From: Nitratifractor salsuginis DSM 16511 | GTDB lineage: Bacteria > Campylobacterota > Campylobacteria > Campylobacterales > Sulfurovaceae | Direction: 5' to 3' | NCBI RefSeq assembly: GCF_000186245.1 | Contig: NC_014935.1 | Span: 1,736,001 to 1,800,000 of the forward strand | Length of the DNA: 64,000 bases | Part shown: in pieces, positions 1 through 64,000 of the stretch | Layout of the letters: every line of letters starts with the position of its first letter | How positions within the stretch are numbered: the first letter of the stretch is position 1 | Translations under genes and position numbers: made by a program | Notes under the pieces: model-generated | The model's database searches: none | The model's input: only the letters and a program-made list of their open reading frames with translations | What the model was told of the DNA's origin: nothing

Positions 1-28
1 TTGACGATTTGTAAAAAGTGAGGGTAGG

Positions 29-760
29 ATGTATAGAAAAATAGTGCTGGGAATGCTTGGTCTTGCAGTGCTTTTTGCCGTTTCGGGGTGTGGACGGGAC
101 CGCACACTCCTGCAAACCGATCAACCGGTCGTGATCAAAACGAAGGGAAAGATCTCTTACGATTACCGGATCAAACCGAACGATCGGGTGGCGATCACCG
201 TCTATAAATATCCGGAATTGACCCCCACGAGCATGAGTGAAAAAGGAATTTTGGTCGATTCCCAGGGGTATGTATCCCTCCCTTTGATCCACCGGGTCCA
301 TTTGGCTGGCTTGACCCAGACCCAGGCGGCGAAGATGCTGGAGCGTCGTTACGGGAAATATCTGAAGGATCCCTCTCTCAACCTGGAAGTGATGAACAAA
401 CGCGCCTATATCCTGGGTGAAGTCAAAAAACCCGGTCCAGTGCCGCTGGATCGGGAAAAGACCACTGTTTTCGAAGCCATTGCGATGGGAGAAGGCTTGA
501 CCGACGATGCCGTACGGGACAATATCCTGGTCCTCAGCCATGACAGCCGAGGCAATCTGGAATTACGGCGTATCGATTTGAGCAATTACCACAATATCGC
601 GCTGAGCAATATCACCATCAAGCCCGACGATGTGATTTATGTACCGCCCAGCAGTTGGAAAGAGTTTCGGATCAACAGTCAAAATTTCACCTCGGTCTTC
701 AAAACGATCTCCGACATCGCCCAACCCTTCGTCACCCTGCATTATCTCTTCGACGATTAA
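29..760 (+). CDS. Polysaccharide export lipoprotein (Wza/BexD-like, SLBB domain)
   Basis: Outer-membrane or periplasmic component of a capsule or exopolysaccharide export channel. The N-terminus is a lipoprotein signal (hydrophobic stretch ending SGC near residue 21). It is followed by the Poly_export beta-grasp domain (about residues 45-125, with the YRIKPNDRVAITV start typical of the family) and one SLBB domain (AYILGEVKKPGPVPL, about 127-200). At 243 residues it is shorter than Wza (about 380), having one SLBB repeat instead of two and no amphipathic C-terminal helix. A weak AGGG/AGGA purine stretch precedes the ATG. The stop is 3 bases before the WecA-like gene, so the two are one operon for a surface glycan. 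Substrate unknown. Confidence 0.88.
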   Translation: MYRKIVLGMLGLAVLFAVSGCGRDRTLLQTDQPVVIKTKGKISYDYRIKPNDRVAITVYKYPELTPTSMSEKGILVDSQGYVSLPLIHRVHLAGLTQTQAAKMLERRYGKYLKDPSLNLEVMNKRAYILGEVKKPGPVPLDREKTTVFEAIAMGEGLTDDAVRDNILVLSHDSRGNLELRRIDLSNYHNIALSNITIKPDDVIYVPPSSWKEFRINSQNFTSVFKTISDIAQPFVTLHYLFDD

Positions 761-763
761 ACC

Positions 764-1780
764 GTGCAGCTTGCGGCAGTACTCTTGACAAGTGCCCTGG
801 CGGCCGGGCTGACGGCTGTGACGATTCCCCTCCTGATCAAACAGGCTGAGGCGCTTTCTCTACTGGACACCCCCTGCCAACGCAGTGTCCATTTTCGACC
901 CGTTCCGCGCGGGGCCGGGATTGCCTTTGTCGCCTCTTCCCTTCTGGTGCTCGCCCTTTTTGACAAAAACCATCTTAACGGTTTTTGGTGGATCTATATC
1001 GCAATGCTTGTCATATTGGTGACAGGGATTCTCGATGATCGTCACGAATTGACACCAAAAATAAAATTTTTGGGAATCCTCGCCGCGACAGCGCTGATCT
1101 GGGAAGGCGGCTTGCGCATCGATCAAGTGGGCAACTATCTCGGCTTCGATCTTTCCCTGGGCTGGTTGGCTTTCCCTTTCACCTATTTTGCCGTGGCAGG
1201 GTTTACCAATGCCCTGAACCTGATCGACGGTCTGGACGGCTTGGCCGGAGGGATCGCCTGGATGATCCTCGCCTTTTTCTTTTGGCTGGGGTGGGTTCAC
1301 CACGATCATTTTCTGATCATTTTCTCTTCGGTATTTTTGGCAAGTGTGACTGTTTTCCTCTTTTTCAATTGGCATCCGGCAAAAATTTTTATGGGAGACA
1401 GTGGATCGCTCAGCCTGGGTTTTCTCATCTCCGTTCTGTCGATTTATGCTCTAAAATACATTCCCTCGGTGTCGGTACTCTTCATAGGTCTCTACCCGAT
1501 CGTCGATACACTCGTGGCGATGATTCGGCGAAAAAGATCCGGACGTTCCGCCAGCCAACCCGATCGCTGCCATATCCACCATCTGATTCTCAATCGCTTC
1601 GGCAGGGTGCCTCAGAGTGTGCTGTTGATCATAGTCCTGCAAACGTTTGGATTGCTTACGGCAGTGTTGATACCTGAGGGAACGAATCAGGCTCCACTGC
1701 TTATCTTTTTCGCTTTGATCCTTTGGCTCACTTATCGTTGGGTCCTAAAAGAGATCCGTCGCCAGGGGCTTGAATGTTGA
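764..1780 (+). CDS. Undecaprenyl-phosphate glycosyl-1-phosphate transferase (WecA/TagO/MraY family)
   Basis: Polytopic inner-membrane enzyme that transfers a sugar-1-phosphate (usually GlcNAc-1-P) from a UDP-sugar to undecaprenyl phosphate, the first lipid-linked step of O-antigen or exopolysaccharide synthesis. Family signatures are visible: the paired Asp of LDDRHEL, NALNLIDGLDGLAGG, the metal/nucleotide motif FMGDSGSLSLGF, and the basic RCHIHHLILNRFG loop near residue 270. About ten membrane segments; 338 residues is normal for the family. It starts with GTG only 3 bases after the upstream export lipoprotein, consistent with translational coupling. WecA versus a WbpL-type specificity cannot be decided from sequence alone. 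Confidence 0.9.
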   Translation: MQLAAVLLTSALAAGLTAVTIPLLIKQAEALSLLDTPCQRSVHFRPVPRGAGIAFVASSLLVLALFDKNHLNGFWWIYIAMLVILVTGILDDRHELTPKIKFLGILAATALIWEGGLRIDQVGNYLGFDLSLGWLAFPFTYFAVAGFTNALNLIDGLDGLAGGIAWMILAFFFWLGWVHHDHFLIIFSSVFLASVTVFLFFNWHPAKIFMGDSGSLSLGFLISVLSIYALKYIPSVSVLFIGLYPIVDTLVAMIRRKRSGRSASQPDRCHIHHLILNRFGRVPQSVLLIIVLQTFGLLTAVLIPEGTNQAPLLIFFALILWLTYRWVLKEIRRQGLEC

Positions 1781-1852
1781 AAAGTTTGATTGAATAATCT
1801 ATAAGAAAACTTACGTTATACTCGAATCAGACTATTTGGGGAGAGGGAAAGT

Positions 1853-2500
1853 ATGCAAAAAAAGATCAGAAAGTATGTGGGAGGATGGGTAGTTTTGTCC
1901 TCTCTGCTGCTTGCGGGCGGTGACGTCGCACCCGTGCCTGTCGTGCCGGTAGAGAATGGAACAAGCTGTCTCTATATCGGTGGAGGAGTCGGTGCACGCA
2001 GCCTCTATGCGGACAAGCTGGATTGGGGATTCGACACTATACTGGGGCAGGACAAAGTAGCTGACCTCTTTGCGGTAGCCGGATGTCGTTTCCATAAATA
2101 CCTGGCAATCGAAGGGCGGATAGGCAAGAGCTTCTTTGAGCGCGATTACTCCGACTCCTGGTATGCAAGCATCTTCCTGAAGCCGATCTATGATGTTACA
2201 AACGATTTCTCCGTCTACGGTCTGCTCGGTTACGGATATACCCATGCCGAAAAGTACGATGGACACGTTCCCGCCCCGGCCAACGAGATCGGGGATACCA
2301 TCGTCTCTACCGGAAGTTTCCAATGGGGCCTGGGGGCCAGCTACGACATCAATGAAAAGTGGACGCTCTTCGCCGACTATGTCTGGATGCTTCACAATAA
2401 ATCGATTCCACCTCAAAAACTCTATAATTACGATCCGCCGAAGCGATGGCACAAACTGAGTATCGATAATATCAACATCGGTCTGCTCTACCACTTCTGA
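1853..2500 (+). CDS. Outer-membrane beta-barrel protein (OmpA/porin-like)
   Basis: Predicted 8-stranded outer-membrane barrel of 215 residues. A signal peptide (basic start, hydrophobic WVVLSSLLLAGG) is followed by alternating polar/aromatic strands with glycine turns (YIGGGVGARSLY, WYASIFLKPIYDV, YGLLGYGYTHAEKY, WGLGASYDINEKWTLFADYVWM). The last strand ends INIGLLYHF, with the terminal Phe used for BAM recognition. A GGGGAGAGGG stretch precedes the ATG. There is no OmpA peptidoglycan-binding C-terminal domain, so it is a barrel-only protein. Function (adhesion, stability or minor pore) cannot be read from the sequence. Confidence 0.8.
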   Translation: MQKKIRKYVGGWVVLSSLLLAGGDVAPVPVVPVENGTSCLYIGGGVGARSLYADKLDWGFDTILGQDKVADLFAVAGCRFHKYLAIEGRIGKSFFERDYSDSWYASIFLKPIYDVTNDFSVYGLLGYGYTHAEKYDGHVPAPANEIGDTIVSTGSFQWGLGASYDINEKWTLFADYVWMLHNKSIPPQKLYNYDPPKRWHKLSIDNINIGLLYHF

Positions 2501-2712
2501 CCCCTCCTGCGTGCCCCCTTGCTTTTGGGGGAGGAAGCCGCTAGAATACGGCACCAAATCAACCCACCAGGACATGGTGAGCTTTTCTTCCGTACGATCC
2601 TGAGTACCTCCGCGTCACAGACTGTATCGCTTCACGATCCACTCTCATTTCACCGGCAGCATTCAGCCCGCACCCAATGAGGCTCTCGCTATGCCTGAAA
2701 TGAAAGTAGACT

Positions 2713-4146
2713 ATGACCTTCGAAGACTTCAACTTCAAACCCCAACTGGCCCAGGCCATCAAAGAGGCGGGATTCCGCGAACCCAGCCCTGTACAAAAAG
2801 AGGCGATCCCCCTGATCCTGGAGGGGCGCGACCTCATCGCACAGGCCCATACCGGTACCGGCAAAACCGCCGCCTTCGGACTTCCCGTGCTTCAGCAGCT
2901 CAGTTGCGATGGCAGCGTCGAAGCCCTGGTGATCGTCCCCACCCGGGAGCTGGCCACCCAGGTCAGCGATGAGATCTTCCGCTTCGGCAAAGCTCTGAGC
3001 ATCCGCACCGCCACCGTTTATGGAGGCAGCTCCTACACCCGGCAAATCCAGCATGTCCAGAGTGCCTCGGTAGTCGTCGCCACTCCCGGCCGCCTCATCG
3101 ACTTGCTCCAAAGCGGTAAGATTTCCCTCTCTCCCCGATTCGTCATCCTTGACGAAGCGGATGAGATGCTTGACATGGGCTTTCTCGACGATATCAAAGA
3201 GATCTTCACTCATCTCCCCGAGAGTCGGCAAACCCTCCTCTTCTCCGCGACCATGTCCAAAGAGATCCGCACTCTGGCCCAACGCATCCTCAAGGATCCC
3301 GCCACCGTCTCCATCACGGGAGGCAATGTCACCAATGAAAAGATCCGCCAACTCTTCTACGTCGTCGACGAGCCGGAGCGGGATGATGCCCTGGTGAGGC
3401 TGCTCGATTACAAAAATCCCGACAAGAGCATCATCTTTTGCCGGATGAAAAAAGAGGTGGACCGCCTCAGAGACTTCCTGGCAGCCCAGGGATACGACGC
3501 CAAAGGTCTGCACGGAGATATGGATCAGCGTCAACGCGAAGCGACGATCCGCGCTTTCAAAAACGGCCAGGCAGAGATCCTCATCGCCACCGATGTCGCC
3601 GCCAGGGGCTTGGATGTCAACGATGTCAGCCATGTCTTCAACTACCACCTCCCATTTGATCCCGAGAGCTATGTCCATAGGATCGGCCGGACCGGACGTG
3701 CCGGACGGGAAGGAACGGCAATCTCCATCGTCTCTCCCCACGAGTTCCGCTCCCTCCAGCGAATCCAGAAGAGTGTCGGCTCCTCCATCGAAAGCCGCAT
3801 CATTCCGAGGATCGAAGAGGTACGCGCACAGCGCAGCGATGCCCTGATTCAGCGCATCGAAAAGCAGGAGGTCGATACCGCCTCTTACGAACTGATCGAA
3901 GAACTCAAAGAGGAGTATGACCTCACGACTCTCGCCTGCAAACTTCTGAGTATGCTTCGGGACGAGGAGGAAGTCCGGGGAGCTGACCGCATTGGCAAGG
4001 ATCTCAAGGAGATCGAGCGTCTATTCACCCGTATGAAAGAGGAGCGTCATTACAAGAAGGGACGGGGCGGCCGAAACTACAATAACAATCGCCGCCGCAA
4101 CGACCGTTCTGGAGGATATCGCAAAAAAGAGTCCGGTCGCCGCTGA
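2713..4146 (+). CDS. DEAD-box ATP-dependent RNA helicase (CsdA/DeaD/RhlE-like)
   Basis: Unwinds structured RNA in ribosome assembly, mRNA decay or cold adaptation. All helicase motifs are present in order: Q motif (EPSPVQ), Walker A AHTGTGKT, PTRELA, TPGR, DEAD in LDEADEMLDMGF, SAT, the second RecA domain with IIFCRMKKEV, ATDVAARGLDV and HRIGRTGRAGREG. After residue 370 comes a helical extension and a very basic Arg/Gly/Asn-rich tail (KKGRGGRNYNNNRRR) that probably binds RNA. 477 residues is normal for the DeaD group. It stands alone in its transcription unit. Confidence 0.93.
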   Translation: MTFEDFNFKPQLAQAIKEAGFREPSPVQKEAIPLILEGRDLIAQAHTGTGKTAAFGLPVLQQLSCDGSVEALVIVPTRELATQVSDEIFRFGKALSIRTATVYGGSSYTRQIQHVQSASVVVATPGRLIDLLQSGKISLSPRFVILDEADEMLDMGFLDDIKEIFTHLPESRQTLLFSATMSKEIRTLAQRILKDPATVSITGGNVTNEKIRQLFYVVDEPERDDALVRLLDYKNPDKSIIFCRMKKEVDRLRDFLAAQGYDAKGLHGDMDQRQREATIRAFKNGQAEILIATDVAARGLDVNDVSHVFNYHLPFDPESYVHRIGRTGRAGREGTAISIVSPHEFRSLQRIQKSVGSSIESRIIPRIEEVRAQRSDALIQRIEKQEVDTASYELIEELKEEYDLTTLACKLLSMLRDEEEVRGADRIGKDLKEIERLFTRMKEERHYKKGRGGRNYNNNRRRNDRSGGYRKKESGRR

Positions 4147-4312
4147 GGCTCACGACTGACCTCTCTTAATCCTTCTCCTCTTTTCTTTCATCTAATCCAT
4201 TTAATATTATGACAAACTTAATCAAGATGCATATATGTATAAACAATTTTAATTATTATTTAATGGTAATCGCAATACTATAATTAAATAGACCATATAA
4301 AAGGAGGATAAT

Positions 4313-5710
4313 ATGGTAATATTAAGAAAATATGGGCTTATTGCTATGACGGTAGGTGGCGTAGTTTTGTTGGTCGGATGCGGAGGGGGCGGTGGAACGC
4401 CCCCGGTATCCCAAAATGGTGTTTGCAATAAGTTCGTCCCACAATGGACAAAGCAAACCCGTTCCATACAGAGCGTTGATGACATCAAAAAAGCTCTATC
4501 CCCTGCCTGGATCATCAAAAACGGTGACTTTTATATGTTGAGTAAAGGGGCCGTTCAAATCTCCGAAAAATCGAGCTCTTCTACAAAGCGGATTTTCAAA
4601 CGTATGGCGAGCGGGAAGTGGATGCTGCAGACGTTGGATAAGAGAAAAGAGGCGTCGCTCATAGGTATACAGTTGCGCGTCGCAGATCAAAACTGGACCT
4701 ATGAGTGTCAATTCGGCGGAACCCTGAGCTTTACAAACGACAGTGTGGAAAACGATTTCAAATACACCTACCGTTTCTCGGAGTGTGAAGATTCCTCTGA
4801 AATCATGGAAAAACTGTTTGACGCTTTGTTTAACGGAGAGCCCATGGCCCAGCCGGAGCCTGAATCCAACGATACGATTTTCCATTACAATGGGACCGTC
4901 TCTGAAGAATTGAAAGAGTGTGGAGAAGAATCTTGTGCCTATGCCGAGGAGTTGAGCTTCAATGCATCACAGTTCTCGGCAACAACGGTACGGAGTGATG
5001 AAGACGTCAACGGTTCCTTCGGTATGAACCTCTCACTCTGGGCAGGGGCAGGACCCGACAGCGACGATATCCATTACGCTTCACTCCAAGCCGACGGATG
5101 CGTTGCCATTGACGGCACGGACAACGACGGATACCTGCTCAAAGCGAATCTAAGTTTCAACCGGTTAAATGTCGATATCAACTCTACGACAGAGATCGAA
5201 CCTCTCGTGCGACAGCAGGGCAAGAGTATGGCTCAAAACCATAGCAATGAACCGGAGCGTGTCCGTGTGAACCTGGATGGCTATGCCGGTCTGCAGGGGC
5301 AGTTCCGTGAAGATGACGAGAGCAATCTTACCTCTCTGGATTCCTATCAGTTCTATGCCGAGGGGGTGACCATCGACAATGTTTACGACAATGATAGCGA
5401 AGACGACAATCTCACCGTCAGTGGAAAGTTCGGTGACGCTTGTATGCAGGGAGTCGTCACCTACCAGGGTACCGTAGGGCCCCAATGGAATGACAAAAGT
5501 GTTCCTATGGATGGCAACCTCAGTCTGAACGACGGTGAAGCGACGGTCGTCTTCAATGAGGAAAACGTCACATTCCTGAACAACAGTGGGGGTATACTTC
5601 AAACCTTTGTCGGTGGACCCGATGAAAATGTTTCCTGGGACGATTTGACCGATCCACAATGTAGCAAAATCTACCGTGATCTCTTGGACAATTTCTTCCC
5701 GTTTCAATAA
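4313..5710 (+). CDS. Large lipoprotein of unknown function
   Basis: A 465-residue lipoprotein with signal VGGVVLLVGCGGGGG (lipobox LVGC, Cys about 23) behind an ideal Shine-Dalgarno (AAGGAGGATA). The mature part is acidic, rich in Asp, Asn, Ser and Glu, with repeated strand-like stretches and several paired cysteines (SECEDSSE, KECGEESCAYAEE). This suggests a secreted beta-rich, possibly calcium-binding surface protein, which is inference from composition. No domain was recognised. It ends 11 bases before a bidirectional terminator hairpin and is monocistronic. The AT-rich upstream region (4180-4312) should hold its promoter. Confidence 0.7.
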   Translation: MVILRKYGLIAMTVGGVVLLVGCGGGGGTPPVSQNGVCNKFVPQWTKQTRSIQSVDDIKKALSPAWIIKNGDFYMLSKGAVQISEKSSSSTKRIFKRMASGKWMLQTLDKRKEASLIGIQLRVADQNWTYECQFGGTLSFTNDSVENDFKYTYRFSECEDSSEIMEKLFDALFNGEPMAQPEPESNDTIFHYNGTVSEELKECGEESCAYAEELSFNASQFSATTVRSDEDVNGSFGMNLSLWAGAGPDSDDIHYASLQADGCVAIDGTDNDGYLLKANLSFNRLNVDINSTTEIEPLVRQQGKSMAQNHSNEPERVRVNLDGYAGLQGQFREDDESNLTSLDSYQFYAEGVTIDNVYDNDSEDDNLTVSGKFGDACMQGVVTYQGTVGPQWNDKSVPMDGNLSLNDGEATVVFNEENVTFLNNSGGILQTFVGGPDENVSWDDLTDPQCSKIYRDLLDNFFPFQ

Positions 5711-5721
5711 AATCTCTTCAT

Positions 5722-5737
5722 CTCCCCGCTTGGGGAG
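5722..5737. terminator. Bidirectional terminator hairpin between convergent genes
   Basis: CTCCCC-GCTT-GGGGAG, a perfect 6-bp stem with a tetraloop, lies between the lipoprotein stop and the stop of the leftward cytochrome-like gene. Only short T-rich runs flank it on either side. Confidence 0.55.
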
Positions 5738-5741
5738 TATC

Positions 5742-6254
5742 TCAGTGGGGATGGACGATACCTTTCAAGAATATTTTTCGACGCTCGATGCCCAAGAGTG
5801 TCGGACGGGTCAGGTCGGGGTAGGTTCCGTGCAAGCCTTTGCCATCCAGCCCGTGACACCCGGCGCAGACACTGCTGAAATACATTTGCGCATCCCGGGA
5901 ATAGGAGTGAGGGCATCGATGGCCGCCAAGCTTCATCACATAGCATGCAATCTCCGGAGCCGACTCTGGCGGCACATATCCCCCCTCCATTTCACCGCCG
6001 GGAAATCCCAGGGTATGGGAACCGTGATTGATCACATTGACGATATAGTGGTAAAGGTATTCCGGCGTATCGATTTGCCGCAGCTCCTCTCTTGCCTTAT
6101 CTCTGTCTATCGAAGGCTTTGATATGAGCGAGGAGGGGCTTTGATGGATAGAGTGTTCATTTGCCCTCTTCCGCAAACTTTCTATGACCCCATAAAGCAC
6201 CAGAGCCACAATGATCACAACCGTCAATCGGATGGTCCAGCGCCAATATTTTAT
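5742..6254 (-). CDS. Membrane-anchored c-type cytochrome-like protein, apparently ATA start and short C-terminus
   Basis: An N-terminal membrane anchor (VVIIVALVLYGVIESL) is followed by a periplasmic part with one haem motif, CAGCH, 35 residues from the end. Residues before it (LGFPGGEMEGGYVPP) look like the distal half of a first cytochrome domain that has lost its own CXXCH, as in two-domain CcoP-like proteins. The chain stops at GIVHPH with no Met ligand after CAGCH. A strong AAGGAG (6261-6266) sits 6 bases before ATA at 6252-6254, which would give MKYWRWTIRL ahead of the anchor. The first conventional start is TTG at 6227, with no Shine-Dalgarno. Either an ATA start is used or the gene is decaying. 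Electron-transfer role inferred. Confidence 0.55.
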   Translation of the reverse strand: MKYWRWTIRLTVVIIVALVLYGVIESLRKRANEHSIHQSPSSLISKPSIDRDKAREELRQIDTPEYLYHYIVNVINHGSHTLGFPGGEMEGGYVPPESAPEIACYVMKLGGHRCPHSYSRDAQMYFSSVCAGCHGLDGKGLHGTYPDLTRPTLLGIERRKIFLKGIVHPH

Positions 6255-6308
6255 GTTCCACTCCTTCTACTTTTCAATCCAATATCAAGGTAACTCAATG
6301 AAAACAGC

Positions 6309-7592
6309 TCAATGCCCATACATCATATTGGGCAGCCAAAGGGCGATCTGAGGAATGTAAGTCACCAACAAGAGCCCGACGAGGATGGTCAAGCTCCAGG
6401 GAAGAGAATAGACGATGACATCCTTGAGGCTCACCCCGGTAATCCCGCTGGTGACAAAGAGGTTCAGCCCGATGGGTGGGGTAATCATGCCCAATTCCAT
6501 ATTGATCGTCACGACGATCCCGAAATGGATGGGATCGATGCCCAGGGCGATGGCCACCGGAAGAAGCAAGGGCACCATAATCATAATGATGGCGCTGGGC
6601 TCCATAAAGTCCCCGGCAAAAAAGAGCAGGATATTGACGAAGAGTAGAAAGAGTATCGGCCCTACGTGCATCCCGATCAGCCACTCGGTAATCATCCGCG
6701 GTACATTCTCCAAGGTCAGGAAGTGGGCGAAAAGCATCGCATTGGCGATGATGAACATGATCATCGCGGAGGTCTTGGCCGCATCCAGGAAAACCCGGGG
6801 CAGGTCCCGCCAGGGAATGTCCCGATAGATGAACATACTGACGAAGAAGCCCCAAACCGCCGCCACCGCCGCCGCCTCGGTCGGGGTGAAGATGCCCCCG
6901 TAGATCCCGCCGATGACGATGAGGATGGTCATCAGCGCCCAGGAGGCTTCACGCATCTTTTTCAGGCGGACCCGCCAGGGCTCGGGCTCCGTTCGCTTGA
7001 AACCCAGGCGACGGGCACCGATGTAGGTCACCGCCATCATCATCGCCCCGATCATCAAACCGGGAACGATCCCGGCGATGAAGAGTTTGCCGATACTCTG
7101 CTCCGCGGTCACGCCATAGACGATCATGACGATCGAGGGGGGGATCAAAATCCCCAGGCTTCCCGCCGTAGCCACGGTACCGATGGCGTAACGCTTGGGA
7201 TAGCCTGCTTCCTCAATGGCACCGAACATAATCGAACCGATCGCAACCACCGTCGCCGGGGAGCTGCCGCTAACGGCGGCGAAGATGATGCTGGCAAAGA
7301 TCGCCGCCATAGGCAGGCCCCCGGGGAAATGGCCGACCATCGATTTGGCGAATTCGATGATCCGTCGGGCGCTGGACCCCTTGGAGAGGAGGCTACCGGC
7401 CAGGATGAACATTGGAATCGCCATCAAAGAGTAGCTTTCGACCTTCTCGAAAATCATCGAAGAGATTTCGATGGGTGAGAGCTGGGTAAAGCTCACCAGC
7501 GTCAGAAAGGTGGAGGCCCCCAGAGCCACGGCCAGAGGAGTGCCGATCAGCATCAAAAAGGCGAAGAGTCCAAAGAGTGCTGCAACACTCAT
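6309..7592 (-). CDS. dctM: TRAP transporter large permease (DctM family)
   Basis: Twelve-TM subunit that moves a carboxylate with Na+ in a tripartite periplasmic transporter. Family hallmarks: N-terminal FLMLIGTPLAVALG, FAAVSGSSPATVVAIGSIM, GILIPPSIVMIVYG, and C-terminal ITPPIGLNLFVTSGI. Full length at 427 residues. It overlaps the small permease by 4 bases (ATGA type) and lies last in a P-Q-M operon. Substrate is set by the binding protein at 8307-9311. Confidence 0.92.
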   Translation of the reverse strand: MSVAALFGLFAFLMLIGTPLAVALGASTFLTLVSFTQLSPIEISSMIFEKVESYSLMAIPMFILAGSLLSKGSSARRIIEFAKSMVGHFPGGLPMAAIFASIIFAAVSGSSPATVVAIGSIMFGAIEEAGYPKRYAIGTVATAGSLGILIPPSIVMIVYGVTAEQSIGKLFIAGIVPGLMIGAMMMAVTYIGARRLGFKRTEPEPWRVRLKKMREASWALMTILIVIGGIYGGIFTPTEAAAVAAVWGFFVSMFIYRDIPWRDLPRVFLDAAKTSAMIMFIIANAMLFAHFLTLENVPRMITEWLIGMHVGPILFLLFVNILLFFAGDFMEPSAIIMIMVPLLLPVAIALGIDPIHFGIVVTINMELGMITPPIGLNLFVTSGITGVSLKDVIVYSLPWSLTILVGLLLVTYIPQIALWLPNMMYGH

Positions 7593-8191
7593 AGCATCCC
7601 TCCTGTCTTTTTCTCAACCCGGCGCACCAGTTCCTCTGGCGCAGCTTCTTCCAGCTCCGCCAGGATCATCTCGGCTTCACTGTGGCGTACCACCTCTTCG
7701 GCTGGAGTGTGCCAAATCTCGATGAACTTTTCCGCCACCCTCCAGGCGGCGAAGGCGAAAGAGACAGGGATCACCGAATAGGGAATCCACATCGGAATAT
7801 CCAGATCGATAGAGCGCTCATCTAAATCAATCGTCAGAAGGAGATACTGATAACCGTACCAACTCACCGCTGCCAGATAGATGAAAGTAACGAAATGGGA
7901 GAAGAGCATCAAAGCTTTGGCGACTCGGGGGGAGAGCTTTTCCAAGAGGATCGTCACGGCGATATGGGCATCTTCCTTGAAGCAATAGGCCGCCCCAAAA
8001 AAAGCACTCCAAAGAAAAAGATAGACCGTCAACTCTCCTGCCCAGGTGAGAGAAGAGCCGAAGACATAACGCGCCACGACATTATAGAAAGCCAGAGCCA
8101 CTCCGCCGGCAATCCCGATAGCAGCAATGGATTGATTAATCCAACCGATCACCCGACTAATCCAGGCAAAAACTTTCTTAAGAAACTTCAT
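7589..8191 (-). CDS. dctQ: TRAP transporter small permease (DctQ family)
   Basis: Four-TM subunit of the TRAP complex (200 residues). The conserved pattern is visible: hydrophobic AIGIAGGVALAFYNVVARYVFGSSLTWAGELTVYLF with the YVFG..L.WA.E motif, then FFGAAYCFKEDAHIAV and two further helices. A C-terminal extension after the fourth helix is unusually charged (EAEMILAELEEAAPEELVRR), about 40 residues beyond the usual end. Its stop overlaps the DctM start, so the two are coupled. Confidence 0.9.
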   Translation of the reverse strand: MKFLKKVFAWISRVIGWINQSIAAIGIAGGVALAFYNVVARYVFGSSLTWAGELTVYLFLWSAFFGAAYCFKEDAHIAVTILLEKLSPRVAKALMLFSHFVTFIYLAAVSWYGYQYLLLTIDLDERSIDLDIPMWIPYSVIPVSFAFAAWRVAEKFIEIWHTPAEEVVRHSEAEMILAELEEAAPEELVRRVEKKTGGML

Positions 8192-8286
8192 CTGCCCCTC
8201 CCCTCAATCGAGTTCAAAACTCTCAAAAATTTTCAACTCGACTGATTAAAAATCTAAATCCAATTCCACTCACTAACGACCAAGAC

Positions 8287-8314
8287 CCAAGTAAGCGACA
8301 GAGCGCTTACTTGG
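8287..8314 (-). terminator. Palindrome spanning the dctP stop codon
   Basis: CCAAGTAAGCG-ACAGAG-CGCTTACTTGG, a perfect 11-bp stem. The right arm contains the last codons and the TAA stop of the binding-protein gene. It lies between dctP and dctQ, so it may cap the dctP mRNA 3' end and set a higher dctP level than the permeases, rather than being a full terminator. Confidence 0.55.
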
Positions 8315-9311
8315 TATTCTGTGCCGCCTGGATCAGGTCTTTGCCGATGAGTTTGGGGTCGTAGAACTCGGGGTAGATCACTTCCATCGCCTTTTTCCAT
8401 TCGGCGATCTGCTCGGGAGTCAGCTTGGTGATCTGAAGCTTGCCGGTCTTGTCGGCATACTCTTTGATCTTGGCAAATTGGCTCTTGTCCAGCTCAATAG
8501 CCCATTGACGCTCTTTGGCAGTCGCCTCTTTCATCGCCTGCTTCACATCGGCTTTGAGATCATCGGGAAGCGAATTCCAGAATTTTTTGCTCATCACGAC
8601 CAGATAGCCCAGGTAGCCGTGGTTGGTGAGGCTCATATATTTCTGTACTTCGTAGAACTTCTTGGTGTAAATGTTGGAGTTGGTATTCTCCTGACCGTCG
8701 ATGACTCCCTGCTGAAGGGCCGAATAGACTTCGGAAAAGGGCATAACCTGTGGAATGGCACCTACCGCTTTGAACTGAGCTTCAAGCACCTTGGAGCTCA
8801 TAATGCGGAATTTGAGCCCTTTGCAGTCGGTGGGGTGGATCAGAGGGCGCTTGGAGTCGGTGATCTGCTTGAAGGCGTTGTCCCAGAAATCGAGAGCAAC
8901 GAAGCCTTTGGCCGTCACCATATCTTTGAGCTTCTGACCCACGGCACTGTCCTGGACCCGGTGGAGATGATCAATGTCTTTGAAGAGGAAAGGCAGGTCA
9001 AAGAGTGCCAGTTGGGGGACGATTTTGCCGAATTTGGAGAAGGAGGGGCATGCCATCTGGACCGAATTGAGGCGTAGTGCTTTGAGTACAGCGCTGTCTT
9101 TGTAGAGCTGACTGTTAGGATAGACCTGCACATCGATACGCCCCTTGCTTAACTCTTCCAGACGTTTCGCGAAGAAGTCGGCCGCTTTGCCTTTGGGAGT
9201 GTTGGGGCTGACGACGTGGCTGAATTTAAGCACATAATCCGCAGCCGAAGCAGAGAGAGACATTGCCGCAGAGACTCCCAGGGCCAACAGAGCATTTCGT
9301 ACCAATTTCAT
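8307..9311 (-). CDS. dctP: TRAP transporter periplasmic substrate-binding protein (DctP family)
   Basis: Captures a carboxylate in the periplasm and delivers it to DctQM. A Sec signal peptide (ALLALGVSAAMSLSASAA) precedes the DctP fold: YVLKFSHVVSPNTPKGKAA, RIDVQVYPNSQLY, and the diagnostic KFRIMSSKVLEAQFKAVGAIPQ with the Arg that pairs with the ligand carboxylate. FSEVYSALQQGVIDGQEN follows. The 334 residues are typical of C4-dicarboxylate DctP proteins. First gene of the operon, preceded by TTTCTCC on the plus strand (GGAGAAA) directly before the ATG. Confidence 0.9.
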   Translation of the reverse strand: MKLVRNALLALGVSAAMSLSASAADYVLKFSHVVSPNTPKGKAADFFAKRLEELSKGRIDVQVYPNSQLYKDSAVLKALRLNSVQMACPSFSKFGKIVPQLALFDLPFLFKDIDHLHRVQDSAVGQKLKDMVTAKGFVALDFWDNAFKQITDSKRPLIHPTDCKGLKFRIMSSKVLEAQFKAVGAIPQVMPFSEVYSALQQGVIDGQENTNSNIYTKKFYEVQKYMSLTNHGYLGYLVVMSKKFWNSLPDDLKADVKQAMKEATAKERQWAIELDKSQFAKIKEYADKTGKLQITKLTPEQIAEWKKAMEVIYPEFYDPKLIGKDLIQAAQNTK

Positions 9312-9440
9312 TTTTTCTCCTTTTAATTTGGGTTTGAAGCTTCAAGTATAGGGGAAGATGGCTTAGACAGACTTTCGAAATTTATCAAATAACTAATCAT
9401 TATGCTACAATTTTACAACAAAGCGAAGATAGGAATATAA

Positions 9441-9842
9441 ATGAAAAAAACAATGTTGGTTTCGGCTATGGCTCTGCTCCTTACCGCCTGTGCTCCTTCA
9501 CCCGAAGCCCCCGACGGTCATCGAGAGCATACTCCTACTGGACAAAGAGCACATAGTGCCAAACAATATGAAGATCTCGGTGTCCGTTATATCACCGGTG
9601 ACGGCGTGCCAATCGACGGCTACAAAGCGGTGAGCTATCTGGAACGGGCCTGCAGCATGGGGCGTGCCAGCGCCTGCAATGGAGCCGCCTTCATCTTCGC
9701 CGATGCCGAAGGGGGCGTAAAGCAGGACTATAGAAAGGCTCTGGACTACTGGAGCCGTGCCTGCCGGCTGGGTGATCGGACCGGCTGTGCCAATTATGAT
9801 TTGGCCCAGGACAAGCTGCGGGAGCTGCGTGCCTCCCATTGA
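9441..9842 (+). CDS. Small lipoprotein with Sel1-like repeats
   Basis: Lipoprotein signal MALLLTACAPSP (lipobox LTAC). From about residue 42 there are two Sel1/TPR-like repeats (YEDLGVRYITGDGVPIDGYKAVSYLERACSMGRASACNGAAFIFADAEGGVKQDYRKALDYWSRACRLGDRTGCANYDLA) with the paired cysteines (RACSMGRASACN, RACRLGDRTGCAN) typical of the Hcp/SLR proteins of Campylobacterota. The 133 residues make a short, two-repeat member. Likely a periplasmic scaffold; partners unknown. Monocistronic, inserted between two leftward TRAP operons. Confidence 0.8.
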   Translation: MKKTMLVSAMALLLTACAPSPEAPDGHREHTPTGQRAHSAKQYEDLGVRYITGDGVPIDGYKAVSYLERACSMGRASACNGAAFIFADAEGGVKQDYRKALDYWSRACRLGDRTGCANYDLAQDKLRELRASH

Positions 9843-9924
9843 TCACTTCTCTCGAACAAACCCTCTTTTTCAGGGATAGTGACTTTGGTCATTGAACACA
9901 ACGACTCTTTTATGCAATTTTATT

Positions 9925-9942
9925 ATGCGACTGAAGTCGCAT
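9925..9942. terminator. Hairpin downstream of the second TRAP operon
   Basis: ATGCGACT-GA-AGTCGCAT, a perfect 8-bp stem between the Sel1 lipoprotein stop and the leftward dctM stop. On the minus strand it is followed by AATAAAATT, so it probably ends the leftward operon. Confidence 0.45.
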
Positions 9943-9968
9943 CTCCGGGTTCTCGCTCTCTGTGCAGA

Positions 9969-11312
9969 TTACCCGTGGAATCCATAAAGCGTGGGAAAAA
10001 GAACAATCGAAGCCAGGACCAATATCTGTAGGATGATAAAAGGAATGACCCCCCGATAGATATCGGTCGTCTTGACCTCCGGCGGAGCGACCCCCTTGAG
10101 GTAGAAGAGGCTGAAGCCGAAGGGGGGTGTCAGGAAGGAACTCTGAAGGTTCAGTGCGATCAGGATAGCGAACCACATCGGATCGATCCCGATCGTCTGG
10201 GCAATGGGCAGCAGGATCGGCACGACGATGTAGGAGATTTCGAAAAAGTCGATGAAGAAGCCCAGGAACATGATGATCGCCATAGAGAGGATCAGAAAGC
10301 CCCACTTCTCACCGGGAAGCTGGGTCATGAAGTGCTCCACGATTTCGTCGGCACCGCTGTAGATAAAGACCATCGAAAAGGCAGTGGCGCCGACCAGGAT
10401 GGCGAAGACCATGGAGGTGGTCTTGACGGTCTCCAAAGATGCCTCTTTGACCATTTTGTAACTCAGTTTACGATAGAGCGCCGCCAGGATCAGACTGCCC
10501 AAAGCGCCCAGGGAGGCCGATTCCGTCGGCGTGGCGATCCCGGCGAAGATCGATCCCAACACCAGGACGATGAGGGTCAGGGGCGGGATGATGGCGATGA
10601 GGGCCTTTTTGACACTGGCCCCGTATTTCATCCCCTCTTCCGGCTCCAGAGCCGGAGCCACTTCGGGCTTGAGAAAAGAAATAACGAGAATATAGAGAAT
10701 ATAGACTCCCACCAGGGCCATTCCCGGCCAAATGGCCGCTTTGAAGAGGTCGCCGACCGGCAGCTGAAAGACATCAGCCAGGACGATCAGCACGATGGAG
10801 GGGGGAATGATCTGCCCCAGGGTTCCCGCCGCGCAGATGGTTCCGGTAGAAAGCGGTTTATCGTAGCCGTGACGCAACATGATCGGCAGGCTGATGACTC
10901 CCATCGCCACGACCGAGGCGCCTACCACCCCGGTCGAAGCGGCAAGCAGCGCCCCGATGAGCACCGTAGAGATCGCCAAACCTCCCCTCACCTTGCCGAA
11001 GAGCGTCCCCATACTCTCCAACAGCCGCTCGGCCAGCTGGGATTTTTGCAGGACGATCCCCATAAAGATGAAGAGAGGGACTGCCATCAGAATCTTGTTG
11101 GTCATGATGGAGTAGATACGGAAGGGCATCATGCTGAACATGGAGAGAAATTCATCCCACCAATCCGCCAGCGTCACCCCGCCGTCAGGTAGTAGCTCAA
11201 ACAGCGCCGCCAAGGCTCCGAAGTAGATCGAAACCGCCCCGAAGGTAAAAGCGACAGGAAAACCGATCACCAGCAGCAGCAGTGCCGCGCCGAACATAAT
11301 CAGGCCGATCAT
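9969..11312 (-). CDS. TRAP transporter large permease (DctM family), second system
   Basis: 447-residue DctM homologue, longer than the first copy because of an enlarged cytoplasmic loop after about residue 60 (DGGVTLADWWDEFLSMF) that is typical of the larger TakM-type permeases. Signatures: LLLVIGFPVAFTFGAVS, AASTGVVGASVVAMGVISLPIML, GQIIPPSIVLIVLAD, LTPPFGFSLFYLKGV. It overlaps the small permease by 4 bases. The partner binding protein is of TakP type, suggesting 2-oxoacid transport. Confidence 0.92.
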   Translation of the reverse strand: MIGLIMFGAALLLLVIGFPVAFTFGAVSIYFGALAALFELLPDGGVTLADWWDEFLSMFSMMPFRIYSIMTNKILMAVPLFIFMGIVLQKSQLAERLLESMGTLFGKVRGGLAISTVLIGALLAASTGVVGASVVAMGVISLPIMLRHGYDKPLSTGTICAAGTLGQIIPPSIVLIVLADVFQLPVGDLFKAAIWPGMALVGVYILYILVISFLKPEVAPALEPEEGMKYGASVKKALIAIIPPLTLIVLVLGSIFAGIATPTESASLGALGSLILAALYRKLSYKMVKEASLETVKTTSMVFAILVGATAFSMVFIYSGADEIVEHFMTQLPGEKWGFLILSMAIIMFLGFFIDFFEISYIVVPILLPIAQTIGIDPMWFAILIALNLQSSFLTPPFGFSLFYLKGVAPPEVKTTDIYRGVIPFIILQILVLASIVLFPTLYGFHG

Positions 11313-11848
11313 TCGATCACCTCCTCTTCGGGCTCGGGAAGCGGAGGCTCGACCCCCCGAAGGATGTTGATGTTGTGAAGCATAAAGTTAAAAGCGCAAA
11401 AGATCAGGAAAGCAAACGCCAGAGGGATCTGTGCCTTGATGATCCAGCGATAGGGCAACCCTCCCGGATCTTCGCTGATCTCGTGGGTCGTATAGGCATC
11501 CATCACGAAATCCCAGGAGCCGTAGATCACCAGCAGCGCCAGCGGCAGTAGGAAAAAGATGGTCCCGAGAATATTGATCCAGGCCTGCTTGCAGGGGCTG
11601 AGCCGATCGTAGAGGAAGTCCACCCGTACGTGGGCGTTGTAGCGCAGTGCATAGCCGGTGCCGTAGAGCATGATCACGGCAAAAGTGTGCCACTCCAGCT
11701 CCTGCATAGCGATGGAACTGTCGTGAAAGACATAGCGCATCATCACATCCCAGGCCACATTGAAAATGAGCCAGATCATCAAAATCCCGGTCAGGTATCC
11801 GACGGCATCGATGATCTTGTCGGTGATCTTTTCCAGTTTGCTCAGCAA
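11309..11848 (-). CDS. TRAP transporter small permease (DctQ family), second system
   Basis: 179 residues, four TM segments. It carries the family pattern VAWDVMMRYVFHDSSIAMQELEWHTFAVIMLYGTGYAL and ALRYNAHVRVDFLYDRLS. It ends with an acidic tail (EPPLPEPEEEVIE). The stop overlaps the dctM start, and the gene sits between the binding protein and the large permease. Confidence 0.9.
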   Translation of the reverse strand: MLSKLEKITDKIIDAVGYLTGILMIWLIFNVAWDVMMRYVFHDSSIAMQELEWHTFAVIMLYGTGYALRYNAHVRVDFLYDRLSPCKQAWINILGTIFFLLPLALLVIYGSWDFVMDAYTTHEISEDPGGLPYRWIIKAQIPLAFAFLIFCAFNFMLHNINILRGVEPPLPEPEEEVIE

Positions 11849-11966
11849 AGAGAATCCTTTGGGTTTAGTTATTAGTCATTGGTCATTAGTCATTGGGAGA
11901 TTGAGAGATTGGGAGATTGGATTAGTAGTCATTTTATAAAGAGCTCTAATACCAATGACTAATCGC

Positions 11967-11992
11967 GTAACGAACGCTACAGCGTTCGTTAC
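11967..11992 (-). terminator. Palindrome spanning the takP-like stop codon
   Basis: GTAACGAACGCT-AC-AGCGTTCGTTAC, a perfect 12-bp stem whose outer end includes the TAA stop (11989-11991) of the binding protein. It is flanked by a run of decayed direct repeats (TAGTCATTGG, GAGATTGG) at 11870-11935. As with the first TRAP operon, the hairpin lies between the binding protein and the permeases. Confidence 0.55.
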
Positions 11993-13074
11993 TTTGTAAT
12001 GCCCAGCTCTTTGGACATCTGCAGATAGTAATACTGGCTCATCATCGACCAGTCGCGGGCTTTCTTCATATAGGAGAAGTAGTCGTCGCGAATCTCTTTA
12101 AACTTGGGGTTTTTGGCCGCATACTCGTCGTAGACTTCGTCTGCCGCTTTTTTCAGTGCCTTGAGTACCGGAAGGGGGAAAGTCTTGACCTGGATATCGG
12201 GGTGCTCTTTTTTCATTTTTTGCCATGCATCGACCGATTCGGCAAAGTTCTCGATATACATATCCATCGCCGCCGCTTTCATCCCGACTTCCAGCATCGT
12301 CTGATACTTCTTGGGCAGTTTGTCGAAGGCCTTTTTGTTGACCAGGAACTGCATCTCGGAAGCGGGCTCATGCCAGCCGGTGTAGTAATATTTGGCGACT
12401 TTGTGGAAGCCCATCTTGATATCCATACCGGGCCCGACCCACTCCAAAGCGTCGATGGTGCCGCGGTCGAGTGCTGTATAGAGCTCCCCGGCGGGAATGT
12501 TGGTCACGTTGACGCCCAGCTTGGCCATGACCTCTCCGGCCAGGCCGGGGATACGCATTTTGAGCCCCTTGAGGTCATCGACGGTCTTGATCTCCTTGCG
12601 GAACCAACCCCCCATCTGGTTGCCGGTATTTCCGCCGGGATAGCTGTAGACACCGAACTTGTCGTAGACCTCTTTCATATATTTCATCCCGTTGCCGTAG
12701 TAGAACCAGGCATACTGCTCGGAGGGGGTCATGCCGAAGGGAACCGTGGTAAACCAAACGGTATTGATATCTTTACCCTTCCAGTAATAGGAACCGCTGT
12801 GTCCCATCTGATACTGGCCGCCTTTGACCATATCGAGGATCCCCAGAGGCGCTTTGTGCTTCTCTTTTCCCTCCACCTTGATAATAAACTGACCGTCGCT
12901 CATCTCTTTCATCCAAGCCGCCAGCTTCGCCGGAGGAGACGCCAGAGGAGTCAAGGTGGAAGGCCAGGTCTCCGCCAGCTTCCAGCGGATCTTTTTGGCC
13001 GCTACTGGAGAAGCCAGCACCATCGCAGCGGCTGCCACCGCACTGATCTTGAGGATCGTCTTTTTCATTTTCAC
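11989..13074 (-). CDS. TRAP transporter substrate-binding protein, TakP-like (2-oxoacid type)
   Basis: 361-residue periplasmic binding protein. Signal peptide KISAVAAAAMVLASPVAA, then the larger DctP-type fold with WKLAETWPSTLTP, MVKGGQYQMGHSGSYYWKGKD, LKGLKMRIPGLAGEVMAKLG and YTALDRGTIDALEWVGPGMD. The last is a hallmark of the TakP/DctP7 subgroup that binds pyruvate or other alpha-keto acids with Na+. Length (about 360) also matches that subgroup. Its neighbourhood with porCDAB (pyruvate:ferredoxin oxidoreductase) fits uptake of pyruvate or 2-oxoglutarate; this substrate is inference. Confidence 0.88.
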   Translation of the reverse strand: MKMKKTILKISAVAAAAMVLASPVAAKKIRWKLAETWPSTLTPLASPPAKLAAWMKEMSDGQFIIKVEGKEKHKAPLGILDMVKGGQYQMGHSGSYYWKGKDINTVWFTTVPFGMTPSEQYAWFYYGNGMKYMKEVYDKFGVYSYPGGNTGNQMGGWFRKEIKTVDDLKGLKMRIPGLAGEVMAKLGVNVTNIPAGELYTALDRGTIDALEWVGPGMDIKMGFHKVAKYYYTGWHEPASEMQFLVNKKAFDKLPKKYQTMLEVGMKAAAMDMYIENFAESVDAWQKMKKEHPDIQVKTFPLPVLKALKKAADEVYDEYAAKNPKFKEIRDDYFSYMKKARDWSMMSQYYYLQMSKELGITK

Positions 13075-13221
13075 TCCTTGGGAAATGGAATAACGGTAAA
13101 TTGTAGCTCAAAGAGACTAAATGACAAATTGAGAATTGAGAATTGAGGAGAGAAGAACTAGTAACTAGAAACGAGTAACTAGTAATTTATTAATCGAAGA
13201 AGATATGGCAAAACAAACTTC

Positions 13222-13301
13222 GATGTAGAAAGTTTCGGATTTGGTATAGATTCGTTCGAGGCGTGTGAGTGGAACGAGGGAGCTTACTCAAAGTAAGTGA
13301 C
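13222..13301. repeat. Intergenic repeat copy A
   Basis: About 80 bp beginning GATGTAGAAAGTTTCGGATT and ending CTTACTCAAAGTAAGTGAC. It is almost identical to copy C at 13455-13534 and related to copy B. It contains the small hairpin CTTACT-CAA-AGTAAG and is followed by non-coding sequence. Confidence 0.8.
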
Positions 13302-13339
13302 AAAACGTCGAGAAATATTTTTTAGCGATCAAGGATGAT

Positions 13340-13438
13340 TACGGATTTGCCGTAGATTTGTTCGAGATGCGTGAGTGAAGCGAGAGAGCGTACTTAAAGT
13401 ACGTGACCGAGCAGAACGAAGCAGCTCGGGCGAAGATA
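13340..13438. repeat. Intergenic repeat copy B (diverged)
   Basis: Same layout as copies A and C with many substitutions: GGATTTGCCGTAGATTTGTT, then GCGTACTTAAAGTACGTGAC (hairpin CGTACTT/AAGTACG), then CCGAG...CTCGG flanking CAGAACGAAGCAG. The three copies fill the 507-bp gene-free stretch between the TRAP operon and porB; I see no gene in it. Confidence 0.7.
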
Positions 13439-13454
13439 CGGTAAAAACTACTTA

Positions 13455-13534
13455 GATGTAGAAAGTTTCGGATTTGGTATAGATTCGTTCGAGGCGTGTG
13501 AGTGGAGCGAAGGAGCTTACTCAAAGTAAGTGAC
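13455..13534. repeat. Intergenic repeat copy C
   Basis: Nearly identical to copy A over 80 bp (two or three substitutions), 233 bp away in the same orientation. It continues into CCGAGTGCAACGAAGCGACTCGG, a hairpin (CCGAGT/ACTCGG) that runs up to the porB stop. Confidence 0.8.
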
Positions 13535-13581
13535 CGAGTGCAACGAAGCGACTCGGACGAAGATGTGCCGAAGCCGAAACT

Positions 13582-14535
13582 TTATACCTTGGCTTCTTCG
13601 CGGCGTTGCAGATACTCCCACTTCTCATTGATCTCTTTCTGGATCCGATCGATCACGTGCCGGTTCTCCGGCTTGAAGAGGTGCTTGTAGCGTCCCTGGG
13701 CCGCCAGGTACTCCTCGACCGGGATGACGTTTTTGGGTCGGTAGAGAATGTTGAGCTCGGTCCCGTTGATGATCTCATAGATGGGGAACATCAGTGTGTC
13801 GGTCGCCAGGTCGGTGATGTGGATCGTATCTTTGGGGTTGAACTTCCACTCGGTGGTACAGGCGCTGACGGTGTTGATGAAACAGGGCCCTTCGGTCTCG
13901 AGGGCTTTTTGGAAACCTTTGGCCATGATCTTCCACTTGTTGGGAGCCAGCTGGGCGACATAGGGGGCTCCGTGTGCAGCCATGATGGCGACCATATCTT
14001 TTTTCTTCTGCTTCTTCCCGTAGCTGACCCGGCCCGCCTGGGCGGTCGACGTATGGGCACCGATCGGAGTCGAAGAGGAGCGCTGGCCGCCGGTATTGGC
14101 ATAGTTTTCATTGTCGAGGCAAATGTAGGTAAAGTCATGGCCACGCTCGACTGCACCGGAGAGCCACTGGAATCCGATGTCGTAGGTCGCACCGTCCCCG
14201 CCAAACGCGACGAACTTGACGGGAGCATCGGGATCTTTGAGGGTCCCTTTGCGCTTGCGGGCCTTGTACATCGCTTCGGCACCCGAAGCGGCGGAGGCAG
14301 CGTTCTCGAATCCGATGTGGATCCAGGAGGTATCCCAGGAGGTGTAGGGATAGACCGCCGTACAGACTTCGAGGCATCCGGTGGCGCTTGCGATCACCAG
14401 GTTGTCGTCGGTAGCGTTCATCAGTTCCCGAACGATCATCGAGTGGGCACAGCCGGGACAGAGGAGATGCGCTCCTTCGAAGCGCTCGTTGGCGGTGGAA
14501 AATTCTTTCAGGTTTTTAATGGATTGCAATGCCAT
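13582..14535 (-). CDS. porB: Pyruvate:ferredoxin oxidoreductase, beta subunit (TPP-binding)
   Basis: 317-residue subunit that binds thiamine diphosphate and a [4Fe-4S] cluster. It shows the cysteines of LLCPGCAHSM and ATGCLEVCTAVYPYTSW, and the TPP motif FGGDGATYDIGFQWLSGA...CLDNENYANTGGQ (GDG to N spacing). A further Cys in NTVSACTTEW is the usual fourth ligand. Last gene of a porCDAB operon, with one base between its start and porA. Catalyses pyruvate + CoA + oxidised ferredoxin to acetyl-CoA + CO2, or the reverse in the reductive TCA cycle. Confidence 0.93.
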   Translation of the reverse strand: MALQSIKNLKEFSTANERFEGAHLLCPGCAHSMIVRELMNATDDNLVIASATGCLEVCTAVYPYTSWDTSWIHIGFENAASAASGAEAMYKARKRKGTLKDPDAPVKFVAFGGDGATYDIGFQWLSGAVERGHDFTYICLDNENYANTGGQRSSSTPIGAHTSTAQAGRVSYGKKQKKKDMVAIMAAHGAPYVAQLAPNKWKIMAKGFQKALETEGPCFINTVSACTTEWKFNPKDTIHITDLATDTLMFPIYEIINGTELNILYRPKNVIPVEEYLAAQGRYKHLFKPENRHVIDRIQKEINEKWEYLQRREEAKV

Positions 14536-14536
14536 T

Positions 14537-15778
14537 TCAGCTCCTTTTCATCTCATAAAATCCCAGCTTGGGTCCGCGCAGACCGCTGAACTGCTGTACG
14601 GGTGTTGTAATGTATCCGACATCGGCATTGGCCTTCTGCTCTCTGAAGATCCGCTTGGCTTCTTCGACGGAGAAGTCCCGGCCTCCGAGTCCGTAGATAA
14701 AGTTGGTCACCATCGGGCGCTGATCGGCGGGGATGGTCGCCAAGGCTCCGCAGGTTTCGTTATAGAGGGCACCCATGGCTCCCATAGGGCAGGAGCGGTC
14801 GAGGGCTGCGACGCATTTCAGTCCCGCCAGGCTCTCTCTGAGCTCTTCGAAGGGGAAGGGGCGGATACAGCGGGGAGCGACGACCCCTGCCTTGATCCCC
14901 TCCTCTTCCCGCAGTTGCTTGGCGGCAAGAATGGAAGTTTCGACGGTACTGCCCAGGGCGAGGATCGCCACTTCGGCATCTTCCATCATATAGGTTTCCA
15001 GACGCTTGTATTTCCGTCCGGTCTTCTTCTCGAACTCGTCGAAGACCCGGTCGATCACCGTATAGGAATCCATCAGCGCGCGGTGCTGCTTCGCTTTATG
15101 CTCGTAGTGCCAATCCTCCTCGGTCTGGGCTCCGTAGGTGACGGGCTTGGAGAAGTCGAGCATCTCTTCGACGGGCTTATAGTCACCGACAAAAGCGTAG
15201 GCTTCGTCGTCGCTGAGAGGATGTATATTCTGGGCAGTGTGGGAAGTGACAAAGCCGTCTTGATGGACCATCACCGGCAGGCGGACATTGATGTCTTCGC
15301 CGATTTTGAAAGCGCAGAGGTTCAGGTCGTAAGCCTCCTGGGCATTGAAGGCATCGAGCTGGACCCAGCCGCTGTCGCGTCCCAGATACATATCGCCGTG
15401 ATCACCCCGGACGTTCAGCGGAGAAGCCAGAGCCCGGTTGACGACATTGAGGACGATGGGCAGGCGCATTCCGGATGCCTGGTAAAGCACCTCGACCATC
15501 AGCATATATCCCTGAGACGATGTGGCGGTCGCGACCCGTCCTCCGGCAGCGGCGGCACCGACGCAGGTAGACATCGCGCCGTGCTCCGATTCGACCATGA
15601 CATATTCACCGTCGATATACCCGTTGGCGACGAAGGCTCCATAGGTTTCCACGATCGGGGTGGAGGGGGTGATGGGATAGGCGGCGACCACATCCACCTG
15701 GGCTTGCCGCAGCGCCTGGGCGGCGGCGTAGTTTCCGTCCCAGACTTCGACTTCATTCAGTTGCATTTTCTCAGCCAT
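14537..15778 (-). CDS. porA: Pyruvate:ferredoxin oxidoreductase, alpha subunit
   Basis: 413 residues. The N-terminal domain starts EVWDGNYAAAQALRQAQVDVVAAYPITPSTPIVETY, the family signature containing the substrate/CoA-contacting YPITPST. The EHGAMSTCVGAAAAGGRVATATSSQG stretch provides the TPP pyrimidine-side contacts. The C-terminal half holds the Rossmann-like domain II (VAILALGSTVETS). Together with beta it forms the catalytic heterodimer. Nine bases separate it from porD. Confidence 0.93.
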   Translation of the reverse strand: MAEKMQLNEVEVWDGNYAAAQALRQAQVDVVAAYPITPSTPIVETYGAFVANGYIDGEYVMVESEHGAMSTCVGAAAAGGRVATATSSQGYMLMVEVLYQASGMRLPIVLNVVNRALASPLNVRGDHGDMYLGRDSGWVQLDAFNAQEAYDLNLCAFKIGEDINVRLPVMVHQDGFVTSHTAQNIHPLSDDEAYAFVGDYKPVEEMLDFSKPVTYGAQTEEDWHYEHKAKQHRALMDSYTVIDRVFDEFEKKTGRKYKRLETYMMEDAEVAILALGSTVETSILAAKQLREEEGIKAGVVAPRCIRPFPFEELRESLAGLKCVAALDRSCPMGAMGALYNETCGALATIPADQRPMVTNFIYGLGGRDFSVEEAKRIFREQKANADVGYITTPVQQFSGLRGPKLGFYEMKRS

Positions 15779-15787
15779 GACAATCCT

Positions 15788-16237
15788 TTACTTTTTCTCT
15801 TTCTTTTTCTTCTCGGGCCACTGGGAGAGGGCACTCTCCAGATCCTCCGCTTCGGCAAACATCAGCAGGGACTTGGGGTTGGTGGGGCAGACTTCGACAC
15901 AGACGCCGCACCCTTTGCAGTGATCGTAATCGATTCCCAGCATCTGCTTGTCCCGGGAGATGATGGAGGTATCGGGGCACCAGACCCAGCAGTTTTGGCA
16001 GTCGATGCAGATATCCCGGTTGTAGACCGGCTTGATCACCCGCCAGGAGGCGACGGTCGCCGTATAGCTGCTGAAATCGCTGTAGGGGCGCTCTTCAGGA
16101 CGGATATGCGCCACATTTTCCACTTCCTGTTCGAAGGAGTTGAGGACGACCCCGTGGGTCACTTCATCCCAGCCTACCAGCTCTTCGGCACCCAGTTCCC
16201 GGATACCGCGTTTGTCGGTTGCCAATACACCTTTCAT
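15788..16237 (-). CDS. porD: Pyruvate:ferredoxin oxidoreductase, delta subunit (2[4Fe-4S] ferredoxin domain)
   Basis: 149 residues. The C-terminal half has two ferredoxin-type clusters: CIDCQNCWVWCPD and CKGCGVCVEVCPTNP. It wires the catalytic alpha/beta core to soluble ferredoxin. The N-terminal 80 residues (GAEELVGWDEVTHGVVL) form the usual PorD extension. It ends with a basic tail (EKKKKEKK). Between porC and porA. Confidence 0.92.
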   Translation of the reverse strand: MKGVLATDKRGIRELGAEELVGWDEVTHGVVLNSFEQEVENVAHIRPEERPYSDFSSYTATVASWRVIKPVYNRDICIDCQNCWVWCPDTSIISRDKQMLGIDYDHCKGCGVCVEVCPTNPKSLLMFAEAEDLESALSQWPEKKKKEKK

Positions 16238-16249
16238 GTCGATCCTTTC

Positions 16250-16813
16250 TTATTTCACTTCGTTGTAGGCACGGGTGATCGCGCGCATGTTCCCGTCGAT
16301 GATCTTCTGGGGGAATTTGGCAAGAACCCGTTTCATCGCATCCAGGAAAAAGTCGAGCTCGAACATCCCGGAGACTTTGACCCAGGCACCCAGCATCGGG
16401 GCATTGGGGATGGCACGCCCGATCTCATCCATGGAGATCTGCATGCAGTCGACCACATGGACACGATCTTTTTTATCCTGAAGCTCGGGGATCTGGGCGA
16501 TCAGCTCCTCTTTGCTCATATGGGTCGTGATGACATACTGTGTCTCGGGCTTGTCGTTTTCGGTGATGTTGTCGGTAAAGGCAAGCGCCGGGTCGATGAC
16601 CAGAACATAGTCGGGGCGCATGAATTTTTCATGGTTGATGATCGGCTCATCGTCGATCCGGTTGTAGGCGCGCATCGCCGCCCCCCGCTTGGCGGAACCG
16701 TAAAGGGCGAAGGCTTGAACCTCTTTGCCGGTCGTGGAGACGACGTCTCCCAAACCCTTGGCACCGGTCACGGCTCCCTGTCCGGCACGGGAATGCCATC
16801 TGATCTCTATCAT
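16250..16813 (-). CDS. porC: Pyruvate:ferredoxin oxidoreductase, gamma subunit
   Basis: 187 residues with the signature start MIEIRWHSRAGQGAVTGAKGL and PEFGSERRG-like KRGAAMRAYNRID, typical of the PorC/VorC CoA-binding subunit. First gene of the operon in transcription order (C-D-A-B), the arrangement common in Campylobacterota. Preceded by GAGGAGGATTT. The complex is probably PorABCD (pyruvate) rather than OorABCD (2-oxoglutarate), based on subunit sizes and order; this is not certain. Confidence 0.92.
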   Translation of the reverse strand: MIEIRWHSRAGQGAVTGAKGLGDVVSTTGKEVQAFALYGSAKRGAAMRAYNRIDDEPIINHEKFMRPDYVLVIDPALAFTDNITENDKPETQYVITTHMSKEELIAQIPELQDKKDRVHVVDCMQISMDEIGRAIPNAPMLGAWVKVSGMFELDFFLDAMKRVLAKFPQKIIDGNMRAITRAYNEVK

Positions 16814-16875
16814 AAATCCTCCTCGAACTTGGAAATTGAACCTATTGTAATCGGCTGAGCTTAAAAGAGCCTTTT

Positions 16876-17550
16876 TTATGAGGGTTCAACGGGTGTTTGG
16901 GCGATCAGTGTCACAGCGCTCAACGCATCGGGGGCCAAACGCTCTCCGCAACGCCGCAGGTCCTCCTCTTTCCCGTAGCCGCAGAGCAGCCCGATCCCCT
17001 CGATCCCCGCCCGGCGCGCCGCCTCCAGGTCCATACAGGTATCGCCGATCATCCAGCATCCCTTTGGGGGACACCCCATCCGCTTCAGAGCGGAGAGGAT
17101 CGGCTCGGGGTGGGGTTTGTGCCGGGTGACATCTTCGCTGCCGATCAACACATCGAAATACTCCATCAGCCCGAAATGCTCCATCAGTTCCTGGGAGTAG
17201 AGGCCGGTCTTGGTGGTCACGATCCCCAGGCGGGCGAACTCCGCCGCTTTTTTCACTGCAGCTTCAGCCCCGGGGAGCAGAACGGTCTTTTGAGTGTGGA
17301 CCTGCCGGTAATTCTCTTTGTAGGTCCGGACATAGTCGTCGATCCGCTCTTCGGGTACCCCCAGCTTGCGATACATATCGGCCAGTGGATGCCCCACCTG
17401 TGCTTTGATCACCTCCACATCAGGCACTTCACCCCCCAGAATTTCGAAGCTCCGGGCGAAACTCTCCAGAATCGCTTCCGTCGAATCGATCAGGGTACCG
17501 TCGAGATCGAAGAGGATGGTGTATGGTCGTCGGTTGTCGGATATTGGCAT
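16876..17550 (-). CDS. HAD-family hydrolase, phosphoglycolate-phosphatase-like
   Basis: 224 residues with the HAD motifs in order: ILFDLDGTLIDSTEAI (nucleophile Asp and acid/base Asp), helical cap, LGIVTTKTGL (motif II Thr), Lys in RHKPHPEPILSALKRM, and motif IV MIGDTCMDLEAARRAG. Typical Gph/PgmB-like size. Substrate not predictable. Alone in its transcription unit; the GC-rich C-terminal codons extend close to porC. Confidence 0.85.
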   Translation of the reverse strand: MPISDNRRPYTILFDLDGTLIDSTEAILESFARSFEILGGEVPDVEVIKAQVGHPLADMYRKLGVPEERIDDYVRTYKENYRQVHTQKTVLLPGAEAAVKKAAEFARLGIVTTKTGLYSQELMEHFGLMEYFDVLIGSEDVTRHKPHPEPILSALKRMGCPPKGCWMIGDTCMDLEAARRAGIEGIGLLCGYGKEEDLRRCGERLAPDALSAVTLIAQTPVEPS

Positions 17551-17697
17551 TTTTACTCCATATTATAAATAGTCACAAGTCGCAAGTATTTTTTGAGTGT
17601 TAAGCGTCGAGCGCTGAGTGTTGAGAGTTTTTCTCGGTTGCAGCAAATCAAAAATTCTCAATTTCGGTTCCTCACTCCTCATTCCTCACTCCTCACT

Positions 17698-17718
17698 GGA
17701 TTGAGCTCCGCTCAATCC
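17698..17718 (-). terminator. Palindrome spanning the stop codon of the solute-binding protein gene
   Basis: GGATTGAGC-TCC-GCTCAATCC, a perfect 9-bp stem. The TGA stop (17712-17714) lies in the right arm. Downstream on the minus strand is a run of CCTCACTCCT-type direct repeats (17670-17697) and no T-tract, so termination efficiency is uncertain. Confidence 0.5.
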
Positions 17719-19226
17719 CTGATTTTCCAATCGATAAAGTTGTGCTGAATACCGATGATGGAGGGAGTGACTCCCTTGATCCGCCGGCTCACCGCTGTGA
17801 TGGAGTTGGGGATATAGAGGAAGACATAGGGGTAATCCCGAACGATGAGTTTGAAAATTTTACGGTAGTTGGCGGCGAAGGCTTCGGGATCTACCAGGCG
17901 TTCACTCTCCTTGATGAGGCGATCCACTTGGGGGTTGTGGTAGCCCACGAAATTGAAGCCCCCCTTTTTGTCCCCGTCACTGTGCCAAATGCTGTAGGCG
18001 TCGGGGATGAGGCTCAGGCTCCAGCCCAGCAGCACCGCTTCGAAATGACGGGGGAAGACCACGGTATTGAGAAAGGCTTGCCACTCCATCGTGCGGATCT
18101 TCATCTGCACGCCGATCTTGAGCAACTGCTGCTGAATGATCTGGGCCGCGTAGATGCGGGTTTCGTTGCCGGTGTTGGTCACCAGGGTAAATTTCAAGGG
18201 GTGCTTCGTATCATAGCCCGCCTGTTTCAAAAGCTCTTTCGCCTTTCGGGGGTTATAGCCTTCGGGGGTGAAATCTTTGGGATAGACAGCGCTTCCGGGC
18301 ATAAAGGGGCCGTAACAGGGAGAACCGTGGGAAAAGAAGAGCAGATCGATAATCTCCTGCCGGTCGATCCCCAGGGCGATCGCCCGCCGCACCCGCCGAT
18401 CACGGAATTTCGGGTCGCGGAGATTGAAGCCCAGATAGGTGTAACTGTAGCTCAGCTGCTCGTAGATGGCATACTTTTCGCGAAATCCCGGACCCGCCTG
18501 GCGGGTGAGCTGGAGGGGGCTCAATCCGCCGATATCGAGTTTGCCGGCTTTGAGCATCATAAACTCGGTGGCCGGATCCCCTATATAATGATAGATCTGC
18601 TTCTTGATAAAAGGTGGATGCTCGTAATAGTGCTCGTTGGCTTTGAGGACGATCCGCTCGTTGATGCCGAAGGGTTTGGTCATTTTGTAGGGGCCGGTTC
18701 CAACGGGCAATTTGTTGAGCCGGCTGCGCATGGGGTCTTTTTCTTTTTTCCAGAGGTGCTCCGGGAGCATCCCCATCATCCAGATCGAAAGGGCCTTGAA
18801 ATAGGGTTGGGCGTAATGGACCCTTACCGTATACTCATCCGGAGTCTCCACCGATTTCACATATTTGAAATCGCTCTTGTAGGGGGTGACTACTTTATCG
18901 GAGCGGAGGAAATCATAGGTGAATTTCACATCCCTGGCTGTAAAGGGATGGCCGTCGTGCCAGCGCACCCCTTGACGCAATTTGAAAAGAAGGGTCCGGT
19001 TGTCTTCGAAATGCCAACTTTGCGCCAAATCCGGAACGATCGAACCGTCGGCATCGAATTTGAGCAGACCGTTGAAGATCCAATCGGCGATTTCACTGCT
19101 GGAGCTGTCGGTGGCAAGCAGGGGATTGAGTCGGGTGGGCGAGGAGGAGATCGCCCGGTGGAAGGTCGCAGAATCCGCCAGGAGCATTCCCGTCAAAAAG
19201 AGCATGATTCCCAGCCATCGCTTCAT
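17712..19226 (-). CDS. ABC transporter extracellular solute-binding protein, family 5 (peptide/nickel type)
   Basis: 504-residue periplasmic protein of the DppA/OppA/NikA family. The start chosen at 19226 places AGGAGGT just upstream and gives a clean signal peptide (WLGIMLFLTGMLLADS). An upstream in-frame start at 19337 would add 37 residues ahead of the signal and is unlikely. Family features: NPLLATDSSSSEIADWIFNGLLKFD, LRQGVRWHDGHPFTARDVKFTYDF, PVGTGPYKM, RAIALGIDRQEI. No permease or ATPase genes are adjacent, so it is an orphan receptor or its transporter is elsewhere. Confidence 0.88.
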   Translation of the reverse strand: MKRWLGIMLFLTGMLLADSATFHRAISSSPTRLNPLLATDSSSSEIADWIFNGLLKFDADGSIVPDLAQSWHFEDNRTLLFKLRQGVRWHDGHPFTARDVKFTYDFLRSDKVVTPYKSDFKYVKSVETPDEYTVRVHYAQPYFKALSIWMMGMLPEHLWKKEKDPMRSRLNKLPVGTGPYKMTKPFGINERIVLKANEHYYEHPPFIKKQIYHYIGDPATEFMMLKAGKLDIGGLSPLQLTRQAGPGFREKYAIYEQLSYSYTYLGFNLRDPKFRDRRVRRAIALGIDRQEIIDLLFFSHGSPCYGPFMPGSAVYPKDFTPEGYNPRKAKELLKQAGYDTKHPLKFTLVTNTGNETRIYAAQIIQQQLLKIGVQMKIRTMEWQAFLNTVVFPRHFEAVLLGWSLSLIPDAYSIWHSDGDKKGGFNFVGYHNPQVDRLIKESERLVDPEAFAANYRKIFKLIVRDYPYVFLYIPNSITAVSRRIKGVTPSIIGIQHNFIDWKIRD

Positions 19227-19370
19227 CCACACCTCCTGATGTGAGCGGATTTTAACATAGTTTTTCCCCGCTCTATCCAGAGGAAACGGACGATAGGTAA
19301 TTAAAGTATTAATTAAAGATATATTACTTATAAGCATTACTATTTTTTATAGAAAATTTTTCATTTTTAA

Positions 19371-19399
19371 TTGGAGTTTAATCAAGTCCGGACTAGAAT
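19371..19399 (+). promoter_or_regulatory. Promoter of the SQR-like gene with a palindrome in the spacer
   Basis: TTGGAG (19371-19376), a 17-bp spacer and TAGAAT (19394-19399). The spacer ends with the perfect palindrome AGTCCGGACT (19385-19394), a possible operator. Very AT-rich sequence lies upstream (19300-19370). The start codon follows 33 bases later with GAAAGGAT as ribosome-binding site. Confidence 0.5.
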
Positions 19400-19432
19400 A
19401 GAAGCCAATCAAAATCAATCGAAAGGATAGGC

Positions 19433-20905
19433 ATGGCTAGAGTAGTAGTTATGGGCGGTGGTGTTTCAGGACATACCGCTGCAACCTTCGCCAAGAAATG
19501 GCTGGGCAACGAACACGAGGTAGTCGTCGTCACCCCCAATGCGAATTGGAACTGGATCCCCTCCAACATTTGGGTGGGTGTTGGCGAAATGAAGAAGGAG
19601 GAAGTCGTCTTCCCCCTCGCCCCCGTTTACGAAAAAGCGGGGATCGATTACCGCCAGGCCAAAGCAGTCTCCATTCATCCCGAGGGGAGTGAAGAGTTGG
19701 AAAAACCCTTCATCACCATCGAGTATACCGGTCAGGGCAAAGAGGGCAAGACCGATCAGATCACTTATGATTATCTGATCAACGCCACCGGCCCCAAACT
19801 TAACTTCGACGCGACTCCCGGACTGGGTAATGGCCAGGGCCAGCTCGGGCCCCATACCGTCTCTGTCTGTACCGCCGATCATGCCGTACATGCCAATAAC
19901 GAACTGCGCAAAATCTTCGAAAAAGCCAAACAGGGCAAGAAACAGAAGATCGTCGTCGGAACCGGTCACGGAATGTGTACGTGCCAGGGAGCCGCGTTTG
20001 AATATATCTTCAACATCGAATTTGAAGCCCAAAAAGCCGGCATCCGCGATATGCTCGACATCGAATGGATCTCCAACGAATCGTTCCTCGGTGATTTCGG
20101 TATCGGCGGTCTGCACATCAAACGTGGTGGTTATGCCGCGAGTTCCAAGCTCTTTACCGAGTCGCTCTTCGTCGAGCGTGGGGTTGACTGGACCATCGGT
20201 GCCCATGTAAACAAAGTCGAAGAAGGCAAGCTCCATTATGAGCAACTCGACGGAAGTGAAGGAGAAATAGAGTTCGACTTCGCAATGCTGATTCCCCCCT
20301 TCTCCGGTGTCGGCCTCAAAGCCTACAACAAAGCGGGAGAGGACATCACCGGAGAGATCTTCGCACCCAACGGCTTCCTGAAAGTGGATGCCGACTATAC
20401 CGCCAAGCCTTACGAAGAGTGGAAAGCGAGCGACTGGCCCCGTACCTATCAGAACCCCACTTACAAGAACATCTTCGCCGTGGGAATCGCCTTCGCTCCC
20501 CCGCATGGAATTTCCAAGCCGATGAAGTCACCCAAAGGTACTCCCATCAACCCGACGCCTCCGAGAACCGGTATGCCCTCCGGTATCATCGGGAAGAACG
20601 TCGCACATACCGTCGTCGATCTGATCAAAGAAGGCCCCACCGCCAAGCTTCACGAAGCTTCCATGGCGGAAATGGGTGCGGCGTGCGTCGCCTCTGCCGG
20701 TAAGAGCCTCACCAAAGGTTTGGCAGCTGCGCTGACCGTCTATCCCGTCGTTCCCGATTTCGAAAAGTATCCCGGACTCGGTCGTGATCTTGACTACACC
20801 TTCGGTGAAGTCGGTCTTGCAGGACACTGGATCAAGCATATCCTGCATCACCTGTTCATCTATAAAGCCAAGCTCAAGCCGGGTTGGACCCTGATTCCCG
20901 AATAA
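19433..20905 (+). CDS. sqr: Sulfide:quinone oxidoreductase-like flavoprotein
   Basis: 490-residue FAD-dependent disulfide-reductase-type protein. The GGGVSGHTAA nucleotide motif is at the N-terminus, with an NWNWIPSNIWVGVG segment that matches the flavin-contact region of SQR. Cysteines at about 146 (SVCTADH), 182 and 184 (GMCTCQGAAFEY) and 418 (AACVASAG) correspond to the three-cysteine set of SQR, which oxidises sulfide and passes electrons to quinone at the membrane. The C-terminal amphipathic stretch (GHWIKHILHHLFIYKAKLKPGW) is the expected membrane-docking helix. Which SQR type is not decided here. Cotranscribed with a 58-residue membrane protein. Confidence 0.85.
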   Translation: MARVVVMGGGVSGHTAATFAKKWLGNEHEVVVVTPNANWNWIPSNIWVGVGEMKKEEVVFPLAPVYEKAGIDYRQAKAVSIHPEGSEELEKPFITIEYTGQGKEGKTDQITYDYLINATGPKLNFDATPGLGNGQGQLGPHTVSVCTADHAVHANNELRKIFEKAKQGKKQKIVVGTGHGMCTCQGAAFEYIFNIEFEAQKAGIRDMLDIEWISNESFLGDFGIGGLHIKRGGYAASSKLFTESLFVERGVDWTIGAHVNKVEEGKLHYEQLDGSEGEIEFDFAMLIPPFSGVGLKAYNKAGEDITGEIFAPNGFLKVDADYTAKPYEEWKASDWPRTYQNPTYKNIFAVGIAFAPPHGISKPMKSPKGTPINPTPPRTGMPSGIIGKNVAHTVVDLIKEGPTAKLHEASMAEMGAACVASAGKSLTKGLAAALTVYPVVPDFEKYPGLGRDLDYTFGEVGLAGHWIKHILHHLFIYKAKLKPGWTLIPE

Positions 20906-20932
20906 TACAAACAATAAAACAAAGGAGAAAGA

Positions 20933-21109
20933 ATGGCCAGTGTAGATCACTCCATCACCAAGCACGTTCAAGCATACGAGCCCAGCTTCGAGACCATGGT
21001 TCCCACTCCCATGGTCAAGTTTTTCCGGACTTGCCTGATTTGGCAATTCATCCGTTTCATCATCATCAACATCAAGATGATCCTGGTCGTGAAGAAAAGC
21101 CACGGCTAA
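20933..21109 (+). CDS. 58-residue membrane protein downstream of the SQR-like gene
   Basis: ATG with ideal AAAGGAGAAAG, 27 bases after the SQR stop. The peptide reads MASVDHSITKHVQAYEPSFE at its start, then a single hydrophobic segment (LIWQFIRFIIINIKMILVV) and a basic end (KKSHG): a bitopic membrane peptide. No family recognised. Tight linkage suggests it anchors or regulates the monotopic SQR, which is inference. Too short for most automatic annotation. Confidence 0.7.
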   Translation: MASVDHSITKHVQAYEPSFETMVPTPMVKFFRTCLIWQFIRFIIINIKMILVVKKSHG

Positions 21110-21235
21110 AGACCCCGAAGGCTGCTCATAGCCTTCGAGCCTCACTTAATTATCCACCTTTTTTTATAAACTACGTCGCCTTTGTCAAGGACTTCACGAA
21201 GTCTTTTGCAAAAGTTTCATATCAAAGGATCTGTT

Positions 21236-22087
21236 TTGGTTAAAGAGCTCGTTGTCTATCCTGATGACCGCATCCTCTCCTGCGTTGATGTCCGGGATTT
21301 CAGGGATGAAAGCCTTCCCCGTCTCCTCAATGACATCGAAGAGACGATGGAAGCCCACGGGCTCAACGCCCTGACTGCGATGCAGGTAGCTCACCCCTTC
21401 AATATCATCGTCATCAAAAAGGAGGACGGCAGCTACTGGGAACTGATCAATCCGCGTATCCTCAAAAAAGAGGGGCGTTTCGAGCACCAGGAGAGTACTT
21501 CCTACTATCCCGATATCGAATTGACCGTTCCCCGCTACGAAAAGATCAACCTCATTTATGAAGATCGCAATGGCCAACCGCACAGCATCAAAATCGAAGA
21601 TCGGGAATTGGCGGCTTTGATCCAGCAGCAGATGGATTTTCTCGCCGGGGGAACCCCACTCGACCGTGTGGACAAGAATTACCGGGAAAAGGTCCTCACC
21701 GCCCTGGCCAACAAAGGACTTATGCCTCAGCCTGGCGATGTCTGCCCCACTTTTAGCCGCAAAGATTACATCACAAGTTTCACCGACAAAATCCTCTTCC
21801 TGATGGGGCTTTCTCTCCTGACCCCTTTGGCGGCGAAACTCTTCAGCTGGTCCGAAACGACGGTGGCAAAAATCTATGCCTTTGACAAATTCGCCTTCCC
21901 TTTCGTCATCGTTCTTCTGGTGATCTATTTCATCTATGCTCAATACGAAGCGAAAAAATACCGTCAGTGCAGCTCCTGCCAAATCGGAAACCAGATCGGC
22001 ATCATCATCAAACGCTTCGTCGCCGCCCTCGCCTTCGCTGTAGGAGCATGGCTGCTCGTCAATCCCCACAGTCCTCTTTTTCGATAA
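21236..22087 (+). CDS. Peptide-deformylase-like protein without catalytic residues, fused to a membrane domain
   Basis: Starting from TTG at 21236 (AAAGGA six bases upstream), residues 1-145 align by eye with peptide deformylase: HGLNALTAMQ (41-50) matches GxGLAAxQ, LINPRILKK matches the INPxI strand, and EDRNGQ matches the YxDxxG strand. But the EGCLS position reads ESTS with no Cys, and the HEXDH position reads Q-Q-M-D-F (131-135), so all three metal ligands and the Glu base are gone. Residues about 190-283 add at least three membrane helices and a CSSCQ motif. The protein is thus likely a membrane-bound pseudo-enzyme. Function unknown. Confidence 0.7.
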   Translation: MVKELVVYPDDRILSCVDVRDFRDESLPRLLNDIEETMEAHGLNALTAMQVAHPFNIIVIKKEDGSYWELINPRILKKEGRFEHQESTSYYPDIELTVPRYEKINLIYEDRNGQPHSIKIEDRELAALIQQQMDFLAGGTPLDRVDKNYREKVLTALANKGLMPQPGDVCPTFSRKDYITSFTDKILFLMGLSLLTPLAAKLFSWSETTVAKIYAFDKFAFPFVIVLLVIYFIYAQYEAKKYRQCSSCQIGNQIGIIIKRFVAALAFAVGAWLLVNPHSPLFR

Positions 22088-22322
22088 GTTCACACCACAC
22101 ATTTACCCCTTTTCCGGTTCAGTCGATGAGCCGGAGGTATCCTCCACCCGACATTCTCGACAAAGAGAGAATCCTCCGTATACAGTCATCATATATTCAT
22201 CAATTTCCTCCTCCCAAACATGATCAATCAATTCCCCAAGTATGCAAAAAGTGGCGTAAAAACTATTTTCTACGTCAATTTTTGCCAAAAAACAAGAGTA
22301 AATAAAGCTTTTAGATGTATCA

Positions 22323-22365
22323 TATAATGCAAGGTTATAAATAAGAGAGATTTACTCTCATTTAT
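22323..22365 (+). promoter_or_regulatory. Putative psr promoter (-10) with downstream inverted repeat
   Basis: TATAAT at 22323-22328, with no clear -35 (common in Campylobacterota). Just downstream, ATAAATAAGAG (22337-22347) and CTCTCATTTAT (22355-22365) form an 11-bp arm pair with one mismatch, positioned over the likely transcript start as an operator or 5' hairpin. The rest of 22088-22322 shows no supported gene. Confidence 0.4.
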
Positions 22366-22393
22366 AGACCGAATCTGATGAAGGAGAAGGCAG

Positions 22394-24790
22394 ATGGAAG
22401 TTGAAGTTTCCAGGCGAAGATTTCTAGGCGGCACCGTCGCTATGACGATCTTCGGCGGAGCGGCAGTGAGTACCGGGCTGCTCTCGGGAGGAGAGGAGAA
22501 ACATAACTCCTCCTCTCCCCGTATTCCCAAGACGGTCACCACCAAGACCGGGACCGGGGAAGCCGAAAAGGTACCGTTCCTATGTGGAATGTGTGTCAAT
22601 AAATGTGCGGGGTATGCCCGGGTAGAGGATGGGATCATCACCAAACTCGACCCCAACCCCCATTTCCCCAAATCACGGAATATGCTCTGTCCCCGCGGAA
22701 ACGCAGGGATCCAGACCACTTATGACCCCGACCGGCTGAAGTACCCCTTGATCCGTGTCGGCGAACGCGGATCGGGGAAATTCAAGCGGATCAGCTGGGA
22801 AGAGGCTTACGATGCCATTCTCAACGGCACCGACAAGTTCAAAGGCCTCAAACAGATCCTCGATGAGGAGAAAGACAACCGGGCCACGATCGGATACTGC
22901 AACGGCGAAGGCCTCTCCAAAGAGGGCTTCGAAACCTTGGTCGGGCAGAAGCTGGGAAGCCCCAACTATGTCGACGAGGTAAGTATCTGTCTCGAAACCG
23001 CCGGCGCCGGCTTCTTCGCGACTCTGGGCGTCTATCCCGAGATCGACTTCGAGCATGCCGACTACCTGATCATCTCCGGGGCCAACCGGGCCGAAGCGAT
23101 CATCACCCCCGATACCCAGGATATGTTCAAGCATACCAAGCGCCGCGGCATCAAAAAGACGGTCTGCATCGACCCCCGCTTCACCAATACAGCCGCCAAA
23201 GCGGACAAATGGCTCCCAGTCAACCCGGGGACCGACCTCGCCTTCGTTTTGGCGTTGACCTGGGTCGTTTTCAACGAAAATCTCCAGAATGAAGCCTTTA
23301 TGAAAAAATACGGGGTCGGGTATGAGGAGTACAAACAGCACATCCTCTCCCACAAATATACCCCGGAGTGGGCGGAGCCGATCTGCGGCATCAAAGCGAA
23401 GGATATCTACACCATCGCCCGGGAATTCATGCAGGCGGAAGCTCCCGTCTACTATCCCGGTCGCCGCTCCGTCTTCAGCCCCAACGACTATCAACTCCGC
23501 CGGGCCATGGCGATCTTCCAGGCCCTCAGCGGCAACATCGACAAAAAGGGCGGCTACATCTACGGCAATCCGATCATGCTCCCGCCCGAATACGTCAACG
23601 CACCGATCTACGACCAGGCCAAAGAACGCTTCGATACCGAAGGGATCGCTTTCCCCACACTCAAATCAGGTTCGTGGATTGTCTTTAGAAACATGGTGCT
23701 CGAGGGTAAAAACCCCTATCCGCTGCGCGTGATGTTCATGCGCAAACACAATCCGATGATGAGTGTTCCCAACAGCGCCAAGACTGCAGAGTTCCTCAAA
23801 AAGATGGACCTCAACGTCATGATCGATATCCTCCCCAGCGATACCGCCATGTACGCCGATGTCATTTTGCCCGAGGCAAGTTACCTGGAGCGTACTTCCC
23901 CCGTCAAAGCCTACGGATTCCTCGAGCCGGCCGTGGTCATGCGCAAAGCGGCGATCAAGCCCCTCTACGAAACCAAAGAGCCCGAAGTAATCTACAAAGA
24001 ATTGGCGGAGAAACTGGCCAAACCCCTTTTCGAGATCAGCAAAAAGTACGACAAGGATCTCCAGGAGCAGATCAAACTCCGTGGCGAAAAGAAAGTCTTC
24101 GAAGAGGACGGATGGAATCTCGCCGACGCGTGGGAACTCCCTGTCTATGAGAAGAACAAAGAGATCATCGAAAAAGCCTTCGGCCCCAAAGCGTGGGAGA
24201 TTTTGGATGAGAAAGGGGTCTACTACCCCCATATGGAGGAGTACTTCAAACAGCTCAATCCCAACGAGTATCAGTACTATCCCAAATCCAAGAAGTTCTA
24301 CTCGACGATGGGAGACAAAAAACGGGTCGTCTGCAAATTCGACAGATTGGCAACCCGGGGTATCGACCCTATGCCGACCTGGCATGACGAGTGGAAGTTC
24401 AGCGTTCCGGAGGGCAAATTCCGTCTCATCACCGGACGCCATGCCCAATTCACCCAGAGCGGAACGACCAACAACGCGATGCTGCGTGACCTGATCCCCA
24501 CCAACTATCTCTGGATCAACAAGCGCACCGCGAAGAAAATGGGAATCGAATTCGGCGACAAAGTCGAAATCAAGAGCGAAGTGGGCAAAGGCCAACTCCT
24601 GGCTTATCCCACCGAAAAAATCGCTCCTAACCAGGTCTTTATGCTCCACGGATTCGGCAGCCAGAGCGAAGGATTGGAGCTGGCCTACGGCAACGGCTGC
24701 AACGACGCCGCCATCATCAAAGACGATTTCGAACCGGTCTTTGGCGCTGCCGTTATGCACAGTACCAACGTTGAAATAAGGAAGGTGTAA
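22394..24790 (+). CDS. psrA: Molybdopterin oxidoreductase catalytic subunit (polysulfide/thiosulfate reductase PsrA/PhsA type)
   Basis: 798-residue periplasmic Mo-bisMGD enzyme. Tat signal SRRRFLGGTVAMTIFGGAA. The [4Fe-4S] site CGMCVNKC with distal MLCPRG follows. The Mo ligand is a Cys in VDEVSICLETAGAGF (not Sec, although selC is nearby). Further family motifs are DYLIISGANRAEA, FMRKHNPMMSVPN, ILPSDTAMYADVILPEASYLER and the C-terminal FRLITGRHAQFTQSGTTNN. Reduces polysulfide or thiosulfate with electrons from PsrC/PsrB, or runs in the oxidative direction. Substrate within the Psr/Phs/Sre group is not resolved. Confidence 0.9.
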   Translation: MEVEVSRRRFLGGTVAMTIFGGAAVSTGLLSGGEEKHNSSSPRIPKTVTTKTGTGEAEKVPFLCGMCVNKCAGYARVEDGIITKLDPNPHFPKSRNMLCPRGNAGIQTTYDPDRLKYPLIRVGERGSGKFKRISWEEAYDAILNGTDKFKGLKQILDEEKDNRATIGYCNGEGLSKEGFETLVGQKLGSPNYVDEVSICLETAGAGFFATLGVYPEIDFEHADYLIISGANRAEAIITPDTQDMFKHTKRRGIKKTVCIDPRFTNTAAKADKWLPVNPGTDLAFVLALTWVVFNENLQNEAFMKKYGVGYEEYKQHILSHKYTPEWAEPICGIKAKDIYTIAREFMQAEAPVYYPGRRSVFSPNDYQLRRAMAIFQALSGNIDKKGGYIYGNPIMLPPEYVNAPIYDQAKERFDTEGIAFPTLKSGSWIVFRNMVLEGKNPYPLRVMFMRKHNPMMSVPNSAKTAEFLKKMDLNVMIDILPSDTAMYADVILPEASYLERTSPVKAYGFLEPAVVMRKAAIKPLYETKEPEVIYKELAEKLAKPLFEISKKYDKDLQEQIKLRGEKKVFEEDGWNLADAWELPVYEKNKEIIEKAFGPKAWEILDEKGVYYPHMEEYFKQLNPNEYQYYPKSKKFYSTMGDKKRVVCKFDRLATRGIDPMPTWHDEWKFSVPEGKFRLITGRHAQFTQSGTTNNAMLRDLIPTNYLWINKRTAKKMGIEFGDKVEIKSEVGKGQLLAYPTEKIAPNQVFMLHGFGSQSEGLELAYGNGCNDAAIIKDDFEPVFGAAVMHSTNVEIRKV

Positions 24791-24792
24791 CC

Positions 24793-25356
24793 ATGGCACG
24801 ATACGGAATGGCTTTGGATTATAAAAACTGCATCAACTGCAAGGCGTGTGAAGTCGCCTGTAAAGAGGAAAACGGTGTCCTCCTCGGGGCGGACAAACAC
24901 CGTATCTGGGTCGGGGTCAACGAGGTAGAGGGAGAGTGGCCGCTGCTGGATATCGTCTCCAGCACTTTCCTCCCCAGCCAGTGTCAGCACTGTGACAATG
25001 CCCCCTGTCAGGAGGTCTGTCCCACCCACGCCACCTACTACGACGAAAACGGCGTGGTCCGGGTCGACAGCAACAAATGCATTCTCTGCAGCTACTGCAT
25101 GAACGCCTGCCCCTACGACGCCCGCTACGTCGACGACCGTACGATGACTGTCGACAAATGTACGTTCTGTTCCGACACCCGTCTGGCAAGGGGCGAAACG
25201 ACCACCGCTTGTCAAAACACGTGCCCGACCAAAGTCCGGACCTTCGGTGACCTGGATGACCCCGAGAGTGAGATCAGCATCCTGCTCAAAACCCGGGAGC
25301 ATTTCAGTCTCAAATCGCATCTGGGTACCAAGCCCAAACTCTTCTATCTAACCTAA
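24793..25356 (+). CDS. psrB: Polysulfide reductase-type iron-sulfur subunit
   Basis: 187 residues with four [4Fe-4S] cluster motifs of the DMSO-reductase B family: CINCKACEVACKEE, CQHCDNAPCQEVCPTHA, CILCSYCMNACPYDARY, and the pair CTFCSDTR...TTACQNTCPTK. Transfers electrons between PsrC and PsrA on the periplasmic face. It starts 2 bases after psrA, confirming an operon. Confidence 0.94.
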   Translation: MARYGMALDYKNCINCKACEVACKEENGVLLGADKHRIWVGVNEVEGEWPLLDIVSSTFLPSQCQHCDNAPCQEVCPTHATYYDENGVVRVDSNKCILCSYCMNACPYDARYVDDRTMTVDKCTFCSDTRLARGETTTACQNTCPTKVRTFGDLDDPESEISILLKTREHFSLKSHLGTKPKLFYLT

Positions 25357-25363
25357 GGAGGCT

Positions 25364-26596
25364 GTGATGGCTGAAGCTGTAACAACGAATGAGGGATTTG
25401 TGGCAAAGGTAAAAGCCTTTCTCGCAACCATCCCCTATAACAAAATCACGATCAGGGATCTTCTGAATTATCCCAAAGAGCCCGGAAGCACCTTTATTGT
25501 GCTGATGACCCTCCTTTTCCTGGCCTTTTACGTCATCGGTATCGGTATCTATCTTGTCGAAGGGCATGAGGCTTACGGCGTCACACGGCAGCACCCCTGG
25601 GGTTTGCTGATCGCCGTCTATATCTTCTTCGTTGTCAGTTCCACGGGGCTCTGTATCGTCGGCTCACTGGGGGACGTTTTCGGTTTCAAAGATTACGAAG
25701 TGATCTCCAAACGGGCGATCTTCGGGTCGATCGTGACGATTCTTTCCGGATTTGCCGTCATCGCCTTTGAGATCGGCCACCCGATCCGCATGATGATCTG
25801 GAACGTCCTCACTCCCGGCCTGCGCTCGGCGATCTGGTGGATGGGAACCCTCTACGGCCTCTATCTGACCTTTATGATCATCGAGTTTGTCTTCCTGCTC
25901 AAGCATGATATGAAGAAAGCCAAGATCTTCGGTCTGATCGGTCTGCTGGTCGGTCTGGCGGCCCACTCCAACCTGGGAGGGGTATTTGGATTCCTCAATG
26001 CCCGTCTGATCTCCCAGGGGGTCTTCTATCCGACCTACTTCATCCTGACGGCCTTCATCACCGGAATCTATCTGGCCTTTATTATGATGGGATTCCGCTA
26101 TCGGCTGAACTTCCCGGAGAACATCAGAAAGATGCTGGTCAACCTGGCCAAAATCCAGGGGCTGCTCATCGCTATCCTGATGTTCTTCGAAACCTGGAAA
26201 ATGCTGACTGCCATCTACGGCGGCGTTCCGGGACGCTCCGATGTAGCCGAGCATATCCTGACTACCTGGACCTTCTGGTGTGAAGTGATCTTTGGTATGT
26301 TGATTCCCTTTATCATCATTCTCAAAAGCTACGGCAAGAATGTCACCGGAATGTTCTGGGGATCCTTGATCGGTATGGTCGGTATCTTCTTCATGCGCTA
26401 TGACCTGGTACACGATACCCAGCTCAAACCGCTGCAAATGATGAAAACCCGTGAATATATGCTGCCTCCCGAGTGGGTACACTATACCCCCAGCGCCACT
26501 GAGATCATGATCTCTCTGGGCGGTCTGGGACTCTGTATCCTGCTTTATTACATTGGGACCAAACTGTTCAATCTTGATGCCGAACCCGAGCATTGA
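25364..26596 (+). CDS. psrC: Polysulfide reductase-type membrane anchor (NrfD family)
   Basis: 410 residues, eight or nine TM segments, quinone-interacting NrfD/PsrC subunit. Features: LLNYPKEPGSTFIVLMTLLFLAFYVIGIGIYLVEGHEAYGV, the conserved polar residues around EIGHPIRMMIWNVLTPG, and FFETWKMLTAIYGG. It starts 7 bases after psrB with GGAGGC upstream. Completes psrABC. Confidence 0.92.
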   Translation: MMAEAVTTNEGFVAKVKAFLATIPYNKITIRDLLNYPKEPGSTFIVLMTLLFLAFYVIGIGIYLVEGHEAYGVTRQHPWGLLIAVYIFFVVSSTGLCIVGSLGDVFGFKDYEVISKRAIFGSIVTILSGFAVIAFEIGHPIRMMIWNVLTPGLRSAIWWMGTLYGLYLTFMIIEFVFLLKHDMKKAKIFGLIGLLVGLAAHSNLGGVFGFLNARLISQGVFYPTYFILTAFITGIYLAFIMMGFRYRLNFPENIRKMLVNLAKIQGLLIAILMFFETWKMLTAIYGGVPGRSDVAEHILTTWTFWCEVIFGMLIPFIIILKSYGKNVTGMFWGSLIGMVGIFFMRYDLVHDTQLKPLQMMKTREYMLPPEWVHYTPSATEIMISLGGLGLCILLYYIGTKLFNLDAEPEH

Positions 26597-26612
26597 AAGG
26601 AGAAATGGCCAA

Positions 26613-26945
26613 ATGAAAAACGTGACCCGTTTTCTGCTGGCGGTCGGTCTGGGCCTGACGCTCTTTAGCGCCGTAGGTTCTGCCGATCCCAGCAAAGGTG
26701 GAAAGATCATCGACAAGCTCTTGATGCGGTCCGGCGGATGCCCCATCCCCGCTTCACGTGTCGCTATGGCCCACTCAGTAGCCGAGTGGGCCAAGATCTA
26801 CAAAGAAGGGAAAATGGAAGAGGAGATCCAAAAACTCTGCCATAAAAAAGAACCCCTTCCGAAGATCACAAACAAGAAATACGCAAAGGATGTCTACGAT
26901 TATTTGAGCACCTATGCGTACGACAGCGGCGGCGTGCCCGCCTGA
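26613..26945 (+). CDS. Small exported protein downstream of psrC
   Basis: 110 residues with a Sec signal (FLLAVGLGLTLFSAVGSA). The mature part has two Cys (GGCPIPAS, KLCHKKEP) and a C-terminal DVYDYLSTYAYDSGGVP that resembles the last helix of small cytochromes c, but no CXXCH is present. Probably a cytochrome-like fold without haem, or a maturation or sulfur-carrier partner of PsrABC. Translationally close (16 bases after psrC). Function not known. Confidence 0.7.
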   Translation: MKNVTRFLLAVGLGLTLFSAVGSADPSKGGKIIDKLLMRSGGCPIPASRVAMAHSVAEWAKIYKEGKMEEEIQKLCHKKEPLPKITNKKYAKDVYDYLSTYAYDSGGVPA

Positions 26946-26946
26946 T

Positions 26947-26995
26947 AAGTTGACAAGCAGGAGCGAGGTTCGCTCATACGGAAGTTTGTCAACTT
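26947..26995 (+). terminator. Terminator hairpin of the psr operon
   Basis: AAGTTGACAA (26947-26956) pairs perfectly with TTGTCAACTT (26986-26995). Inside is a second perfect hairpin GAGCGA-GGT-TCGCTC. This two-part stem starts right after the last stop codon. Confidence 0.7.
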
Positions 26996-27107
26996 CATCT
27001 TCAAAGTCCGGGATGAGCTCCCGGAAAAAATCTTTTTCATATCGCTCGATAGTTTACTTTTTCGGGATCGACTGAGGTATAATGTCGTTTCGATTTCCCT
27101 ATGAGAA

Positions 27108-27207
27108 TGGGGGGTATGTGATCCTGGTGGACACCGCGGGCTTCAAACCCGATCGTCCGGGCGGATGACCGTCCGGAGGGAGGTTCGATTCCTCCACCCT
27201 CTCGCCA
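27108..27207 (+). tRNA. selC: tRNA-Sec (anticodon UCA)
   Basis: About 100 nt, too long for an ordinary tRNA. The anticodon loop CTTCAAA lies between CGGG and CCCG. A 9-bp variable arm TCCGGGCGG-ATGA-CCGTCCGGA, the T arm GGAGG-TTCGATT-CCTCC, and an encoded GCCA end complete it. The long variable arm and UCA anticodon are diagnostic of selenocysteine tRNA. The acceptor stem is imperfect: GGGGGGT (5') against ACCCTCT gives two G-U pairs, and the outermost pair (T27108-C27203) mismatches. A phage integrase gene follows within 185 bp, so the 3' end is the likely attachment site. Confidence 0.9.
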
Positions 27208-27302
27208 CGATAACTTCATAGTTCTTCGTATTTCCCCTTTTTATCCCATTTTATCGACGTTTTAATCTCCGTTTTCTTTCGTTGCGTTTCGCCAAATTTC
27301 GC

Positions 27303-27330
27303 CACCATTAAAAAAAGTTAGGGGTATAAT
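27303..27330 (+). promoter_or_regulatory. Putative integrase promoter
   Basis: TATAAT (27325-27330) in an A-rich context (AAAAAAAGTTAGGGG just upstream), 60 bases before the integrase ATG. No good -35. The remaining 27208-27300 has no gene. Confidence 0.4.
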
Positions 27331-27390
27331 AGGGGCATTTTGGGCAATGGGGGAACCGGATGCCCCTAAAACCAGTCTAGGAGGGCGACA

Positions 27391-28557
27391 ATGGCACGCG
27401 GGGTGGTACCTTTGAGCGATACGAAGATCAGGCAGGCGAAACCTAGAGAGAAACCGTATAAGCTTTTCGATGGAGGTGGGCTCTATCTCTATGTGTCACC
27501 GAAAGGGGCAAAGAGCTGGAGGATGAAATATCGGCATCCGGTAACCAAAAAAGACCAGACCATCACATTCGGCCTCTACCCCGGCATCTCACTCAAACGG
27601 GCCAGGGAGATGCGCGAAGAGGTACGCTCCGCATTGATAGATGGGCTCGATCCCAAATGCCCGGCCGGTGAAGAGGTGAGGTTTCGGGATCTGGCTACCG
27701 AGTGGCTGGATCTGCAAAAGATCGGCAACAAACATAGGCGTTTCCAGCGCGGGCGGCTGGACAACCATATCAATCCCCGGATAGGCGATCTGCCGATAGA
27801 CAAGATCACGAGGCGGGACGTGGCGCGGGTGCTGACGGAGGTCTACGCCGCAGGCAAAGAGGAGACGGCCGGGCGATTGCACTCGATCATCACGTCGGTC
27901 CTGAGATACGCGGTGGCCAGAGGGCTGATCGAGCACAATGTCGCAGCGGATATTGACCGCGCGACCTTGATCCCGCCGCCAGAGAAAAAACACTTGCGCA
28001 CGATCACCAACCCGAAAGAGATCGGGCACTTTGTCCAGGCAGTCAAAGAGTACCCCGGGTATTGGGTCACCAGCCGCGCGCTCCTGCTGCAACTCTACAC
28101 CGCCACTCGACCGGGAGAAGCGCGGGGGATGCGCTGGGATGAGATCGACGGTGATCTCTGGCATATCCCGGCCCATCGAATGAAAATGAAACGCCCCCAC
28201 ACCGTGCCGCTTTCAGTCCCGGCCCGACAGATCATCGAAGAGATGCGGGGATTCTGCGGGGATTCCGAGTTTGTATTCCCCTCCCCTTTTTCCAAGACGC
28301 GGCCAATCAGCAACAACACGGTCAATGTAGCGATCAAGCGCATCGGTTATGGGGACAAGCTCGTCGCACACGGTTTGCGCTCGATGTTCTCGACCATAGC
28401 ACACGAGCAGAGCGGATTCCCTCACGAAGTAATTGAGGCACAGCTGGCCCACGCTACCGGCTCCGAGGTTAGCCGGGCCTACAACCGGGCTGAATACCTC
28501 GATGAGCGCCGCAAACTGGTGGAATGGTGGGCTGGGTGGCTAGAGGGGCTGGCCTAG
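27391..28557 (+). CDS. int: Tyrosine integrase, P4/DUF4102 type
   Basis: 388 residues. The N-terminal arm-binding domain (LSDTKIRQAKPREKPYKLFDGGGLYLYVSPKGAKSW) is typical of tRNA-targeting P4-type integrases. It is followed by a SAM-like core-binding domain (about 95-180) and the catalytic domain with R240 (TRPGEARG), H327 and R330 (HGLRSMF), H354 and nucleophile Y364 (SRAYNRAEYLDERR). AGGAGG lies upstream of the ATG. Position next to selC defines it as the enzyme that integrated this prophage. A diverged copy of its last 100 bp occurs at 29877-29976. Confidence 0.95.
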   Translation: MARGVVPLSDTKIRQAKPREKPYKLFDGGGLYLYVSPKGAKSWRMKYRHPVTKKDQTITFGLYPGISLKRAREMREEVRSALIDGLDPKCPAGEEVRFRDLATEWLDLQKIGNKHRRFQRGRLDNHINPRIGDLPIDKITRRDVARVLTEVYAAGKEETAGRLHSIITSVLRYAVARGLIEHNVAADIDRATLIPPPEKKHLRTITNPKEIGHFVQAVKEYPGYWVTSRALLLQLYTATRPGEARGMRWDEIDGDLWHIPAHRMKMKRPHTVPLSVPARQIIEEMRGFCGDSEFVFPSPFSKTRPISNNTVNVAIKRIGYGDKLVAHGLRSMFSTIAHEQSGFPHEVIEAQLAHATGSEVSRAYNRAEYLDERRKLVEWWAGWLEGLA

Positions 28558-28677
28558 TTGCGACCTCTACCACCCCAAGACTGTAAGCACCCTCCCAAGC
28601 CCCCCCGATCTCTCGGGGCACGATCAAATCAATGTGACCATAGCCGACACAATATAGTCACAATTTGGTCACAGTGT

Positions 28678-28703
28678 GCCTGTATCCTAATCAGGATACA
28701 GGC
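28678..28703 (+). terminator. Terminator after the integrase
   Basis: GCCTGTATCCT-AATC-AGGATACAGGC, a perfect 11-bp stem and tetraloop, 120 bases past the integrase stop. The upstream stretch 28630-28677 holds repeated TGTGACC/GGTCACA half-sites and TAGTCACAATTTGGTCACA, which recurs at 29974. Confidence 0.65.
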
Positions 28704-28762
28704 TCGAAAAGCCAAAACGTCCGCTTTTTTATTGTTTTTCGTGCATTTTGAATGTTTTCCCC

Positions 28763-28791
28763 TTGACATACAGCTCATTTTGAGCTATAAT
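28763..28791 (+). promoter_or_regulatory. Strong promoter P1 of cargo cassette 1, with operator-like palindrome
   Basis: TTGACA (28763-28768), exactly 17 bp, TATAAT (28786-28791): full consensus at both hexamers. The spacer carries AGCTCA-TTT-TGAGCT (28772-28786), so a repressor bound there would block polymerase. Confidence 0.8.
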
Positions 28792-28817
28792 TAGGGTATA
28801 AATAAATTAAAGGAGAG

Positions 28818-29396
28818 GTGATGATGAAGGGAACGATTTGTTACAATGATGATAGAGGGGTCTTCTGCGACGACCCCAAGAGAGCGTTTTGGGCAGATGA
28901 CATGGACGAGGTTGTCATAGCCAAAAAAGAGGATCTGAATCGAGCTGGGTTGCAGGCGGAGGACCTTGGCAGGCTTTCACGTGATGAGATCGACAACATC
29001 ATGATGGAACATGCCATTAACGTAGAAGAATTCCCATTTGAAGGTTATTTTGAAGAGCCAAAAGAAGGGGAATATATCGTGATTTTCACAGACGATAGCG
29101 ATTCTAAGGTCGGGGACGACCCCTATTTCTGGGACTACGACAATATTGGCATCAGATACTGGGATGGATCAAACTGGAAGGAAGAGTTTTTCAATTTCTC
29201 TACTGACGTCGAAATTGTCAGAGAAATAGAGGGAAAAGACGACAGATATTTTGTCGCCCGGGACGGCGATGATTTTTGGGGATGCTACGAGTCTGACAGA
29301 AATTATGGTCCTGCAAGATGTCAGCTCATGAGCAAGTATGACCAGAGTATGAGTGATGAAAATCTGGCTGAGTTGATAGACGCGATTCTTTGGTGA
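28818..29396 (+). CDS. Acidic protein of unknown function, cargo cassette 1
   Basis: 192 residues behind AAAGGAGAGG, read from the consensus promoter P1. Very acidic and rich in Asp, Glu, Trp and Tyr (DDPKRAFWADDMDEV, DDSDSKVGDDPYFWDYDNIG), with no Cys-metal or nuclease motif recognised and no membrane segment. The composition resembles DNA-mimic or anti-defence proteins, which is only a suggestion. It lies between the integrase and a small HTH gene, a position where temperate phages carry accessory genes. Confidence 0.65.
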   Translation: MMMKGTICYNDDRGVFCDDPKRAFWADDMDEVVIAKKEDLNRAGLQAEDLGRLSRDEIDNIMMEHAINVEEFPFEGYFEEPKEGEYIVIFTDDSDSKVGDDPYFWDYDNIGIRYWDGSNWKEEFFNFSTDVEIVREIEGKDDRYFVARDGDDFWGCYESDRNYGPARCQLMSKYDQSMSDENLAELIDAILW

Positions 29397-29453
29397 TATG
29401 AGGATTCGGAAAAAGTTACCCGGGCTTTGCACCCGGTTGGCCCGAAGGCTGAT

Positions 29454-29518
29454 CGCATCCGGGCGGAACGCAATGTTCGCGCGTTTTCGTTCCAAATCCC
29501 ATAGGGAACCCGGATGCG
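29454..29518 (+). ncRNA. Nested inverted repeat upstream of the cassette-1 HTH gene
   Basis: CGCATCCGGG (29454-29463) pairs perfectly with CCCGGATGCG (29509-29518). Inside, GGAACG pairs with CGTTCC. Just upstream a smaller CCGGG/CCCGG structure occurs at 29418-29436. It lies in the 150-nt gap before the HTH gene and may be a structured 5' leader or a small RNA. Confidence 0.4.
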
Positions 29519-29547
29519 TAGCGAAATGATATCAAAAAAGGAGAACT

Positions 29548-29766
29548 ATGTCAAGCCTCATAAAGGAAGTACAAGGGGCTCTCGGTCTTACCCAGATCGA
29601 GCTTGCAAAAAAGATGGGTGTCAGCCCGGCGACTCTACGCCGTTGGGCTGAGGAACTGCCGCCACATGCAAAAGCACACCTTGAGGCACTGCTTGATCTA
29701 TGCAAATGTCAGCAAAAACTATCGAAGTTGACAGAAGCGATACGTATAGTGGAGTCTCACTTGTAG
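29548..29766 (+). CDS. Small helix-turn-helix protein, cargo cassette 1
   Basis: 72 residues. The XRE-like HTH is clear: LTQIELAKKMGVSPATLRRWAE (about 14-35), then a short helical tail. AAAAAGGAG upstream of the ATG. Likely the regulator of its own cassette, perhaps acting on the palindrome in promoter P1 (inference). It ends only about 10 bases before the fused remnants. Confidence 0.7.
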   Translation: MSSLIKEVQGALGLTQIELAKKMGVSPATLRRWAEELPPHAKAHLEALLDLCKCQQKLSKLTEAIRIVESHL

Positions 29767-29775
29767 TATATATGA

Positions 29776-29880
29776 TGATGCCCTTTTACTGCTGCATACC
29801 ACAGCCTCACAGTCCACGGCGGGAAGATAGTCGCTTTGATTTGGTAGCCACACGCTCCATAACAGCCTGGGAACATCGGC
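29776..29880 (-). pseudogene. Remnant of a DUF1353-protein gene
   Basis: Matches two parts of the intact DUF1353 gene: 30821-30863 (TGATnCCC..., GCATACCACA, CTCAC.GTCCACG) and 30956-31017 (AGATAGTCGCTTTGATTTGG, GCTCCATAACAGCC.GGGAACATCGGC), with about 92 bp between them missing. Same orientation as the intact gene. It joins the integrase remnant at the short shared sequence ATCGGC(T/G)CC. Confidence 0.75.
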
Positions 29881-29976
29881 TCCGAGGTTAGTCGGGCCTA
29901 CAACCGGGCCGAATATCTCGATGAGCGCCGCAAATTGGTAGAATGGTGGGCTCAGTGGTTGGAGGGGCTGGGATAG
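29877..29976 (+). pseudogene. Remnant of a second integrase (3' end)
   Basis: One hundred bases matching the integrase 3' end (28458-28557) at about 89% identity and in the same frame, including the Tyr nucleophile region and ending in TAG. Nearly all differences are silent; only two residues change (Gly to Gln, Ala to Gly). It therefore comes from a related but separate integrase rather than a fresh copy of the resident gene. The non-coding TAGTCACAATTTGGTCACA that follows also recurs after the resident integrase (28655). Confidence 0.85.
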
Positions 29977-30066
29977 TCACAATTTGGTCACATTGTGCCA
30001 ACCCCACCAAACAATCCCATATGTTCAGATTTTTTACAATATTTTCCGATTTTATCTGATTTTCAC

Positions 30067-30095
30067 TTGACAAATCCGATTATATAGGATATACT
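30067..30095 (+). promoter_or_regulatory. Strong promoter P2 of cargo cassette 2
   Basis: TTGACA (30067-30072), 17-bp spacer, TATACT (30090-30095). The spacer contains ATCC...GGAT arms (imperfect dyad). Preceded by AT-rich sequence. Same layout as promoter P1 1.3 kb upstream. Between the integrase remnant and this promoter (29977-30066) there is no gene. Confidence 0.75.
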
Positions 30096-30123
30096 ACGGT
30101 ATATAAAGAATAAAGGAGATGAG

Positions 30124-30399
30124 ATGAAACTGATTCGCAATAAAGATCGCCTGGGTTACGGCAAAGAGGACAAGTGGCTTTACCGTGGGTATAAGACTGA
30201 GGACGGGGCCTACTATATCCTCGAAGAGAGCGACGGATACAGCCCCTATATCCATGTCATCCATGCCGAAGACTACCCAAGGATTTATGATGAGTATGGC
30301 AACAAGATCGAGCGTATATCCAAATTCTCGATTGCCAGCGTAAAGGGCGGTTTGAGCGAAGAGCAGGCCCGGAAAGCCTTGAGAAAGGTTGCTATATGA
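30124..30399 (+). CDS. Unknown protein, cargo cassette 2
   Basis: 91 residues after AAAGGAGATGAG. N-terminal two thirds are strand-like and aromatic (GKEDKWLYRGYKTEDGAYYILEESDGY), then a short helical end with LSEEQARKALRKVAI. No family recognised. Its stop overlaps the next start by 4 bases (ATGA), so the two are a coupled pair under promoter P2, a layout seen in toxin-antitoxin or superinfection-exclusion pairs (inference). Confidence 0.65.
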   Translation: MKLIRNKDRLGYGKEDKWLYRGYKTEDGAYYILEESDGYSPYIHVIHAEDYPRIYDEYGNKIERISKFSIASVKGGLSEEQARKALRKVAI

Positions 30400-30815
30400 A
30401 AATCACACAAAAAGACATCGCCCGATATTTCGGGCTTTCCGAAGACACAATCACAAAATGGAAAAAGGGGAGCGTAGAGCAGCAGCGCCGCTACTATGCG
30501 ATGCGTGAATATTACGAGCGCCAGCATCGCGGTTGGGAGATCGACTACCAGAGCGGCAAGGCCACCCATCCCAATATCGTGGTCAAAATCTCAGAAGAGC
30601 CGACCGCTCCATTTCTGATTTGCGACAAGATGGTTTCCCTGGGGTTCGACAAAAAAGACGACGATGGAGTGCGCCATTTTTATGTCGCCCCGCTTGAGAT
30701 TGACAAAAGTCTCTGGAAAGAAGCGGAAAAAGGCGGGGGCAAATCTCTGGCTCGGCTTATGAGTCAGCTTGGGGATGCGTTTGATCTTGACAAGTGGGGC
30801 GCGGCCCATACTTGA
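30396..30815 (+). CDS. HTH-domain protein, cargo cassette 2
   Basis: 139 residues. The N-terminal HTH is ITQKDIARYFGLSEDTITKWKKG (about 3-26), followed by a linker and a second, mixed alpha/beta domain (residues 60-139, ICDKMVSLGFDKKDDDGVRHFYV) with no recognised family. The last 59 bases overlap the 3' end of the convergent DUF1353 gene. Probable regulator of the cassette. Confidence 0.65.
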   Translation: MKITQKDIARYFGLSEDTITKWKKGSVEQQRRYYAMREYYERQHRGWEIDYQSGKATHPNIVVKISEEPTAPFLICDKMVSLGFDKKDDDGVRHFYVAPLEIDKSLWKEAEKGGGKSLARLMSQLGDAFDLDKWGAAHT

Positions 30816-31131
30816 CACGGTGATACCCTCTCACCGCCGCATACCACAACCTCACCGTCCACGCTCCTACTCCCAACCTCCTCAGAGCACGATACAGCAC
30901 ACGATCCGCTCTCTCGTATTCGCCCAGGTCGCACAGGTAATCGTGGAGGACCACCGCCGGCAGATAGTCGCTTTGATTTGGCGGCCAAATGCTCCATAAC
31001 AGCCGGGGAACATCGGCGCCATTGGTGCGGTACCCGGCCGGGACGCTGACCCCCAGCCAGTCAAACGGTTTCAGCAGTTTGTAGCGGTGGCCAGGGAGCG
31101 GGCAGATGTGGAGATTTTCGTAGGGGCTCAC
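30757..31131 (-). CDS. DUF1353 phage protein
   Basis: 124 residues from a GTG start that overlaps the endolysin stop (GTGA). Matches the DUF1353 family found beside phage lysis genes: FDWLGVSVPAGYRTNGADVPRLLWSIWPP, then VVLHDYLCDLGEYERADRVLYRALRRLG with HD and D/E residues that form a likely metal site. Some members are proposed to be lytic enzymes. Last gene of the leftward late operon. Confidence 0.75.
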   Translation of the reverse strand: MSPYENLHICPLPGHRYKLLKPFDWLGVSVPAGYRTNGADVPRLLWSIWPPNQSDYLPAVVLHDYLCDLGEYERADRVLYRALRRLGVGAWTVRLWYAAVRGYHRVKYGPRPTCQDQTHPQADS

Positions 31132-31850
31132 GCTTCCTTGCCTCCCAGCCCGGCGACCCCGTGCCACTCTGCGAGCTCGAAGCTCTCGGGATGGTAGTCA
31201 TCGGGGATGCGAAAATCTATCCATACGTGAGCCGGGTATTTTTTGACACAGACGGCATCGTTCTGGTTGCCTCCCAGGATGTAGAGATATTTGCCGTCAG
31301 GCGTTGCCCCGACGACGAAGCCGACGTGTCCGCCTCCTTTGCGGCTCTTGACCGCAATAGCCCCAAGTACAGGGCGGTGGGCCGACCTTCCGAAATGGAG
31401 CCAGCTTTTGGCTCCCAAAGAGTAATCCGGGATCTGATCGCCATATCCCGCCTGCACCATCACCCAGCCGACGAAACCGGCACACCAGGGGGTCTCGTCG
31501 TCCTTGACCCATTTGCCCCACTTCGTGGCGTGCATATACTCCAGTACGCGCGGGTTGTGGGTCGGGCCGTGAATTTCTTTGACTCCTATCTCTTTGATGG
31601 CGATCTGGAGCCACGTAGGAAGATGCCCCGGCACGTCGGGAGGATGCTCGATCTCCCAGATCGTTTGCCAGAGGGCGCGGTTGTTCACGCTCTTGATAGC
31701 GGCGGCGGTTATCGGACCGAACTCTCCATCGATGGCGATGTTTTTGCCCAGGAGTTTGAGCGCTTTTTGAATCAGCCGGATTTTGTCCTCATCACCCCAC
31801 TCCACGAGTAGACGGCTACCAGGGTTATGGAGCGTTTCGATCAGGCTCAT
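31128..31850 (-). CDS. Endolysin: peptidoglycan-binding domain plus CHAP-type amidase/peptidase
   Basis: 240 residues. The N-terminal part (KIRLIQKALKLLGKNIAIDGEFGPITAAAIKSV) is a PG_binding_1 repeat. The C-terminal domain is CHAP/NlpC-like of the TIGR02594 type, with catalytic Cys in DETPWCAGFVGWVMVQAGY and His in KGGGHVGFVVG. No signal peptide, so it needs the holin at 43045-43401, which is unusually far away. ATG at 31850 overlaps the previous stop (ATGA). Confidence 0.85.
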   Translation of the reverse strand: MSLIETLHNPGSRLLVEWGDEDKIRLIQKALKLLGKNIAIDGEFGPITAAAIKSVNNRALWQTIWEIEHPPDVPGHLPTWLQIAIKEIGVKEIHGPTHNPRVLEYMHATKWGKWVKDDETPWCAGFVGWVMVQAGYGDQIPDYSLGAKSWLHFGRSAHRPVLGAIAVKSRKGGGHVGFVVGATPDGKYLYILGGNQNDAVCVKKYPAHVWIDFRIPDDYHPESFELAEWHGVAGLGGKEA

Positions 31851-32026
31851 AGGCACACCTCCACCCTGATAACCAGATTCCCGGCAGCATCTCTATCGGA
31901 TGATACGATATCGAGCCGCACCCCTTCGATGACTACCGCACTCTCCCCTTTCTGCCAAGCTGCGATGATCTCGTCACGATGCCGCCCGTCCAGGTACCGC
32001 CCGAATTGATTGACTACGCTCGTCAT
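31847..32026 (-). CDS. Small phage protein of unknown function
   Basis: 59 residues starting MTSVVNQFGRYLDGRHRDEI after GGAGGCAAT. An in-frame upstream ATG at 32143 lies inside gene D and has no ribosome-binding site. Short amphipathic helix, then strands (VVIEGVRLDIVSSDRDAAGNLVIRVEVCL). Located between gene D and the endolysin. No family recognised. Confidence 0.6.
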   Translation of the reverse strand: MTSVVNQFGRYLDGRHRDEIIAAWQKGESAVVIEGVRLDIVSSDRDAAGNLVIRVEVCL

Positions 32027-32039
32027 ATTGCCTCCTGCT

Positions 32040-32945
32040 TTAGATTGCCCATTCAAGTTCAACGGTCGAAGTGAATTTCTCACCCACTTTATGCACGGCC
32101 CTTGTGATGAGATATTCTCCGTCGGCTTTGCCGAACCCCACACACGTCACCTTCCCTCCGGCGATGATGTTCTGCCCCTCGATCGTCACCGACCCGGTGC
32201 GGCTTTTTGCCTGGAGTTTTTCGAGCTTAGCCGTCGCCAGGTCTTTGGCCTCCTGTTTGTTTTTCGCCTGGATCTCCATGTGATATTCCGGGGCTCCTTT
32301 ACCTACCACGATCTCAACCTTTTTGTTCCGTTTCGGATCGTGGTATTTGGCCCGGACCGAGTTGTAATAAAATTTCCGCGACTGTCGAAAATGCCACTTC
32401 TCCGCCTGCATTGCGTTGATCACAAAATAAGGCAGGGCATCGGACTTCTTTGAGAGGAAAATCAGCGTGCTGTTTTTGACGTTGAAAATGGCGTTGTATT
32501 TGTCGGCGAACCGCTTGAGCAAAGCCACGTCGCTCTCGTTCTTCTGGTCCACGTGTTCGAGCTGATGCGTCATATCACACTTTACTTGCAATCCGTAGCG
32601 CTTCGCCACTTTGCCCACCAGTTCTTTGAGGGTGAGCTTCTGATAGCTCTTGTCGCGCTTCTTTTTCATCTCGTCGGAAAAAGCCGCGCTAGTGAAGATC
32701 AGCCGCTCCCGATCATTCTCCGGCTCGATCGATTGCAGGTTGTAGCTCCCCAGGGGCCACAACGCGCCCTCCTGATAGCCTGCCAGCGCCGTAACGGTCA
32801 TCTCCTGGGCGATCGTCGCACTGGAAAACTCACAAACAACGGAGAGGCTGTCGGATTCGTCGTCGATGTTGTCCGTCACCGAAACCTCCGAGACCCCGGT
32901 GGCTACCAAGGCCCCCAGCACTTGAATAAACGGAGTTACGACCAT
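32040..32945 (-). CDS. Baseplate hub / late control protein D (P2 gpD-like)
   Basis: 301 residues. P2 gpD and Mu gp44-type hub protein at the top of the tail spike. Pattern: N-terminal VSEVSVTDNIDDESDSLSV, LGSYNLQSIEPENDRERLIFTSAAFSDEMKKKRDKSY, TLKELVGKVAKRYGL, RFADKYNAIFNVKNSTLIF, and the C-terminal GSVTIEGQNIIAGGKVTCVGFGKADGEYLITRAVHKV. Order X-D after U and the tape measure is as in P2. Confidence 0.9.
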   Translation of the reverse strand: MVVTPFIQVLGALVATGVSEVSVTDNIDDESDSLSVVCEFSSATIAQEMTVTALAGYQEGALWPLGSYNLQSIEPENDRERLIFTSAAFSDEMKKKRDKSYQKLTLKELVGKVAKRYGLQVKCDMTHQLEHVDQKNESDVALLKRFADKYNAIFNVKNSTLIFLSKKSDALPYFVINAMQAEKWHFRQSRKFYYNSVRAKYHDPKRNKKVEIVVGKGAPEYHMEIQAKNKQEAKDLATAKLEKLQAKSRTGSVTIEGQNIIAGGKVTCVGFGKADGEYLITRAVHKVGEKFTSTVELEWAI

Positions 32946-33133
32946 AGATTCACCCCTTTTGCCTGCTTCTCCTCTCTCTCGGGCAGTTTAAGGAGCGTCC
33001 CGGCCGGGATGATAGGCATCTTGTGGGTCTCGGGGTTGAGCCGGAGGATCTTCTCCGTGTAATCCACCGTGCCGAAAACATCCATCGAGACCTGATCCGC
33101 CCTCATGTCGTAATCCAATCTATACCAGCGCAA
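32936..33133 (-). CDS. Tail protein X (LysM-like, P2 gpX)
   Basis: 65 residues. The P2 gpX/LysM pattern is seen: MRADQVSMDVFGTVDYTEKILRLNPETHKMPIIPAGTLLKLPE. Probably links the tail tube or hub to peptidoglycan. It overlaps gene D by 10 bases and gene U by 14. Confidence 0.88.
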   Translation of the reverse strand: MRWYRLDYDMRADQVSMDVFGTVDYTEKILRLNPETHKMPIIPAGTLLKLPEREEKQAKGVNLWS

Positions 33134-33527
33134 GGAGCCCTCCCAAGATGCTGAGTATTCCCAGCCCGCCGCCGCTGACCCGCTTCATCGTTACCGAAAT
33201 ATCCATCGAGACCGCGCCGGAATGACTGACGAAATCCTTTCGGTTAATCCGGTAGTCGGTGATGATCACCCGCTCGCTCTCCCCCGTCGCCATCGTGAAG
33301 CGGGTGGGGTTTTTGGATTTGAGCATCGATTCGAGCGCCAGAGCCCTGGAGTTCGAGGCGGCGACATACCGCCCGGACATCGCGATGGTCTTGGTGGAGC
33401 CTTGGGTATTGTGGTAGTGGGGATCGTCGCCATAGGGCTTGTACTCCCCAAAGTGGGCGTTACTCGACATCCCCAGTCCCGTCACGTCGTGCGCTTCAAA
33501 AACGAATCCTCCGATGCTACAGATCAC
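33120..33527 (-). CDS. Tail protein U (P2 gpU)
   Basis: 135 residues. gpU features include the N-terminal strand pair, STKTIAMSGRYVAASNSRALALESMLKSKNPTRFTMATGE and a C-terminal hydrophobic GGGLGILSILGGLLALV. Acts near the tail tip/tape-measure junction in P2. Overlaps the tape-measure stop by 11 bases. Confidence 0.85.
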   Translation of the reverse strand: MICSIGGFVFEAHDVTGLGMSSNAHFGEYKPYGDDPHYHNTQGSTKTIAMSGRYVAASNSRALALESMLKSKNPTRFTMATGESERVIITDYRINRKDFVSHSGAVSMDISVTMKRVSGGGLGILSILGGLLALV

Positions 33528-35880
33528 TCATTGTCCTTTGCTTGGAGTGGTAGGCGGCGTCTCTCATTACGCGGCTTATGGCAGCTTCTACATCAGATTT
33601 TGTGATAGTCGAGCCGTGAATCGTTACGGAGATGTTGTACGTATGATTCTCATTGTGTTGCACTTGCTTCGGTGCTCGCCCCATATTTGCAGCGACACGC
33701 TGTACAACCGGTGCAGGTTTGTATGGCGATGGGGGGAGCGGACTTGCTACGGCGGCTGTAACCACGGCGGCAGGAGCAGCTATCTTTTTGCCCGCCTGAC
33801 GCGCGATATCCAGATTGTGCTTCGTTCGCTCTACCAGTTTTTCAAGCTGTTTGATTTTTGCATTGTCATTGCTCCCGTGGAGGAAGCTCTCGCCCAGCCT
33901 GGTAAGGAAGCCGTCCTCGCCTTTCGCGGCCGCCAGCCTCTCCTTGAGCCGTTTGTATTTCTCTTCGAGCGCTTTGATGTTTGCAGCTCTGGGAGCGATG
34001 CTCCGCTTATCCATGATTGCCTGGTGGGAACTCTTTGCGATCTTATTTAGCCCTGCAATGACGGCTGTAGCACCTACCAATGCTACGGTCAGAGTAAGCG
34101 GGCTGGAGAAGAGCCCACGTGCTGTCCTGACTTTACTGTTAAGTTTGCCCATTTTTCCGGCGGCTTCTCCGGCACACCCGCCAAGAGCACATGTGGCACC
34201 CTTTGCGGCGTTTGCAGGCCCGATGAGCCGCCGGATGAGCCCCACCGTCCCGGAAATCGGTGCGGCGATCGTTTTGAGCCCATTGAGTACCAACCCGATA
34301 CCCAGCCCCAAAACCCCGAGAGCGGTAGCGGCGGAGCTGAATCCCACGACAGCGATCGAGGCCCATTTCACCAGCCCGGGGCTTGTATCTTTGAGCTTCG
34401 TAAGCCAATCGGCAAATTCCCCAAGCCTATCGGTGATCTTCTTGAGAATTGGGGAGACCTGTTCGCCGATGATTGCCAGGACATTCTCCATCGTTCCGGT
34501 AAAGGCTTCCCACTTCGCGGAGAGTGTTCGTAAGCCGGCTTCTGTGCGTTGCCTGATGTCGGCCTGTCGGCGCATTTCCTCTTCGAACTTCCGTATTCCC
34601 TCTGTTCCCTCAGCGAGGATCTTTGAAAACATCGATCCAGCTTCTCCGGTACCGAACAACATGCTGATAAGCTGCTGTTTCTGCGTGGCGTTCAAGTGCC
34701 GCATTTTCCGCTCGAGCTGCTCAAGCATTTTGTGCATACCGATGAATTTGCCCTTATGGTCGGTGAAGTGGAAACGAATGTGGAACTTTTTACGGATTTT
34801 CTTTTCGAGCTTGCTCCCCCTGAGCAATACTGCCCGCTTGATTGCCGCTCCCAGGTTCGTTCCGACCGTCTCCCCGCTGTATCCTGCCCGGATCAACATT
34901 CCCACAAAGGGCTCAATGTCTTTGGCAGCTTTCAGCCCCTTGATCCCAAGTCCTTGGAGAACCGCCCCCATTTTTGAGAAGCCGTAGCGCATTTCCGTCA
35001 GGGAGACCCCCATATAGCTCATGCGCTGGATATCGTCCATAAACTTGAGCATATTTTTATCGTCAACCCCAAGAGCCTGCTTGAATTTGGCAGCCGACAT
35101 TGCCGCCTCTTCATAGCTCACCCCCATTCCCTTGAGTACGACAGCCAGATATGCCGAGGATTTCAGCACGCCCCCTGTAATACTCTTTTCGCTAACCCCT
35201 AACGATTTGAGTACCGTGGCAATCTTGTAAAAGTCGGCGGTGGTGCCGGGCAGCTTGTTCCCCAGCTCAAGCGCCTGCTTGTTGATCTCTGCAAAATTCT
35301 TCGAGACGTTGCCGTTTTTGTTCATCAGGGCGATCTTGAGCTGGGTTTGCGCGTCCTCCAACTCAGTGAAAGCCCGAATGGGAGCTTCGGACCATCCTTT
35401 TGTGGCGGCTCCGACTCCCAGGGCAGCCGTCCCGCCCCAGGTGGCGATTCTGGATGCTTTCCCAAGTCCGTTGATGATCTTGATCCGGCGCTGAAGATCT
35501 TTCATTTTCCGGTCAACTCTACCGGCTTCGTTCCTGGCCTTCTTGAGCTCGTTCGTCAGCCTAAGCCGACGGCTATTGAGTATACTTTCTATCTGATTGA
35601 GCCGCCGCATCTTTTGAGCGAACTGCTCGGCTGAAATCTTCCCGGCGTCGAGATCCTGCTTGAGCCTGAGTTGCCTATTCCCCAAAAGCTTTCGGGCACG
35701 GTCCACTTCCTGGAGCTTGTGCTTGAGCTGATCCATCGTTTTAGCGATAGAGCCAAACTTCTTTTTGAACTTTTCGCTGTCTTTTTGGAGCTTGAGAATG
35801 TTTTTGGATGTTTTCCCTAGCACAGAAGAGGCCATATCCTTGGCGCTTAGAATGATTCCGAGAGCCATCATTTTGCTCAT
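33517..35880 (-). CDS. Tail tape-measure protein (TP901 family)
   Basis: 787 residues. Coiled-coil N-terminus (about 20-150, DSEKFKKKFGSIAKTMDQLKHKLQEVDRARK), then the TP901 core LTEMRYGFSKMGAVLQGLGIKGLKAAKDIEPFVGMLIRAGYSGETVGTNLGAAIKR, then two hydrophobic stretches (GLVKWASIAVVGFSSAATALGVLGLGIGLVLNG and LTLTVALVGATAVIAGL), and a disordered Ala/Pro-rich end. Length sets the tail length; by the usual 1.5 angstrom per residue rule the tail would be about 118 nm (an estimate). Confidence 0.92.
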   Translation of the reverse strand: MSKMMALGIILSAKDMASSVLGKTSKNILKLQKDSEKFKKKFGSIAKTMDQLKHKLQEVDRARKLLGNRQLRLKQDLDAGKISAEQFAQKMRRLNQIESILNSRRLRLTNELKKARNEAGRVDRKMKDLQRRIKIINGLGKASRIATWGGTAALGVGAATKGWSEAPIRAFTELEDAQTQLKIALMNKNGNVSKNFAEINKQALELGNKLPGTTADFYKIATVLKSLGVSEKSITGGVLKSSAYLAVVLKGMGVSYEEAAMSAAKFKQALGVDDKNMLKFMDDIQRMSYMGVSLTEMRYGFSKMGAVLQGLGIKGLKAAKDIEPFVGMLIRAGYSGETVGTNLGAAIKRAVLLRGSKLEKKIRKKFHIRFHFTDHKGKFIGMHKMLEQLERKMRHLNATQKQQLISMLFGTGEAGSMFSKILAEGTEGIRKFEEEMRRQADIRQRTEAGLRTLSAKWEAFTGTMENVLAIIGEQVSPILKKITDRLGEFADWLTKLKDTSPGLVKWASIAVVGFSSAATALGVLGLGIGLVLNGLKTIAAPISGTVGLIRRLIGPANAAKGATCALGGCAGEAAGKMGKLNSKVRTARGLFSSPLTLTVALVGATAVIAGLNKIAKSSHQAIMDKRSIAPRAANIKALEEKYKRLKERLAAAKGEDGFLTRLGESFLHGSNDNAKIKQLEKLVERTKHNLDIARQAGKKIAAPAAVVTAAVASPLPPSPYKPAPVVQRVAANMGRAPKQVQHNENHTYNISVTIHGSTITKSDVEAAISRVMRDAAYHSKQRTMSDL

Positions 35881-35908
35881 ATATCCTCCTCTATGCTATA
35901 CTGATCGA

Positions 35909-36139
35909 ATGAAAGCTATTCGATACATTTTTGATTTGTTCGCACTCTGGTTCACGATCCTGATTTTGGCCTTTATCTTTATGGCCATCGCCGCCTGGGC
36001 GACTGGATCGGACACCGTTGGTGTTTGGGTGCTCTGGGGCACTCTCGGCTATGGAGTGATCGCCGCTATATATCGGACGGTTCAGTTTTGGCACGAACTA
36101 TCTCCCCGGCCTTCTCATAGAACTGAAGAAGGAGTGTGA
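35909..36139 (+). CDS. Two-helix membrane protein on the opposite strand inside the tail operon (moron candidate)
   Basis: 76 residues starting MKAIRYIFDLF with two TM helices (ALWFTILILAFIFMAIAAW and VGVWVLWGTLGYGVIAAIY) and a charged tail. It occupies the gap between the tape measure and gpE' but reads rightward against the late operon. No Shine-Dalgarno; TATACT ends 8 bases before the ATG, so the message would be nearly leaderless. Overlaps the gpE' extension by 74 bases. A superinfection-exclusion-type product is possible; a shadow ORF cannot be excluded. Confidence 0.45.
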   Translation: MKAIRYIFDLFALWFTILILAFIFMAIAAWATGSDTVGVWVLWGTLGYGVIAAIYRTVQFWHELSPRPSHRTEEGV

Positions 36140-36220
36140 GAGACATCCCCAGCATCGACGCATAGTCAAAATGCAGGACGTGCCCAATCACTCCGCTCAA
36201 CTCCACCCAATCTATCCCAA
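36066..36220 (-). other. gpE' extension reached by -1 frameshift
   Basis: Fifty codons in the -1 frame relative to gpE, entered at the slippery site and ending at TAG (36066-36068): begins GIDWVELSGVIGHVLHFDYA and ends EIVRAKTEPSDI. It contains the DYASMLGMSLTLLLQFYEKA helix expected of a P2 gpE'-type C-terminus. It has no start codon or ribosome-binding site of its own. Fusion product predicted at 132 residues. Confidence 0.8.
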
Positions 36221-36463
36221 AAAACCCATCATAACCTCAGAAACCGACAGATAGTTCTTGGCGCTCATCGCCCGAATCTCATCTTCGCTCAGCGGGATAT
36301 TGGTACAAAGGGAAGATGCCAGCTTCGTCACGGATTTTCCAAGACTCTCAGTCCCGATCAGCCCTTCGATATCCGCCCCAAGGGGTTCCCGAAATTCCAG
36401 CTCTCGCACTTCTTTGCCGTCGATTGTCATCGGCTCCGGCAGTGATACCTTGATTGTTCCCAT
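36212..36463 (-). CDS. Tail assembly chaperone gpE (P2 gpE-like)
   Basis: 83 residues: strand-rich start MGTIKVSLPEPMTIDGKEVRELEFREPLGADIEGL as in the Phage_TAC_7 family, then helices. The last codons read ATG GGT TTT TTG GGA TAG, containing the heptamer T TTT TTG used by phage P2 for the -1 shift to gpE+E'. Located between the tail tube and tape measure genes, as required of a tape-measure chaperone. Confidence 0.88.
   Translation of the reverse strand: MGTIKVSLPEPMTIDGKEVRELEFREPLGADIEGLIGTESLGKSVTKLASSLCTNIPLSEDEIRAMSAKNYLSVSEVMMGFLG
36218..36224 (-). promoter_or_regulatory. Programmed -1 ribosomal frameshift site
   Basis: Minus-strand heptamer T TTT TTG in the correct phase (last base of GGT, then TTT TTG), six bases before the gpE stop. 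Slipping back one base opens the 50-codon gpE' frame. Confidence 0.8.
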
Positions 36464-36472
36464 AGTGTCTCC

Positions 36473-36976
36473 TTACATAATCTGCTTACGCAGATTCTCG
36501 AAATGATCTTTGCCGTCGATCTTGCAGATGTAGCGGTCCGCATCGATGTCATAGTGCTCTTTGCCGTCGATCTCCAGCTTGTACTGGACGACGTTGAGCG
36601 TCAGGTTGATCCCGGTCTCTTTGCCCGTCTCTTTGAGGTTCTCCCACTCCTGCTCGGTCACGTGGGCTCCCACCTCGAAATAAACGGGAATCTCTTTACT
36701 CCCGGAAACGATGGAACTTTTGATGACGAAAGAAGCCAGCTCTCCCAGACGTTTGCCCACGGCTTCGAAGATCACCGGGTTGAGATCGAAGATCGTCAGC
36801 TTGCACTCCATCGGCTCCAGCAGCCCGGAATCGATGTTCCGCCCCAGGTTGCCATCCTCTGCCTGCTTGAATTTGACTACCGGAGGCTCAACGTCCCCGA
36901 CGGTACCGACGAAACCGACCCCCTGCACGAAAACGTTACGTCCCCGCAGAATGTGTCTCAGATTTGCTCTGTCCAT
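36473..36976 (-). CDS. Major tail tube protein (P2 gpFII)
   Basis: 167 residues. FII family pattern: NVFVQGVGFVGTVGDVEPPVVKFK, GRNIDSGLLEPMECKLTIFDLNPVIFEAVG, IPVYFEVGAHVTEQEWENLKETGKETG, KLEIDGKEHYDIDADRYICKIDGKDHFENLRKQIM. Forms the inner tube that is driven through the envelope on contraction. Sheath gene immediately upstream. Confidence 0.93.
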   Translation of the reverse strand: MDRANLRHILRGRNVFVQGVGFVGTVGDVEPPVVKFKQAEDGNLGRNIDSGLLEPMECKLTIFDLNPVIFEAVGKRLGELASFVIKSSIVSGSKEIPVYFEVGAHVTEQEWENLKETGKETGINLTLNVVQYKLEIDGKEHYDIDADRYICKIDGKDHFENLRKQIM

Positions 36977-36988
36977 TTAGCTCTCCTT

Positions 36989-38119
36989 TTAAGCAGCGTT
37001 GATCCAGTTGATCAGCGCGTCGTTGTATTGGTCGGTGAAGACAAGCTCGAAGTTCAGCTCGCGGATCGCGGGCATATTGGCGGTCTTGAGAACAAAGGTG
37101 AACTTCCCGGCGGTCACGTCGCAGCGGCTGGGATCGAGATAGATCTCGTAACCCAGGGCAATATTTGCCCCCGTGAGCTTCTTGAAGAACTCGCTACAGG
37201 TTTTCTTGACCCAGATCAGCTGATCCGCGCTTCTATCCCGCGCCCACTTGTTGGCTTTCATGACCGCATCGAGCCAGCGGTAGAACGTCCTCACCCGCTC
37301 CAGGCTCTGCCAAATGGGATCGATGTCGGTGGTCTCGAAACCGTAGCTCCTCCAACCGACATCCTGGACGATCGCTCCGATACCTTTTTGACGCAGGCGC
37401 CGCGCTTCGCAGTCCTGCCCGTCGAAATACTCAATGGGCACCTCGGAACCGGATACCCCTTTGACGATCCGGTTGGAGTGGGAGCGCGCATAGCCGAACT
37501 CGTCGAAACCGTTGTCCCCGCCAGCGTCCCAATAGGCGATCAGCCCAGACATAAGTGCAGAGGCGGGGTAGAGCTTGCCTTCGACCTTATATGGCCCCCG
37601 GTAAAAAGTCAGGTGCCGCGTGCCGAAATTTTGGCTGAAGCCCGTGGCTTCAGCCTCGTCTTTGGCATTGACATCCACGATCCCGGTCGCCCGGAGTTTC
37701 GCCGCCACAGAGTCCATCTTCGCCGCCACATCCGTATCGTAGGAGTATTGGGGCACGATGATCAGATCGGGGCGATCGAGCACCCGGTCGTCATACGGAG
37801 ACGACTTGAGCAGGTCCAGTCCGTCGAGGATGTTCTGTTTCTGCGTCGCCGCGTCCGAATCTTCGGCGACATAGGCGACGATGATCTTCGCATTGACGTT
37901 TTGCAACTCAAGGGCTGCGGCGGTCTGATAGACGAGATCGTCACTGGTTTTGCCCTGGCTGATCAGATAGTCTTTCCATTCCTTCGGCCCGTTGTAGTAG
38001 GTCAGATCGGCAGCGCTGCCCATAGGGATGACCACCCCGATCGGCGTTTTGCTATCGACGACGACCGGGCGGGCCGCTTCAACGGAGATCCCGCCGTTGA
38101 TTCCAAAATTGAGATCCAT
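36989..38119 (-). CDS. Tail sheath protein (P2 gpFI)
   Basis: 376 residues. Contractile sheath: N-terminal VDSKTPIGVVIPMGSAADLTYYNGP, the central Rossmann-like part YDDRVLDRPDLIIVPQYSYD, and the C-terminal domain VRTFYRWLDAVMKANKWARDRSADQLIWVKK that interlocks neighbouring subunits. Defines the phage as a myovirus. The start overlaps the preceding small gene (TAATG). Confidence 0.93.
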   Translation of the reverse strand: MDLNFGINGGISVEAARPVVVDSKTPIGVVIPMGSAADLTYYNGPKEWKDYLISQGKTSDDLVYQTAAALELQNVNAKIIVAYVAEDSDAATQKQNILDGLDLLKSSPYDDRVLDRPDLIIVPQYSYDTDVAAKMDSVAAKLRATGIVDVNAKDEAEATGFSQNFGTRHLTFYRGPYKVEGKLYPASALMSGLIAYWDAGGDNGFDEFGYARSHSNRIVKGVSGSEVPIEYFDGQDCEARRLRQKGIGAIVQDVGWRSYGFETTDIDPIWQSLERVRTFYRWLDAVMKANKWARDRSADQLIWVKKTCSEFFKKLTGANIALGYEIYLDPSRCDVTAGKFTFVLKTANMPAIRELNFELVFTDQYNDALINWINAA

Positions 38120-38271
38120 TATTTACCTCCTCTGTTTTTTTTGGGAGGCTTTACCTCCACCGCCACGCCCCGCTCGATCAACGCCTGGGCGATATGATCG
38201 GGCAGCTCGTGCTCTCCCGCTTCCAGCCGTTGCCCGTTTAAGCTAAACGGGTTTTTCAGTTTTATTTTCAT
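38119..38271 (-). CDS. 50-residue protein upstream of the sheath gene
   Basis: ATG after GGGGGAG, stop overlapping the sheath start (TAATG). The sequence begins MKIKLKNPFSLNGQRLEAGE, continues with a helix (LPDHIAQALIERGVAVEV) and ends in KPPKKNRGGK. Position and size match the small DUF2635-type proteins found just before sheath genes in Mu-like phages, but similarity is not clear by eye. Confidence 0.6.
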   Translation of the reverse strand: MKIKLKNPFSLNGQRLEAGEHELPDHIAQALIERGVAVEVKPPKKNRGGK

Positions 38272-38731
38272 TTCTCCCCCCTTGTTGAAGATTTTCCAGG
38301 ATTTCGATCAGCTCGTCGATTGTAGTTGCGGCCAGCGCCTGCTTGATTTTTTGCGAGTAGATCTGAATGTTTTTTGTCACTGCTGTCAAACTCTGCACAA
38401 GTAGCTCACTATCCGAATACCCTCCTTCTGCCAATGACAGCATCGCATCCCACGCCACCTTCTCGTTCTTGGTGAAATTGCTCTTGTCGGCGGCTCCGTC
38501 AATCGCTTTGACGATGAGCGTGATCGCTTTTGAGTTAGCCGCACTCATTTTCACAAACTCCCCGCCGGACGCCTTTTTCACCTCTTGACCGATCAGCCAA
38601 TTGATCGTGTCAATTGTGCAGCCCCTCAGCTCTTCCAGCTCTTTCGGGATATTCCACTGCCCATTTCCCTCACCGGACTCGACCCCGATATTTTGATAGA
38701 CGAGATCGCCGATTTTGATGATTTTAATCAT
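38243..38731 (-). CDS. Phage protein of unknown function upstream of the sheath
   Basis: 162 residues, mainly helical after residue 45 (TIDTINWLIGQEVKKASGGEFVKMSAANSKAITLIVKAIDG). No family recognised. It lies between the fibre genes and the sheath where tail-fibre chaperones are common, so that role is possible. Overlaps the 50-residue gene by 29 bases and follows the fibre-like gene by 9. Confidence 0.6.
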   Translation of the reverse strand: MIKIIKIGDLVYQNIGVESGEGNGQWNIPKELEELRGCTIDTINWLIGQEVKKASGGEFVKMSAANSKAITLIVKAIDGAADKSNFTKNEKVAWDAMLSLAEGGYSDSELLVQSLTAVTKNIQIYSQKIKQALAATTIDELIEILENLQQGGRNENKTEKPV

Positions 38732-38740
38732 TACCTCTCC

Positions 38741-39676
38741 TTATTCAAAACTTACGTTTGACACGATATTCAGCGGCACACCGTTCGCATCTTTGACAAT
38801 TTGTCCCGCCACAAAATCCACCAGACTTCCATCACTGCCATCACTCAGTTTGTACGAAGAGGCGTGTGTGTTGACGACAATGCTCCCCGCGTCATTCTGG
38901 ATCAAATATGCATCTCTATTCGGCCCATTCCTTGTGATTTCAGAGCCATACAAATATGCATGAGTCGTGGCGTTCGGACCCGTGGGCACGTGAATCAGAT
39001 TTGTATCACCCAATTCGATCGCACAGTCGTAGAACATAGTGTTGTACGTTCCGTTGTCGGCCCGTCTATATAGTCCCTCAATAATGCTCAACCCGGTTGT
39101 GCCGTCGGCATAATTTGCGGTTCGGATGTTGACGTTCCCAAAAATGTGGCACCCGCCCTTTTGGATGAATCCGGTGGTCCGGGTATTGCCATTCCCGTCG
39201 TCTGACGGGATATTTTCGATCCACGCATTGTCATTGCTATCAGACTGTTCCATCCACGTGGCAAATTCGAGGATTTTGTTCGTCGTAACGATGCCCTCAG
39301 CAATATAATGAGTCTGTTTTTCTCTCAAAACAATTCTGCCGTGCCCCCCGACCGGCACACTGTCACAAGCTTTTTTGATGGTTTGGAAGGGGGTGCCGCT
39401 ACTTCCATCATTGTCGTCACTGCCGTTTGCCGCATCTACATAGAACGTCCTATCGAACTGTCCCAGCGCGCCACCTACATCGTCCCACACGCGTTTCCTG
39501 AATTGAGCCACATTGGGCATTGTTCTAGTGACAACCGCACCGCTATCGTCGATGAGCTTCACATCGACATTTTCCGGGGTGGAGGAAAAATACAATTTCC
39601 CCACATTCCTCACCCACGAGCTGACAACGCTCACGTAGTTGTCGATTTTTTGCTGCAAATCCACGAGATTCATCAA
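38741..39676 (-). CDS. Tail fibre/spike protein with beta-helix-like repeats
   Basis: 311 residues. A short N-terminal helical adaptor (VDLQQKIDNYVSVVSSWVRN) is followed from residue 75 by the FYVDAANGSDDNDGSSGTPFQTIKKACDSV motif that opens right-handed beta-helix (pectate-lyase-like) receptor-binding domains. Repeated Asn/Gly-rich strands follow (GCHIFGNVNIRTANYADGTTG). Ends with a compact VPLNIVSNVSFE. Likely the host-recognition protein, possibly with glycan-degrading activity. Confidence 0.75.
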   Translation of the reverse strand: MMNLVDLQQKIDNYVSVVSSWVRNVGKLYFSSTPENVDVKLIDDSGAVVTRTMPNVAQFRKRVWDDVGGALGQFDRTFYVDAANGSDDNDGSSGTPFQTIKKACDSVPVGGHGRIVLREKQTHYIAEGIVTTNKILEFATWMEQSDSNDNAWIENIPSDDGNGNTRTTGFIQKGGCHIFGNVNIRTANYADGTTGLSIIEGLYRRADNGTYNTMFYDCAIELGDTNLIHVPTGPNATTHAYLYGSEITRNGPNRDAYLIQNDAGSIVVNTHASSYKLSDGSDGSLVDFVAGQIVKDANGVPLNIVSNVSFE

Positions 39677-40194
39677 TTAGCTCCTAATTTTGATTTGAGT
39701 AGCCCGATCTCACGGGCGTTCTCAATGGTCTGAAGCCCCAGCGTGACCGACACGTCGAGCAGGGCTAGATCCTGCTCCGTCTCATAGTGGGGCAAATACC
39801 GAAAATCCATCAGCTCGCTGGCGTTCTGGTAGCTGAGCTGAATCTTGAAGGTCTGACGCAGCATCGGCGGGAACGGGAACGGAGGTTTCGCAATCGCAAA
39901 AAGTGTGCCGTCATCGAGAAAAATCCCCGCCAATTTCGCATAATACGCCGCCTCGGTCGGCTCCACATCCAGGACAAATTCGATCGTATCGTCGGCGATC
40001 TGGCGATAGAGCGAAATGTCCCGCGTGATCCATCCGTTGAAGTCTGCGGCGCTCATCATCGGATCGAGTGCCGAGACAGAGACGTCGCTAAATCTGAAAT
40101 ATTTGGGCTTGATCGATCTCCCCGTTCCGTGCGCCTGCTCAAGCGCGTTAATCCCGTCCGCCGTGATCAATGTCTGCCCGACTGGGTTACTCAT
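39673..40194 (-). CDS. Tail fibre N-terminal/collar-type protein (P2 gpH N-terminus-like)
   Basis: 173 residues from MSNPVGQTLITADGINALEQA (GGAGGAG upstream). An upstream in-frame ATG at 40242 lies in gene I and is not supported. The DUF3751-type pattern of phage fibre N-termini is seen: KPKYFRFSDVSVS, DEPTEAAYYAKLAGIFLDDGTLFAIAKPPFPFPP. Usually fused to a long fibre; here it stands alone, and the next gene carries the receptor-binding part, so the fibre is split in two. Confidence 0.75.
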   Translation of the reverse strand: MSNPVGQTLITADGINALEQAHGTGRSIKPKYFRFSDVSVSALDPMMSAADFNGWITRDISLYRQIADDTIEFVLDVEPTEAAYYAKLAGIFLDDGTLFAIAKPPFPFPPMLRQTFKIQLSYQNASELMDFRYLPHYETEQDLALLDVSVTLGLQTIENAREIGLLKSKLGAN

Positions 40195-40819
40195 AGGCTC
40201 CTCCTCGGATTGTAATTGATGCCTCGCCCACCGCGCCGGCATAGGCGCTCAGGGTGGAAGCGGCTTCTATTGTGTAGCCATTGATTGGCTCAGCGGTCGA
40301 GCAACTTTCCCCGACGGCCCCAGCAGATACTGCAACGGTATGGACATTGAGATATGAGAGCACCAGCTCATCGATGGTGCTACGAACATTTTTGAGGTCA
40401 TTCACCGATTCGAGCAGCTTGTCGCGCAATTCGATCGTGATCTGTTTGTCGGTTGGTGACAAATCGAGTCGAAAATGGTAGGGCTCTCCGTCGTAGTCAA
40501 ACCATTCCTCGATTCTCGCCCCCATATCAAGCGCTCCAAACGCCTGCGTCAGCGCCCACGGCGTGCCCTTTTTGCGGTGGATCTGAAAGCTATTGGCGAT
40601 CGCCCGACGCTTCTGATCCTCCGCCTCCTCCCCGGTGAGAAAATAGGTCTGCATATCTTCAGCCAGAGCATCGAGATAGCGCGCGTCCACCCGCATCGGA
40701 TCGCCGATGTTCAGCAATTCATCTGCCGCGATCTGGAGAGCTTCGAGCCGCTCACAGCCCAAACGGTCAAGCGTGTTGATTCTCGGGTCGATGTTGAGAG
40801 GCAGCAGATCAGTACACAT
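40187..40819 (-). CDS. Baseplate protein I (P2 gpI)
   Basis: 210 residues from MCTDLLPLNIDPRINTLDRLGCERLEAL. gpI family pattern: DARYLDALAEDMQTYFLTGEEAEDQKRRAIANSFQIHRKKGTPWALTQAFGALDMGARIEEWFDYDGEPYHFRL. The C-terminal 60 residues (SYLNVHTVAVSAGAVGESCSTAEPI) contain a short Ala/Gly repeat. Overlaps J by 11 bases. Confidence 0.88.
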   Translation of the reverse strand: MCTDLLPLNIDPRINTLDRLGCERLEALQIAADELLNIGDPMRVDARYLDALAEDMQTYFLTGEEAEDQKRRAIANSFQIHRKKGTPWALTQAFGALDMGARIEEWFDYDGEPYHFRLDLSPTDKQITIELRDKLLESVNDLKNVRSTIDELVLSYLNVHTVAVSAGAVGESCSTAEPINGYTIEAASTLSAYAGAVGEASITIRGGAYE

Positions 40820-41894
40820 CGCCACTCTCCTCTGCTGATATGCCCACATTTCCCAGCACCGCCACCTCTTCCGTGCCGATTGTCAGCGTGCCGGATGGGG
40901 CCGTGACCTCCACATCCTCCACACCATCCACCATCAATGCCCGGATGATCCGAGATATGGGCACGTCCCGCCCGATCTGGGGATTGGCAAAAAGCGCGGT
41001 GACACTCTCCGTAGCCGCCGCCACCGCTTTGGCCCGGTCTACATTGCGGCGGGTGTAGAGTTTGGCGGTCACATCAACGGTGACGACCGTGGCGGAGGCC
41101 ACCTGCACCTGATCGGTGAGAGGCCGCACGTCGTCGGCGTTGAGTGCTTCGACAACGCGGCTCTGCATCACGCTGTCCATTTCCGGCGCATAATAGATCA
41201 CCCGCACCACCCCGGGAGAGGGCATATAGGCGGTCACGTCGCTGATTCGCTCATCGGCTCCCAGCGTGTAGCTGATGTAGGTGTTTTTCGCCCCGGCTGT
41301 TGATTTGTCCGAGAGGCTTACGCGGATGCGCTCTCTAAACTCTTCGTCCGTCTCAGGATCTCCGCCGTGGTCGTAGTCGCCGTTTTGTTTGACGGAGAGA
41401 TAGGGCAACGGGGACACGGGGATCTCTGTTTTCACCGGGCTGGACGCAACCTCTTTGTCGAGGATCACCGTCACCGTGGTTTCCGTCTCCCCCGCTTTGA
41501 TGACCGCTTCGGTCGCGGTGTGAGCGAAATAGATCCCACCATCCTCGGTGAGCTGATAGCCCTCTGGGATCACCACGTCGTAATCGAGGGGCTTAGAGAG
41601 CGAAAATGTCGCCGTCGTGTAGGGCTTCGAGCCCTGGAGCCGATAAAGCCCGTAGCGGGTCTCTGCCAGATGATCCAGATAGGCCCCCTCTGCGGTGCTG
41701 AGGAAGTTCGCCCGGGTGTTTTGATCGATCAAATTGCGCAGCAGAAGCTCCCGATAGCTGAACGCCTGGAGAACAAGCATCACATCATCCCCCTGCGCGG
41801 GGATGTATCCGGGCAGCATCTCCTTGGCCCGGCGCACATTCGCCTCCAGGATCTCTTCATAGCTGAGAGGAGGTACCAGATCAGGCAGCGACAT
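40809..41894 (-). CDS. Baseplate wedge protein J (P2 gpJ)
   Basis: 361 residues. Baseplate_J family: RNLIDQNTRANFLSTAEGAYLDHLAETRYGLYRLQG, DPETDEEFRERIRVSLSDKSTAGAKNTYISYTLGADERISDVTAYMPSPGVVRVIY, and the C-terminal VNVTA-type strands. Together with W and I forms the baseplate wedge. Start overlaps W by 14 bases. Confidence 0.92.
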   Translation of the reverse strand: MSLPDLVPPLSYEEILEANVRRAKEMLPGYIPAQGDDVMLVLQAFSYRELLLRNLIDQNTRANFLSTAEGAYLDHLAETRYGLYRLQGSKPYTTATFSLSKPLDYDVVIPEGYQLTEDGGIYFAHTATEAVIKAGETETTVTVILDKEVASSPVKTEIPVSPLPYLSVKQNGDYDHGGDPETDEEFRERIRVSLSDKSTAGAKNTYISYTLGADERISDVTAYMPSPGVVRVIYYAPEMDSVMQSRVVEALNADDVRPLTDQVQVASATVVTVDVTAKLYTRRNVDRAKAVAAATESVTALFANPQIGRDVPISRIIRALMVDGVEDVEVTAPSGTLTIGTEEVAVLGNVGISAEESGDVY

Positions 41895-42192
41895 TGCGCA
41901 CCTCCTCTACCCAGACTTTCAGCGACCATTTACCGGAGCTGTCGCCGTTGACCTGCACACGGATCGGCCGCACGCGTGAGACGTTGGCTTCGATCGCCTC
42001 GTAGGTTTCGGCGATGATCCCGAGTTTCACCTCACCGATGGGCATCCGGTCGCGGTATTTCCATAGATCGGAGCCATAGCCGGGATTCATCGGGATGGAG
42101 CCTTTGCGGGTGATGAGCACCCTGCAAATTTCCTCGGCAGGGTCGATGATGTATCCGGCTTGCTGCGTGGCACCCACTACATCGATCATCAT
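41881..42192 (-). CDS. Baseplate protein W (T4 gp25/P2 gpW family)
   Basis: 103 residues. GPW_gp25 pattern: EEICRVLITRKGSIPMNPGYGSDLWKYRDRMPIGEVKLGIIAETYEAIEANVSRVRPIRVQV. Anchors the sheath to the wedge. It overlaps V by 4 bases (ATGA). Confidence 0.9.
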   Translation of the reverse strand: MMIDVVGATQQAGYIIDPAEEICRVLITRKGSIPMNPGYGSDLWKYRDRMPIGEVKLGIIAETYEAIEANVSRVRPIRVQVNGDSSGKWSLKVWVEEVRNVAA

Positions 42193-42581
42193 GCTCGTTT
42201 CGCTCCATCTGTTGTGCTAAAGTTTGTCAGGTCGCCACGGCTATCCGTAACCCCGCCGGTGAGTGTGAGATCGCCGTCGATGCTCACATTGCCTTTGATG
42301 GCGATATCCCCGGTGTAGCTGGTGTCTGCTTTTACCGTGATCGTCGCCCCGTCGATGCTCACGTCTATCCCCCCGATGTGGAGAGACACAGGTGAGCCGT
42401 CTGTGCGGGAAAGAGAGCCCAGGACGACCCCGGTGCCGTCATTGTCATATTCGATGAACGCCACCTGCTGCCCAATAGCAGGCGTGCTTTGGACACAGGG
42501 GAGCCAATTCGTCACCCGGCCCAGCACGTCGAGCTTGACGAAGCCGCGCTCTTTGTCGATCTCGCAGACGGTTCCGAACAT
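42189..42581 (-). CDS. Baseplate spike protein V (P2 gpV)
   Basis: 130 residues. OB-fold N-terminus (CEIDKERGFVKLDVLGRVTNWLPCVQSTPAIGQQVAFIEYDNDGTGVVLGSL), then a triple-stranded beta-helix-like tip (ISIDGATITVKADTSYTGDIAIKGNVSIDGDLTLTGG). It is shorter than P2 gpV (about 211) and lacks the HxH metal apex. This is the membrane-piercing spike. Confidence 0.88.
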   Translation of the reverse strand: MFGTVCEIDKERGFVKLDVLGRVTNWLPCVQSTPAIGQQVAFIEYDNDGTGVVLGSLSRTDGSPVSLHIGGIDVSIDGATITVKADTSYTGDIAIKGNVSIDGDLTLTGGVTDSRGDLTNFSTTDGAKRA

Positions 42582-42856
42582 TATCGCTTTCCCATCGCGC
42601 GCTTCATTTGCGCAACATTTGCTCTATTTGCATAGATGAGTTTTTTGCGGTCAGAGATACAAACACGAAGGGCCGCGTCGATGCACTTTGCGTCGTCTTG
42701 ATTGACGACGACATGCCCATTCTGCCGCTCGATTCTGATATCGCCGCATTTGACGGGACCCCGAAGTTTTGGGACGACGGGGTGGAGGACCGGGCGCGGA
42801 GTATTACCACAGCCGGTCATAATCAACCCGATCACCGATAGTGCGATTGATCTCAT
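42581..42856 (-). CDS. Outer-membrane lipoprotein, Rz1-like o-spanin
   Basis: 91 residues with lipobox IGLIMTGCGN, then a Pro-containing stretch (TPRPVLHPVVPKLRGP) and two more Cys. Its start lies 53 bases inside the preceding Rz-like gene in another frame, the classic nested or overlapped Rz/Rz1 layout. Longer than lambda Rz1 (60) because of a C-terminal extension (CISDRKKLIYANRANVAQMKRAMGKR). Confidence 0.7.
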   Translation of the reverse strand: MRSIALSVIGLIMTGCGNTPRPVLHPVVPKLRGPVKCGDIRIERQNGHVVVNQDDAKCIDAALRVCISDRKKLIYANRANVAQMKRAMGKR

Positions 42857-43052
42857 CTCTCACCCTTTTGTCTTCTGCCTCGATTTGGGCTTTTGCCCTG
42901 GCGGAAATGACCGAATTGTCACGGTCCAGCTTCAGCGCCTCGTTGTTTTTGCGTTGTTCTTCCACCTCGTGGCTGAGCCACATATAGCGGCCGGCAATAG
43001 CAAAAATGATCGTAGCGGCTACTCCATACATAAGTAGCCGGAGATTAATCAT
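42804..43052 (-). CDS. Inner-membrane Rz-like i-spanin
   Basis: 82 residues: one N-terminal TM helix (LLMYGVAATIIFAIAGRYMWL) and a charged periplasmic coiled coil (EVEEQRKNNEALKLDRDNSVISARAKAQIEAEDKRV). The gene sits between the holin and the lipoprotein gene. With the latter it would fuse inner and outer membranes at the end of lysis. Confidence 0.72.
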   Translation of the reverse strand: MINLRLLMYGVAATIIFAIAGRYMWLSHEVEEQRKNNEALKLDRDNSVISARAKAQIEAEDKRVRDEINRTIGDRVDYDRLW

Positions 43053-43401
43053 TTTCCCCGTCCTTTCTGGGTGGGGCGCTCACTCCGATCTTTTTCGCCG
43101 CCATATCTTCGAGGGCCATAAGCCCGCGGGTGCCCATATGCGACGTGATGCCGACCAAAAAAGCGGTCCAAAGCTCCGTAAACCCAGCCGCTTCACAGAG
43201 CCAAAACGTCAAAACTCCGATAAACCCGCTGATTGCAATGTCTCCGACGAGTTCAGAAATACTGAATCTGGTAATCATCCCTGTGCGAAGTTTGCGAATG
43301 TTGTGCGTTACGCCGCCCCACGTCGCTAGGGCGATAACCCAGGCATAAGTGATCCAGGAATATGATGTGGGGTCCTTGTGAGGCATTGATCCATTCTCCA
43401 T
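43045..43401 (-). CDS. Phage holin (LydA-like)
   Basis: 118 residues from ATG 43401, which overlaps the stop of the upstream gene (TAATG) and has GGAG six bases before it. Three hydrophobic segments: ITYAWVIALATWGGVTH, LVGDIAISGFIGVLTFWLCEAAGF and LWTAFLVGITSHMGTRGLMAL. The last, with the GxxxHxGTRG motif, is typical of holins in P2-like and epsilonproteobacterial prophages. Forms the pores that release the endolysin. Confidence 0.78.
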   Translation of the reverse strand: MENGSMPHKDPTSYSWITYAWVIALATWGGVTHNIRKLRTGMITRFSISELVGDIAISGFIGVLTFWLCEAAGFTELWTAFLVGITSHMGTRGLMALEDMAAKKIGVSAPPRKDGEND

Positions 43402-43832
43402 TACAGACTCCAATCAAGGGTCTGGTATTTCACAGTAGTGTCGATGCGAACGACACCTACCTTTTTTTCGAGCTGCTCAAGCTCCATCTCCACGCCGGTG
43501 AGCTGAAAAAAGTCGCCCACCGGCACCGGATCGCCGAAATCCTCGACCCTCAAAGCGCGCAGCAGCTCTTGGGCCATTCCGCGCATTCGCTCAGCGTCGG
43601 CATCGGCTACATAGAGCTCGATCTCCACTTTCAGGGAGTGGCCCATCGAGCCGTCTCCGTTGTCGCTCACGTCATCTGACGTATCCCGGACAATGACCGC
43701 CGGAAGGTCCGCATATTCCAGCGGGCCCACCATCCATTCGTAAGCTTTGGGCGTGTAGCTGTTTCCAGCCTCTGGACTGATCGCCGAGATCCTTGTCTTG
43801 ATCGCGTCGATCACCTCTTGCCGTCGTGTCAT
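43401..43832 (-). CDS. Tail terminator/completion-like protein (gpU-lambda type)
   Basis: 143 residues: RRQEVIDAIKTRISAI, YEWMVGPLEYADLPAVIVRDTSDDV, HSLKVEIELYVADADAERMRGMAQELLRAL, then C-terminal TGVEMELEQLEKKVGVVRIDTTVKYQT. This is the strand-helix-strand pattern of lambda gpU/Mu Gp37-type tail terminators. Position downstream of the FII-like joining protein is correct for that role. Confidence 0.65.
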   Translation of the reverse strand: MTRRQEVIDAIKTRISAISPEAGNSYTPKAYEWMVGPLEYADLPAVIVRDTSDDVSDNGDGSMGHSLKVEIELYVADADAERMRGMAQELLRALRVEDFGDPVPVGDFFQLTGVEMELEQLEKKVGVVRIDTTVKYQTLDWSL

Positions 43833-43853
43833 TGTTTATTCTCCCTGTTTTTC

Positions 43854-43874
43854 GAGAAAAAAAATACTTAAGTA
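43854..43874 (-). repeat. 21-bp repeat overlapping a stop codon, copy 1
   Basis: GAGAAAAAAAATACTTAAGTA on the plus strand, identical to 48346-48366. On the coding (minus) strand it reads TACTTAAGTATTTTTTTTCTC: a short palindrome with the TAA stop, then eight T, i.e. terminator-like. Confidence 0.75.
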
Positions 43875-44212
43875 TTAAACGGTTTGTCCCGTCTCTCAGT
43901 TAGCACCAGCTTCACAATGTCGGAGCGCTTATACTGGATGTCATTCACCGCGTATTGCGTGCCTCTGACCGTGATCGTGTCCCCGGTTTTTATGTCCGGG
44001 ATATCCGATCTTTTCGCCAGGATGAATGGGGAGGCGGATTCAACCCCGCCGCTCGGTGAGTCGTAGCTGGATTGTCGATATTCAAAAAGAAGATCGCTCT
44101 TTTCGAAGAATTGGACGTTGACCGTTTTGCCGTCGATTGCGGCGCTCTCACCGAAATCGTCGGGGGAGAGGAATGTGTCGATGTCCTCTCCCAGGTTATC
44201 TTTGAACGCCAC
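43868..44212 (-). CDS. Head-tail joining protein (lambda gpFII-like)
   Basis: 114 residues. Pattern FLSPDDFGESAAIDGKTVNVQFFEKS, then RSDIPDIKTGDTITVRGTQYAVNDIQYKRSDIVKLVLTER fits the Phage_attach/gpFII group (the RGxxYxVxxxxxDxxGxxxLxL ending). Connects the head completion ring to the tail. It overlaps the next gene upstream by 17 bases. Confidence 0.75.
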   Translation of the reverse strand: MAFKDNLGEDIDTFLSPDDFGESAAIDGKTVNVQFFEKSDLLFEYRQSSYDSPSGGVESASPFILAKRSDIPDIKTGDTITVRGTQYAVNDIQYKRSDIVKLVLTERRDKPFNT

Positions 44213-44453
44213 GGATGGCCTCGATGATCTCTTGTTTCTTTTTGGCGTCGCTGAGATCGATGCCCCGCTCTTCTGCCAGGGCCTTGAGCTCTTTGACGGT
44301 CAGATCCTCCAAGCCGTCACCAGGCTTGATGACTTCATCATTAGCAAGCCCGGCCAAAATGAGCCGCGCGGCCAGATCGTCGTGGAGCGTGACGACGCCC
44401 GACATCTCCCGACCCGCGATGATGCGAGGCTCTTTGAGCGTTACGGTACGCAT
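44196..44453 (-). CDS. Small head-region protein with HeH/LEM-like C-terminus
   Basis: 85 residues. The N-terminal half is strand-like (VTLKEPRIIAGREMSGVVTLHDDLAARLILAGLANDEV). The C-terminal DLTVKELKALAEERGIDLSDAKKKQEIIEAI matches the helix-extension-helix motif seen in phage head proteins. Possibly the FI-like assembly factor between decoration and FII genes. Confidence 0.6.
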   Translation of the reverse strand: MRTVTLKEPRIIAGREMSGVVTLHDDLAARLILAGLANDEVIKPGDGLEDLTVKELKALAEERGIDLSDAKKKQEIIEAIRGVQR

Positions 44454-44456
44454 CTC

Positions 44457-44786
44457 TTATCCGTTCAGAACAAAAGAGACGCTATCCCCTGCAGCGGCCG
44501 CAGCGGAAACGGCAAAGCCCGCGCGGGTATTGCCGTCAGCGGTTTTGGAGATTTTCCCGTCAGATGTCAGATAGACGGTATCCCCAACGGCGATAGCCTC
44601 GGAAGCGGTGGCCTCTACGACCACATCGCCCACGTAGTAGACATTCTCTTCGCCTGCCAGGGCGGTGGTGCCCGCAACGGCGATCCGATCGGCTCCGATG
44701 GCGACCATATCCCCGACGGCTACGTCGGTGTTCAGCGTCATCTGGACGCGATCAGCCTGCTGTGTGATTCGTGCTTGTTTTGTCAT
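44457..44786 (-). CDS. Capsid decoration protein, DUF2190 type
   Basis: 109 residues: MTLNTDVAVGDMVAIGADRIAVAGTTALAGEENVYYVGDVVVEATASEAIAVGDTVYLTSDGKISKTADGNTRAGFAV is the DUF2190 (RecA/RadA-recombinase-mislabelled) cement protein pattern. It is a beta-tulip fold that stabilises HK97-type shells. Directly downstream of the capsid gene. Confidence 0.85.
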   Translation of the reverse strand: MTKQARITQQADRVQMTLNTDVAVGDMVAIGADRIAVAGTTALAGEENVYYVGDVVVEATASEAIAVGDTVYLTSDGKISKTADGNTRAGFAVSAAAAAGDSVSFVLNG

Positions 44787-44796
44787 CTTTCACCCC

Positions 44797-46716
44797 TTAT
44801 TTGGTTGACGTACCTGCGTTCTTGTAGAGTCCACGGAAATCCTCGGCGACAAGGCCGAAGTCGAAGACCAACTGATACTCGATACCGTCGATGGGGCTGC
44901 GCCCAACCTCTTCGACGATGGGCCGCTGATTGGAGCCTTGGAGATATCCGACTTTGATCGTCTTGCGTGCGGCAGCCATGTACCAGGCATCGGGATTGCT
45001 CAGCTCCATATCCGTGATGGGCGTATAGAGGTTGCGGACCGGGTTGACGGTGCCGGAGTTGTTCGCCTCGGGGTTGGCTGTGGAGTTGAGCAGCTGGTAG
45101 GTCGCAGTCTCGAGCTCGGGGGGCACGATGACGAATTTGGGCAGGATGCGCAGCTGGCGACCGTCGAAATCTTTTTGCCGCATCATCCGGGTACGCGCAG
45201 CCGAGATGGTGGAGACACTTGGGGCGGCACCGCTGGCATCATAGTTGTTGTGAGCTGCATCGAAGATCGGCTTGCCATCCTCCATCGTGTAGTCCTTGTA
45301 CTCGCCGGTGCCTTCAAGCATCTGGTAGACGCGGCGGTTCTGGAACACGGCCACCTGCTCGACCATATCGCGCAGATCGTCGATGAAGATAGAGAGATCA
45401 TCGTTGATAAGCAGCTCCCGGGTAAACGCGAAGCGGGCTCCGAAGCTCTCGATCCCCCAGGTCAGTCCGGTTTCGCCCTTTTCGACATACTGTGTCCGAC
45501 CCAGCTCTTTGACCCGCTTGAAGTCTGCGCCGAAGCTACCCTTTCTGACCTCGGTGCGAGGTTTGAAGTCCCGGAACTCGACCGCCTGCGTCCACTCGCG
45601 GAACGTGACGGGCGCGGACTCGAAGGACTCCTGGACCACCTTGTTCTGGACGTTTGCCAAAATCTTGGGGAAGTCGCTGGTGGTCATTGCCCGGACGAGA
45701 TCCTGCTCGCTCGCGGTGAGTCCAAGACCGGAGATCTGGCGCACCATATTCTGCACGCTCATTCCCCGGAACATCTCTGCGTCTTTATGCGCGTCTTTGG
45801 GGGTGACACCGTGGCGCATCAGCAGGCCGTCAGCCATCGCGCGGACCATATCGTCGTGGCGCTGATCACTATTGCGTCCGGCGTGGACTCTGGGCTGCTG
45901 GGCGGAGCGCTGCTCCAGCAGGTGCATGCTCAGGTCGTTGGCGGTTTTGGTCTTGTCGCTCAAAAACCGCTCCAGGGTCTCCTGATCGGCCGCGAATTTG
46001 GTAGCGATGTCGCGGATCGCTTCGCGCCGCTTCATCTCGTCCAGTTCGGCACGGATCTGATCGTCGCCCTCTTCGGATTTTGCGGCCAATGCGCGGAGGC
46101 TCTGGAGCTCACGCTCCAGCTCCTCGTTGCGCTCTTTCATCGCCTCCAGATCACGGAGGCGTTCGATCTGTTCTTTTGTCATGTTTTCTCCTTGTGTATT
46201 GAGTTGACGACCCACGGTCGCGCCCTGATCGAAACCGACCCCCACCGCCGAAAGCTCGAGGATGTCGAAGTCGGTGATCGTTACGATGTCCGGCTCGTCC
46301 TTTCGCTCTTCGAGGGTGACGGTGTTGACCCGGTAGCCGATGGAGACATCGGTGAGGATGCCGTCGCGATATTTTTCGAAGACCGCCTCGGCTTCGGGAG
46401 AGGGACCGAAGACCACATCGGCTTTGAGCTCCCCGTTTTCTACGCGGACGTTCTGCACTTTCCCGATCGCCGAATCCACGGAGCGGTTGTGGTCCTTGAA
46501 AAAGGTCTTGAGCCGCTCGGTATTCGCCCCGTTGGGGTCGAGCTGTTCGATGTAGGTCTCACCGCTCCACCAGTCCACCCGCTCTCCTGCGTTATCGCGT
46601 GAAATCAGGATAAACGGGATCGTCCGGTTCTCCACGTCGATCAACGACGCATCGAAACCTGCCCGCCGCTCCATCGCCTTTTCGGTCAGTTTTTTCTTGT
46701 CAATTCTCCTGGGCAC
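44797..46716 (-). CDS. Prohead protease-major capsid protein fusion (HK97 type)
   Basis: 639 residues. Residues 1-165 are a prohead protease: IPFILISRDNAGERVDWWSGETY, H76 in FFKDHNRSVD, S125 in GILTDVSIGYRV. Residues about 179-285 form a coiled-coil scaffold (delta) region (MTKEQIERLRDLEAMKERNEELERELQSL), and the rest is the HK97-fold capsid protein (ASAPVTFREWTQ-like, LLINDDLSIFIDDLRDMVEQVAVFQNRRVYQML, PEANNSGTVNPVRNLYTPI). Met179 (ATG at 46180-46182) has AAGGAG five bases before it, so a separate 461-residue scaffold-capsid chain is probably also made. Confidence 0.85.
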   Translation of the reverse strand: MPRRIDKKKLTEKAMERRAGFDASLIDVENRTIPFILISRDNAGERVDWWSGETYIEQLDPNGANTERLKTFFKDHNRSVDSAIGKVQNVRVENGELKADVVFGPSPEAEAVFEKYRDGILTDVSIGYRVNTVTLEERKDEPDIVTITDFDILELSAVGVGFDQGATVGRQLNTQGENMTKEQIERLRDLEAMKERNEELERELQSLRALAAKSEEGDDQIRAELDEMKRREAIRDIATKFAADQETLERFLSDKTKTANDLSMHLLEQRSAQQPRVHAGRNSDQRHDDMVRAMADGLLMRHGVTPKDAHKDAEMFRGMSVQNMVRQISGLGLTASEQDLVRAMTTSDFPKILANVQNKVVQESFESAPVTFREWTQAVEFRDFKPRTEVRKGSFGADFKRVKELGRTQYVEKGETGLTWGIESFGARFAFTRELLINDDLSIFIDDLRDMVEQVAVFQNRRVYQMLEGTGEYKDYTMEDGKPIFDAAHNNYDASGAAPSVSTISAARTRMMRQKDFDGRQLRILPKFVIVPPELETATYQLLNSTANPEANNSGTVNPVRNLYTPITDMELSNPDAWYMAAARKTIKVGYLQGSNQRPIVEEVGRSPIDGIEYQLVFDFGLVAEDFRGLYKNAGTSTK

Positions 46717-48145
46717 TCTCGCCTCCTATTCCGTATTTGCTCATGAGCTCCTGCTCTTTTTTCTGCTGCATCAGCAGCTCCTCGAAGTCCATACCTCGAC
46801 TGGCGGCCACTTCGGTACGCGTCGTCAGCCCAAGTTTGAGCTCCAGCTCTACTGCCTTCATATCTTTGAGCGGATCGACCCACTCCCGCTTTGGCATCAC
46901 CCACCGAGGTTTGACAAATCTGGAGCTGTCCCGCGCCCAGGCCGCCGGGGTGATGGAGCGGAAATTGCCAGCCAGCACATTGGCCTCGACCCACGCCTCG
47001 AAGACGGGCTCGAGGAAATACTCGACGAGGTGCCGCTGTTCCGCATCGAAGCGCTTGTTGTCCTGAATGATAGAGGCCCTCGCGCTTGAGAAATTGACCT
47101 GGGAGAAATCGCGGAAAGCAAGCTCATAACTGATATTCCGTGCGTTGGCCAGCATCCGCACCGTCATACGCACGAAATTAGCGTAATTGTCGCCCACCAT
47201 ATCCGGGTCGAGTTTCCCGATCTTCTCCCCGCGATCGAGGTAGTGAACCATCACCCCGTTGATCTCCTGGATCTTGCGGTCAGTATCGTCCGGGTCGTCA
47301 TGCACGCCTATGGATGGACCAATGGGCCCCTCTTTCTCCACGTAGTAGGCGATATTCGCCCGTGCCCTGGCCGCCGCTACAGTGGCCGACTGATAGGCTG
47401 AAAAATTCTTGATGTCGATGATCGCCTGGGCATATTCGCTGATCCCCCGATACTGGGTGGCCCGCTCCTGTTTGTAGTAGTTGATCACATCTTCTGCCGG
47501 CAGGGCGACATCTGAAAAACTCGTCTGTTGATAATCCCCGCCGTCGAAAATGTGATAAGCGACGACACGGCCGTCGTCGTCGATCTCCACTCCGTCGATG
47601 ATGTTCATATCTGCGTGAAATTTATTGAAGCGGTCCGCCTCGATGAGTTGGAGAGTAAACGGCCTGGCTCGATCTTTACTCAGGCGCTTGTAGGCCAGGA
47701 TCTCCCCGTCCACCATTCGCGTTTCGACGATGAGACGAAGCATATCGGTTAGAGTGAGCCTGCCGGTTATGTCGAGCCCGCCACGGCCCGCCGCCTGTTT
47801 CCATTTCGCCTCGATCTCACTATCGACCCGTGTGTCCCCGGTCTTTGACTGCAACCCGATCCCGTGGCCTACGACATTGTTGACGATGGTCCGGTCGATG
47901 TTGGCCATAATGGGGTTGTTGGCTCTCAACCATCTGGCGCGTGCCCGAAGCCGATCCCGGTCGGGAGAGGCCGTCACCTCGAAAGGGCTGGTGGCATTCC
48001 AAAAATCACGGTTGGCGCGGGTGACGCGCCCCCCTTCGTAGAAGGCGCGCTTCTGCCATCGCTTCGGTAAGAGCCTACGAAAAAGAGACAAGCGCGATCC
48101 TCGATAGTGGTTTGGCGTTCTGGCCGGGGATATAGTCGCGGCCAT
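46700..48145 (-). CDS. Portal protein (lambda gpB family)
   Basis: 481 residues from ATG 48145 (a TTG at 48154 is also possible; neither has a clear ribosome-binding site). Lambda-portal pattern: RLRARARWLRANNPIMANIDRTIVNNVVGHGIGLQSKTG, VDGEILAYKRL, IDGVEIDDDGRVVAYHIF, YDKQERATQYRGISE-like YYKQERATQYRGISEYAQAI, FSQVNFSSARASIIQDNKRF. Dodecameric ring for DNA entry. Overlaps the gpW gene by 71 bases and the capsid fusion gene by 17. Confidence 0.9.
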   Translation of the reverse strand: MAATISPARTPNHYRGSRLSLFRRLLPKRWQKRAFYEGGRVTRANRDFWNATSPFEVTASPDRDRLRARARWLRANNPIMANIDRTIVNNVVGHGIGLQSKTGDTRVDSEIEAKWKQAAGRGGLDITGRLTLTDMLRLIVETRMVDGEILAYKRLSKDRARPFTLQLIEADRFNKFHADMNIIDGVEIDDDGRVVAYHIFDGGDYQQTSFSDVALPAEDVINYYKQERATQYRGISEYAQAIIDIKNFSAYQSATVAAARARANIAYYVEKEGPIGPSIGVHDDPDDTDRKIQEINGVMVHYLDRGEKIGKLDPDMVGDNYANFVRMTVRMLANARNISYELAFRDFSQVNFSSARASIIQDNKRFDAEQRHLVEYFLEPVFEAWVEANVLAGNFRSITPAAWARDSSRFVKPRWVMPKREWVDPLKDMKAVELELKLGLTTRTEVAASRGMDFEELLMQQKKEQELMSKYGIGGESAQEN

Positions 48146-48311
48146 ACTTTTCAATGCGGCGCAATAGATCGGATTCCCGACGGTACAGGGTAGATAGATC
48201 GTGGTAGGTCATTTTCCGACCCTCGATCTCATACGATGCCGCCCGCCCACTCTCCAATTTGAAGATGGCTTCCTGGACGTTATCGAGTTGTTCGCCGAGA
48301 GTCCTCGCCAC
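48075..48311 (-). CDS. Head-tail connector gpW-like protein
   Basis: 78 residues: LGEQLDNVQEAIFKLESGRAASYEIEGRKMTYHDLSTLYRRESDLLRRIEKYG is the gpW-family helix-hairpin-helix pattern. The position between terminase and portal matches lambda W. Closes the portal after packaging. Confidence 0.85.
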   Translation of the reverse strand: MARTLGEQLDNVQEAIFKLESGRAASYEIEGRKMTYHDLSTLYRRESDLLRRIEKYGRDYIPGQNAKPLSRIALVSFS

Positions 48312-48345
48312 TATTGCCCCTTTTTTCGTAGTATCCCGACTTTAT

Positions 48346-48366
48346 GAGAAAAAAAATACTTAAGTA
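48346..48366 (-). repeat. 21-bp repeat overlapping a stop codon, copy 2
   Basis: Identical to 43854-43874. The TAA stop of the small RHH-type gene sits at the same place in the repeat. Confidence 0.75.
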
Positions 48367-48563
48367 AAAAACCCTTTTTCTTTGAGCTCCTCCATCTTCT
48401 TCCTAAACATATCGGCGTCAACGATCGCCCGCTCCACGACTTCCCCTTTTGAGATATTGAGATCCTTCGCAAGCTCGACGATGACGAGGTTTGTGTCCTC
48501 TCTCAGCGTGATGTGTGCTGAGATTTTCCCTTCCCAGATGTTTTTCTTTCTCGGTCTCGCCAT
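48360..48563 (-). CDS. Small basic-start protein, possibly ribbon-helix-helix
   Basis: 67 residues: MARPRKKNIWEGKISAHITLREDTNLVIVELAKDLNISKGEVVERAIVDADMF. A beta strand (KISAHITLRE) followed by two helices fits an RHH (CopG/Arc-type) DNA-binding fold. It lies between TerL and gpW. Could regulate late genes or act on packaging; not established. Confidence 0.6.
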   Translation of the reverse strand: MARPRKKNIWEGKISAHITLREDTNLVIVELAKDLNISKGEVVERAIVDADMFRKKMEELKEKGFFT

Positions 48564-48572
48564 TTCCCCTCC

Positions 48573-50414
48573 TTAAAATTCGTCCATGTAGTTGGATGCG
48601 GGATTACTCGCCCGCGCTTTTCTCTCCCGTTTCACGACAGGCTTCGGCCTCAAAAACTTCACCCCCATCAAATCACCCAGGAATGTGTTGTAGACCCCGC
48701 AGTCCCACAGGTGGTTCGGGGCTTTCGGCCTGATCTTCCTCCACGACATCTTCACCGCACCCGTCTTTTTGTTCACCTCCTCCGCTTTGTATTCGCTGGT
48801 CCACTGCTCCGCGATCGTCCCGTCCGCTTCGGAGTGGAGCGTTACGACGTTATCACTGCTTAGGAGCTGCCCCTTCTCCTCCAGAGCCAGGGAACGCTTG
48901 ATCTGAGCATCGAACATATCTTTGTAGTACATCGTATTGAGCAGGTAGAGCTTCAGTCCGGTGGTGAAGCTCCGCCCGTCCTTTTCTTTCGTCACCGTCG
49001 TCACCTTGTAGGGGACCGTCATCTTTTCTACCCCCTTGACCGGGATCGCTACATCAAGGTTCATCGCACAAAATTCATACACTTCATCCGTCCGATATCC
49101 CGAGTCGATGGCACAGACTTTCACCGCATAGGGCTGACCCTTTTCGTCAAGATAGTGCGCACGAAAAAGGTCCTCGATGTCGGTCCATGTTTCCACCCTC
49201 CCATATCGGATCGTCCGTTTCGCATTTCCGTATTGGTAGGCACGGATCTCGAACCAGAAGTGATCCACCTGCACATCCACCGCCATTGTCAGGAGCGCAG
49301 TACGCGGCGGGACCACCGCCTCAGGCGTATCTGCCCGGAGTTTCAATATCTCGATGTCCTGCGTGGCGTGGATCTCCTCTTCCCAGACCCACGCTTCCCG
49401 GGTGTTCACCCAGGTCTTCATATCGTCAACGATGCCCTCGTCCTGCACCTTAAGCGCGGTCAAGTACTCCTGCACGATGTCTGTCCAGGGCAAAAACGGG
49501 GAGTACCACGACGGGATGCGGTAGCTTTTATGGAGCCGATCCGGATATTTGTGGCGCCACTTCCCGTCCTTCGTCATCACGTGCTTTTTGGTTTCGGGGA
49601 TCTTCTCCCCGCAATGAGGGCACTCGCACATCACCGCCCCGGTGAGCTTATAGTGTTCTGTGTCCCACTCATAGACAAAACGATCTTTATTTAGGTCAAA
49701 CATCTCCCCACAATGCGGACACGGCACGTCATAAACTGCCTGGGAGCCATCCATATACTCGCGGTAGATTTTCGATGTCTTGAGCAGTGTAGGCGATGAG
49801 TTGGCATAAATTTTCTTGTTGGGGAACGCATCGGCCCGCTTATCAGCCAGGGCCGAAGGGTTCCCCTCCCCTTTTACGTCGTCCGGCCAACGATCGAGGT
49901 CGTCTTTTATCACGACCCGGCGGGACACAGAGGCAAAAGTGGAAGTGGTGAACGCGTAGGCGATCCGTAGGTTCCCGCCTGGGAAGCGAATATCCAGCTT
50001 TGAAGATCCCCCGTCTTTTTTCCTTGGGTAGATTTTCTCGGCGATCCTGGGGGTCTTTTCGATAGAGGGCCAGAGCTTATCCGACGCGTGGGTCTGCGCC
50101 AGCGACTCCGTTGGCAGGATCATCAGCATCGGGCAGGGGTAGAGGTCGGCATAGGTGAAGATCATATTGTTTGCCAGCTCGGTGAACCCCAGCTGAACCC
50201 CCTTCATCACGCTGACCCGCTGCGTTGGGGATTGGGGGGACAGCTCTCTGGCAATTTCCTTGAGATATGGCATTCGATCTGTTCGATATCGCCCAGGCTC
50301 TGCGCTGGATTCGGACGGAAGGATTCGATATGTATCGGACCATTCGTCTATTGGAATGATTGGGTCCGGCTTGAATGAAATACCGAACCCGTTTTCGACT
50401 AGCTCTTTGCTCAC
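48573..50414 (-). CDS. Terminase large subunit (lambda gpA family)
   Basis: 613 residues. GpA-type ATPase/nuclease: VMKGVQLGFTELANNMIFTYADLYPCPMLMILPTESLAQ (Walker A-like region), FPGGNLRIAYAFTTSTFASVSRRVVIKDDLDRWPDDVKGEGNPSALADKR (Walker B DDLD), PCPHCGEMFDLNKDRFV and CECPHCGEKI zinc-ribbon pairs, then nuclease Asp in LLTMAVDVQVDHFWFEI and the C-terminal GVYNTF. Drives packaging and cuts cos. Confidence 0.92.
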   Translation of the reverse strand: MSKELVENGFGISFKPDPIIPIDEWSDTYRILPSESSAEPGRYRTDRMPYLKEIARELSPQSPTQRVSVMKGVQLGFTELANNMIFTYADLYPCPMLMILPTESLAQTHASDKLWPSIEKTPRIAEKIYPRKKDGGSSKLDIRFPGGNLRIAYAFTTSTFASVSRRVVIKDDLDRWPDDVKGEGNPSALADKRADAFPNKKIYANSSPTLLKTSKIYREYMDGSQAVYDVPCPHCGEMFDLNKDRFVYEWDTEHYKLTGAVMCECPHCGEKIPETKKHVMTKDGKWRHKYPDRLHKSYRIPSWYSPFLPWTDIVQEYLTALKVQDEGIVDDMKTWVNTREAWVWEEEIHATQDIEILKLRADTPEAVVPPRTALLTMAVDVQVDHFWFEIRAYQYGNAKRTIRYGRVETWTDIEDLFRAHYLDEKGQPYAVKVCAIDSGYRTDEVYEFCAMNLDVAIPVKGVEKMTVPYKVTTVTKEKDGRSFTTGLKLYLLNTMYYKDMFDAQIKRSLALEEKGQLLSSDNVVTLHSEADGTIAEQWTSEYKAEEVNKKTGAVKMSWRKIRPKAPNHLWDCGVYNTFLGDLMGVKFLRPKPVVKRERKARASNPASNYMDEF

Positions 50415-51001
50415 AAGAATGCCTTAGATAGATTGGAGAGCGCATCCACAACCTCTTCCATGAGCACCGCTTCCATTTCTCTGGGGTCGTCAATTTCCAC
50501 TAATCGTGATGCCAGCCGTGACGGCATAGACATAAGGGCCGACTTTATAGAGATCCCAGCCTCCATTACGTGGCGATTAACCTCTTCTCTTCTCACCAGG
50601 GCCCCAACTGTTTCAGCGTATTCAGCTCGATTCTTTAGAGCCAAAATATATTCTTTGAATATCTTGACCTCATTAAGCGTGGCGGTGTCAAGGTCTATCG
50701 CGACATCAAGGATGCCAGCAAGCTCGGCCTCTTCTTTCAGCTTCTTGGCCTCCGCTATCTCTTCCTCATGCTTTTTGGGGGCGGCCTTGGCCCTGAGCTC
50801 AGTCTTCGGAGTGCAGTTGCCGAGGACTGCCCGCTTTACCTCTTCGTAGATGTATCGCTTCCTTTTTTCGCCGGGAGGGATGTGGTACGGAATTCGACCC
50901 TGCGCCACTAGTTGACTGAAGCGGCTTTCCTTATAATCAGCAACCCCGTCGGCCTTGAGCTTCGCCCTAATTTCTTTAGCCGTCATAAACTTTTTGCTCA
51001 A
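50411..51001 (-). CDS. Terminase small subunit (Nu1-like)
   Basis: 196 residues (TTG start at 51001; ATG at 50986 is the alternative). N-terminal winged HTH (MTAKEIRAKLKADGVADYKESRFSQLVAQGRIPYHIPPGEKRKRYIYEEVKRAVLG) typical of Nu1, a linker with charged coiled coil (EEIAEAKKLKEEAELAG) and a helical oligomerisation domain. Recognises cos. Overlaps TerL by 4 bases. Confidence 0.82.
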   Translation of the reverse strand: MSKKFMTAKEIRAKLKADGVADYKESRFSQLVAQGRIPYHIPPGEKRKRYIYEEVKRAVLGNCTPKTELRAKAAPKKHEEEIAEAKKLKEEAELAGILDVAIDLDTATLNEVKIFKEYILALKNRAEYAETVGALVRREEVNRHVMEAGISIKSALMSMPSRLASRLVEIDDPREMEAVLMEEVVDALSNLSKAFL

Positions 51002-51140
51002 AACTTTACCCCCGCTAAAGTTTTACCCCGTAGGGGTACCTCCACACCCTGGGAAACTTTAGTGTTTTTTAAGCGCCAAAACTGCGCGTTTTCCGGGGTT
51101 CGCGAGCCCCGCCGGGGACCCAAAACACAGGAGGACCCGC
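51001..51140. other. Gene-free stretch upstream of terS, candidate cos region
   Basis: Holds AAACTTTA (51001-51008), TAAAGTTT (51015-51022) and AAACTTTA (51054-51061), i.e. repeated half-sites including an 8-bp inverted repeat. ACCCC-GTA-GGGGT lies at 51025-51037 and a GC-rich hairpin near 51098-51118 (GGGGTTCGCGAGCCCC). Position directly before the Nu1-like gene is where lambda-type phages keep cosN/cosB. The repeats would then be TerS sites; this is inference. Confidence 0.35.
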
Positions 51141-51674
51141 TCATTTGAGCTTCCCCAAATGGTAGTCAATATTGTGCATAAGACGTTTCGGGAAAAACTC
51201 CTCTATCTCCCTAATGTTTTTCTCCACGATCTTCTCGTTAAACATCTGCGGAATAGAGAGACTGTTCTTTGCCTCGATGGGCAGACGGGCTTCCCCTTTG
51301 CGCATAAAGACACGTAGTGACCCGTGACTGTCCCGTGTGATGAATGCATTCCTAATCTTCTTACGCCCGCGATCTTTCCTCACCAATACAGATATCCCCC
51401 CACGCTTGAGACGACTAGCGCCGAAGTGTATTAGGTTGATAGTACGCCCCTGCACGGCAAATTCATACCTCTCGGGGGTGACAAGCTTGGCCCTGATTCT
51501 GGACTTCAGGGCTTTAGCTGACACATTATAGATCTCGCGCACATCCTTGACGGCCGAGGTCTTGAATTTCTTGCCGGATTCGCTCATCGTGCTGCGCAGA
51601 GCTTTCCTAAAGACCTTTGGATCAAAGCTCCGCTTGATCTTTTCGATTCCTTCAAGTTCTATTGAAATATTCAT
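51141..51674 (-). CDS. Minor tail protein Z (lambda gpZ-like)
   Basis: 177 residues from ATG 51674. Minor_tail_Z pattern: FDPKVFRKALRSTMSESGKKFKTSAVKDVREIYNVSAKALKSRIRA, INLIHFGASRLKRGGISVLVRKDRGRKKIRNAFITRDSHGSLRVFMRKGEARLPIEAKNSLSIPQMF. In lambda it acts near the head-tail joint and lies after FII. Here it lies before terS, an unusual place. Confidence 0.8.
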   Translation of the reverse strand: MNISIELEGIEKIKRSFDPKVFRKALRSTMSESGKKFKTSAVKDVREIYNVSAKALKSRIRAKLVTPERYEFAVQGRTINLIHFGASRLKRGGISVLVRKDRGRKKIRNAFITRDSHGSLRVFMRKGEARLPIEAKNSLSIPQMFNEKIVEKNIREIEEFFPKRLMHNIDYHLGKLK

Positions 51675-52075
51675 ACCGCCTCCACCGTATCGAGATACCA
51701 CTCATTCACTGTATGCCCCCTCACCTCACGGAACACGTCAACTTTCCCGGCCATCTTCGCCATAAAGAGCTTTTTGCGCATGTTGTAGTCGGTCGTGACC
51801 ATGCCTTTCACATCCTCCACCACCATGCGCCCATCCTGAACGTATTGGAAATCCGCCGTGTACTTGAGCCCCCCGACTGTGCTCTTCCCGTTCTTGGTCG
51901 TGTTGGTCGCGATCTTGTAGCGCTCGGCCAGGTAGAACACCGGCTGAAGCTGCAGGTCCTGGATCTTCCCTGCTCTCTCTAGCAACCTGAGCTCTTGATA
52001 GCGTCTGCCCTCTGCTCTAGAGTCGAATGTGTAGCCGTCGATAGTGATCTTCTTTGCCCGATATTTGTGTCTCAC
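51671..52075 (-). CDS. DUF1064 phage nuclease-like protein
   Basis: 134 residues: KYRAKKITIDGYTFDSRAEGRRYQELRLLERAGKIQDLQLQPVFYL...KYTADFQYVQDGRMVVEDVKGM is DUF1064. It has a PD-(D/E)XK layout (E in RAEGRRY, D in YTADFQY, ExK in VVEDVKG). Proposed Holliday-junction-resolvase-like role in phage DNA. Overlaps neighbours by 4 bases on both sides. Confidence 0.85.
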   Translation of the reverse strand: MRHKYRAKKITIDGYTFDSRAEGRRYQELRLLERAGKIQDLQLQPVFYLAERYKIATNTTKNGKSTVGGLKYTADFQYVQDGRMVVEDVKGMVTTDYNMRKKLFMAKMAGKVDVFREVRGHTVNEWYLDTVEAV

Positions 52076-52455
52076 GCCGCCTCCTTTTGTATCCCAGCCT
52101 CAATGAGTATCTTCTCCCACTCTTCTGCCACGTATGGAAGTTCTATTCCGTTGAGCCCAGCCCACCGCTCTATCCAGTTGATGTGCTTTGTCATCTCGGT
52201 CGAGTCGATCCTCTTTGTGCTCATTGGGGTGATCCCGGTTTCATCGCGTGGGTAGCTCGGGTTGACGAGTTTCAGAAATTGGTAGACGGCCTCGTCGTCA
52301 ACTTTCCGCATATCGAAATAGATGCGCTCCTTGGTATATGGGTTCACGTAGCCCATTCCCTTTCCAGTCTGTTTGAACCTTTCGATAGCCCCCCGCTTAA
52401 GTTGGGGGCAAACCACTCCGAAGAAAAAGCGCTGGAATCGTGTGCTGATCTTCAC
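52072..52455 (-). CDS. Phage early protein of unknown function
   Basis: 127 residues from a GTG that overlaps the HNH stop (GTGA). Basic first third (VKISTRFQRFFFGVVCPQLKRGAIERFKQTGKGMGYV), then mixed helices with several Trp (MTKHINWIERWAGLNGIELPYVAEEWEKILIEAG). NinB-like or replication accessory role possible; no family recognised. Confidence 0.6.
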   Translation of the reverse strand: MKISTRFQRFFFGVVCPQLKRGAIERFKQTGKGMGYVNPYTKERIYFDMRKVDDEAVYQFLKLVNPSYPRDETGITPMSTKRIDSTEMTKHINWIERWAGLNGIELPYVAEEWEKILIEAGIQKEAA

Positions 52456-52733
52456 GCCATCGCCTCCGCATTCTGGTATTCGGTCCAATTCGCCTCTCCG
52501 ATCTCCTCGATCTCTTTACGGCTCTTGCAGACTCCACGCCGGCCGTGGTGGATCTGATAGTGACACTCCCGGCATACGGCCACTAGGCTCCGGTCGTCCT
52601 TTTTGGCCCCGAAATAGCCATACTTGCTATGGTGTGCCTCCTGTGCCATCTCCATCCCGCACACCTGGCAGACGGGGTGATTGTCGAATAGCCACGCACG
52701 ATAGTCGGCCAGGGCTTGTTTGCTCATTCTCAT
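52452..52733 (-). CDS. HNH endonuclease-like protein
   Basis: 93 residues. HNH core: CQVCGMEMAQEAHHSKYGYFGAKKDDRSLVAVCRECHYQIHHGRRG, with two CXXC zinc knuckles and the HH...H catalytic set. HNH genes commonly sit in this part of siphovirus/myovirus early operons (packaging or recombination). Overlaps neighbours by 4 bases. Confidence 0.85.
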   Translation of the reverse strand: MRMSKQALADYRAWLFDNHPVCQVCGMEMAQEAHHSKYGYFGAKKDDRSLVAVCRECHYQIHHGRRGVCKSRKEIEEIGEANWTEYQNAEAMA

Positions 52734-53275
52734 GCCCTTACCTTTTCAACAAGCTTTCTCACGGCTGCGCTTGTATTGGCGATCCGCTTCTGAGTCTTGC
52801 GCGCGATGAACATCCGCTCAAGCGCCTCCTGCAACGTATCCCGTTCAGACATCTCTATGACGGCCAGTGTTGAGCCGGCAACTGCGACAAGGGCCCGGAG
52901 CTCTTTGTCCGTGAAGAATGGGGCCCCCGTCTCTTTGTCGCGGACGTTTGCAAGCATCGCGTGACGCCCTTCGGCCCACTCGTTCTTGATCGCTGTTCGG
53001 ACCATCTTCACTTTCTCTGCGAGCCTGGAGGAGAATGTCGCAGCGTCTTTACTCACGGCAGCGGCTGCGGCTTCCTGCTTGTATCGACTGGCCAGGATGT
53101 CCAGGCGCTCCGTTTTTGTCGCATACTCGATCCCAGCCTTATGTACACGGACATACTCAATGAAGTCCTCGATGTCGGAGATTCCTTTGACTGCATCGGC
53201 AATAGCCACGGTGTGCTGGGCATTGTTGATATCGAGGCCCGCGACATTGGCGAGGCTAATCAATGACTTCTGCAT
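52730..53275 (-). CDS. Helical phage protein of unknown function
   Basis: 181 residues from MQKSLISLANVAGLDINNA (GGAG six bases upstream; the ATG at 53293 overlaps the replication gene and is less likely). Helical throughout, rich in Ala/Lys/Glu. No family recognised. Could be a nucleic-acid-binding or Gam-like accessory factor. Confidence 0.6.
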   Translation of the reverse strand: MQKSLISLANVAGLDINNAQHTVAIADAVKGISDIEDFIEYVRVHKAGIEYATKTERLDILASRYKQEAAAAAVSKDAATFSSRLAEKVKMVRTAIKNEWAEGRHAMLANVRDKETGAPFFTDKELRALVAVAGSTLAVIEMSERDTLQEALERMFIARKTQKRIANTSAAVRKLVEKVRA

Positions 53276-54011
53276 CTGCCGCTCCTTCTTCATCGATCAT
53301 CCCATTCTCAATCATCCAACCGAGTGAGCCTTTTTGCGGTCCCCCGTGTTGAGTGCTCGTTGTCGGCTTACTCGGGGCAAAGAGCCCCTGGTAGCCGTTG
53401 GCTATCGAGAAATCCACCTTTTCGGCAAAACCTGCGGGATCGGCTTTGTAATCCTCGAGCAGCTTTTTGACGGTAATGGCCTTGATCGGCTTTTTAATTT
53501 CTTTGCGATAGCTGATCCATTCCTGGAGCTTTTCGGGGATCTCTTCCCCCTGGGGGGATTTGGGGGGAGTAGTCTCTGCTGTAGTCTCTGTGTAGTCTCT
53601 ATCAAAAGATTTATCATTAATAGTTTCCCCCTTTCGGGGAGTACAGTTTCCCCCATTGGTGGAATCTAGTTTCCCCCTTTCGGGGATACTTGTTTCCCCA
53701 GCCTCGATCGCTTCATAGAGCTTTTCCCAATCAATTTCGTAGTAGGTTTTTGCGGGAACACCTTCTCTGGTAATCGAAATAAATGGAAGCGTTTTAAGTA
53801 TCTTTTTGGCATTCTCAAGCTCCTTTTTTGTCAGGAGCGTTTCTTCCATTATCTTGGCATCTGTCTTGTAGATCTTGTCCTTCTGTTGAAGCCAGTAGAT
53901 AAGTTGGGATAGGAGAACTCCGGCAGTTGTAGAGCCGGTGATTTTCCGATAGATCGGGTAGTATGCGATTGGCTGCTGATTGAGCGCCTTCATAACCGAT
54001 TTGATGCTCAT
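53256..54011 (-). CDS. Phage replication protein (N-terminal winged-helix type)
   Basis: 251 residues. N-terminal winged helix (ALNQQPIAYYPIYRKITGSTTAGVLLSQLIYWLQQKDKIYKTDAKIMEETLLTKKELENAKKIL) as found in DnaD-like/phage replication initiators, a Thr/Pro-rich linker at 120-150, and a helical C-terminal domain (WISYRKEIKKPIKAITVKKLLEDYKADPAGFAEKVDFSIANGYQGLF) of the replisome-organiser kind. Origin not located. Confidence 0.7.
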   Translation of the reverse strand: MSIKSVMKALNQQPIAYYPIYRKITGSTTAGVLLSQLIYWLQQKDKIYKTDAKIMEETLLTKKELENAKKILKTLPFISITREGVPAKTYYEIDWEKLYEAIEAGETSIPERGKLDSTNGGNCTPRKGETINDKSFDRDYTETTAETTPPKSPQGEEIPEKLQEWISYRKEIKKPIKAITVKKLLEDYKADPAGFAEKVDFSIANGYQGLFAPSKPTTSTQHGGPQKGSLGWMIENGMIDEEGAADAEVID

Positions 54012-54175
54012 GCCGCTGCCTCCTTGACCCGCGCGATCTCTTCGTCTGTCATGTAGTAGCGGGCGAAACGCTTGCCTGTGATCTTGTTAGTGACCATCTC
54101 GGTTTCGATCTGGGAGATGGATCGCCCGTCCATCATGTGTTTGAGTATCGCTGCTGATTGTGATTGTGTCGTCAT
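54008..54175 (-). CDS. 55-residue HTH-like protein
   Basis: Start ATG 54175 with AAAGGA six bases upstream. MTTQSQSAAILKHMMDGRSI, then SQIETEMVTNKITGKRFARYYMTDEEIARVKEAAA: looks like a degenerate helix-turn-helix for promoter or origin choice. Overlaps the replication gene by 4 bases (ATGA). Confidence 0.6.
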   Translation of the reverse strand: MTTQSQSAAILKHMMDGRSISQIETEMVTNKITGKRFARYYMTDEEIARVKEAAA

Positions 54176-54259
54176 ATTCAATCCTTTGGGGAAGGAACAC
54201 ACGGGAAAGAGGAGAGAGCCTTTCCCCAAAAACCCTCTCTCCCGTGTATCGGTTGACGG

Positions 54260-54294
54260 CTCTGGTAAAATTACAGAGCACCTGTTTGGTGTGT
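54260..54294 (-). promoter_or_regulatory. Early-operon leader element, leftward copy
   Basis: Minus-strand ACACACCAAACAGGTGC (54278-54294), then TCTGTAATTTTACCAG. CACC-AAACA-GGTG forms a small stem with a five-base loop; TGCTCTGTAA resembles a boxA sequence. The 17-mer recurs in the rightward early operon at 59367. Followed by CGGGAGAGAG...CTCTCTCC...CCCG structure (54190-54245) and then the start at 54175. Confidence 0.5.
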
Positions 54295-54371
54295 AGGATT
54301 CCCGGTGTCTGGCAGGACGTGTGCCGGGTATCCGCCCTATGAGCCGCCCGTAAGCAGCTCAACGAGACGGA

Positions 54372-54857
54372 TCAGCCTAGAGCCTTCTCCAGTTCAGCCG
54401 CTTGCTTTCTGAGCTCATACGCCCGCTTTCTGATCTCCTCTTTTTCATCTTCATCAAGCACGCCGTCTTTCACCGCCTCTTTGACCGTTTTGGCCAGGTC
54501 TCCATGAAGCTCCTCCATCCCCAGCACGGTCACGACGACCTCCATCGGTTCGGCGCCCTTGTCTCTGAGGTCTCCAGGCTTGCAGAGGGTGTAGCCAAGC
54601 TCTCGGGCCATCGCCTCAACTATGCGGGCGTCTCCGGTTAGCCGGCAAATCTCCAGCGCACGATCCACGCTCAGAGGCTTATGGGTCTGATGCGGATCGA
54701 GAGACGCATAGAGATAACCCCTTGTCGTGCCGAGTTGAGACGCGACCCATTCGATCTTTTTGCATTCGCGGTTCATATAGTCTTTTACGACCCGTTGGGC
54801 TGTGCGGTAGATTTCGGCTACCGGAAGCTCGTCTGTGTCGAAGAGATCATCTATCAT
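54372..54857 (-). CDS. CII-like phage regulatory protein (CP76 family)
   Basis: 161 residues from ATG 54857 (GAAAGGA upstream). YRTAQRVVKDYMNRECKKIEWVASQLGTTRGYLYASLDPHQTHKPLSVDRALEICRLTGDARIVEAMARELGYTL is the Phage_CP76/CII-type pattern, including an HTH (about 30-55). Then a charged C-terminal helix. Second gene group of the leftward early operon after the Cro-like gene. Confidence 0.78.
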   Translation of the reverse strand: MIDDLFDTDELPVAEIYRTAQRVVKDYMNRECKKIEWVASQLGTTRGYLYASLDPHQTHKPLSVDRALEICRLTGDARIVEAMARELGYTLCKPGDLRDKGAEPMEVVVTVLGMEELHGDLAKTVKEAVKDGVLDEDEKEEIRKRAYELRKQAAELEKALG

Positions 54858-54935
54858 GCTGCGTCCTTTCTGTTCGCTCTGCTCTCCTGCGGTAAAATGG
54901 AGCTGCCACACAAACCAAAACCACAGGAGGACACA

Positions 54936-55112
54936 ATGAACAAGGAGATAGTTGAATATTTGGCCCGGCTATCTATTGAGGCATCCATTGCAGCTGTAGA
55001 GGCCGCATTTGCTGCCAAAGAAATGCCGCTGAACGACCAACAAAGAAGCGAAGTCTTAAAGGCAGTACGAGAGGCCATCAAGAACACTCCTTTTCCAGAT
55101 AGCCCTCAATAG
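54936..55112 (+). CDS. 58-residue helical protein, opposite to the leftward early operon
   Basis: ATG with strong AGGAGG. Two amphipathic helices: MNKEIVEYLARLSIEASIAA... and DQQRSEVLKAVREAIKNTPF. No family recognised. Transcribed rightward in the midst of leftward genes; its 3' end overlaps the convergent coiled-coil gene by 35 bases. TAAAAT at 54893-54898 may be its -10. Confidence 0.55.
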   Translation: MNKEIVEYLARLSIEASIAAVEAAFAAKEMPLNDQQRSEVLKAVREAIKNTPFPDSPQ

Positions 55113-55236
55113 CCCTATCCACCGCTGCCTTCACCTCTTCCGGGGTGATTGTAGACGTGGCTCTCCGCTCCAACTTCTCCAAACGCTTTTCCAGCGCCTC
55201 GATCCTTGCCTCTAGCACCCGGATTTCTTCTTTCAT
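55078..55236 (-). CDS. 52-residue coiled-coil protein
   Basis: ATG 55236 with AAAGGA six bases upstream, overlapping the Cro-like stop. Begins MKEEIRVLEARIEALEKRLE (heptad leucines, coiled coil), continues with RRATSTITPEEVKAAVDRAI and ends EKECS. Short phage regulator or scaffold of unknown role. Confidence 0.6.
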   Translation of the reverse strand: MKEEIRVLEARIEALEKRLEKLERRATSTITPEEVKAAVDRAIEGYLEKECS

Positions 55237-55475
55237 GCTGCGTCCTTTGGTGTATTTTTCGGGCTCTTTGCTCTTGAGGGTTTGGCGGGTGATCCGTTAC
55301 CATTCAAGTAGGATCTGATGTCGAGCCAGGCATCGAAAGGCACGATCCCACGACGGTGGAGATCGAGGATCACACTGTATTTTGGTTTCCTCTCACCCCG
55401 AAGGTGCGAATATGCAGCCTTGTCTGAATAGCCGTGACGAACAAGCTCGTTAAAAATAATTTTTCTTTGTTCCAT
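55233..55475 (-). CDS. Cro-like repressor
   Basis: 80 residues, first gene of the leftward early operon, divergent from the CI-like gene across three operators. It has an HTH-like segment (ELVRHGYSDKAAYSHLRGERKPKYSVILDLHRRG) and a basic tail (PAKPSRAKSPKNTPKDAA). The 'YSDKAAYSHLRGERKP' stretch is similar to small Cro/YdaS-type proteins. Assignment by size, place and HTH. Confidence 0.65.
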   Translation of the reverse strand: MEQRKIIFNELVRHGYSDKAAYSHLRGERKPKYSVILDLHRRGIVPFDAWLDIRSYLNGNGSPAKPSRAKSPKNTPKDAA

Positions 55476-55482
55476 AGGTGTA

Positions 55483-55559
55483 TTCTACGAAATGAAGAAT
55501 TAGAGGGGGCTTAAGTTTTTCTCTGTTTCGGAGAATTTGAAACGCTACAATTTGTAGAA
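55483..55559. promoter_or_regulatory. CI/Cro operator region, three 17-bp operators
   Basis: O1 TTCTACGAAATGAAGAA (55483-55499), O2 TTCTCTGTTTCGGAGAA (55519-55535), O3 CGCTACAATTTGTAGAA (55543-55559). All fit TTCTnC-N5-GnAGAA, with centres 36 and 24 bp apart. O1 is close to the Cro-like start, O3 close to the CI-like start, as in lambda OR. Confidence 0.75.
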
Positions 55560-55577
55560 TTATCCAAAGGCTTCAAA

Positions 55578-56291
55578 ATGGATGTTGTGAAAAATATTAA
55601 AGCGATGATCCCGCCCCGAAACAAAAAGGATGTGATCGCACGAGTGAGAGAGTTGGTTGAAGCAGATGGCAAGAAGCCACCAGCAGAAAAGACACTCTAT
55701 GCAAAGCTGTCAGAAGGACGAGGTATACAGCTATGGCTCGTCCCCTATTTTGCCAGTGCTCTTGGGGTCACGGAACAGGATCTTTTCGACCCCTCAAAAC
55801 GTCACAAGATCGCCAAAGAGGAGGTCCGCAAAGACCCCTTCCGGTACCTCGATGAGATCGAAGACGCTGCCGTGCTCAAGCACGCGATCACCGCCGAAGT
55901 GATGAGCGTCAAGGCAGCCGCAGGTACTGGAAACAACATCGAGAGCATCGACGTTTTCACCACCGGCAGAAAAGCGGTCCTGGACTCTATCATCTTCAAG
56001 GCCCCGCCCAAAGGCCCCATCCGTCTGATGCAAGTCGATGGATACTCGATGGTCCCTATGCTCTACCCCGACAGCTGGGTGATCTACGAAGATGCGATAG
56101 AATACACGGTAGACGGGCTCTATGTCATCAATTACTCAAACGAATTGATGGTCAAGCTCTTGCAGTTCAACCCGGAAGAGGACGTGCTGGAGATCATCTC
56201 CAAAAACCCGGAGTATAAGAGCTGGAAGGTCCGTCCGGGGGACCAGAGCACGTTCCAGATCGTGGGCAAAGTCCTGCGCTGCATCATCTAA
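55578..56291 (+). CDS. CI/LexA-type S24 phage repressor
   Basis: 237 residues. N-terminal DNA-binding domain (NKKDVIARVRELVEADGKKPPAEKTLYAKLSEGRGIQLWLVPYFASALGVTE, about 15-65), linker, self-cleavage site Ala115-Gly116 (KAAAGTG), and the S24 peptidase with Ser157 (VDGYSMVPML) and Lys193 (NELMVKLLQF). Such proteins are cleaved through RecA after DNA damage, so the prophage should be SOS-inducible. Keeps lysogeny by binding the operators at 55483-55559 and probably 57575-57626. Confidence 0.92.
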   Translation: MDVVKNIKAMIPPRNKKDVIARVRELVEADGKKPPAEKTLYAKLSEGRGIQLWLVPYFASALGVTEQDLFDPSKRHKIAKEEVRKDPFRYLDEIEDAAVLKHAITAEVMSVKAAAGTGNNIESIDVFTTGRKAVLDSIIFKAPPKGPIRLMQVDGYSMVPMLYPDSWVIYEDAIEYTVDGLYVINYSNELMVKLLQFNPEEDVLEIISKNPEYKSWKVRPGDQSTFQIVGKVLRCII

Positions 56292-56306
56292 TCAAAAGGA
56301 GGAGAA

Positions 56307-56792
56307 ATGAAGAAATACGTCTTGTCGTTTGCATTGCTAACTGCCATCACAATAGGAACCCCACTTTACAAGTCTGCTGATGGGCTGGTTTCGTCTGTAA
56401 TTAGAACATTTCACAAGTGCGGATTTAGTGAACATTCTAAGTTGTTGAGATCACAAGGAAGGGCCATAGATATCCAGCTTGATAGGTGGGCGAGATACCA
56501 TATTTACCTTGGTAGCAATATGGAGCCTGGAACCATTACAATAGATCATTATCGTGTGTTTGATATGGTGCCAGCAGATAGAGTTGCCAATCAGGTGACA
56601 ATGTTCATTCTAGCGATACAGCACAAGAAAAAATGCAATTGGATGGTTAGAGATCAAATATCTTCAAAAATCAAAAATGCCATTCTCAAAGCCAAGAAGG
56701 CGGGGACATCTTCTTTAAAAATTGGAGATATTATTTTAACGATCTTGGTTAATGATGGGATGGTAGAAACCTCTATATCAAGGACTGAATGA
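56307..56792 (+). CDS. Exported protein of unknown function behind the repressor
   Basis: 161 residues with a signal peptide (LSFALLTAITIGTPLYKSA) and a good GGAGGAG. Mature part has two Cys (FHKCGFSE, KKCNWM) and no known domain. Clearly more AT-rich than its neighbours, a sign of separate origin. Downstream of cI, in the position where lysogenic-conversion genes (rex-like) are expressed from the lysogen. Confidence 0.65.
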   Translation: MKKYVLSFALLTAITIGTPLYKSADGLVSSVIRTFHKCGFSEHSKLLRSQGRAIDIQLDRWARYHIYLGSNMEPGTITIDHYRVFDMVPADRVANQVTMFILAIQHKKKCNWMVRDQISSKIKNAILKAKKAGTSSLKIGDIILTILVNDGMVETSISRTE

Positions 56793-57001
56793 TGAGATAC
56801 CTGATAATTTTTGCATTGCTCTTGACCGCTTCCAACGCCCGCGTATCCTGCAAGCAGATGAAGAGCTGTGCAGAGGCCTGCGAATACCTCGCCGATGGAT
56901 ACCAGTCTCTCGACCGAGACCGCGACGGCATCCCCTGTGAAAAGCTCTGCCACCGCCCTTGCAAAAAAGAGACTCCCAAAAAGAAGAAAAAGAAGGGATG
57001 A
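56789..57001 (+). CDS. Small exported Excalibur-domain protein
   Basis: 70 residues: signal (LIIFALLLTASNA), then CKQMKSCAEACEYLADGYQSLDRDRDGIPCEKLC, the Excalibur calcium-binding motif DxDxDGxxCE, and a Lys tail (KKETPKKKKKKG). Starts in the stop of the previous gene (ATGA). Excalibur domains are often linked to secreted thermonuclease-like proteins. Confidence 0.8.
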   Translation: MMRYLIIFALLLTASNARVSCKQMKSCAEACEYLADGYQSLDRDRDGIPCEKLCHRPCKKETPKKKKKKG

Positions 57002-57366
57002 GGCTTCTCCTCCTGCTTCTGCCGGCCCTGCTCTTCGCCCGGCATACCCACCTGGAAAAGTATTACCAGAAAGCTTTTTGTGACAAGGTTCACGGGCAAA
57101 TGGAATATCGCCTAAGCGACGGCACCCGCGTTGATTGCCAAACCTCTACATACTCTTTTGAGGTGGACTTCGGCCATAAAGCCTTTGAGTCCGTCGGACA
57201 GGCCCTCTATTACGCGATGATGACAGGGAAGCGGCCCGGGATCGTGCTGATCCAGGAGACGCGCGCGGACAATCGCTATATTGGGAGGATCAAAAAGCTG
57301 GCCCGCAGGTATGGGATCTATTTGTTTATCATTAATCGGGAGCTTCAGATTCGGGCGATTCGATAA
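56998..57366 (+). CDS. Exported nuclease-like protein (PD-(D/E)XK-like pattern)
   Basis: 122 residues from ATG 56998 (ATGA overlap). Signal LLLLLLPALLFARH. Mature: YRLSDGTRVDCQTSTYSFEVDFGHKAFESVGQALYYAMMTGKRPGIVLI. The D...E-V-D-x-x-x-K and following Q-ALYYA strand/helix match the layout of PD-(D/E)XK nucleases. Paired with the Excalibur protein, suggesting a secreted or periplasmic DNA-degrading module. Activity is inference. Confidence 0.6.
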   Translation: MRLLLLLLPALLFARHTHLEKYYQKAFCDKVHGQMEYRLSDGTRVDCQTSTYSFEVDFGHKAFESVGQALYYAMMTGKRPGIVLIQETRADNRYIGRIKKLARRYGIYLFIINRELQIRAIR

Positions 57367-57574
57367 CTTCATAAATGTCCGCTTCATGGATTTCTCCCCA
57401 TCTTGCCTCCCCGCTCCTCTTCTCGCCCAGCCCTAGCACATCACACAGCAATCATAGGATACTTATTTAATAAAGATTCTTCTCAACTCCATTTCAACGA
57501 CTACCAAAAGCTACATATACGCGATAAGCGGCAGCAGCTCCTTTAATGTAAGTGTAGCGGGATTTTTCGGGAAA
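57367..57574. other. Gene-free stretch after the exported cassette
   Basis: About 200 bp with no supported gene: C/T-rich part at 57390-57440, then AT-rich. Together with 57627-58020 it makes a 650-bp non-coding block that holds the operators, hairpins and periodic tract listed separately. Confidence 0.6.
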
Positions 57575-57626
57575 TTCTTCAAATCGTAGAATATTTAAGC
57601 TTTATGTAATTCTCCGTTTTGTAGAA
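57575..57626. promoter_or_regulatory. Second operator pair (right early operon)
   Basis: O4 TTCTTCAAATCGTAGAA (57575-57591) and O5 TTCTCCGTTTTGTAGAA (57610-57626), same 17-bp form as O1-O3, centres 35 bp apart. TTATGTAAT between them may belong to a -10. They should let the CI-like protein silence the rightward early operon 400 bp downstream. Confidence 0.75.
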
Positions 57627-57733
57627 TAACACTATCAGAACATCAGTTCTGAGCTCATTGACAACCCAGCCGGTGCCAGGCAACCGGTTATGAAACTCCC
57701 GAGCGAGGCAAAGAGGGAGAAGAGCTTGACACT

Positions 57734-57764
57734 ACCCCTATGCGTCTATTAGTCGTATAGGGGT
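57734..57764 (+). ncRNA. Hairpin in the right early leader
   Basis: ACCCCTAT (57734-57741) pairs perfectly with ATAGGGGT (57757-57764) around a 15-nt loop. Upstream CCGGT...ACCGG and CTCCC...GGGAG arms (57672-57718) make the leader highly structured. Confidence 0.45.
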
Positions 57765-57779
57765 GGTTTCGACCACAGT

Positions 57780-57829
57780 GCACAGCACGGCACGGCAGAG
57801 CACTGCAATGCACAGCATGGCATGGCAGC
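57780..57829 (+). repeat. Pentanucleotide-periodic tract 1 (GCANN x10)
   Basis: Ten consecutive five-base units all starting GCA: CA, CG, CG, GA, CT, AT, CA, TG, TG and GC as the variable pairs. A five-base period gives no stable reading frame. Confidence 0.8.
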
Positions 57830-57842
57830 TAAAAGAATTGCA

Positions 57843-57864
57843 CCGCTCCATCGAGGTGGAGCGG
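57843..57864 (+). ncRNA. Hairpin between the two periodic tracts
   Basis: CCGCTCCA-TCGAGG-TGGAGCGG, perfect 8-bp stem. The core CCATCGAGGTGG and its flanks (CACC.GCCC, GGATGGA) recur at 57955-57985 after the second periodic tract. Confidence 0.5.
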
Positions 57865-57887
57865 ATGGAGTTCTTTGGGACTCCGAC

Positions 57888-57957
57888 GCAGGGCAATGCA
57901 AAGATCAGTATCGCGGGACAAAGCATCGCAAAGCAAGGCATTTAGAAGCAACGCACC
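57888..57957 (+). repeat. Pentanucleotide-periodic tract 2 (GCANN, interrupted)
   Basis: In one continuous five-base phase: GCAGG GCAAT GCAAA, four degenerate units, GCATC GCAAA GCAAG GCATT, one degenerate unit, GCAAC GCACC. Same sequence class as tract 1. Confidence 0.75.
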
Positions 57958-58020
57958 AGCCCATCGAGGTGGTTTGGATGGATCGCTTTGACGACTACAT
58001 CAAACAAAAAAGGATCAAAA

Positions 58021-58617
58021 ATGGCTATCCAAAATCTTGAAGCCACGATCACCGGAATCGCTCCTCTTCTTCTCAATAATCCCCAGGCGGTTGACCCGTT
58101 CAACCGATACAGCCGGGCGATGAAGCAGATCACTGCAAAGCGCAAAAAGACGGATGACGACCTGCTGGAGCTGAGAAAACTCGAAATCGAAACGAAGCTC
58201 TACTGGGATGATGACCTCGGCGTCTATGTCCCCTCCACTTGGATACTGGCAGCGCTGGCGAAAACGTCGTTCAAAAAAGCGAAGATCGCCAAAGCCGAGA
58301 TTCGCGCTGGAGTGTTTGCCGTCGAACCTAAACTCAAACTCAACTATGACGGGATGGACAAGGTCAAGAAGATCGAGGATGTGGTGGGCAACAGCCGATT
58401 CCACACTCAGCTCATCCTTCCCCAAGGACAGGTGCGGGTATCGAAAGCCGCACCGATCTTCCACAAATGGAGCTTCGACTTCTCCCTGGAGTTCGATGAC
58501 GAGATCATCGACCGGCGCACGCTCATAGGACTGCTCGAATATAGCGCCAAATACGGAGGCTTCGGAGACTTCCGCCCCAGCTACGGACGCGCCAAAATGG
58601 AAGCGCACGATGAATAA
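58021..58617 (+). CDS. Phage early protein, possible RAMP-like fold
   Basis: 198 residues. First gene of the rightward early operon. Begins IQNLEATITGIAPLLLNNPQAVDP, middle ETKLYWDDDLGVYVPSTWILAALAKTSFK, end APIFHKWSFDFSLEFDDEIIDRRTLIGLLEYSAKYGGFGDFRPSYGRAKM. The 'G.a pLL.n', the strand with W, and the C-terminal GG.GdfRPsyGR resemble the ferredoxin-like RAMP/Cas7-type proteins and a widespread phage family found next to recombination genes. Family name not known to me; fold is a hypothesis. Confidence 0.6.
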   Translation: MAIQNLEATITGIAPLLLNNPQAVDPFNRYSRAMKQITAKRKKTDDDLLELRKLEIETKLYWDDDLGVYVPSTWILAALAKTSFKKAKIAKAEIRAGVFAVEPKLKLNYDGMDKVKKIEDVVGNSRFHTQLILPQGQVRVSKAAPIFHKWSFDFSLEFDDEIIDRRTLIGLLEYSAKYGGFGDFRPSYGRAKMEAHDE

Positions 58618-59035
58618 GGTATCCAACAACATGCTCAGAAAGATCGTCGAGCATATGGAACAGATGGGGTGGACGGACTACGGCACCTACATCAACGGCG
58701 ACGATCTCCGACGCATGATCGGGATAGAGTATCCGGAAAGCGGATCGCGCCGGGACTTTGAGCAGATCGAACTCGCAGAACTCAGCCGGATCGAGTTTAT
58801 CCGAAGCATCCTCCTGAGAAAAGGCAAATATCTGCTTCGCACCAATGGAGATTTTCGTATCGCGCTTCCCAGTGAACATTCGGCGATCATCGAAAAGTAC
58901 ATGCGGGCCGCCAAATCCAAGCTCAATAGGGCCATCATACTTGGACGCAACTCGCCTCCGGACGCGAACGGCATCGACCACGCCCTCATACGCGCCGAAA
59001 TGATGAAATCCCAGCGCAAACGCGGCAGCACATGA
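58610..59035 (+). CDS. Phage early protein of unknown function
   Basis: 141 residues, overlapping the previous gene by 8 bases. Helical N-terminal half (MLRKIVEHMEQMGWTDYGTYINGDDLRRMIGIEYPESGSRRDFEQIELAELSRIEFIRSILLRKGKYLL) resembling a winged-helix, then a basic C-terminus (SKLNRAIILGRN, KSQRKRGST). Possibly DNA-binding and a partner of the preceding protein. Confidence 0.6.
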   Translation: MNKVSNNMLRKIVEHMEQMGWTDYGTYINGDDLRRMIGIEYPESGSRRDFEQIELAELSRIEFIRSILLRKGKYLLRTNGDFRIALPSEHSAIIEKYMRAAKSKLNRAIILGRNSPPDANGIDHALIRAEMMKSQRKRGST

Positions 59036-59065
59036 TTTAGCCATGTGCTTCGTTCAAAAAAATGA

Positions 59066-59152
59066 AGAGCTTTTTGACGTGGGGCGGTAGACAACGGCAG
59101 CCGGCGCAAAGTGTGCCGGATAAGACCGACCCGCCCCACATCAAAGAGCTCT
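59066..59152 (+). ncRNA. Long hairpin RNA candidate
   Basis: Left arm 59066-59087 (AGAGCTTTTTGACGTGGGGCGG) pairs with 59131-59152 in 20 of 22 positions plus one G-U and one mismatch. The apical part carries a second perfect stem CCGGCGCA-AAG-TGTGCCGG (59101-59119, one G-U). Located between two early genes with no ORF. Much stronger than a usual terminator and has no T-tract. Confidence 0.65.
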
Positions 59153-59330
59153 CGCACGATCCCCTACGATAGCCCGTGAGCCAGGCGGCTCAAATGCGGC
59201 ACCTCTGTCTTCCATAGGCACTCCTTTCGAATGTTGGATTTTACGCAGACGATGAAGCGGCTAAATGATCGCGACACGGGGGATCGTTCGAGGGCTTGAT
59301 CTTTTGAGGACTTCACGAAGTTTTCAGAAG

Positions 59331-59363
59331 AGCCCCGCCAATGGGCTGCCACCCGGCGGGGCT
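59331..59363 (+). terminator. Hairpin before the rightward leader element
   Basis: AGCCCCGCC-(15 nt)-GGCGGGGCT, perfect 9-bp GC-rich stem. No T-run follows, so it may be an intrinsic pause or attenuator. The region 59153-59330 shows no gene. Confidence 0.4.
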
Positions 59364-59366
59364 GGA

Positions 59367-59405
59367 ACACACCAAACAGGTGCCTTGCAATTATAGCAGG
59401 GCCTC
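59367..59405 (+). promoter_or_regulatory. Early-operon leader element, rightward copy
   Basis: ACACACCAAACAGGTGC (59367-59383), then CTTGCAATTATAGCAGGGCC. Same 17-mer and same following pattern (TGnAATTnTAnCAG) as at 54294-54260 on the opposite strand. Downstream is another stem, CAGCAG-CGGCG with CGCCG-CTA-CTGCTG (59416-59469), then AGGAGG and the start at 59492. Confidence 0.5.
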
Positions 59406-59491
59406 ACGAAGCGTTCAGCAGCGGCGGCTGCTTCGATCCTCCTCACCGGACGGGTCGCCGCTACTGCTGAGCTGTCCAAGAGGAGGACGAC

Positions 59492-59830
59492 ATGAAAAAC
59501 AAAGAGACCATCACATACTTGACCGACGAGCTGATTGACCAGGGCGTGCTTGATCTGTGGGTACCCGATAACTACGAGGTCATCGCAGACGGCGAAGCTT
59601 GCACAGAAGAGAAGCTGAAGAGGATCAACCCGCTCGACTACGCCGATGACGTTCGCCAAGAGCTGATTCAGCGGCGGGCCCGGGGGCTGCTCAAGCACAA
59701 CGAGTTCAAAGAGGTGATGAAGGCCCTCGATGAAGAGGTCGAATGGCTCACGAGAGCAAAGAGGAAGACCGACCGGATCATCAACGGTGTGCTGGACGCC
59801 ATCGAGAGAATCGGAAGGAGCGCGGCATGA
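59492..59830 (+). CDS. Small phage early protein of unknown function
   Basis: 112 residues after a strong GAGGAGGAC. Helical: MKNKETITYLTDELIDQGVLDL, VRQELIQRRARGLLKHNEFKEVMKALDEEVEWLTRAKRKTDRIINGVLDAIERIG. No family recognised. Overlaps the Erf gene by 4 bases (ATGA), so it probably works with the recombination proteins. Confidence 0.6.
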   Translation: MKNKETITYLTDELIDQGVLDLWVPDNYEVIADGEACTEEKLKRINPLDYADDVRQELIQRRARGLLKHNEFKEVMKALDEEVEWLTRAKRKTDRIINGVLDAIERIGRSAA

Positions 59831-60405
59831 AATGGAGCGAACAGATCAACGAGATTGCCAAGGCGCTCAACGCCTGTCAGAAAGAGCTCAAAGACGTGTT
59901 CAAAAACGCGGATGGCTACGGCTACAAGTATGCGCCGCTTGATAAGGTCTATGACGAAGTGCGCCCAAAGATGACCAAGCACGGGCTCTCGCTTACCCAC
60001 TCTAAGAGTTTCAATCGCGAAACGAACACCATTGAGCTTCGGTCTCTGCTCATGCACGAGAGCGGGCAATGGATCGAGTATCACGGCTCCCTCCCCTTTG
60101 CTTCGATGAAGGGAATGAACGATTACCAGAGCGCTGGGAGCGGTTTCACCTACCTGGAGCGCTACCAGACCAGTACAATCTTCGGGATCACGTCGGATGA
60201 AGACAACGATGCACAGGGGGACCAGCAAGAGCCGACCATCACCGATGACCAGGCCGCAACGCTTGACCACGAGATCGGCGCGGCCGGAGTGGATAGAAAT
60301 AAATTCCTCCAGTTTTTTGGCATAGGGGACCTGTCGGAGTTGCCTGCCAGCAGATACGGGCAGGCTATGAAGATGATCCAGAAAAAGAAAAAGGTGGCAG
60401 CATGA
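59827..60405 (+). CDS. Erf-family single-strand annealing protein
   Basis: 192 residues. Erf/Sak pattern: INEIAKALNACQKELKDVFKNADGYGYKYAPLDKVYDEVRPKMTKHGLSLTHSKSF, ELRSLLMHESGQWIEYHGSLPFASMKGMNDYQSAGSGFTYLERYQTSTIFGITSDEDNDA. Pairs complementary DNA strands during phage recombination; works with the exonuclease encoded by the overlapping next gene. Confidence 0.9.
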   Translation: MKWSEQINEIAKALNACQKELKDVFKNADGYGYKYAPLDKVYDEVRPKMTKHGLSLTHSKSFNRETNTIELRSLLMHESGQWIEYHGSLPFASMKGMNDYQSAGSGFTYLERYQTSTIFGITSDEDNDAQGDQQEPTITDDQAATLDHEIGAAGVDRNKFLQFFGIGDLSELPASRYGQAMKMIQKKKKVAA

Positions 60406-61274
60406 GACTAAACATAAAACAGAACACTCCAGAATGGATTGATTGGCGCAAGTCGTGCAGCTTCACCGCGTCCGAAGCGGCGGCCCTGTTGGACTGCTCG
60501 CAGTTCTATCCGCACGACAAAGCAGAGCTGAAAGCGGTCAAGATGGGGCTTCTCCCCCCGCCATTCTACTCCAAGGCGATGCGGGACGGGCACAAATACG
60601 AGGACCGCGCAAGAGAGCTCGCAGAGGAGAGGCTGGACGACGTGATCGTCCCCGCCTGTTTTCAGCAGGATTTTGAGCTGAATGGAAAGACATACCGATT
60701 AGGGGCATCGCTCGACGGCGTGGCCGATCCGTTCGATGAGACGAATATCGAGATCAAGGTATCAGACAAGCCGCTTGATGAGCTTGTGGATCAATACCTC
60801 CCACAGCTCCAGTTCCAGATGATGGTCTCCGGCATCCGAAAGAGCCGCCTGGTCGCATATCGCCGCGATACCGACACCGTGGAGGTCAGCGGAGAGATCG
60901 AGAGAGACGATGAGATTGCAGAGCGCATCCTGGCAAATATTGCCAAATATGCCGACGTTGAGCCCGCAGAGCCCAGGGTAACGGAGCTCGACGACCCGGG
61001 CGCGGTAGAGCTCGCAGCACGCTATGCACAGCTCGCAGAGGAGATCGAGCGGATCAAGGAGGAGCAGGCTCGCATCAAGGCGGAGCTGATCGCCAAAGCG
61101 GACGGAAAATCCGTGAAGGCCGGGCCCGTGACGGTCTACCCCATCAAGCCAAGAAAGTCCATTGAATGGAGCAGGTGGGCGAAACTGGAGGGTATCACTC
61201 CGCCACCGGAGTTCGTGAAGGTCGGCGCCCCGTCGTGGGGGGTTAGAGTAGCCAAAGAGAAGGGGGCGGCATGA
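60402..61274 (+). CDS. YqaJ/lambda-exonuclease-type nuclease
   Basis: 290 residues. YqaJ motif set: TPEWIDWRKSCSFTASEAAALL, KYEDRARELAEE (E), LGASLDGVADPFDETNIEIKVS (D...ExK), QLQFQMMVSGIRKSRLVAYRRDTDTVEV (Q). Resects duplex ends to give 3' tails for the Erf protein. C-terminal coiled coil (LAEEIERIKEEQARIKAEL) may mediate assembly. ATGA overlap on both sides. Confidence 0.9.
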   Translation: MRLNIKQNTPEWIDWRKSCSFTASEAAALLDCSQFYPHDKAELKAVKMGLLPPPFYSKAMRDGHKYEDRARELAEERLDDVIVPACFQQDFELNGKTYRLGASLDGVADPFDETNIEIKVSDKPLDELVDQYLPQLQFQMMVSGIRKSRLVAYRRDTDTVEVSGEIERDDEIAERILANIAKYADVEPAEPRVTELDDPGAVELAARYAQLAEEIERIKEEQARIKAELIAKADGKSVKAGPVTVYPIKPRKSIEWSRWAKLEGITPPPEFVKVGAPSWGVRVAKEKGAA

Positions 61275-61861
61275 GCCACATAGACGAGATACTGACCGAA
61301 CGAGGCAAACGCTACGGGGCTTTTGACAAGCACGCCGCCGTCACCCAATCGCTCAAGGACACGATGAAATTCTACCCCGGCTGGCGCGAACTCTCCCCGT
61401 CGCAAAAAGAAGCCCTGGAGATGATCGCCCACAAGATCGGCCGAATCATCAACGGCGACCCCGACTACATCGACAGCTGGGACGATATCGCGGGCTACGC
61501 CAAGCTGGTGGCCGACGAGCTGAGGGGACCGACCGAGCAGGAGGACAAGTGTTGTGATGAGGACGAGTTCTTAGAAGATTGCGACGCCCTGATTGCCAAA
61601 GTTGCCAATCTTGTTGACCTCCTAAAAAGATTAGAGCGCGGGGCTATTTTGGTATCTGTCTATATCCCGGAAATGGGGGCGGAAAATACGTGGGCTCTGC
61701 TGAAGAAGGTCGACACGGAAACCGTTGCAAAGGGATGCGCCCACGGAATTGTAAGAACGGCAATTGCGATCGGAACGGGTCCGAAGGAATTTGTGGAGAC
61801 CGTTTCAAAGAGAGCTAAAAAATATGAACGCAAATTGAGAAAGAGGTATGAGGATGTATAA
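61271..61861 (+). CDS. Phage protein with DUF6378-like N-terminus
   Basis: 196 residues. N-terminal half [80 protein letters not shown] matches the small phage domain annotated DUF6378, related by pattern to MazG-like phosphohydrolases. The C-terminal 90 residues are unrelated and helical. Likely a fusion of two small phage domains. Confidence 0.7.
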
Positions 61862-62294
61862 CCGCGTGATATTGGTGGGAAACCTCACCCGTGACGTCGA
61901 GATCCGCTACACCCCCAGCGGGAGTGCTATCGGCAAAGTCGGCATCGCCACCAACCGAAAATGGAAAGACCAGAGCGGTCAACAAAAAGAAGAGGTCATG
62001 TTCATCGACCTGACTTTCTTCGGCAGGAGTGCCGAGATTGCCAATCAGTATCTGCGCAAGGGGAGCAAGGTCCTCGTGGAGGGACGCCTGGTGCTGGAGC
62101 AGTGGACCGCCCAGGACGGCACCAAACGGAGCCGCCACTCGGTCACCGTGGACAACCTGCAGATGCTGGATCGCCCCGGTGAGAACAGCGGACAACCCCA
62201 GACCAACCAGAACGCCCCCGCATCGGCACCACGTCAGCCCGCCCAGCCCAGTGTCCCAGAGATCGACATTGATGAAGATGAAATACCCTTTTGA
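61848..62294 (+). CDS. ssb: Single-stranded DNA-binding protein
   Basis: 148 residues (ATG at 61848 or 61854, both inside the end of the previous gene). OB fold: [77 protein letters not shown]. Gly/Gln/Asn/Pro-rich linker and acidic tip [11 protein letters not shown] that recruits replication proteins. Phage copy beside Erf/YqaJ. Confidence 0.95.
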
Positions 62295-62304
62295 GGAGGA
62301 GCCT

Positions 62305-63096
62305 ATGAGCACACTTTTGTCGCCACAGGCCCATCTGTTTTCCAACAAAAAGATCAAGATTAGGCTCTTCAATGACAATTTCCAGAATTTCAAACGCTAC
62401 AACATCCCCAGAGCACAACTCGTCATCGCCGACATCCCCTACAATCTGGGGAACAACGCCTACGCATCCAATCCGATGTGGTACAAGGACGGCGACCGGA
62501 AAAACGGGGAGAGCAAGAAGGCCGGGAAAGCGTTTTTCAACTCCGACTACAACTTCAACATTGCAGAGTTTTTCCACTTTTGCAGCAAGCTCCTGATCAA
62601 AGAGCCCAAAGAGGCGGGGAAGGCTCCGTGCATGATCGTCTTTTGTGCCTTTGAGCAGATCCCGTCAATCGTGGAATATGCGAAAAAGCACGGTTTCAAA
62701 AACTCCATCCCCCTGTTTTTCATCAAAAACTACTCCGCCCAGGTGCTGAAAGCGAATATGCGCATAGTCGGCGCGACAGAGCACGCCGTCATCCTCTACC
62801 GCGACAAGCTCCCGAAATTCAACAACCGGGGCAGGATGATCTACAACTGGATGGAGTGGAGGCGTGACGGAAAAGAGATCCCGAAGATCCACCCCACACA
62901 AAAGCCGGTGAACCTTTTGGCTCATCTTGTCCAACTCTTCACCGACGAGGGGGATACGGTGATAGATCCGGTCGCAGGGAGTGGATCTACTCTGCGCGCC
63001 TGTTTCGAGCTCAACCGGAACGGGTATGGGTTCGAGGTATCAAGGGATATGTACAGATTGGCTACCGAGAAAATGCTACCAAAGGAGACCGCATGA
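62305..63096 (+). CDS. DNA methyltransferase (N6-adenine or N4-cytosine type)
   Basis: 263 residues from ATG 62305 (GAGGAGG). Motif IV near the N-terminus, D43-I-P-Y46 in VIADIPYNLGNNAYASNPMWY, and the SAM motif DPVAGSGSTLRACFELNRNGYGFEV (D221) at the C-terminus: beta-class order. IHPTQKPVNLLAHLVQLF is the usual motif before it. Motif IV is DIPY rather than DPPY. Probably protects phage DNA from host restriction or regulates transcription. Confidence 0.9.
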   Translation: MSTLLSPQAHLFSNKKIKIRLFNDNFQNFKRYNIPRAQLVIADIPYNLGNNAYASNPMWYKDGDRKNGESKKAGKAFFNSDYNFNIAEFFHFCSKLLIKEPKEAGKAPCMIVFCAFEQIPSIVEYAKKHGFKNSIPLFFIKNYSAQVLKANMRIVGATEHAVILYRDKLPKFNNRGRMIYNWMEWRRDGKEIPKIHPTQKPVNLLAHLVQLFTDEGDTVIDPVAGSGSTLRACFELNRNGYGFEVSRDMYRLATEKMLPKETA

Positions 63097-63290
63097 TCGA
63101 CTACATCGACTACACAGCCGAATTCAAAGCAGCCCTCAAGCTGCTCCATCGGAACGTAACGGACACCGACAAAAACTACCTGCTCCGACGCGCAATGCTT
63201 GCCATCAAAGCCGCCAAGGAGAGCGGCCAGCGGGCAACGCGCGTGAAGTGGAGCTGTCATCCGCAGCCGCGGGTAGGAGGTGGGAGATGA
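63093..63290 (+). CDS. Small phage protein of unknown function
   Basis: 65 residues, ATGA overlap with the methyltransferase: MIDYIDYTAEFKAALKLLHR, then helices and a basic end (RATRVKWSCHPQPRVGGGR). No family recognised. Confidence 0.6.
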   Translation: MIDYIDYTAEFKAALKLLHRNVTDTDKNYLLRRAMLAIKAAKESGQRATRVKWSCHPQPRVGGGR

Positions 63291-63566
63291 CGGGGAAATG
63301 CCGCAATTGCGGCAAAGACTTCCTGACCAAGTGCAAAGACACGCGCTACTGCTCTCCCGGTTGCGGCGGAGAGGGCAGTGTTCGACAAGGCCATCGACCG
63401 GCAGATCGAGGCTCTGAAAACAGAGTTGAGGGAGATCAGGGCGAAAAGAGCCGGGGAAACCACCGCCACCGAAAAAGGCCGCCTCATCGACCCATATTTC
63501 CTCACACGCGGGGACACAAAGATGAGCCGCCCGATTTCCGTGATCGAGGCGGGGGCGATAATATGA
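63287..63566 (+). pseudogene. Zinc-ribbon protein gene split by an apparent frameshift
   Basis: Starts MTGKCRNCGKDFLTKCKDTR, then YCSPGC: a CXXC...YCSXXC treble-clef-type zinc ribbon. After the last Cys (about 63364) the reading in this frame turns Arg/Gly/His-rich, while the +1 frame continues with a natural helical sequence AERAVFDKAIDRQIEALKTE and ends VIEAGAII at 63566. Skipping one G after TGC joins the two. Either a single-base insertion, a programmed +1 shift, or two overlapping genes (the second from GTG 63378). Confidence 0.5.
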
Positions 63567-63576
63567 AGGATTGGGG

Positions 63577-64000
63577 ATGAAGCCAAAAACACATAGAAAG
63601 AAATCAAAACGCGAGATCAGGATGGAGCGCACGGCGTCCGCGAGCGTGGCGATCGGGGAAATAGAACACGGTCAAGATGTGTTCATCCTCACATACGGTC
63701 AATTCTCACTGATCGATGCTCTTATCGCCATTCTGCGGCAGACTGGTCCGGCTGATGTGATCATGTCTACATGGACGGCTGCGGCCGCACATCTCGACAA
63801 AACGGCCGCGATGATGGAAGACAAAAACATCAGGTCGCTGAAGATGATCGTAGATCGCTCGTTCCGAACCAGGCAGCCAAAATATTTCGCACGGATGATT
63901 GAGCTTTTTGGAGAAGAGTGTTTCAGGGAGATCACTACACACGCAAAATTTCTGGTTGTCAAAAACGATGAATGGAACATCGTTGTGAGAACATCGATGA
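63577..64000 (+). CDS. PLD-like protein, truncated by the window end
   Basis: At least 141 residues; no stop before the window end. KPKTHRKKSKREIRMERTASASVAIGEIEHGQDVFILTYGQFSLIDALIAIL, then THAKFLVVKNDEWNIVVRTSM. The HxK in a strand followed by TSM(N) resembles the HKD half-motif of phospholipase-D-type nucleases. The usual Asp five residues after the Lys is replaced by Lys, with Asp two further on, so catalysis is uncertain. Similar proteins are common in phages. Confidence 0.6.
   Translation, partial: MKPKTHRKKSKREIRMERTASASVAIGEIEHGQDVFILTYGQFSLIDALIAILRQTGPADVIMSTWTAAAAHLDKTAAMMEDKNIRSLKMIVDRSFRTRQPKYFARMIELFGEECFREITTHAKFLVVKNDEWNIVVRTSM

Follow-up and report, generated by a model that had tools for sequence, protein, structure and literature searches.

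The window, a 64-kb stretch of the chromosome of Nitratifractor salsuginis DSM 16511, includes selC (27109-27203), in which a temperate prophage of 39 kb with a sheathed tail is integrated. The prophage is flanked by a single attL/attR pair; the 24-nt attR copy lies 39.2 kb away, beyond the window, and is followed by selB and selA. Among the prophage genes are those for a RecE-like exonuclease, an Erf-like annealing protein and an SSB. The resident tyrosine integrase (int 1; 27391..28557, plus strand, 388 aa; Pfam Arm-DNA-bind_3, Phage_int_M and Phage_integrase) adjoins selC and is matched by host spacers 3 and 4 (on a 20-nt scale), while an intact DUF1353 gene lies further inside on the minus strand (30757..31167; PF07087, 1.5e-16). 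The DNA between these two genes is probably an accessory (moron) island of the selC prophage, a reading covered by the joint probability given below for the explanation as a whole.

This DNA holds two cargo cassettes, both on the plus strand. Cargo 1 starts with a consensus promoter (TTGACA-17-TATAAT, 12/12; 28763..28791) containing a perfect dyad, AGCTCA-TTT-TGAGCT, at 28772-28786. It is followed by the gene for an orphan acidic protein of 191 aa (28821..29396; pI 4.1), a candidate Acr and the target of host spacer 21, and by the gene for HTH72, a 72-aa protein (29548..29766; Pfam HTH_3, 5e-7) that is a candidate Aca and the target of host spacer 22. Cargo 2 has a promoter of 11/12 (TTGACA-17-TATACT; 30067..30095) with an imperfect dyad at 30074-30090 and a similar site at 30044-30060, then an orphan gene for a 91-aa candidate Acr (30124..30399) and the gene for HTH139 (30396..30815), a 139-aa candidate Aca with an N-terminal HTH, which is matched by host spacer 1. 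In both cargo promoters the dyads, which are predicted sites, lie between -35 and -10. Only three sigma-70 sites of at least 11/12 occur in the window, all of them within the cargo; shuffles of the 64 kb gave a mean of 0.35 sites, and none of 1000 shuffles of the cargo region reached three. In the acr-aca plan an HTH gene comes after an orphan ORF within a mobile element, and both cassettes conform to it. No specific match to known Acr or Aca proteins was found in Pfam, NCBIfam, PHROGs, PADLOC or the PDB. The two candidate Acrs resemble no family or PDB chain searched, their ORFs occur in none of 50,697 phage records apart from the prophage's own copy, and their single-sequence AlphaFold models are poor (pLDDT 53 and 57). 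The HTH proteins are generic, and relatives of HTH72 are located in ordinary phage regions.

Between the cassettes lies a fused remnant. The initial annotation had described 29776-29976 as a DUF1353 fragment joined to the final 100 bp of a second integrase; alignment confirms this scar and identifies the DUF1353 part as a decayed 3' end. The integrase part (int 2; 29877..29976, plus strand, 89% identical to int 1) extends in a gapless alignment of 29877-29977 with 28458-28558 to 90 of 101 identical positions (BLAST E 2e-32 within the window). The statement that nearly all changes are silent is slightly strong: of the eight codons that differ, six are silent and two alter the residue (G to Q, A to G). 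The DUF1353 fragment (29776..29883, minus strand), which comes from another phage, matches the 3' part of the intact gene in two blocks, one of 43 nt (84%) and one of 70 nt (87%). The blocks are offset in register by 92 nt (1045 versus 1137), and the fragment has therefore lost 92 bp internally and is frameshifted. At the joint the DUF1353 and integrase alignments overlap (29877-29883). The exact word in common with the resident integrase is CGGC (CGGCGCC in DUF1353, CGGCTCC in int), which is shorter than the proposed joint homology ATCGGC(T/G)CC. The sequence TAGTCACAATTTGGTCACA does occur behind both integrase ends, at 28655 and 29974, as part of a 27-nt plus-strand repeat of 96% identity (ATAGTCACAATTTGGTCACA..., repeat family D6; 28654..28680 behind int 1, second copy at 29973-29999 behind int 2), but its distances from the stops differ: the copy behind int 2 overlaps the stop of that fragment, and the copy behind int 1 lies about 100 nt past the int 1 stop. 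Remnants of both parents thus follow one another in the order originally described, int 1, cargo 1, DUF1353/int 2, cargo 2 and DUF1353.

Cargo 1 also contains a predicted RNA of about 110 nt on the minus strand (29410..29519), opposite to and between its two genes. The promoter of this RNA (TTGACA-17-TATCAT, 11/12; 29526..29554) overlaps the start codon of the HTH72 gene. The RNA carries a stem-loop and handle of the CRISPR-repeat type (29507-29489) and has a terminator-like hairpin (29436-29420). The fold prediction places a closing stem around the repeat-like hairpin (29518-29508/29464-29454); the 63-nt core folds at z -3.55 with the repeat hairpin kept, and the UCCC-UAU-GGGA hairpin appears in both the repeat and the predicted RNA fold, indicating that the Cas6 stem-loop is preserved. 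The element is intergenic, with its promoter 18 nt before the hairpin and within the 250-bp promoter criterion. It matches the 3' 60% of the host type I-B repeat only, with 15 exact nt and 17 of 18 aligned, and downstream of the repeat part there is, in register, a 17/22 match to host spacer 57. Together the repeat and the spacer-57-like match span 41 nt, with an E value of 5.9e-4 against the whole genome and of 2e-5 against the prophage, above all 200 dinucleotide shuffles. The alignment of 18 of the 31 repeat positions, at 94% and 29.2 bits, lies outside the thresholds of SRUFinder (for a full match, identity of 90% or more across no less than 90% of the repeat, and a bit score of at least 41.1); with the spacer-like sequence included the element scores 43.7 bits. 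A search of the genome with 20 nt and three mismatches returned this element and one other match outside the array, at a chromosomal start codon (C1:1899423), which was dismissed as chance. No Rfam family corresponds to the predicted RNA, TTCCCTATGGGATTTGRAAY is present in none of 288 other genomes of the class, and a second repeat was not found downstream of the repeat-like element.

The same three-part layout occurs in an unrelated viral contig, L106, as an independent copy. In IMG/VR, 23 non-array contigs contain CCTATGGGATTTGRAAY, and only three of them the full hairpin. Most of the 17-nt repeat-core matches fall within ORFs and were set aside, and another contig with the full hairpin, L108, lacks a closing stem and has an ambiguous ORF status. 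Only L106 matches the caged layout: there, as in the selC prophage, the hairpin lies outside ORFs and is caged by a stem of 10-11 bp (null 0.6-1.3%). The order in L106 is an acidic 81-aa ORF (pI 4.05), the caged repeat on the opposite strand and a 58-aa HTH gene; the repeat stands behind the contig's only 11/12 promoter, and this promoter abuts the HTH start codon. The insert is missing in a phage related to that of L106. Alignment of the acidic ORF of cargo 1 with that of L106 scores no higher than shuffles do, and it is therefore the layout, not the Acr sequence, that the two have in common.

The host carries an array of 59 spacers and an intact type I-B cas operon, with intact reading frames for cas6-cas8b-cas7-cas5-cas3-cas4-cas2-cas1 and the Walker A, DEAQ, SAT, AGRVNR and HD motifs in Cas3. 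Twenty of the 59 spacers match the prophage with at most five mismatches, ten of them perfectly, whereas the best match of 295 shuffled spacers had 11 mismatches; the PAM is 5'-TTA in 16 cases, TTG in three and TGA in one. The newest spacer, spacer 1, matches cargo 2 perfectly. Because a third of the array (20/59) is directed at a resident prophage while the cas frames and Cas3 motifs are intact, inhibition of the CRISPR system appears to be needed. The host system could be silent for other reasons, or the protective gene could lie at another site in the prophage or the genome. PAM depletion was not apparent, TTA being not clearly rarer in the prophage (0.51%) than in flanking host DNA (0.63%). 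Another region matched by spacers, at C1:1.17 Mb, does not resemble the selC prophage at the DNA level.

The fused remnant supports an origin from two related phages, about 11-16% diverged; an illegitimate crossover probably linked the DUF1353 gene of one phage to the integrase gene of the other. Phages A and B would each have had a single cassette where the 3' ends of int and DUF1353 converge, and one crossover at a few bases of homology, DUF1353 of A with int of B, would have brought the two cassettes together with the fused remnant between them. The remnants are seen in the sequence itself, and from them we infer the order of events. Host spacer 3, which matches an integrase with an int-2-type end (CTGGGATAG) followed by an int-1-type 3' flank (TTGCGACCTC...), records a further related phage met by the host and as such is independent support for the two-phage origin. 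The initial annotation was right that two related phages contributed sequence; it had placed them as tandem prophages at selC, with a deletion from the first DUF1353 to the second int that removed one set of structural genes. The order and identity of the remnants fit such a deletion, and a single attL/attR pair is its expected product. However, no internal att remnant was found between the cassettes, although the deletion would have erased such a trace, and one intermolecular crossover yields the same joint without a tandem intermediate. We accordingly hold the tandem lysogen to be possible but the less probable course, and rather favor recombination of an infecting related phage with the prophage (or with a co-infecting phage), probably through the phage annealing system. 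The prophage encodes the exonuclease, annealing protein and SSB, and several diverged sibling phages are documented in the host array, one of them with the mixed integrase end and flank. Against this, the donor phage was not found in the databases, and on sequence alone phage-prophage recombination and a tandem lysogen fit equally well. The initial annotation had proposed a search for relatives that carry just one of the two cargoes; such relatives, a close int and the cargo ORFs were found neither in IMG/VR nor in 298 genomes from the class, and neither parent of a tandem arrangement was seen among the relatives searched.

The explanation that we consider best, with a probability of roughly 0.6 for the whole, is a stacked anti-CRISPR island built by recombination that includes a Racr-like RNA gene of new layout, its function being inferred from computed results: the sequence with its promoters, the predicted fold, the self-targeting spacers and the second, independent occurrence of the layout. 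The cassettes would most likely disarm the host type I-B CRISPR-Cas system. Each would supply one candidate Acr, followed by a candidate Aca that represses its own strong promoter via the -35/-10 dyad, while the cargo 1 RNA may present the Cas6 stem-loop and 5'-handle within its closing stem and compete with crRNAs for Cas6 and Cascade parts, which is how RNA anti-CRISPRs act. Expression of the RNA and proteins, Cas binding and CRISPR inhibition at the island are thus predicted. The narrower proposal, in which the minus-strand RNA works as a type I-B RNA anti-CRISPR of new design (a caged Cas6 hairpin and handle, with its promoter over the regulator start codon, between opposite-strand candidate acr and aca genes, in a cassette that recurs in an unrelated phage and whose stacking is indicated by the scar), is put forward tentatively, at slightly less than even odds.

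The order of an ORF and an HTH gene also fits toxin-antitoxin modules such as HigBA and MqsRA, and the HTH proteins weakly match antitoxin families; toxin-antitoxin or superinfection-immunity modules are nevertheless unlikely, since neither first ORF matches a toxin family and the repeat-mimic RNA of cargo 1, its L106 counterpart and the 20 self-targeting spacers point to CRISPR. Less probable still is a chance likeness to the repeat in a host whose CRISPR system is simply inactive. The genome search did return one other chance match, but the E value of 2e-5 was equalled in 0/200 shuffles, the RNA has its own near-consensus promoter and terminator-like hairpin, the caged layout is found again in L106, and the cas genes are intact. 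The repeat stem-loop, handle and spacer-like sequence, all in register, could instead belong to a CreA-like guide that steers Cascade to a partly matching promoter of host or phage, and degenerate ectopic repeats are known from CreTA modules (PMC9458426, PMC8501985). A TT-flanked seed target above background was found neither in the cas region, the prophage or flanking host DNA nor genome-wide, and with the second repeat missing downstream we regard a guide as the least probable of these alternatives.

Several known systems resemble the island in part. The acrIF1-aca1 and acrIF8-aca2 operons (PMC8434428) likewise have an orphan ORF before an HTH gene and a strong promoter with an inverted repeat over -35/-10, the repeat being the binding site of Aca1 or Aca2, and the two similar dyads at cargo 2 recall the acrIF8-aca2 promoter; unlike in these operons, the candidate cargo proteins have no known Acr or Aca sequence match in the libraries searched. 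The RNA element resembles the Racrs (RacrIF1, acrIC5-racrIC1; PMC10651486) in being a lone mimic of a CRISPR repeat between the genes of a prophage, with its own strong promoter, the repeat stem-loop kept, a host of matching CRISPR subtype and an adjoining candidate acr gene. In contrast to the Racrs, it copies no more of the repeat than the stem-loop and handle, about 60%, is enclosed in a 10-11-bp closing stem, lies opposite to and between candidate acr and aca genes, and is followed by a host-spacer-like segment. The active product of RacrIF1 lies upstream of the Cas6 cut (PMC10651486), whereas only about 12 nt precede the cargo 1 hairpin, and the mechanism is therefore not identical. The predicted cargo 1 RNA shares with creA of the CreTA modules (PMC9458426, PMC8501985) an ectopic degenerate CRISPR repeat, from which a small RNA acting on type I Cas proteins would likewise be made, but neither a toxin-promoter target nor a second repeat was found for it, and it is phage-borne beside candidate acr and aca genes.

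With AcrIB2 of the Clostridioides difficile phage phiCD38-2 (PMC10732046) the candidates share a type I-B system as presumed target, and with the Acrs of Xanthomonas albilineans (PMC10810201) a host with very many self-targeting spacers (24 there); inhibition was measured in both of these cases, whereas the cargo proteins are candidates from sequence without relatives in the collections searched. Few type I-B anti-CRISPRs have been measured so far; for phages of Nitratiruptor, a related genus, one study reported a self-targeting spacer but did not find an anti-CRISPR (PMC9723563). The scar indicates a possible route by which anti-defence cassettes are stacked, through crossovers of related phages at the integrase end, and the stem-caged opposite-strand layout in two unrelated phages offers a search rule for RNA anti-CRISPRs missed by threshold-based repeat searches. 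The locus provides two candidate Acr proteins and one candidate RNA inhibitor, each of them directly testable because the host carries 20 self-targeting spacers.

The prophage next to selC (27109-27203) encodes a tail sheath, portal, terminase, capsid/protease and CI, a gene set that marks it as temperate and contractile-tailed. A 24-nt copy of the selC 3' end lies at C1:1802326-1802349 (C1, coordinates of the host's own genome), with selB and then selA beyond it, which gives a prophage length of 39,166 bp. At the right end (L011, 2616-4254), just before attR, are genes for a DNA methyltransferase and an AlpA/excisionase-like protein. When the region under study was searched against its own genome, exact matches of 29-36 nt spaced by about 66 nt appeared, which are spacers of a CRISPR array (L010, C1:1062730-1066683; 60 repeats, 59 spacers) adjoined by an intact type I-B operon (cas6, cas8b, cas7, cas5, cas3, cas4, cas2, cas1). 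Of the 59 spacers, 20 align to the prophage with five mismatches or fewer, 10 of these 20 perfectly, and on its 5' side the protospacer is flanked by TTA in 16 cases, TTG in three and TGA in one; the best match of shuffled spacers to the prophage had 11 mismatches. The newest (leader-proximal) spacer targets cargo 2 and spacers 21 and 22 target the two genes of cargo 1, these being the gene cassettes on either side of the scar, while spacers 3 and 4 target the integrase gene. A lysogen targeted by its own spacers survives only with CRISPR inactive or inhibited. In a comparable case, Xanthomonas albilineans, 24 self-targeting spacers led to anti-CRISPR proteins (PMC10810201).

The mismatched spacers (3, 20, 23, 25, 31, 53, and others) form a record of several diverged sibling phages. 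Three further spacers match, at 91-92%, a second region (C1:1171405-1178363; L088, L089) that has zero DNA similarity with the prophage and is possibly another mobile element near tRNA-Asn. The interior of the cas operon contains a nucleotidyltransferase-like ORF, paired with a HEPN-like one, and an ORF for a Phd-like antitoxin (L009, 2012-2669 and 8254-8547).

In both cassettes a single orphan ORF precedes an HTH gene; the encoded proteins have 191 aa (pI 4.1) and 72 aa (HTH) in cargo 1, and 91 aa and 139 aa (HTH) in cargo 2. Searches of 298 genomes of the class and of IMG/VR gave neither a convincing relative of the 191-, 91- or 139-aa protein nor a close relative of the integrase, and in 50,697 phage records the 191- and 91-aa proteins occur only in this prophage's own copy; the sole other match of the 139-aa protein covers 62 residues of the HTH region (E 3e-4). 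Sigma-70 sites with at least 11/12 consensus positions occur three times in the 64-kb window, all within the cargo region: those of cargo 1 (12/12) and cargo 2 (11/12), and a third, in the minus strand, that lies between the orphan ORF and the HTH gene of cargo 1. Shuffled windows held a mean of 0.35 such sites, and three were reached in 0 of 1000 shuffled cargo regions. Between their -35 and -10 elements, the cargo 1 and cargo 2 promoters each have a dyad, at the position bound by Aca1 and Aca2 in acr-aca operons (PMC8434428), and it is in this dyad and in the pairing of orphan ORF and HTH gene that the cassettes resemble such operons. Judged by sequence, their plan fits anti-CRISPR operons but is not proof, because toxin-antitoxin modules have the same plan.

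From the third promoter, an RNA of about 110 nt is predicted (29519-29410, minus strand), with a terminator-like hairpin and T-run at its end. It contains TCCCTATGGGATTTGGAAC, which comprises the whole stem-loop of the host repeat (TCCCTATGGGATTTGAAAT) and most of its 8-nt handle; of the following 22 nt, 17 agree in register with host spacer 57. This 41-nt repeat and spacer match has an E of 5.9e-4 against the whole genome and 2e-5 against the prophage, and scores above all 200 of 200 dinucleotide shuffles. The predicted fold of the 63-nt core is far more stable than those of shuffles (z -3.55), and its closing stem (11 bp in the prediction when one flanking pair is counted per side) leaves the repeat hairpin unchanged. 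Since a protospacer at this place would be without the TTA motif, the spacer-57-like part would more likely stem from a captured repeat-spacer unit, or from selection for resemblance to crRNA.

Exact scans of IMG/VR found the repeat core in 24 contigs; most solitary matches are located within ORFs and were rejected as chance. Besides one contig with a real array, the complete hairpin occurs in three contigs only, one of them being this prophage. In the viral contig L106 (IMGVR_UViG_3300023507_000151) it lies outside any ORF, has a 10-bp closing stem and is flanked, with both genes on the opposite strand, by an orphan ORF (81 aa, acidic) on one side and an HTH gene (58 aa) on the other; its promoter, the contig's sole 11/12 site, abuts the HTH start codon. 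Cargo 1 is arranged in the same way. In other respects the L106 phage does not resemble the prophage; its terminase has its best match (52%) in a different genome of the same order, which lacks the cassette between terminase and portal. Similarity of the L106 HTH to that of cargo 2 exceeds shuffles; the acidic ORFs of L106 and cargo 1 align no better than shuffles. That the three parts act together is argued most strongly by the synteny between L106 and cargo 1, at two loci only. In another contig, L108 (IMGVR_UViG_3300007987_000156, 8084-8102), the full repeat hairpin stands alone at a gene boundary, with no closing stem and adjoining a strong unrelated hairpin, and L109 (IMGVR_UViG_3300003873_000607, from 9243), filed as viral, carries a 31-repeat array with the same TCCCTATGGGATTTGAAAC repeat end.

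The observed sequences, gene order, promoter matches, predicted folds and self-targeting form the basis of a proposed mechanism in which, upon infection, both the orphan proteins and the RNA would be expressed from the strong promoters, the minus-strand RNA would compete with pre-crRNA for Cas6 and possibly parts of Cascade, and the HTH proteins would afterwards damp their own promoters. The RNA is proposed to work like RNA anti-CRISPRs (Racr; PMC10651486), yet it is no plain member; it falls below published detection thresholds, and the active RNA of RacrIF1 lies upstream of the Cas6 cut, where the minus-strand RNA has little sequence.

At the scar, the alignments claimed in the initial annotation hold. 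The end of the resident integrase gene, int 1 (28458-28558), is copied at 29877-29977 without gaps over 101 nt at 89% identity, and six of the eight codons changed in this fragment (int 2) are silent. In two blocks, of 84 and 87% identity, positions 29776-29883 match the 3' part of the DUF1353 gene; the registers of the blocks lie 92 nt apart, so the fragment is frameshifted and has lost 92 bp. At the joint, the integrase and DUF1353 alignments share positions 29877-29883, where the exact word shared with the resident integrase gene is CGGC. A 27-nt ATAGTCACAATTTGGTCACA repeat, noted earlier as following both integrase ends, is indeed present 3' of both, but lies about 100 nt past the int 1 stop.

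That two related phages donated sequence is well supported by the int 2 and DUF1353 remnants, and spacer 3, which combines an int-2-type stop context with an int-1-type 3' flank, records a third. The tandem lysogen with internal deletion originally put forward yields the observed joint, and we give it a probability of about one third; the same joint results, with no tandem intermediate, if an infecting phage recombined with the prophage by a crossover, a route that fits the Erf-like annealing protein, RecE-like exonuclease and SSB that the prophage encodes. Either origin has the same functional outcome, one phage with two anti-CRISPR-type cassettes.

Behind int 2, a stretch of about 97 nt is missing that at int 1 separates the stop from the TAGTCACA repeat (28558-28653); the ends of this stretch share TAGT, as if slippage had removed it, and spacer 3 corresponds to an int-2-type end that still retains it.

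Follow-up and report, generated by a model that had tools for sequence, protein, structure and literature searches.

A GCA/NN pentamer array beside a Vipr homologue in a Nitratifractor salsuginis prophage: a very probable VIPR guide-RNA locus

Introduction

The closest described counterpart of the locus studied here is VIPR (Viral Interference Programmable Repeat), a recently described phage system directed against other viruses, in which a RAMP protein, Vipr, is combined with guide RNAs, the vrRNAs, and with an accessory gene, vap (PMC13142463, bioRxiv 2026). As set out in the main text of that preprint, a vrRNA consists of 9-16 GGY/NN pentamers followed by an invariant tail, and the NN dinucleotides recognise double-stranded DNA with one base skipped after each, which results in transcriptional repression; the type II VIPR of SUSP1 is presented there as an experimentally tested guide system, and VIPR is proposed as a forerunner of the CRISPR RAMP systems (PMC13142463). 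The same text admits ‘a related consensus’ besides GGY, for which it points to fig. S17 (PMC13142463).

Here we analyse a pentamer tract in a 64,000-nucleotide stretch of the Nitratifractor salsuginis DSM 16511 genome (hereafter the window, to which all coordinates refer). Pentamers made of a fixed triplet and two further nucleotides also occur in trp leader RNA, where TRAP binds GAGNN repeats. We find that the tract is very probably a two-unit vrRNA array upstream of a prophage vipr and vap, a reading that rests on the protein, the vap gene, the anatomy of the array and its tail. VIPR itself is already known; the GCA/NN form of this array departs from the GGY/NN of the preprint's main text.

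Results

The tract is a duplicated unit of probable guide and tail

The initial annotation of this DNA described ten uninterrupted GCANN units, a hairpin, a second tract in a new phase and a repeat of the hairpin core, and all four were recovered. The ten-unit run of GCA at a 5-nt step stands out: among all other trinucleotides of the window the longest such run is 3, and Markov-1 shuffles (n=60) never exceeded 4, whatever the trinucleotide. The hairpin that follows, CCGCTCCA/TGGAGCGG, has a fold z of -3.4, and the second tract lies in a different phase, though four of its units are broken (GAT, GTA, GCG and ACA). The core CCATCGAGGTGG at 57848-57859 recurs at 57961-57972, a step of 113 nt, and a repeat search aligned the two copies of the unit over 72 nt with 71% identity. 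The two tract halves are a single duplicated unit, and the array comprises two guide-plus-tail units of about 113 nt. Three units after the ten-unit run, TAAAA GAATT GCACC, are common to the second copy and look like the start of the tail as opposed to part of the guide. The first hairpin is the tail of vrRNA1 and the second CCATCGAGGTGG copy is part of the vrRNA2 tail; tail 1 folds well and tail 2 folds poorly.

Upstream of the array lies a 43-bp gapped palindrome that occurs once in the window and was absent from shuffled sequences. No consensus sigma-70 promoter was found, and Rfam gave no match on the element itself. Some 4 kb before it, the window also holds two neighbouring short tandem arrays, one with an 11-nt unit, GTAGTCTCTGCT (53569-53600), and one with a 23-nt unit, AGTTTCCCCCTTTCGGGGATAC (53622-53699).

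Table 1. Features of the putative VIPR locus and of the prophage's own integrase (window coordinates)
Feature	Position	Strand	Basis
Prophage's own P4-like tyrosine integrase	27391..28557	+	sequence comparison
Own-integrase site homologous to the proposed guide 1 target, ERRKLVEWWA, 16/20	28504..28533	+	skip-1 search
Inverted repeat GACACTACCCCTAT...ATAGGGGTGGTTTC, possible operator	57728..57770	.	repeat search
Putative vrRNA1 guide, 10 GCANN, NN = CA CG CG GA CT AT CA TG TG GC	57780..57829	+	tract run, skip-1 integrase match
Putative vrRNA1 tail: linker, hairpin 57843-57864, second hairpin 57867-57884	57830..57884	+	fold, repeated core, covariation in relatives
Putative vrRNA2 guide, 11 units including 4 broken, NN = GG AT AA CA TC GG AA TC AA AG TT	57888..57942	+	sequence, alignment to copy 1
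Putative vrRNA2 tail (approximate end)	57943..57997	+	core common with tail 1; weak fold
vipr homologue, RAMP protein, 198 aa, phrog_4652	58021..58617	+	profile match, BLAST, structure model
vap homologue, 141 aa	58610..59035	+	BLAST, iterated HMM

The adjoining genes encode homologues of Vipr and Vap

The gene that follows the array matches phrog_4652, a family of unassigned function (E=1.6e-60), and its product is 32% identical to SUSP1 Vipr over 195 aa (E=1e-27). We took agp039 as SUSP1 Vipr because this homologue sits among GGY repeats, which we re-found in the SUSP1 sequence. An AlphaFold2 model of the window protein (pLDDT 89) has as its top structural matches only CRISPR RAMPs, among them Csm3, type VII Cas7, Cmr and Cas7-11 (Z 11), and the protein is thus predicted to adopt a Cas7/Csm3-type RAMP fold. 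Close to its C-terminus is a GFGDFRPTFGR-like motif in which R185, P186 and G189 are invariant and G180 and G182 nearly so; we infer that this is the glycine-rich loop (G-loop) of VIPR. The next gene resembles SUSP1 vap1 weakly by BLAST and clearly by iterated HMM, and vap homologues lie on the same strand in 78 of 97 loci, SUSP1 vap1 included. Pfam, PADLOC and NCBIfam returned no match for vipr or vap, apart from one meaningless sub-threshold Pfam match for vap.

The scan of the genes around vipr identified vap, ERF, YqaJ and a repressor besides unknowns, and no other cas genes. The location given initially, between operators and the first gene of a recombination operon, holds in part: the tract is in the prophage early region, after the 43-bp inverted repeat, but the next gene is the vipr homologue and the ERF/YqaJ-type genes come later. 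A recombination role for the tract as such is not supported. The suggestion of a multimeric protein partner is supported, since the likely partner is a RAMP and belongs to a type of protein that forms oligomers on RNA.

Degenerate pentamer tracts accompany Vipr in relatives

Scanning viral contigs for (GCANN)7GCA yielded at least 120 loci, and the matches listed are of two kinds: uniform microsatellites, for example (GCAGG)n or (GCAGA)n, and degenerate tracts whose units retain GCA but differ in NN. Most of the degenerate-tract loci listed encode a homologue of the 58021-58617 product on the same strand, mostly within about 1.2 kb. An HMM search contributed more distant Vipr homologues; among the loci left over, some end near the tract. 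Conversely, 52 loci were fetched through the protein alone and so form a set unbiased towards the GCANN pattern; in most of them the gene strand bears chains of GCA and nearly no other trinucleotide, with L180 (GAA) and L182 (GGC) among the exceptions. GGC tracts are found in Gordonia phage Trine and Mycobacterium phage LittleE, a GGT tract in Felixounavirus VpaE1 and a degenerate G[CAT]A triplet in several relatives. CGC/NN tracts were seen beside Vipr relatives in L052 and L108.

Labelled by triplet, 65 Viprs divide into 41 GCA, 12 GGC/GGT, 1 GAA, 1 CGC and 10 with none. In a tree of these proteins, a set enriched for GCA by the route of collection, the window Vipr falls in a clade of 46 (support 100/99) that comprises 35 GCA, 1 GAA and 10 members without a clear motif and has no GGY member; SUSP1 lies outside it. 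Because GCA also appears in other branches, repeated switching of the triplet is probable, an argument weakened by long branches. No clear candidate emerged from a search for residues that would distinguish GCA Viprs from GGY Viprs in different lineages. Within the host family, phrog_4652 has a full-length match in this genome only and a short fragment in a second, and plasmids of Azospirillum and Bradyrhizobium hold six distant Vipr relatives.

The tracts of relatives stand before vipr, after it or on both sides, and some follow vap or form multi-unit arrays. A hairpin stands after most of these array tracts, and its pairing is preserved although its sequence differs between relatives. Thirteen hairpins of equal geometry, picked by eye among those that pair, have 182 of 182 cells paired and compensatory changes in 11 of 14 pairs, a level reached by none of 500 shuffles; given that selection, it is the covariation and not the percentage paired that counts as evidence.

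Several relatives merit separate mention. In L088 two guides of 23-24 GCA units (5261-5383 and 6032-6149) exceed the published 9-16, and L049 (23-281) and L060 contain arrays with a 59-nt step, each unit having about ten GCANN pentamers and a fixed AAACCATCGCCA, with NN differing per unit and no obvious hairpin. The Vibrio phages phiHSIC (ORF22, ORF20) and 1.266.O (NVP1266O_44, _45), our L128 and L129, have VIPR loci of the GCA type, whose products are annotated as hypothetical or coil-containing proteins; the phiHSIC genes are on the strand opposite to most surrounding genes. Rfam, run on the loci of 14 relatives, returned only one tRNA and one CRISPR repeat; a CRISPR-DR4 repeat lies at L082:8094-8121, about 1.1 kb from a GCANN array.

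A probable integrase target of guide 1

Under the 1-nt skip rule of the preprint, guide 1 becomes CAxCGxCGxGAxCTxATxCAxTGxTGxGC, the codons for QRRELMQWWA. An 18-base part of it matches three viral contigs, in each case within a tyrosine integrase and at identical codons. The integrase of L188, recognised as such by a Pfam match, has QRRELMQWWA and agrees with guide 1 at 20/20 positions; those of L187 and L189 have KRRELMQWWA and agree at 19/20. The skips fall on the wobble positions of the codons, and the match extends no further than the GCA run. By a rough estimate of the size of the collection, chance alone would give about 0.1 perfect matches of 20 bases. Comparable patterns from the guides of two other phages gave one match each, both failing on extension, which shows what a chance match looks like.

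We consider it likely that guide 1 targets the integrase gene of rival phages. No target of guide 1 (with up to 2 mismatches) or of guide 2 was found in 175 genomes of the host family, and none of guide 1 (with up to 1 mismatch) in 298 genomes of the class; since the matches are in viral contigs and none is in the host family or class, the natural target is put forward as a proposal. Patterns of 20 and 18 bases from guide 2 had no target in the viral contigs; its forward decoding bears an unconfirmed likeness to a Walker A motif (GxxxxGKS). An all-against-all comparison of 119 guides over 1.2 Mb of fetched loci revealed no excess at any skip from 0 to 3, skip 1 included, and no cross-targeting was found between the two Vibrio phages.

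Within the window, the best skip-1 site of guide 1 is formed by the same codons of the prophage's own integrase, at 16/20. This score is not very rare alone (11 of 200 shuffled guides reach it), and it is expected given the L188 match, because the two integrases are homologous (about 40% identity). As judged from these alignments, guide 1 does fit other integrases better than its own, from which it differs at 4 of 20 positions. A second copy of only the last ~37 integrase codons, scoring 15/20 against guide 1, lies at 29863-29973; it may be left over from another element or belong to an attachment site.

The prophage region is present as a viral contig in IMG/VR, and integrase, repressor and recombination genes lie in the same stretch. 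A selenocysteine tRNA gene (27109-27203) directly precedes the integrase, and for this reason the prophage may be located at selC. This gene is a known hotspot for P4-type integrases.

Discussion

In the mechanism that we propose, each unit would be transcribed as an RNA of roughly 100 nt, along which Vipr subunits would align, one per pentamer, gripping GCA and presenting NN. The complex could then pair with double-stranded DNA in a repeating pattern of two paired bases and one skipped, and transcription would be repressed there. Guide 1 would in this way shut down the integrase gene in competing temperate phages or islands, making it harder for them to integrate or excise, and the prophage's own integrase would be spared through its four mismatches.

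Other explanations of the tract make different predictions about its position, its strand and its variable nucleotides. One is autoregulation, in which the RAMP would attach to GCA repeats in the 5′ leader of the vipr mRNA and thereby regulate the translation of that mRNA, as TRAP does with GAGNN repeats, with no guide function. Such a leader would suit the window as well as L025, L042, L088 and L115, where tracts immediately precede vipr, as would a triplet with a 2-nt spacer in about eleven units, which is reminiscent of TRAP; however, many relatives have their tracts downstream of vipr, past vap or in multi-unit arrays, NN is hypervariable and guide 1 decodes to an integrase motif, and the homologous SUSP1 system is, in the preprint's account, a tested guide system (PMC13142463). 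We regard autoregulation as very unlikely. More unlikely still is a DNA element, with iterons or protein sites phased at half a helical turn in an origin, operator or packaging site. Periodic repeats that adjoin the inverted repeat at 57728-57770 might be expected of one, and origin-like phasing had been raised in the initial annotation; it is at odds with the orientation of GCA, which tracks the gene strand in relatives, with a hairpin that covaries as RNA, and with tracts whose places and numbers vary around one gene family. The idea of an RNA sponge, raised at the same time, likewise finds no support, since hypervariable NN and a covarying hairpin are the anatomy of a VIPR guide RNA.

It remains to consider whether the tract could be a functionless microsatellite or slippage product, or a coding repeat, which we judge to be scarcely credible. 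Some viral-contig matches are indeed uniform arrays; slippage would not, however, produce NN that varies from unit to unit while GCA is kept, and degenerate tracts recur in independent relatives in association with one protein family. As for coding, ORFs traverse the tract on both strands, and the original argument that a five-base period cannot code was mistaken. Its conclusion that selection acts on nucleic acid and not on peptide is nevertheless supported: the tracts of relatives are intergenic and vary at both NN positions, with no conserved protein encoded through them.

With a VIPR guide array as the preferred reading, a large clade that has the same architecture but a different triplet sets the scaffold of the guide apart from its code. 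It also offers possibly orthogonal pairs of Vipr and guide, and guides that can be decoded straight from sequence. The decoding of guide 1 as a conserved integrase motif suggests a contest among prophages over integration. We give roughly even chances to a broader proposal, in which alternative scaffold triplets (GCA, GAA and CGC besides GGY) follow the Vipr lineage, recognition of the triplet having thus changed under a constant 1-nt skip code. In the same proposal, the GCA form of this prophage would silence the integrases of rivals at a conserved protein motif from which synonymous mutation offers no escape, and the contest may be for one and the same attachment site. If the supplement of the preprint lists GCA, the locus is a new member of VIPR with a decoded target.

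Compared with known systems, the locus is closest to the VIPR of SUSP1. The two share homologous Vipr and vap1, a guide built from some ten pentamers in which three bases are kept and two are free, a 3′ tail and an intergenic location in a phage, and guide 1 of the window can be read by a 1-nt skip. They differ in the triplet, which is GCA here and GGY in the main text of the preprint, in the clade of Vipr and in the sequence of the tail, and the window has only two vrRNAs, one of them partly degenerate. With the backbone of class 1 CRISPR-Cas (Csm3, Cas7) the window Vipr shares its predicted RAMP fold; in contrast to those systems, there is a single small RAMP with no other cas genes found beside it, and the guide is gapped as opposed to a contiguous spacer. 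TRAP and the trp leader offer a triplet with a 2-nt spacer in about eleven units, whereas the window has an unrelated protein, another triplet, guide-plus-tail arrays and a decoded DNA target.
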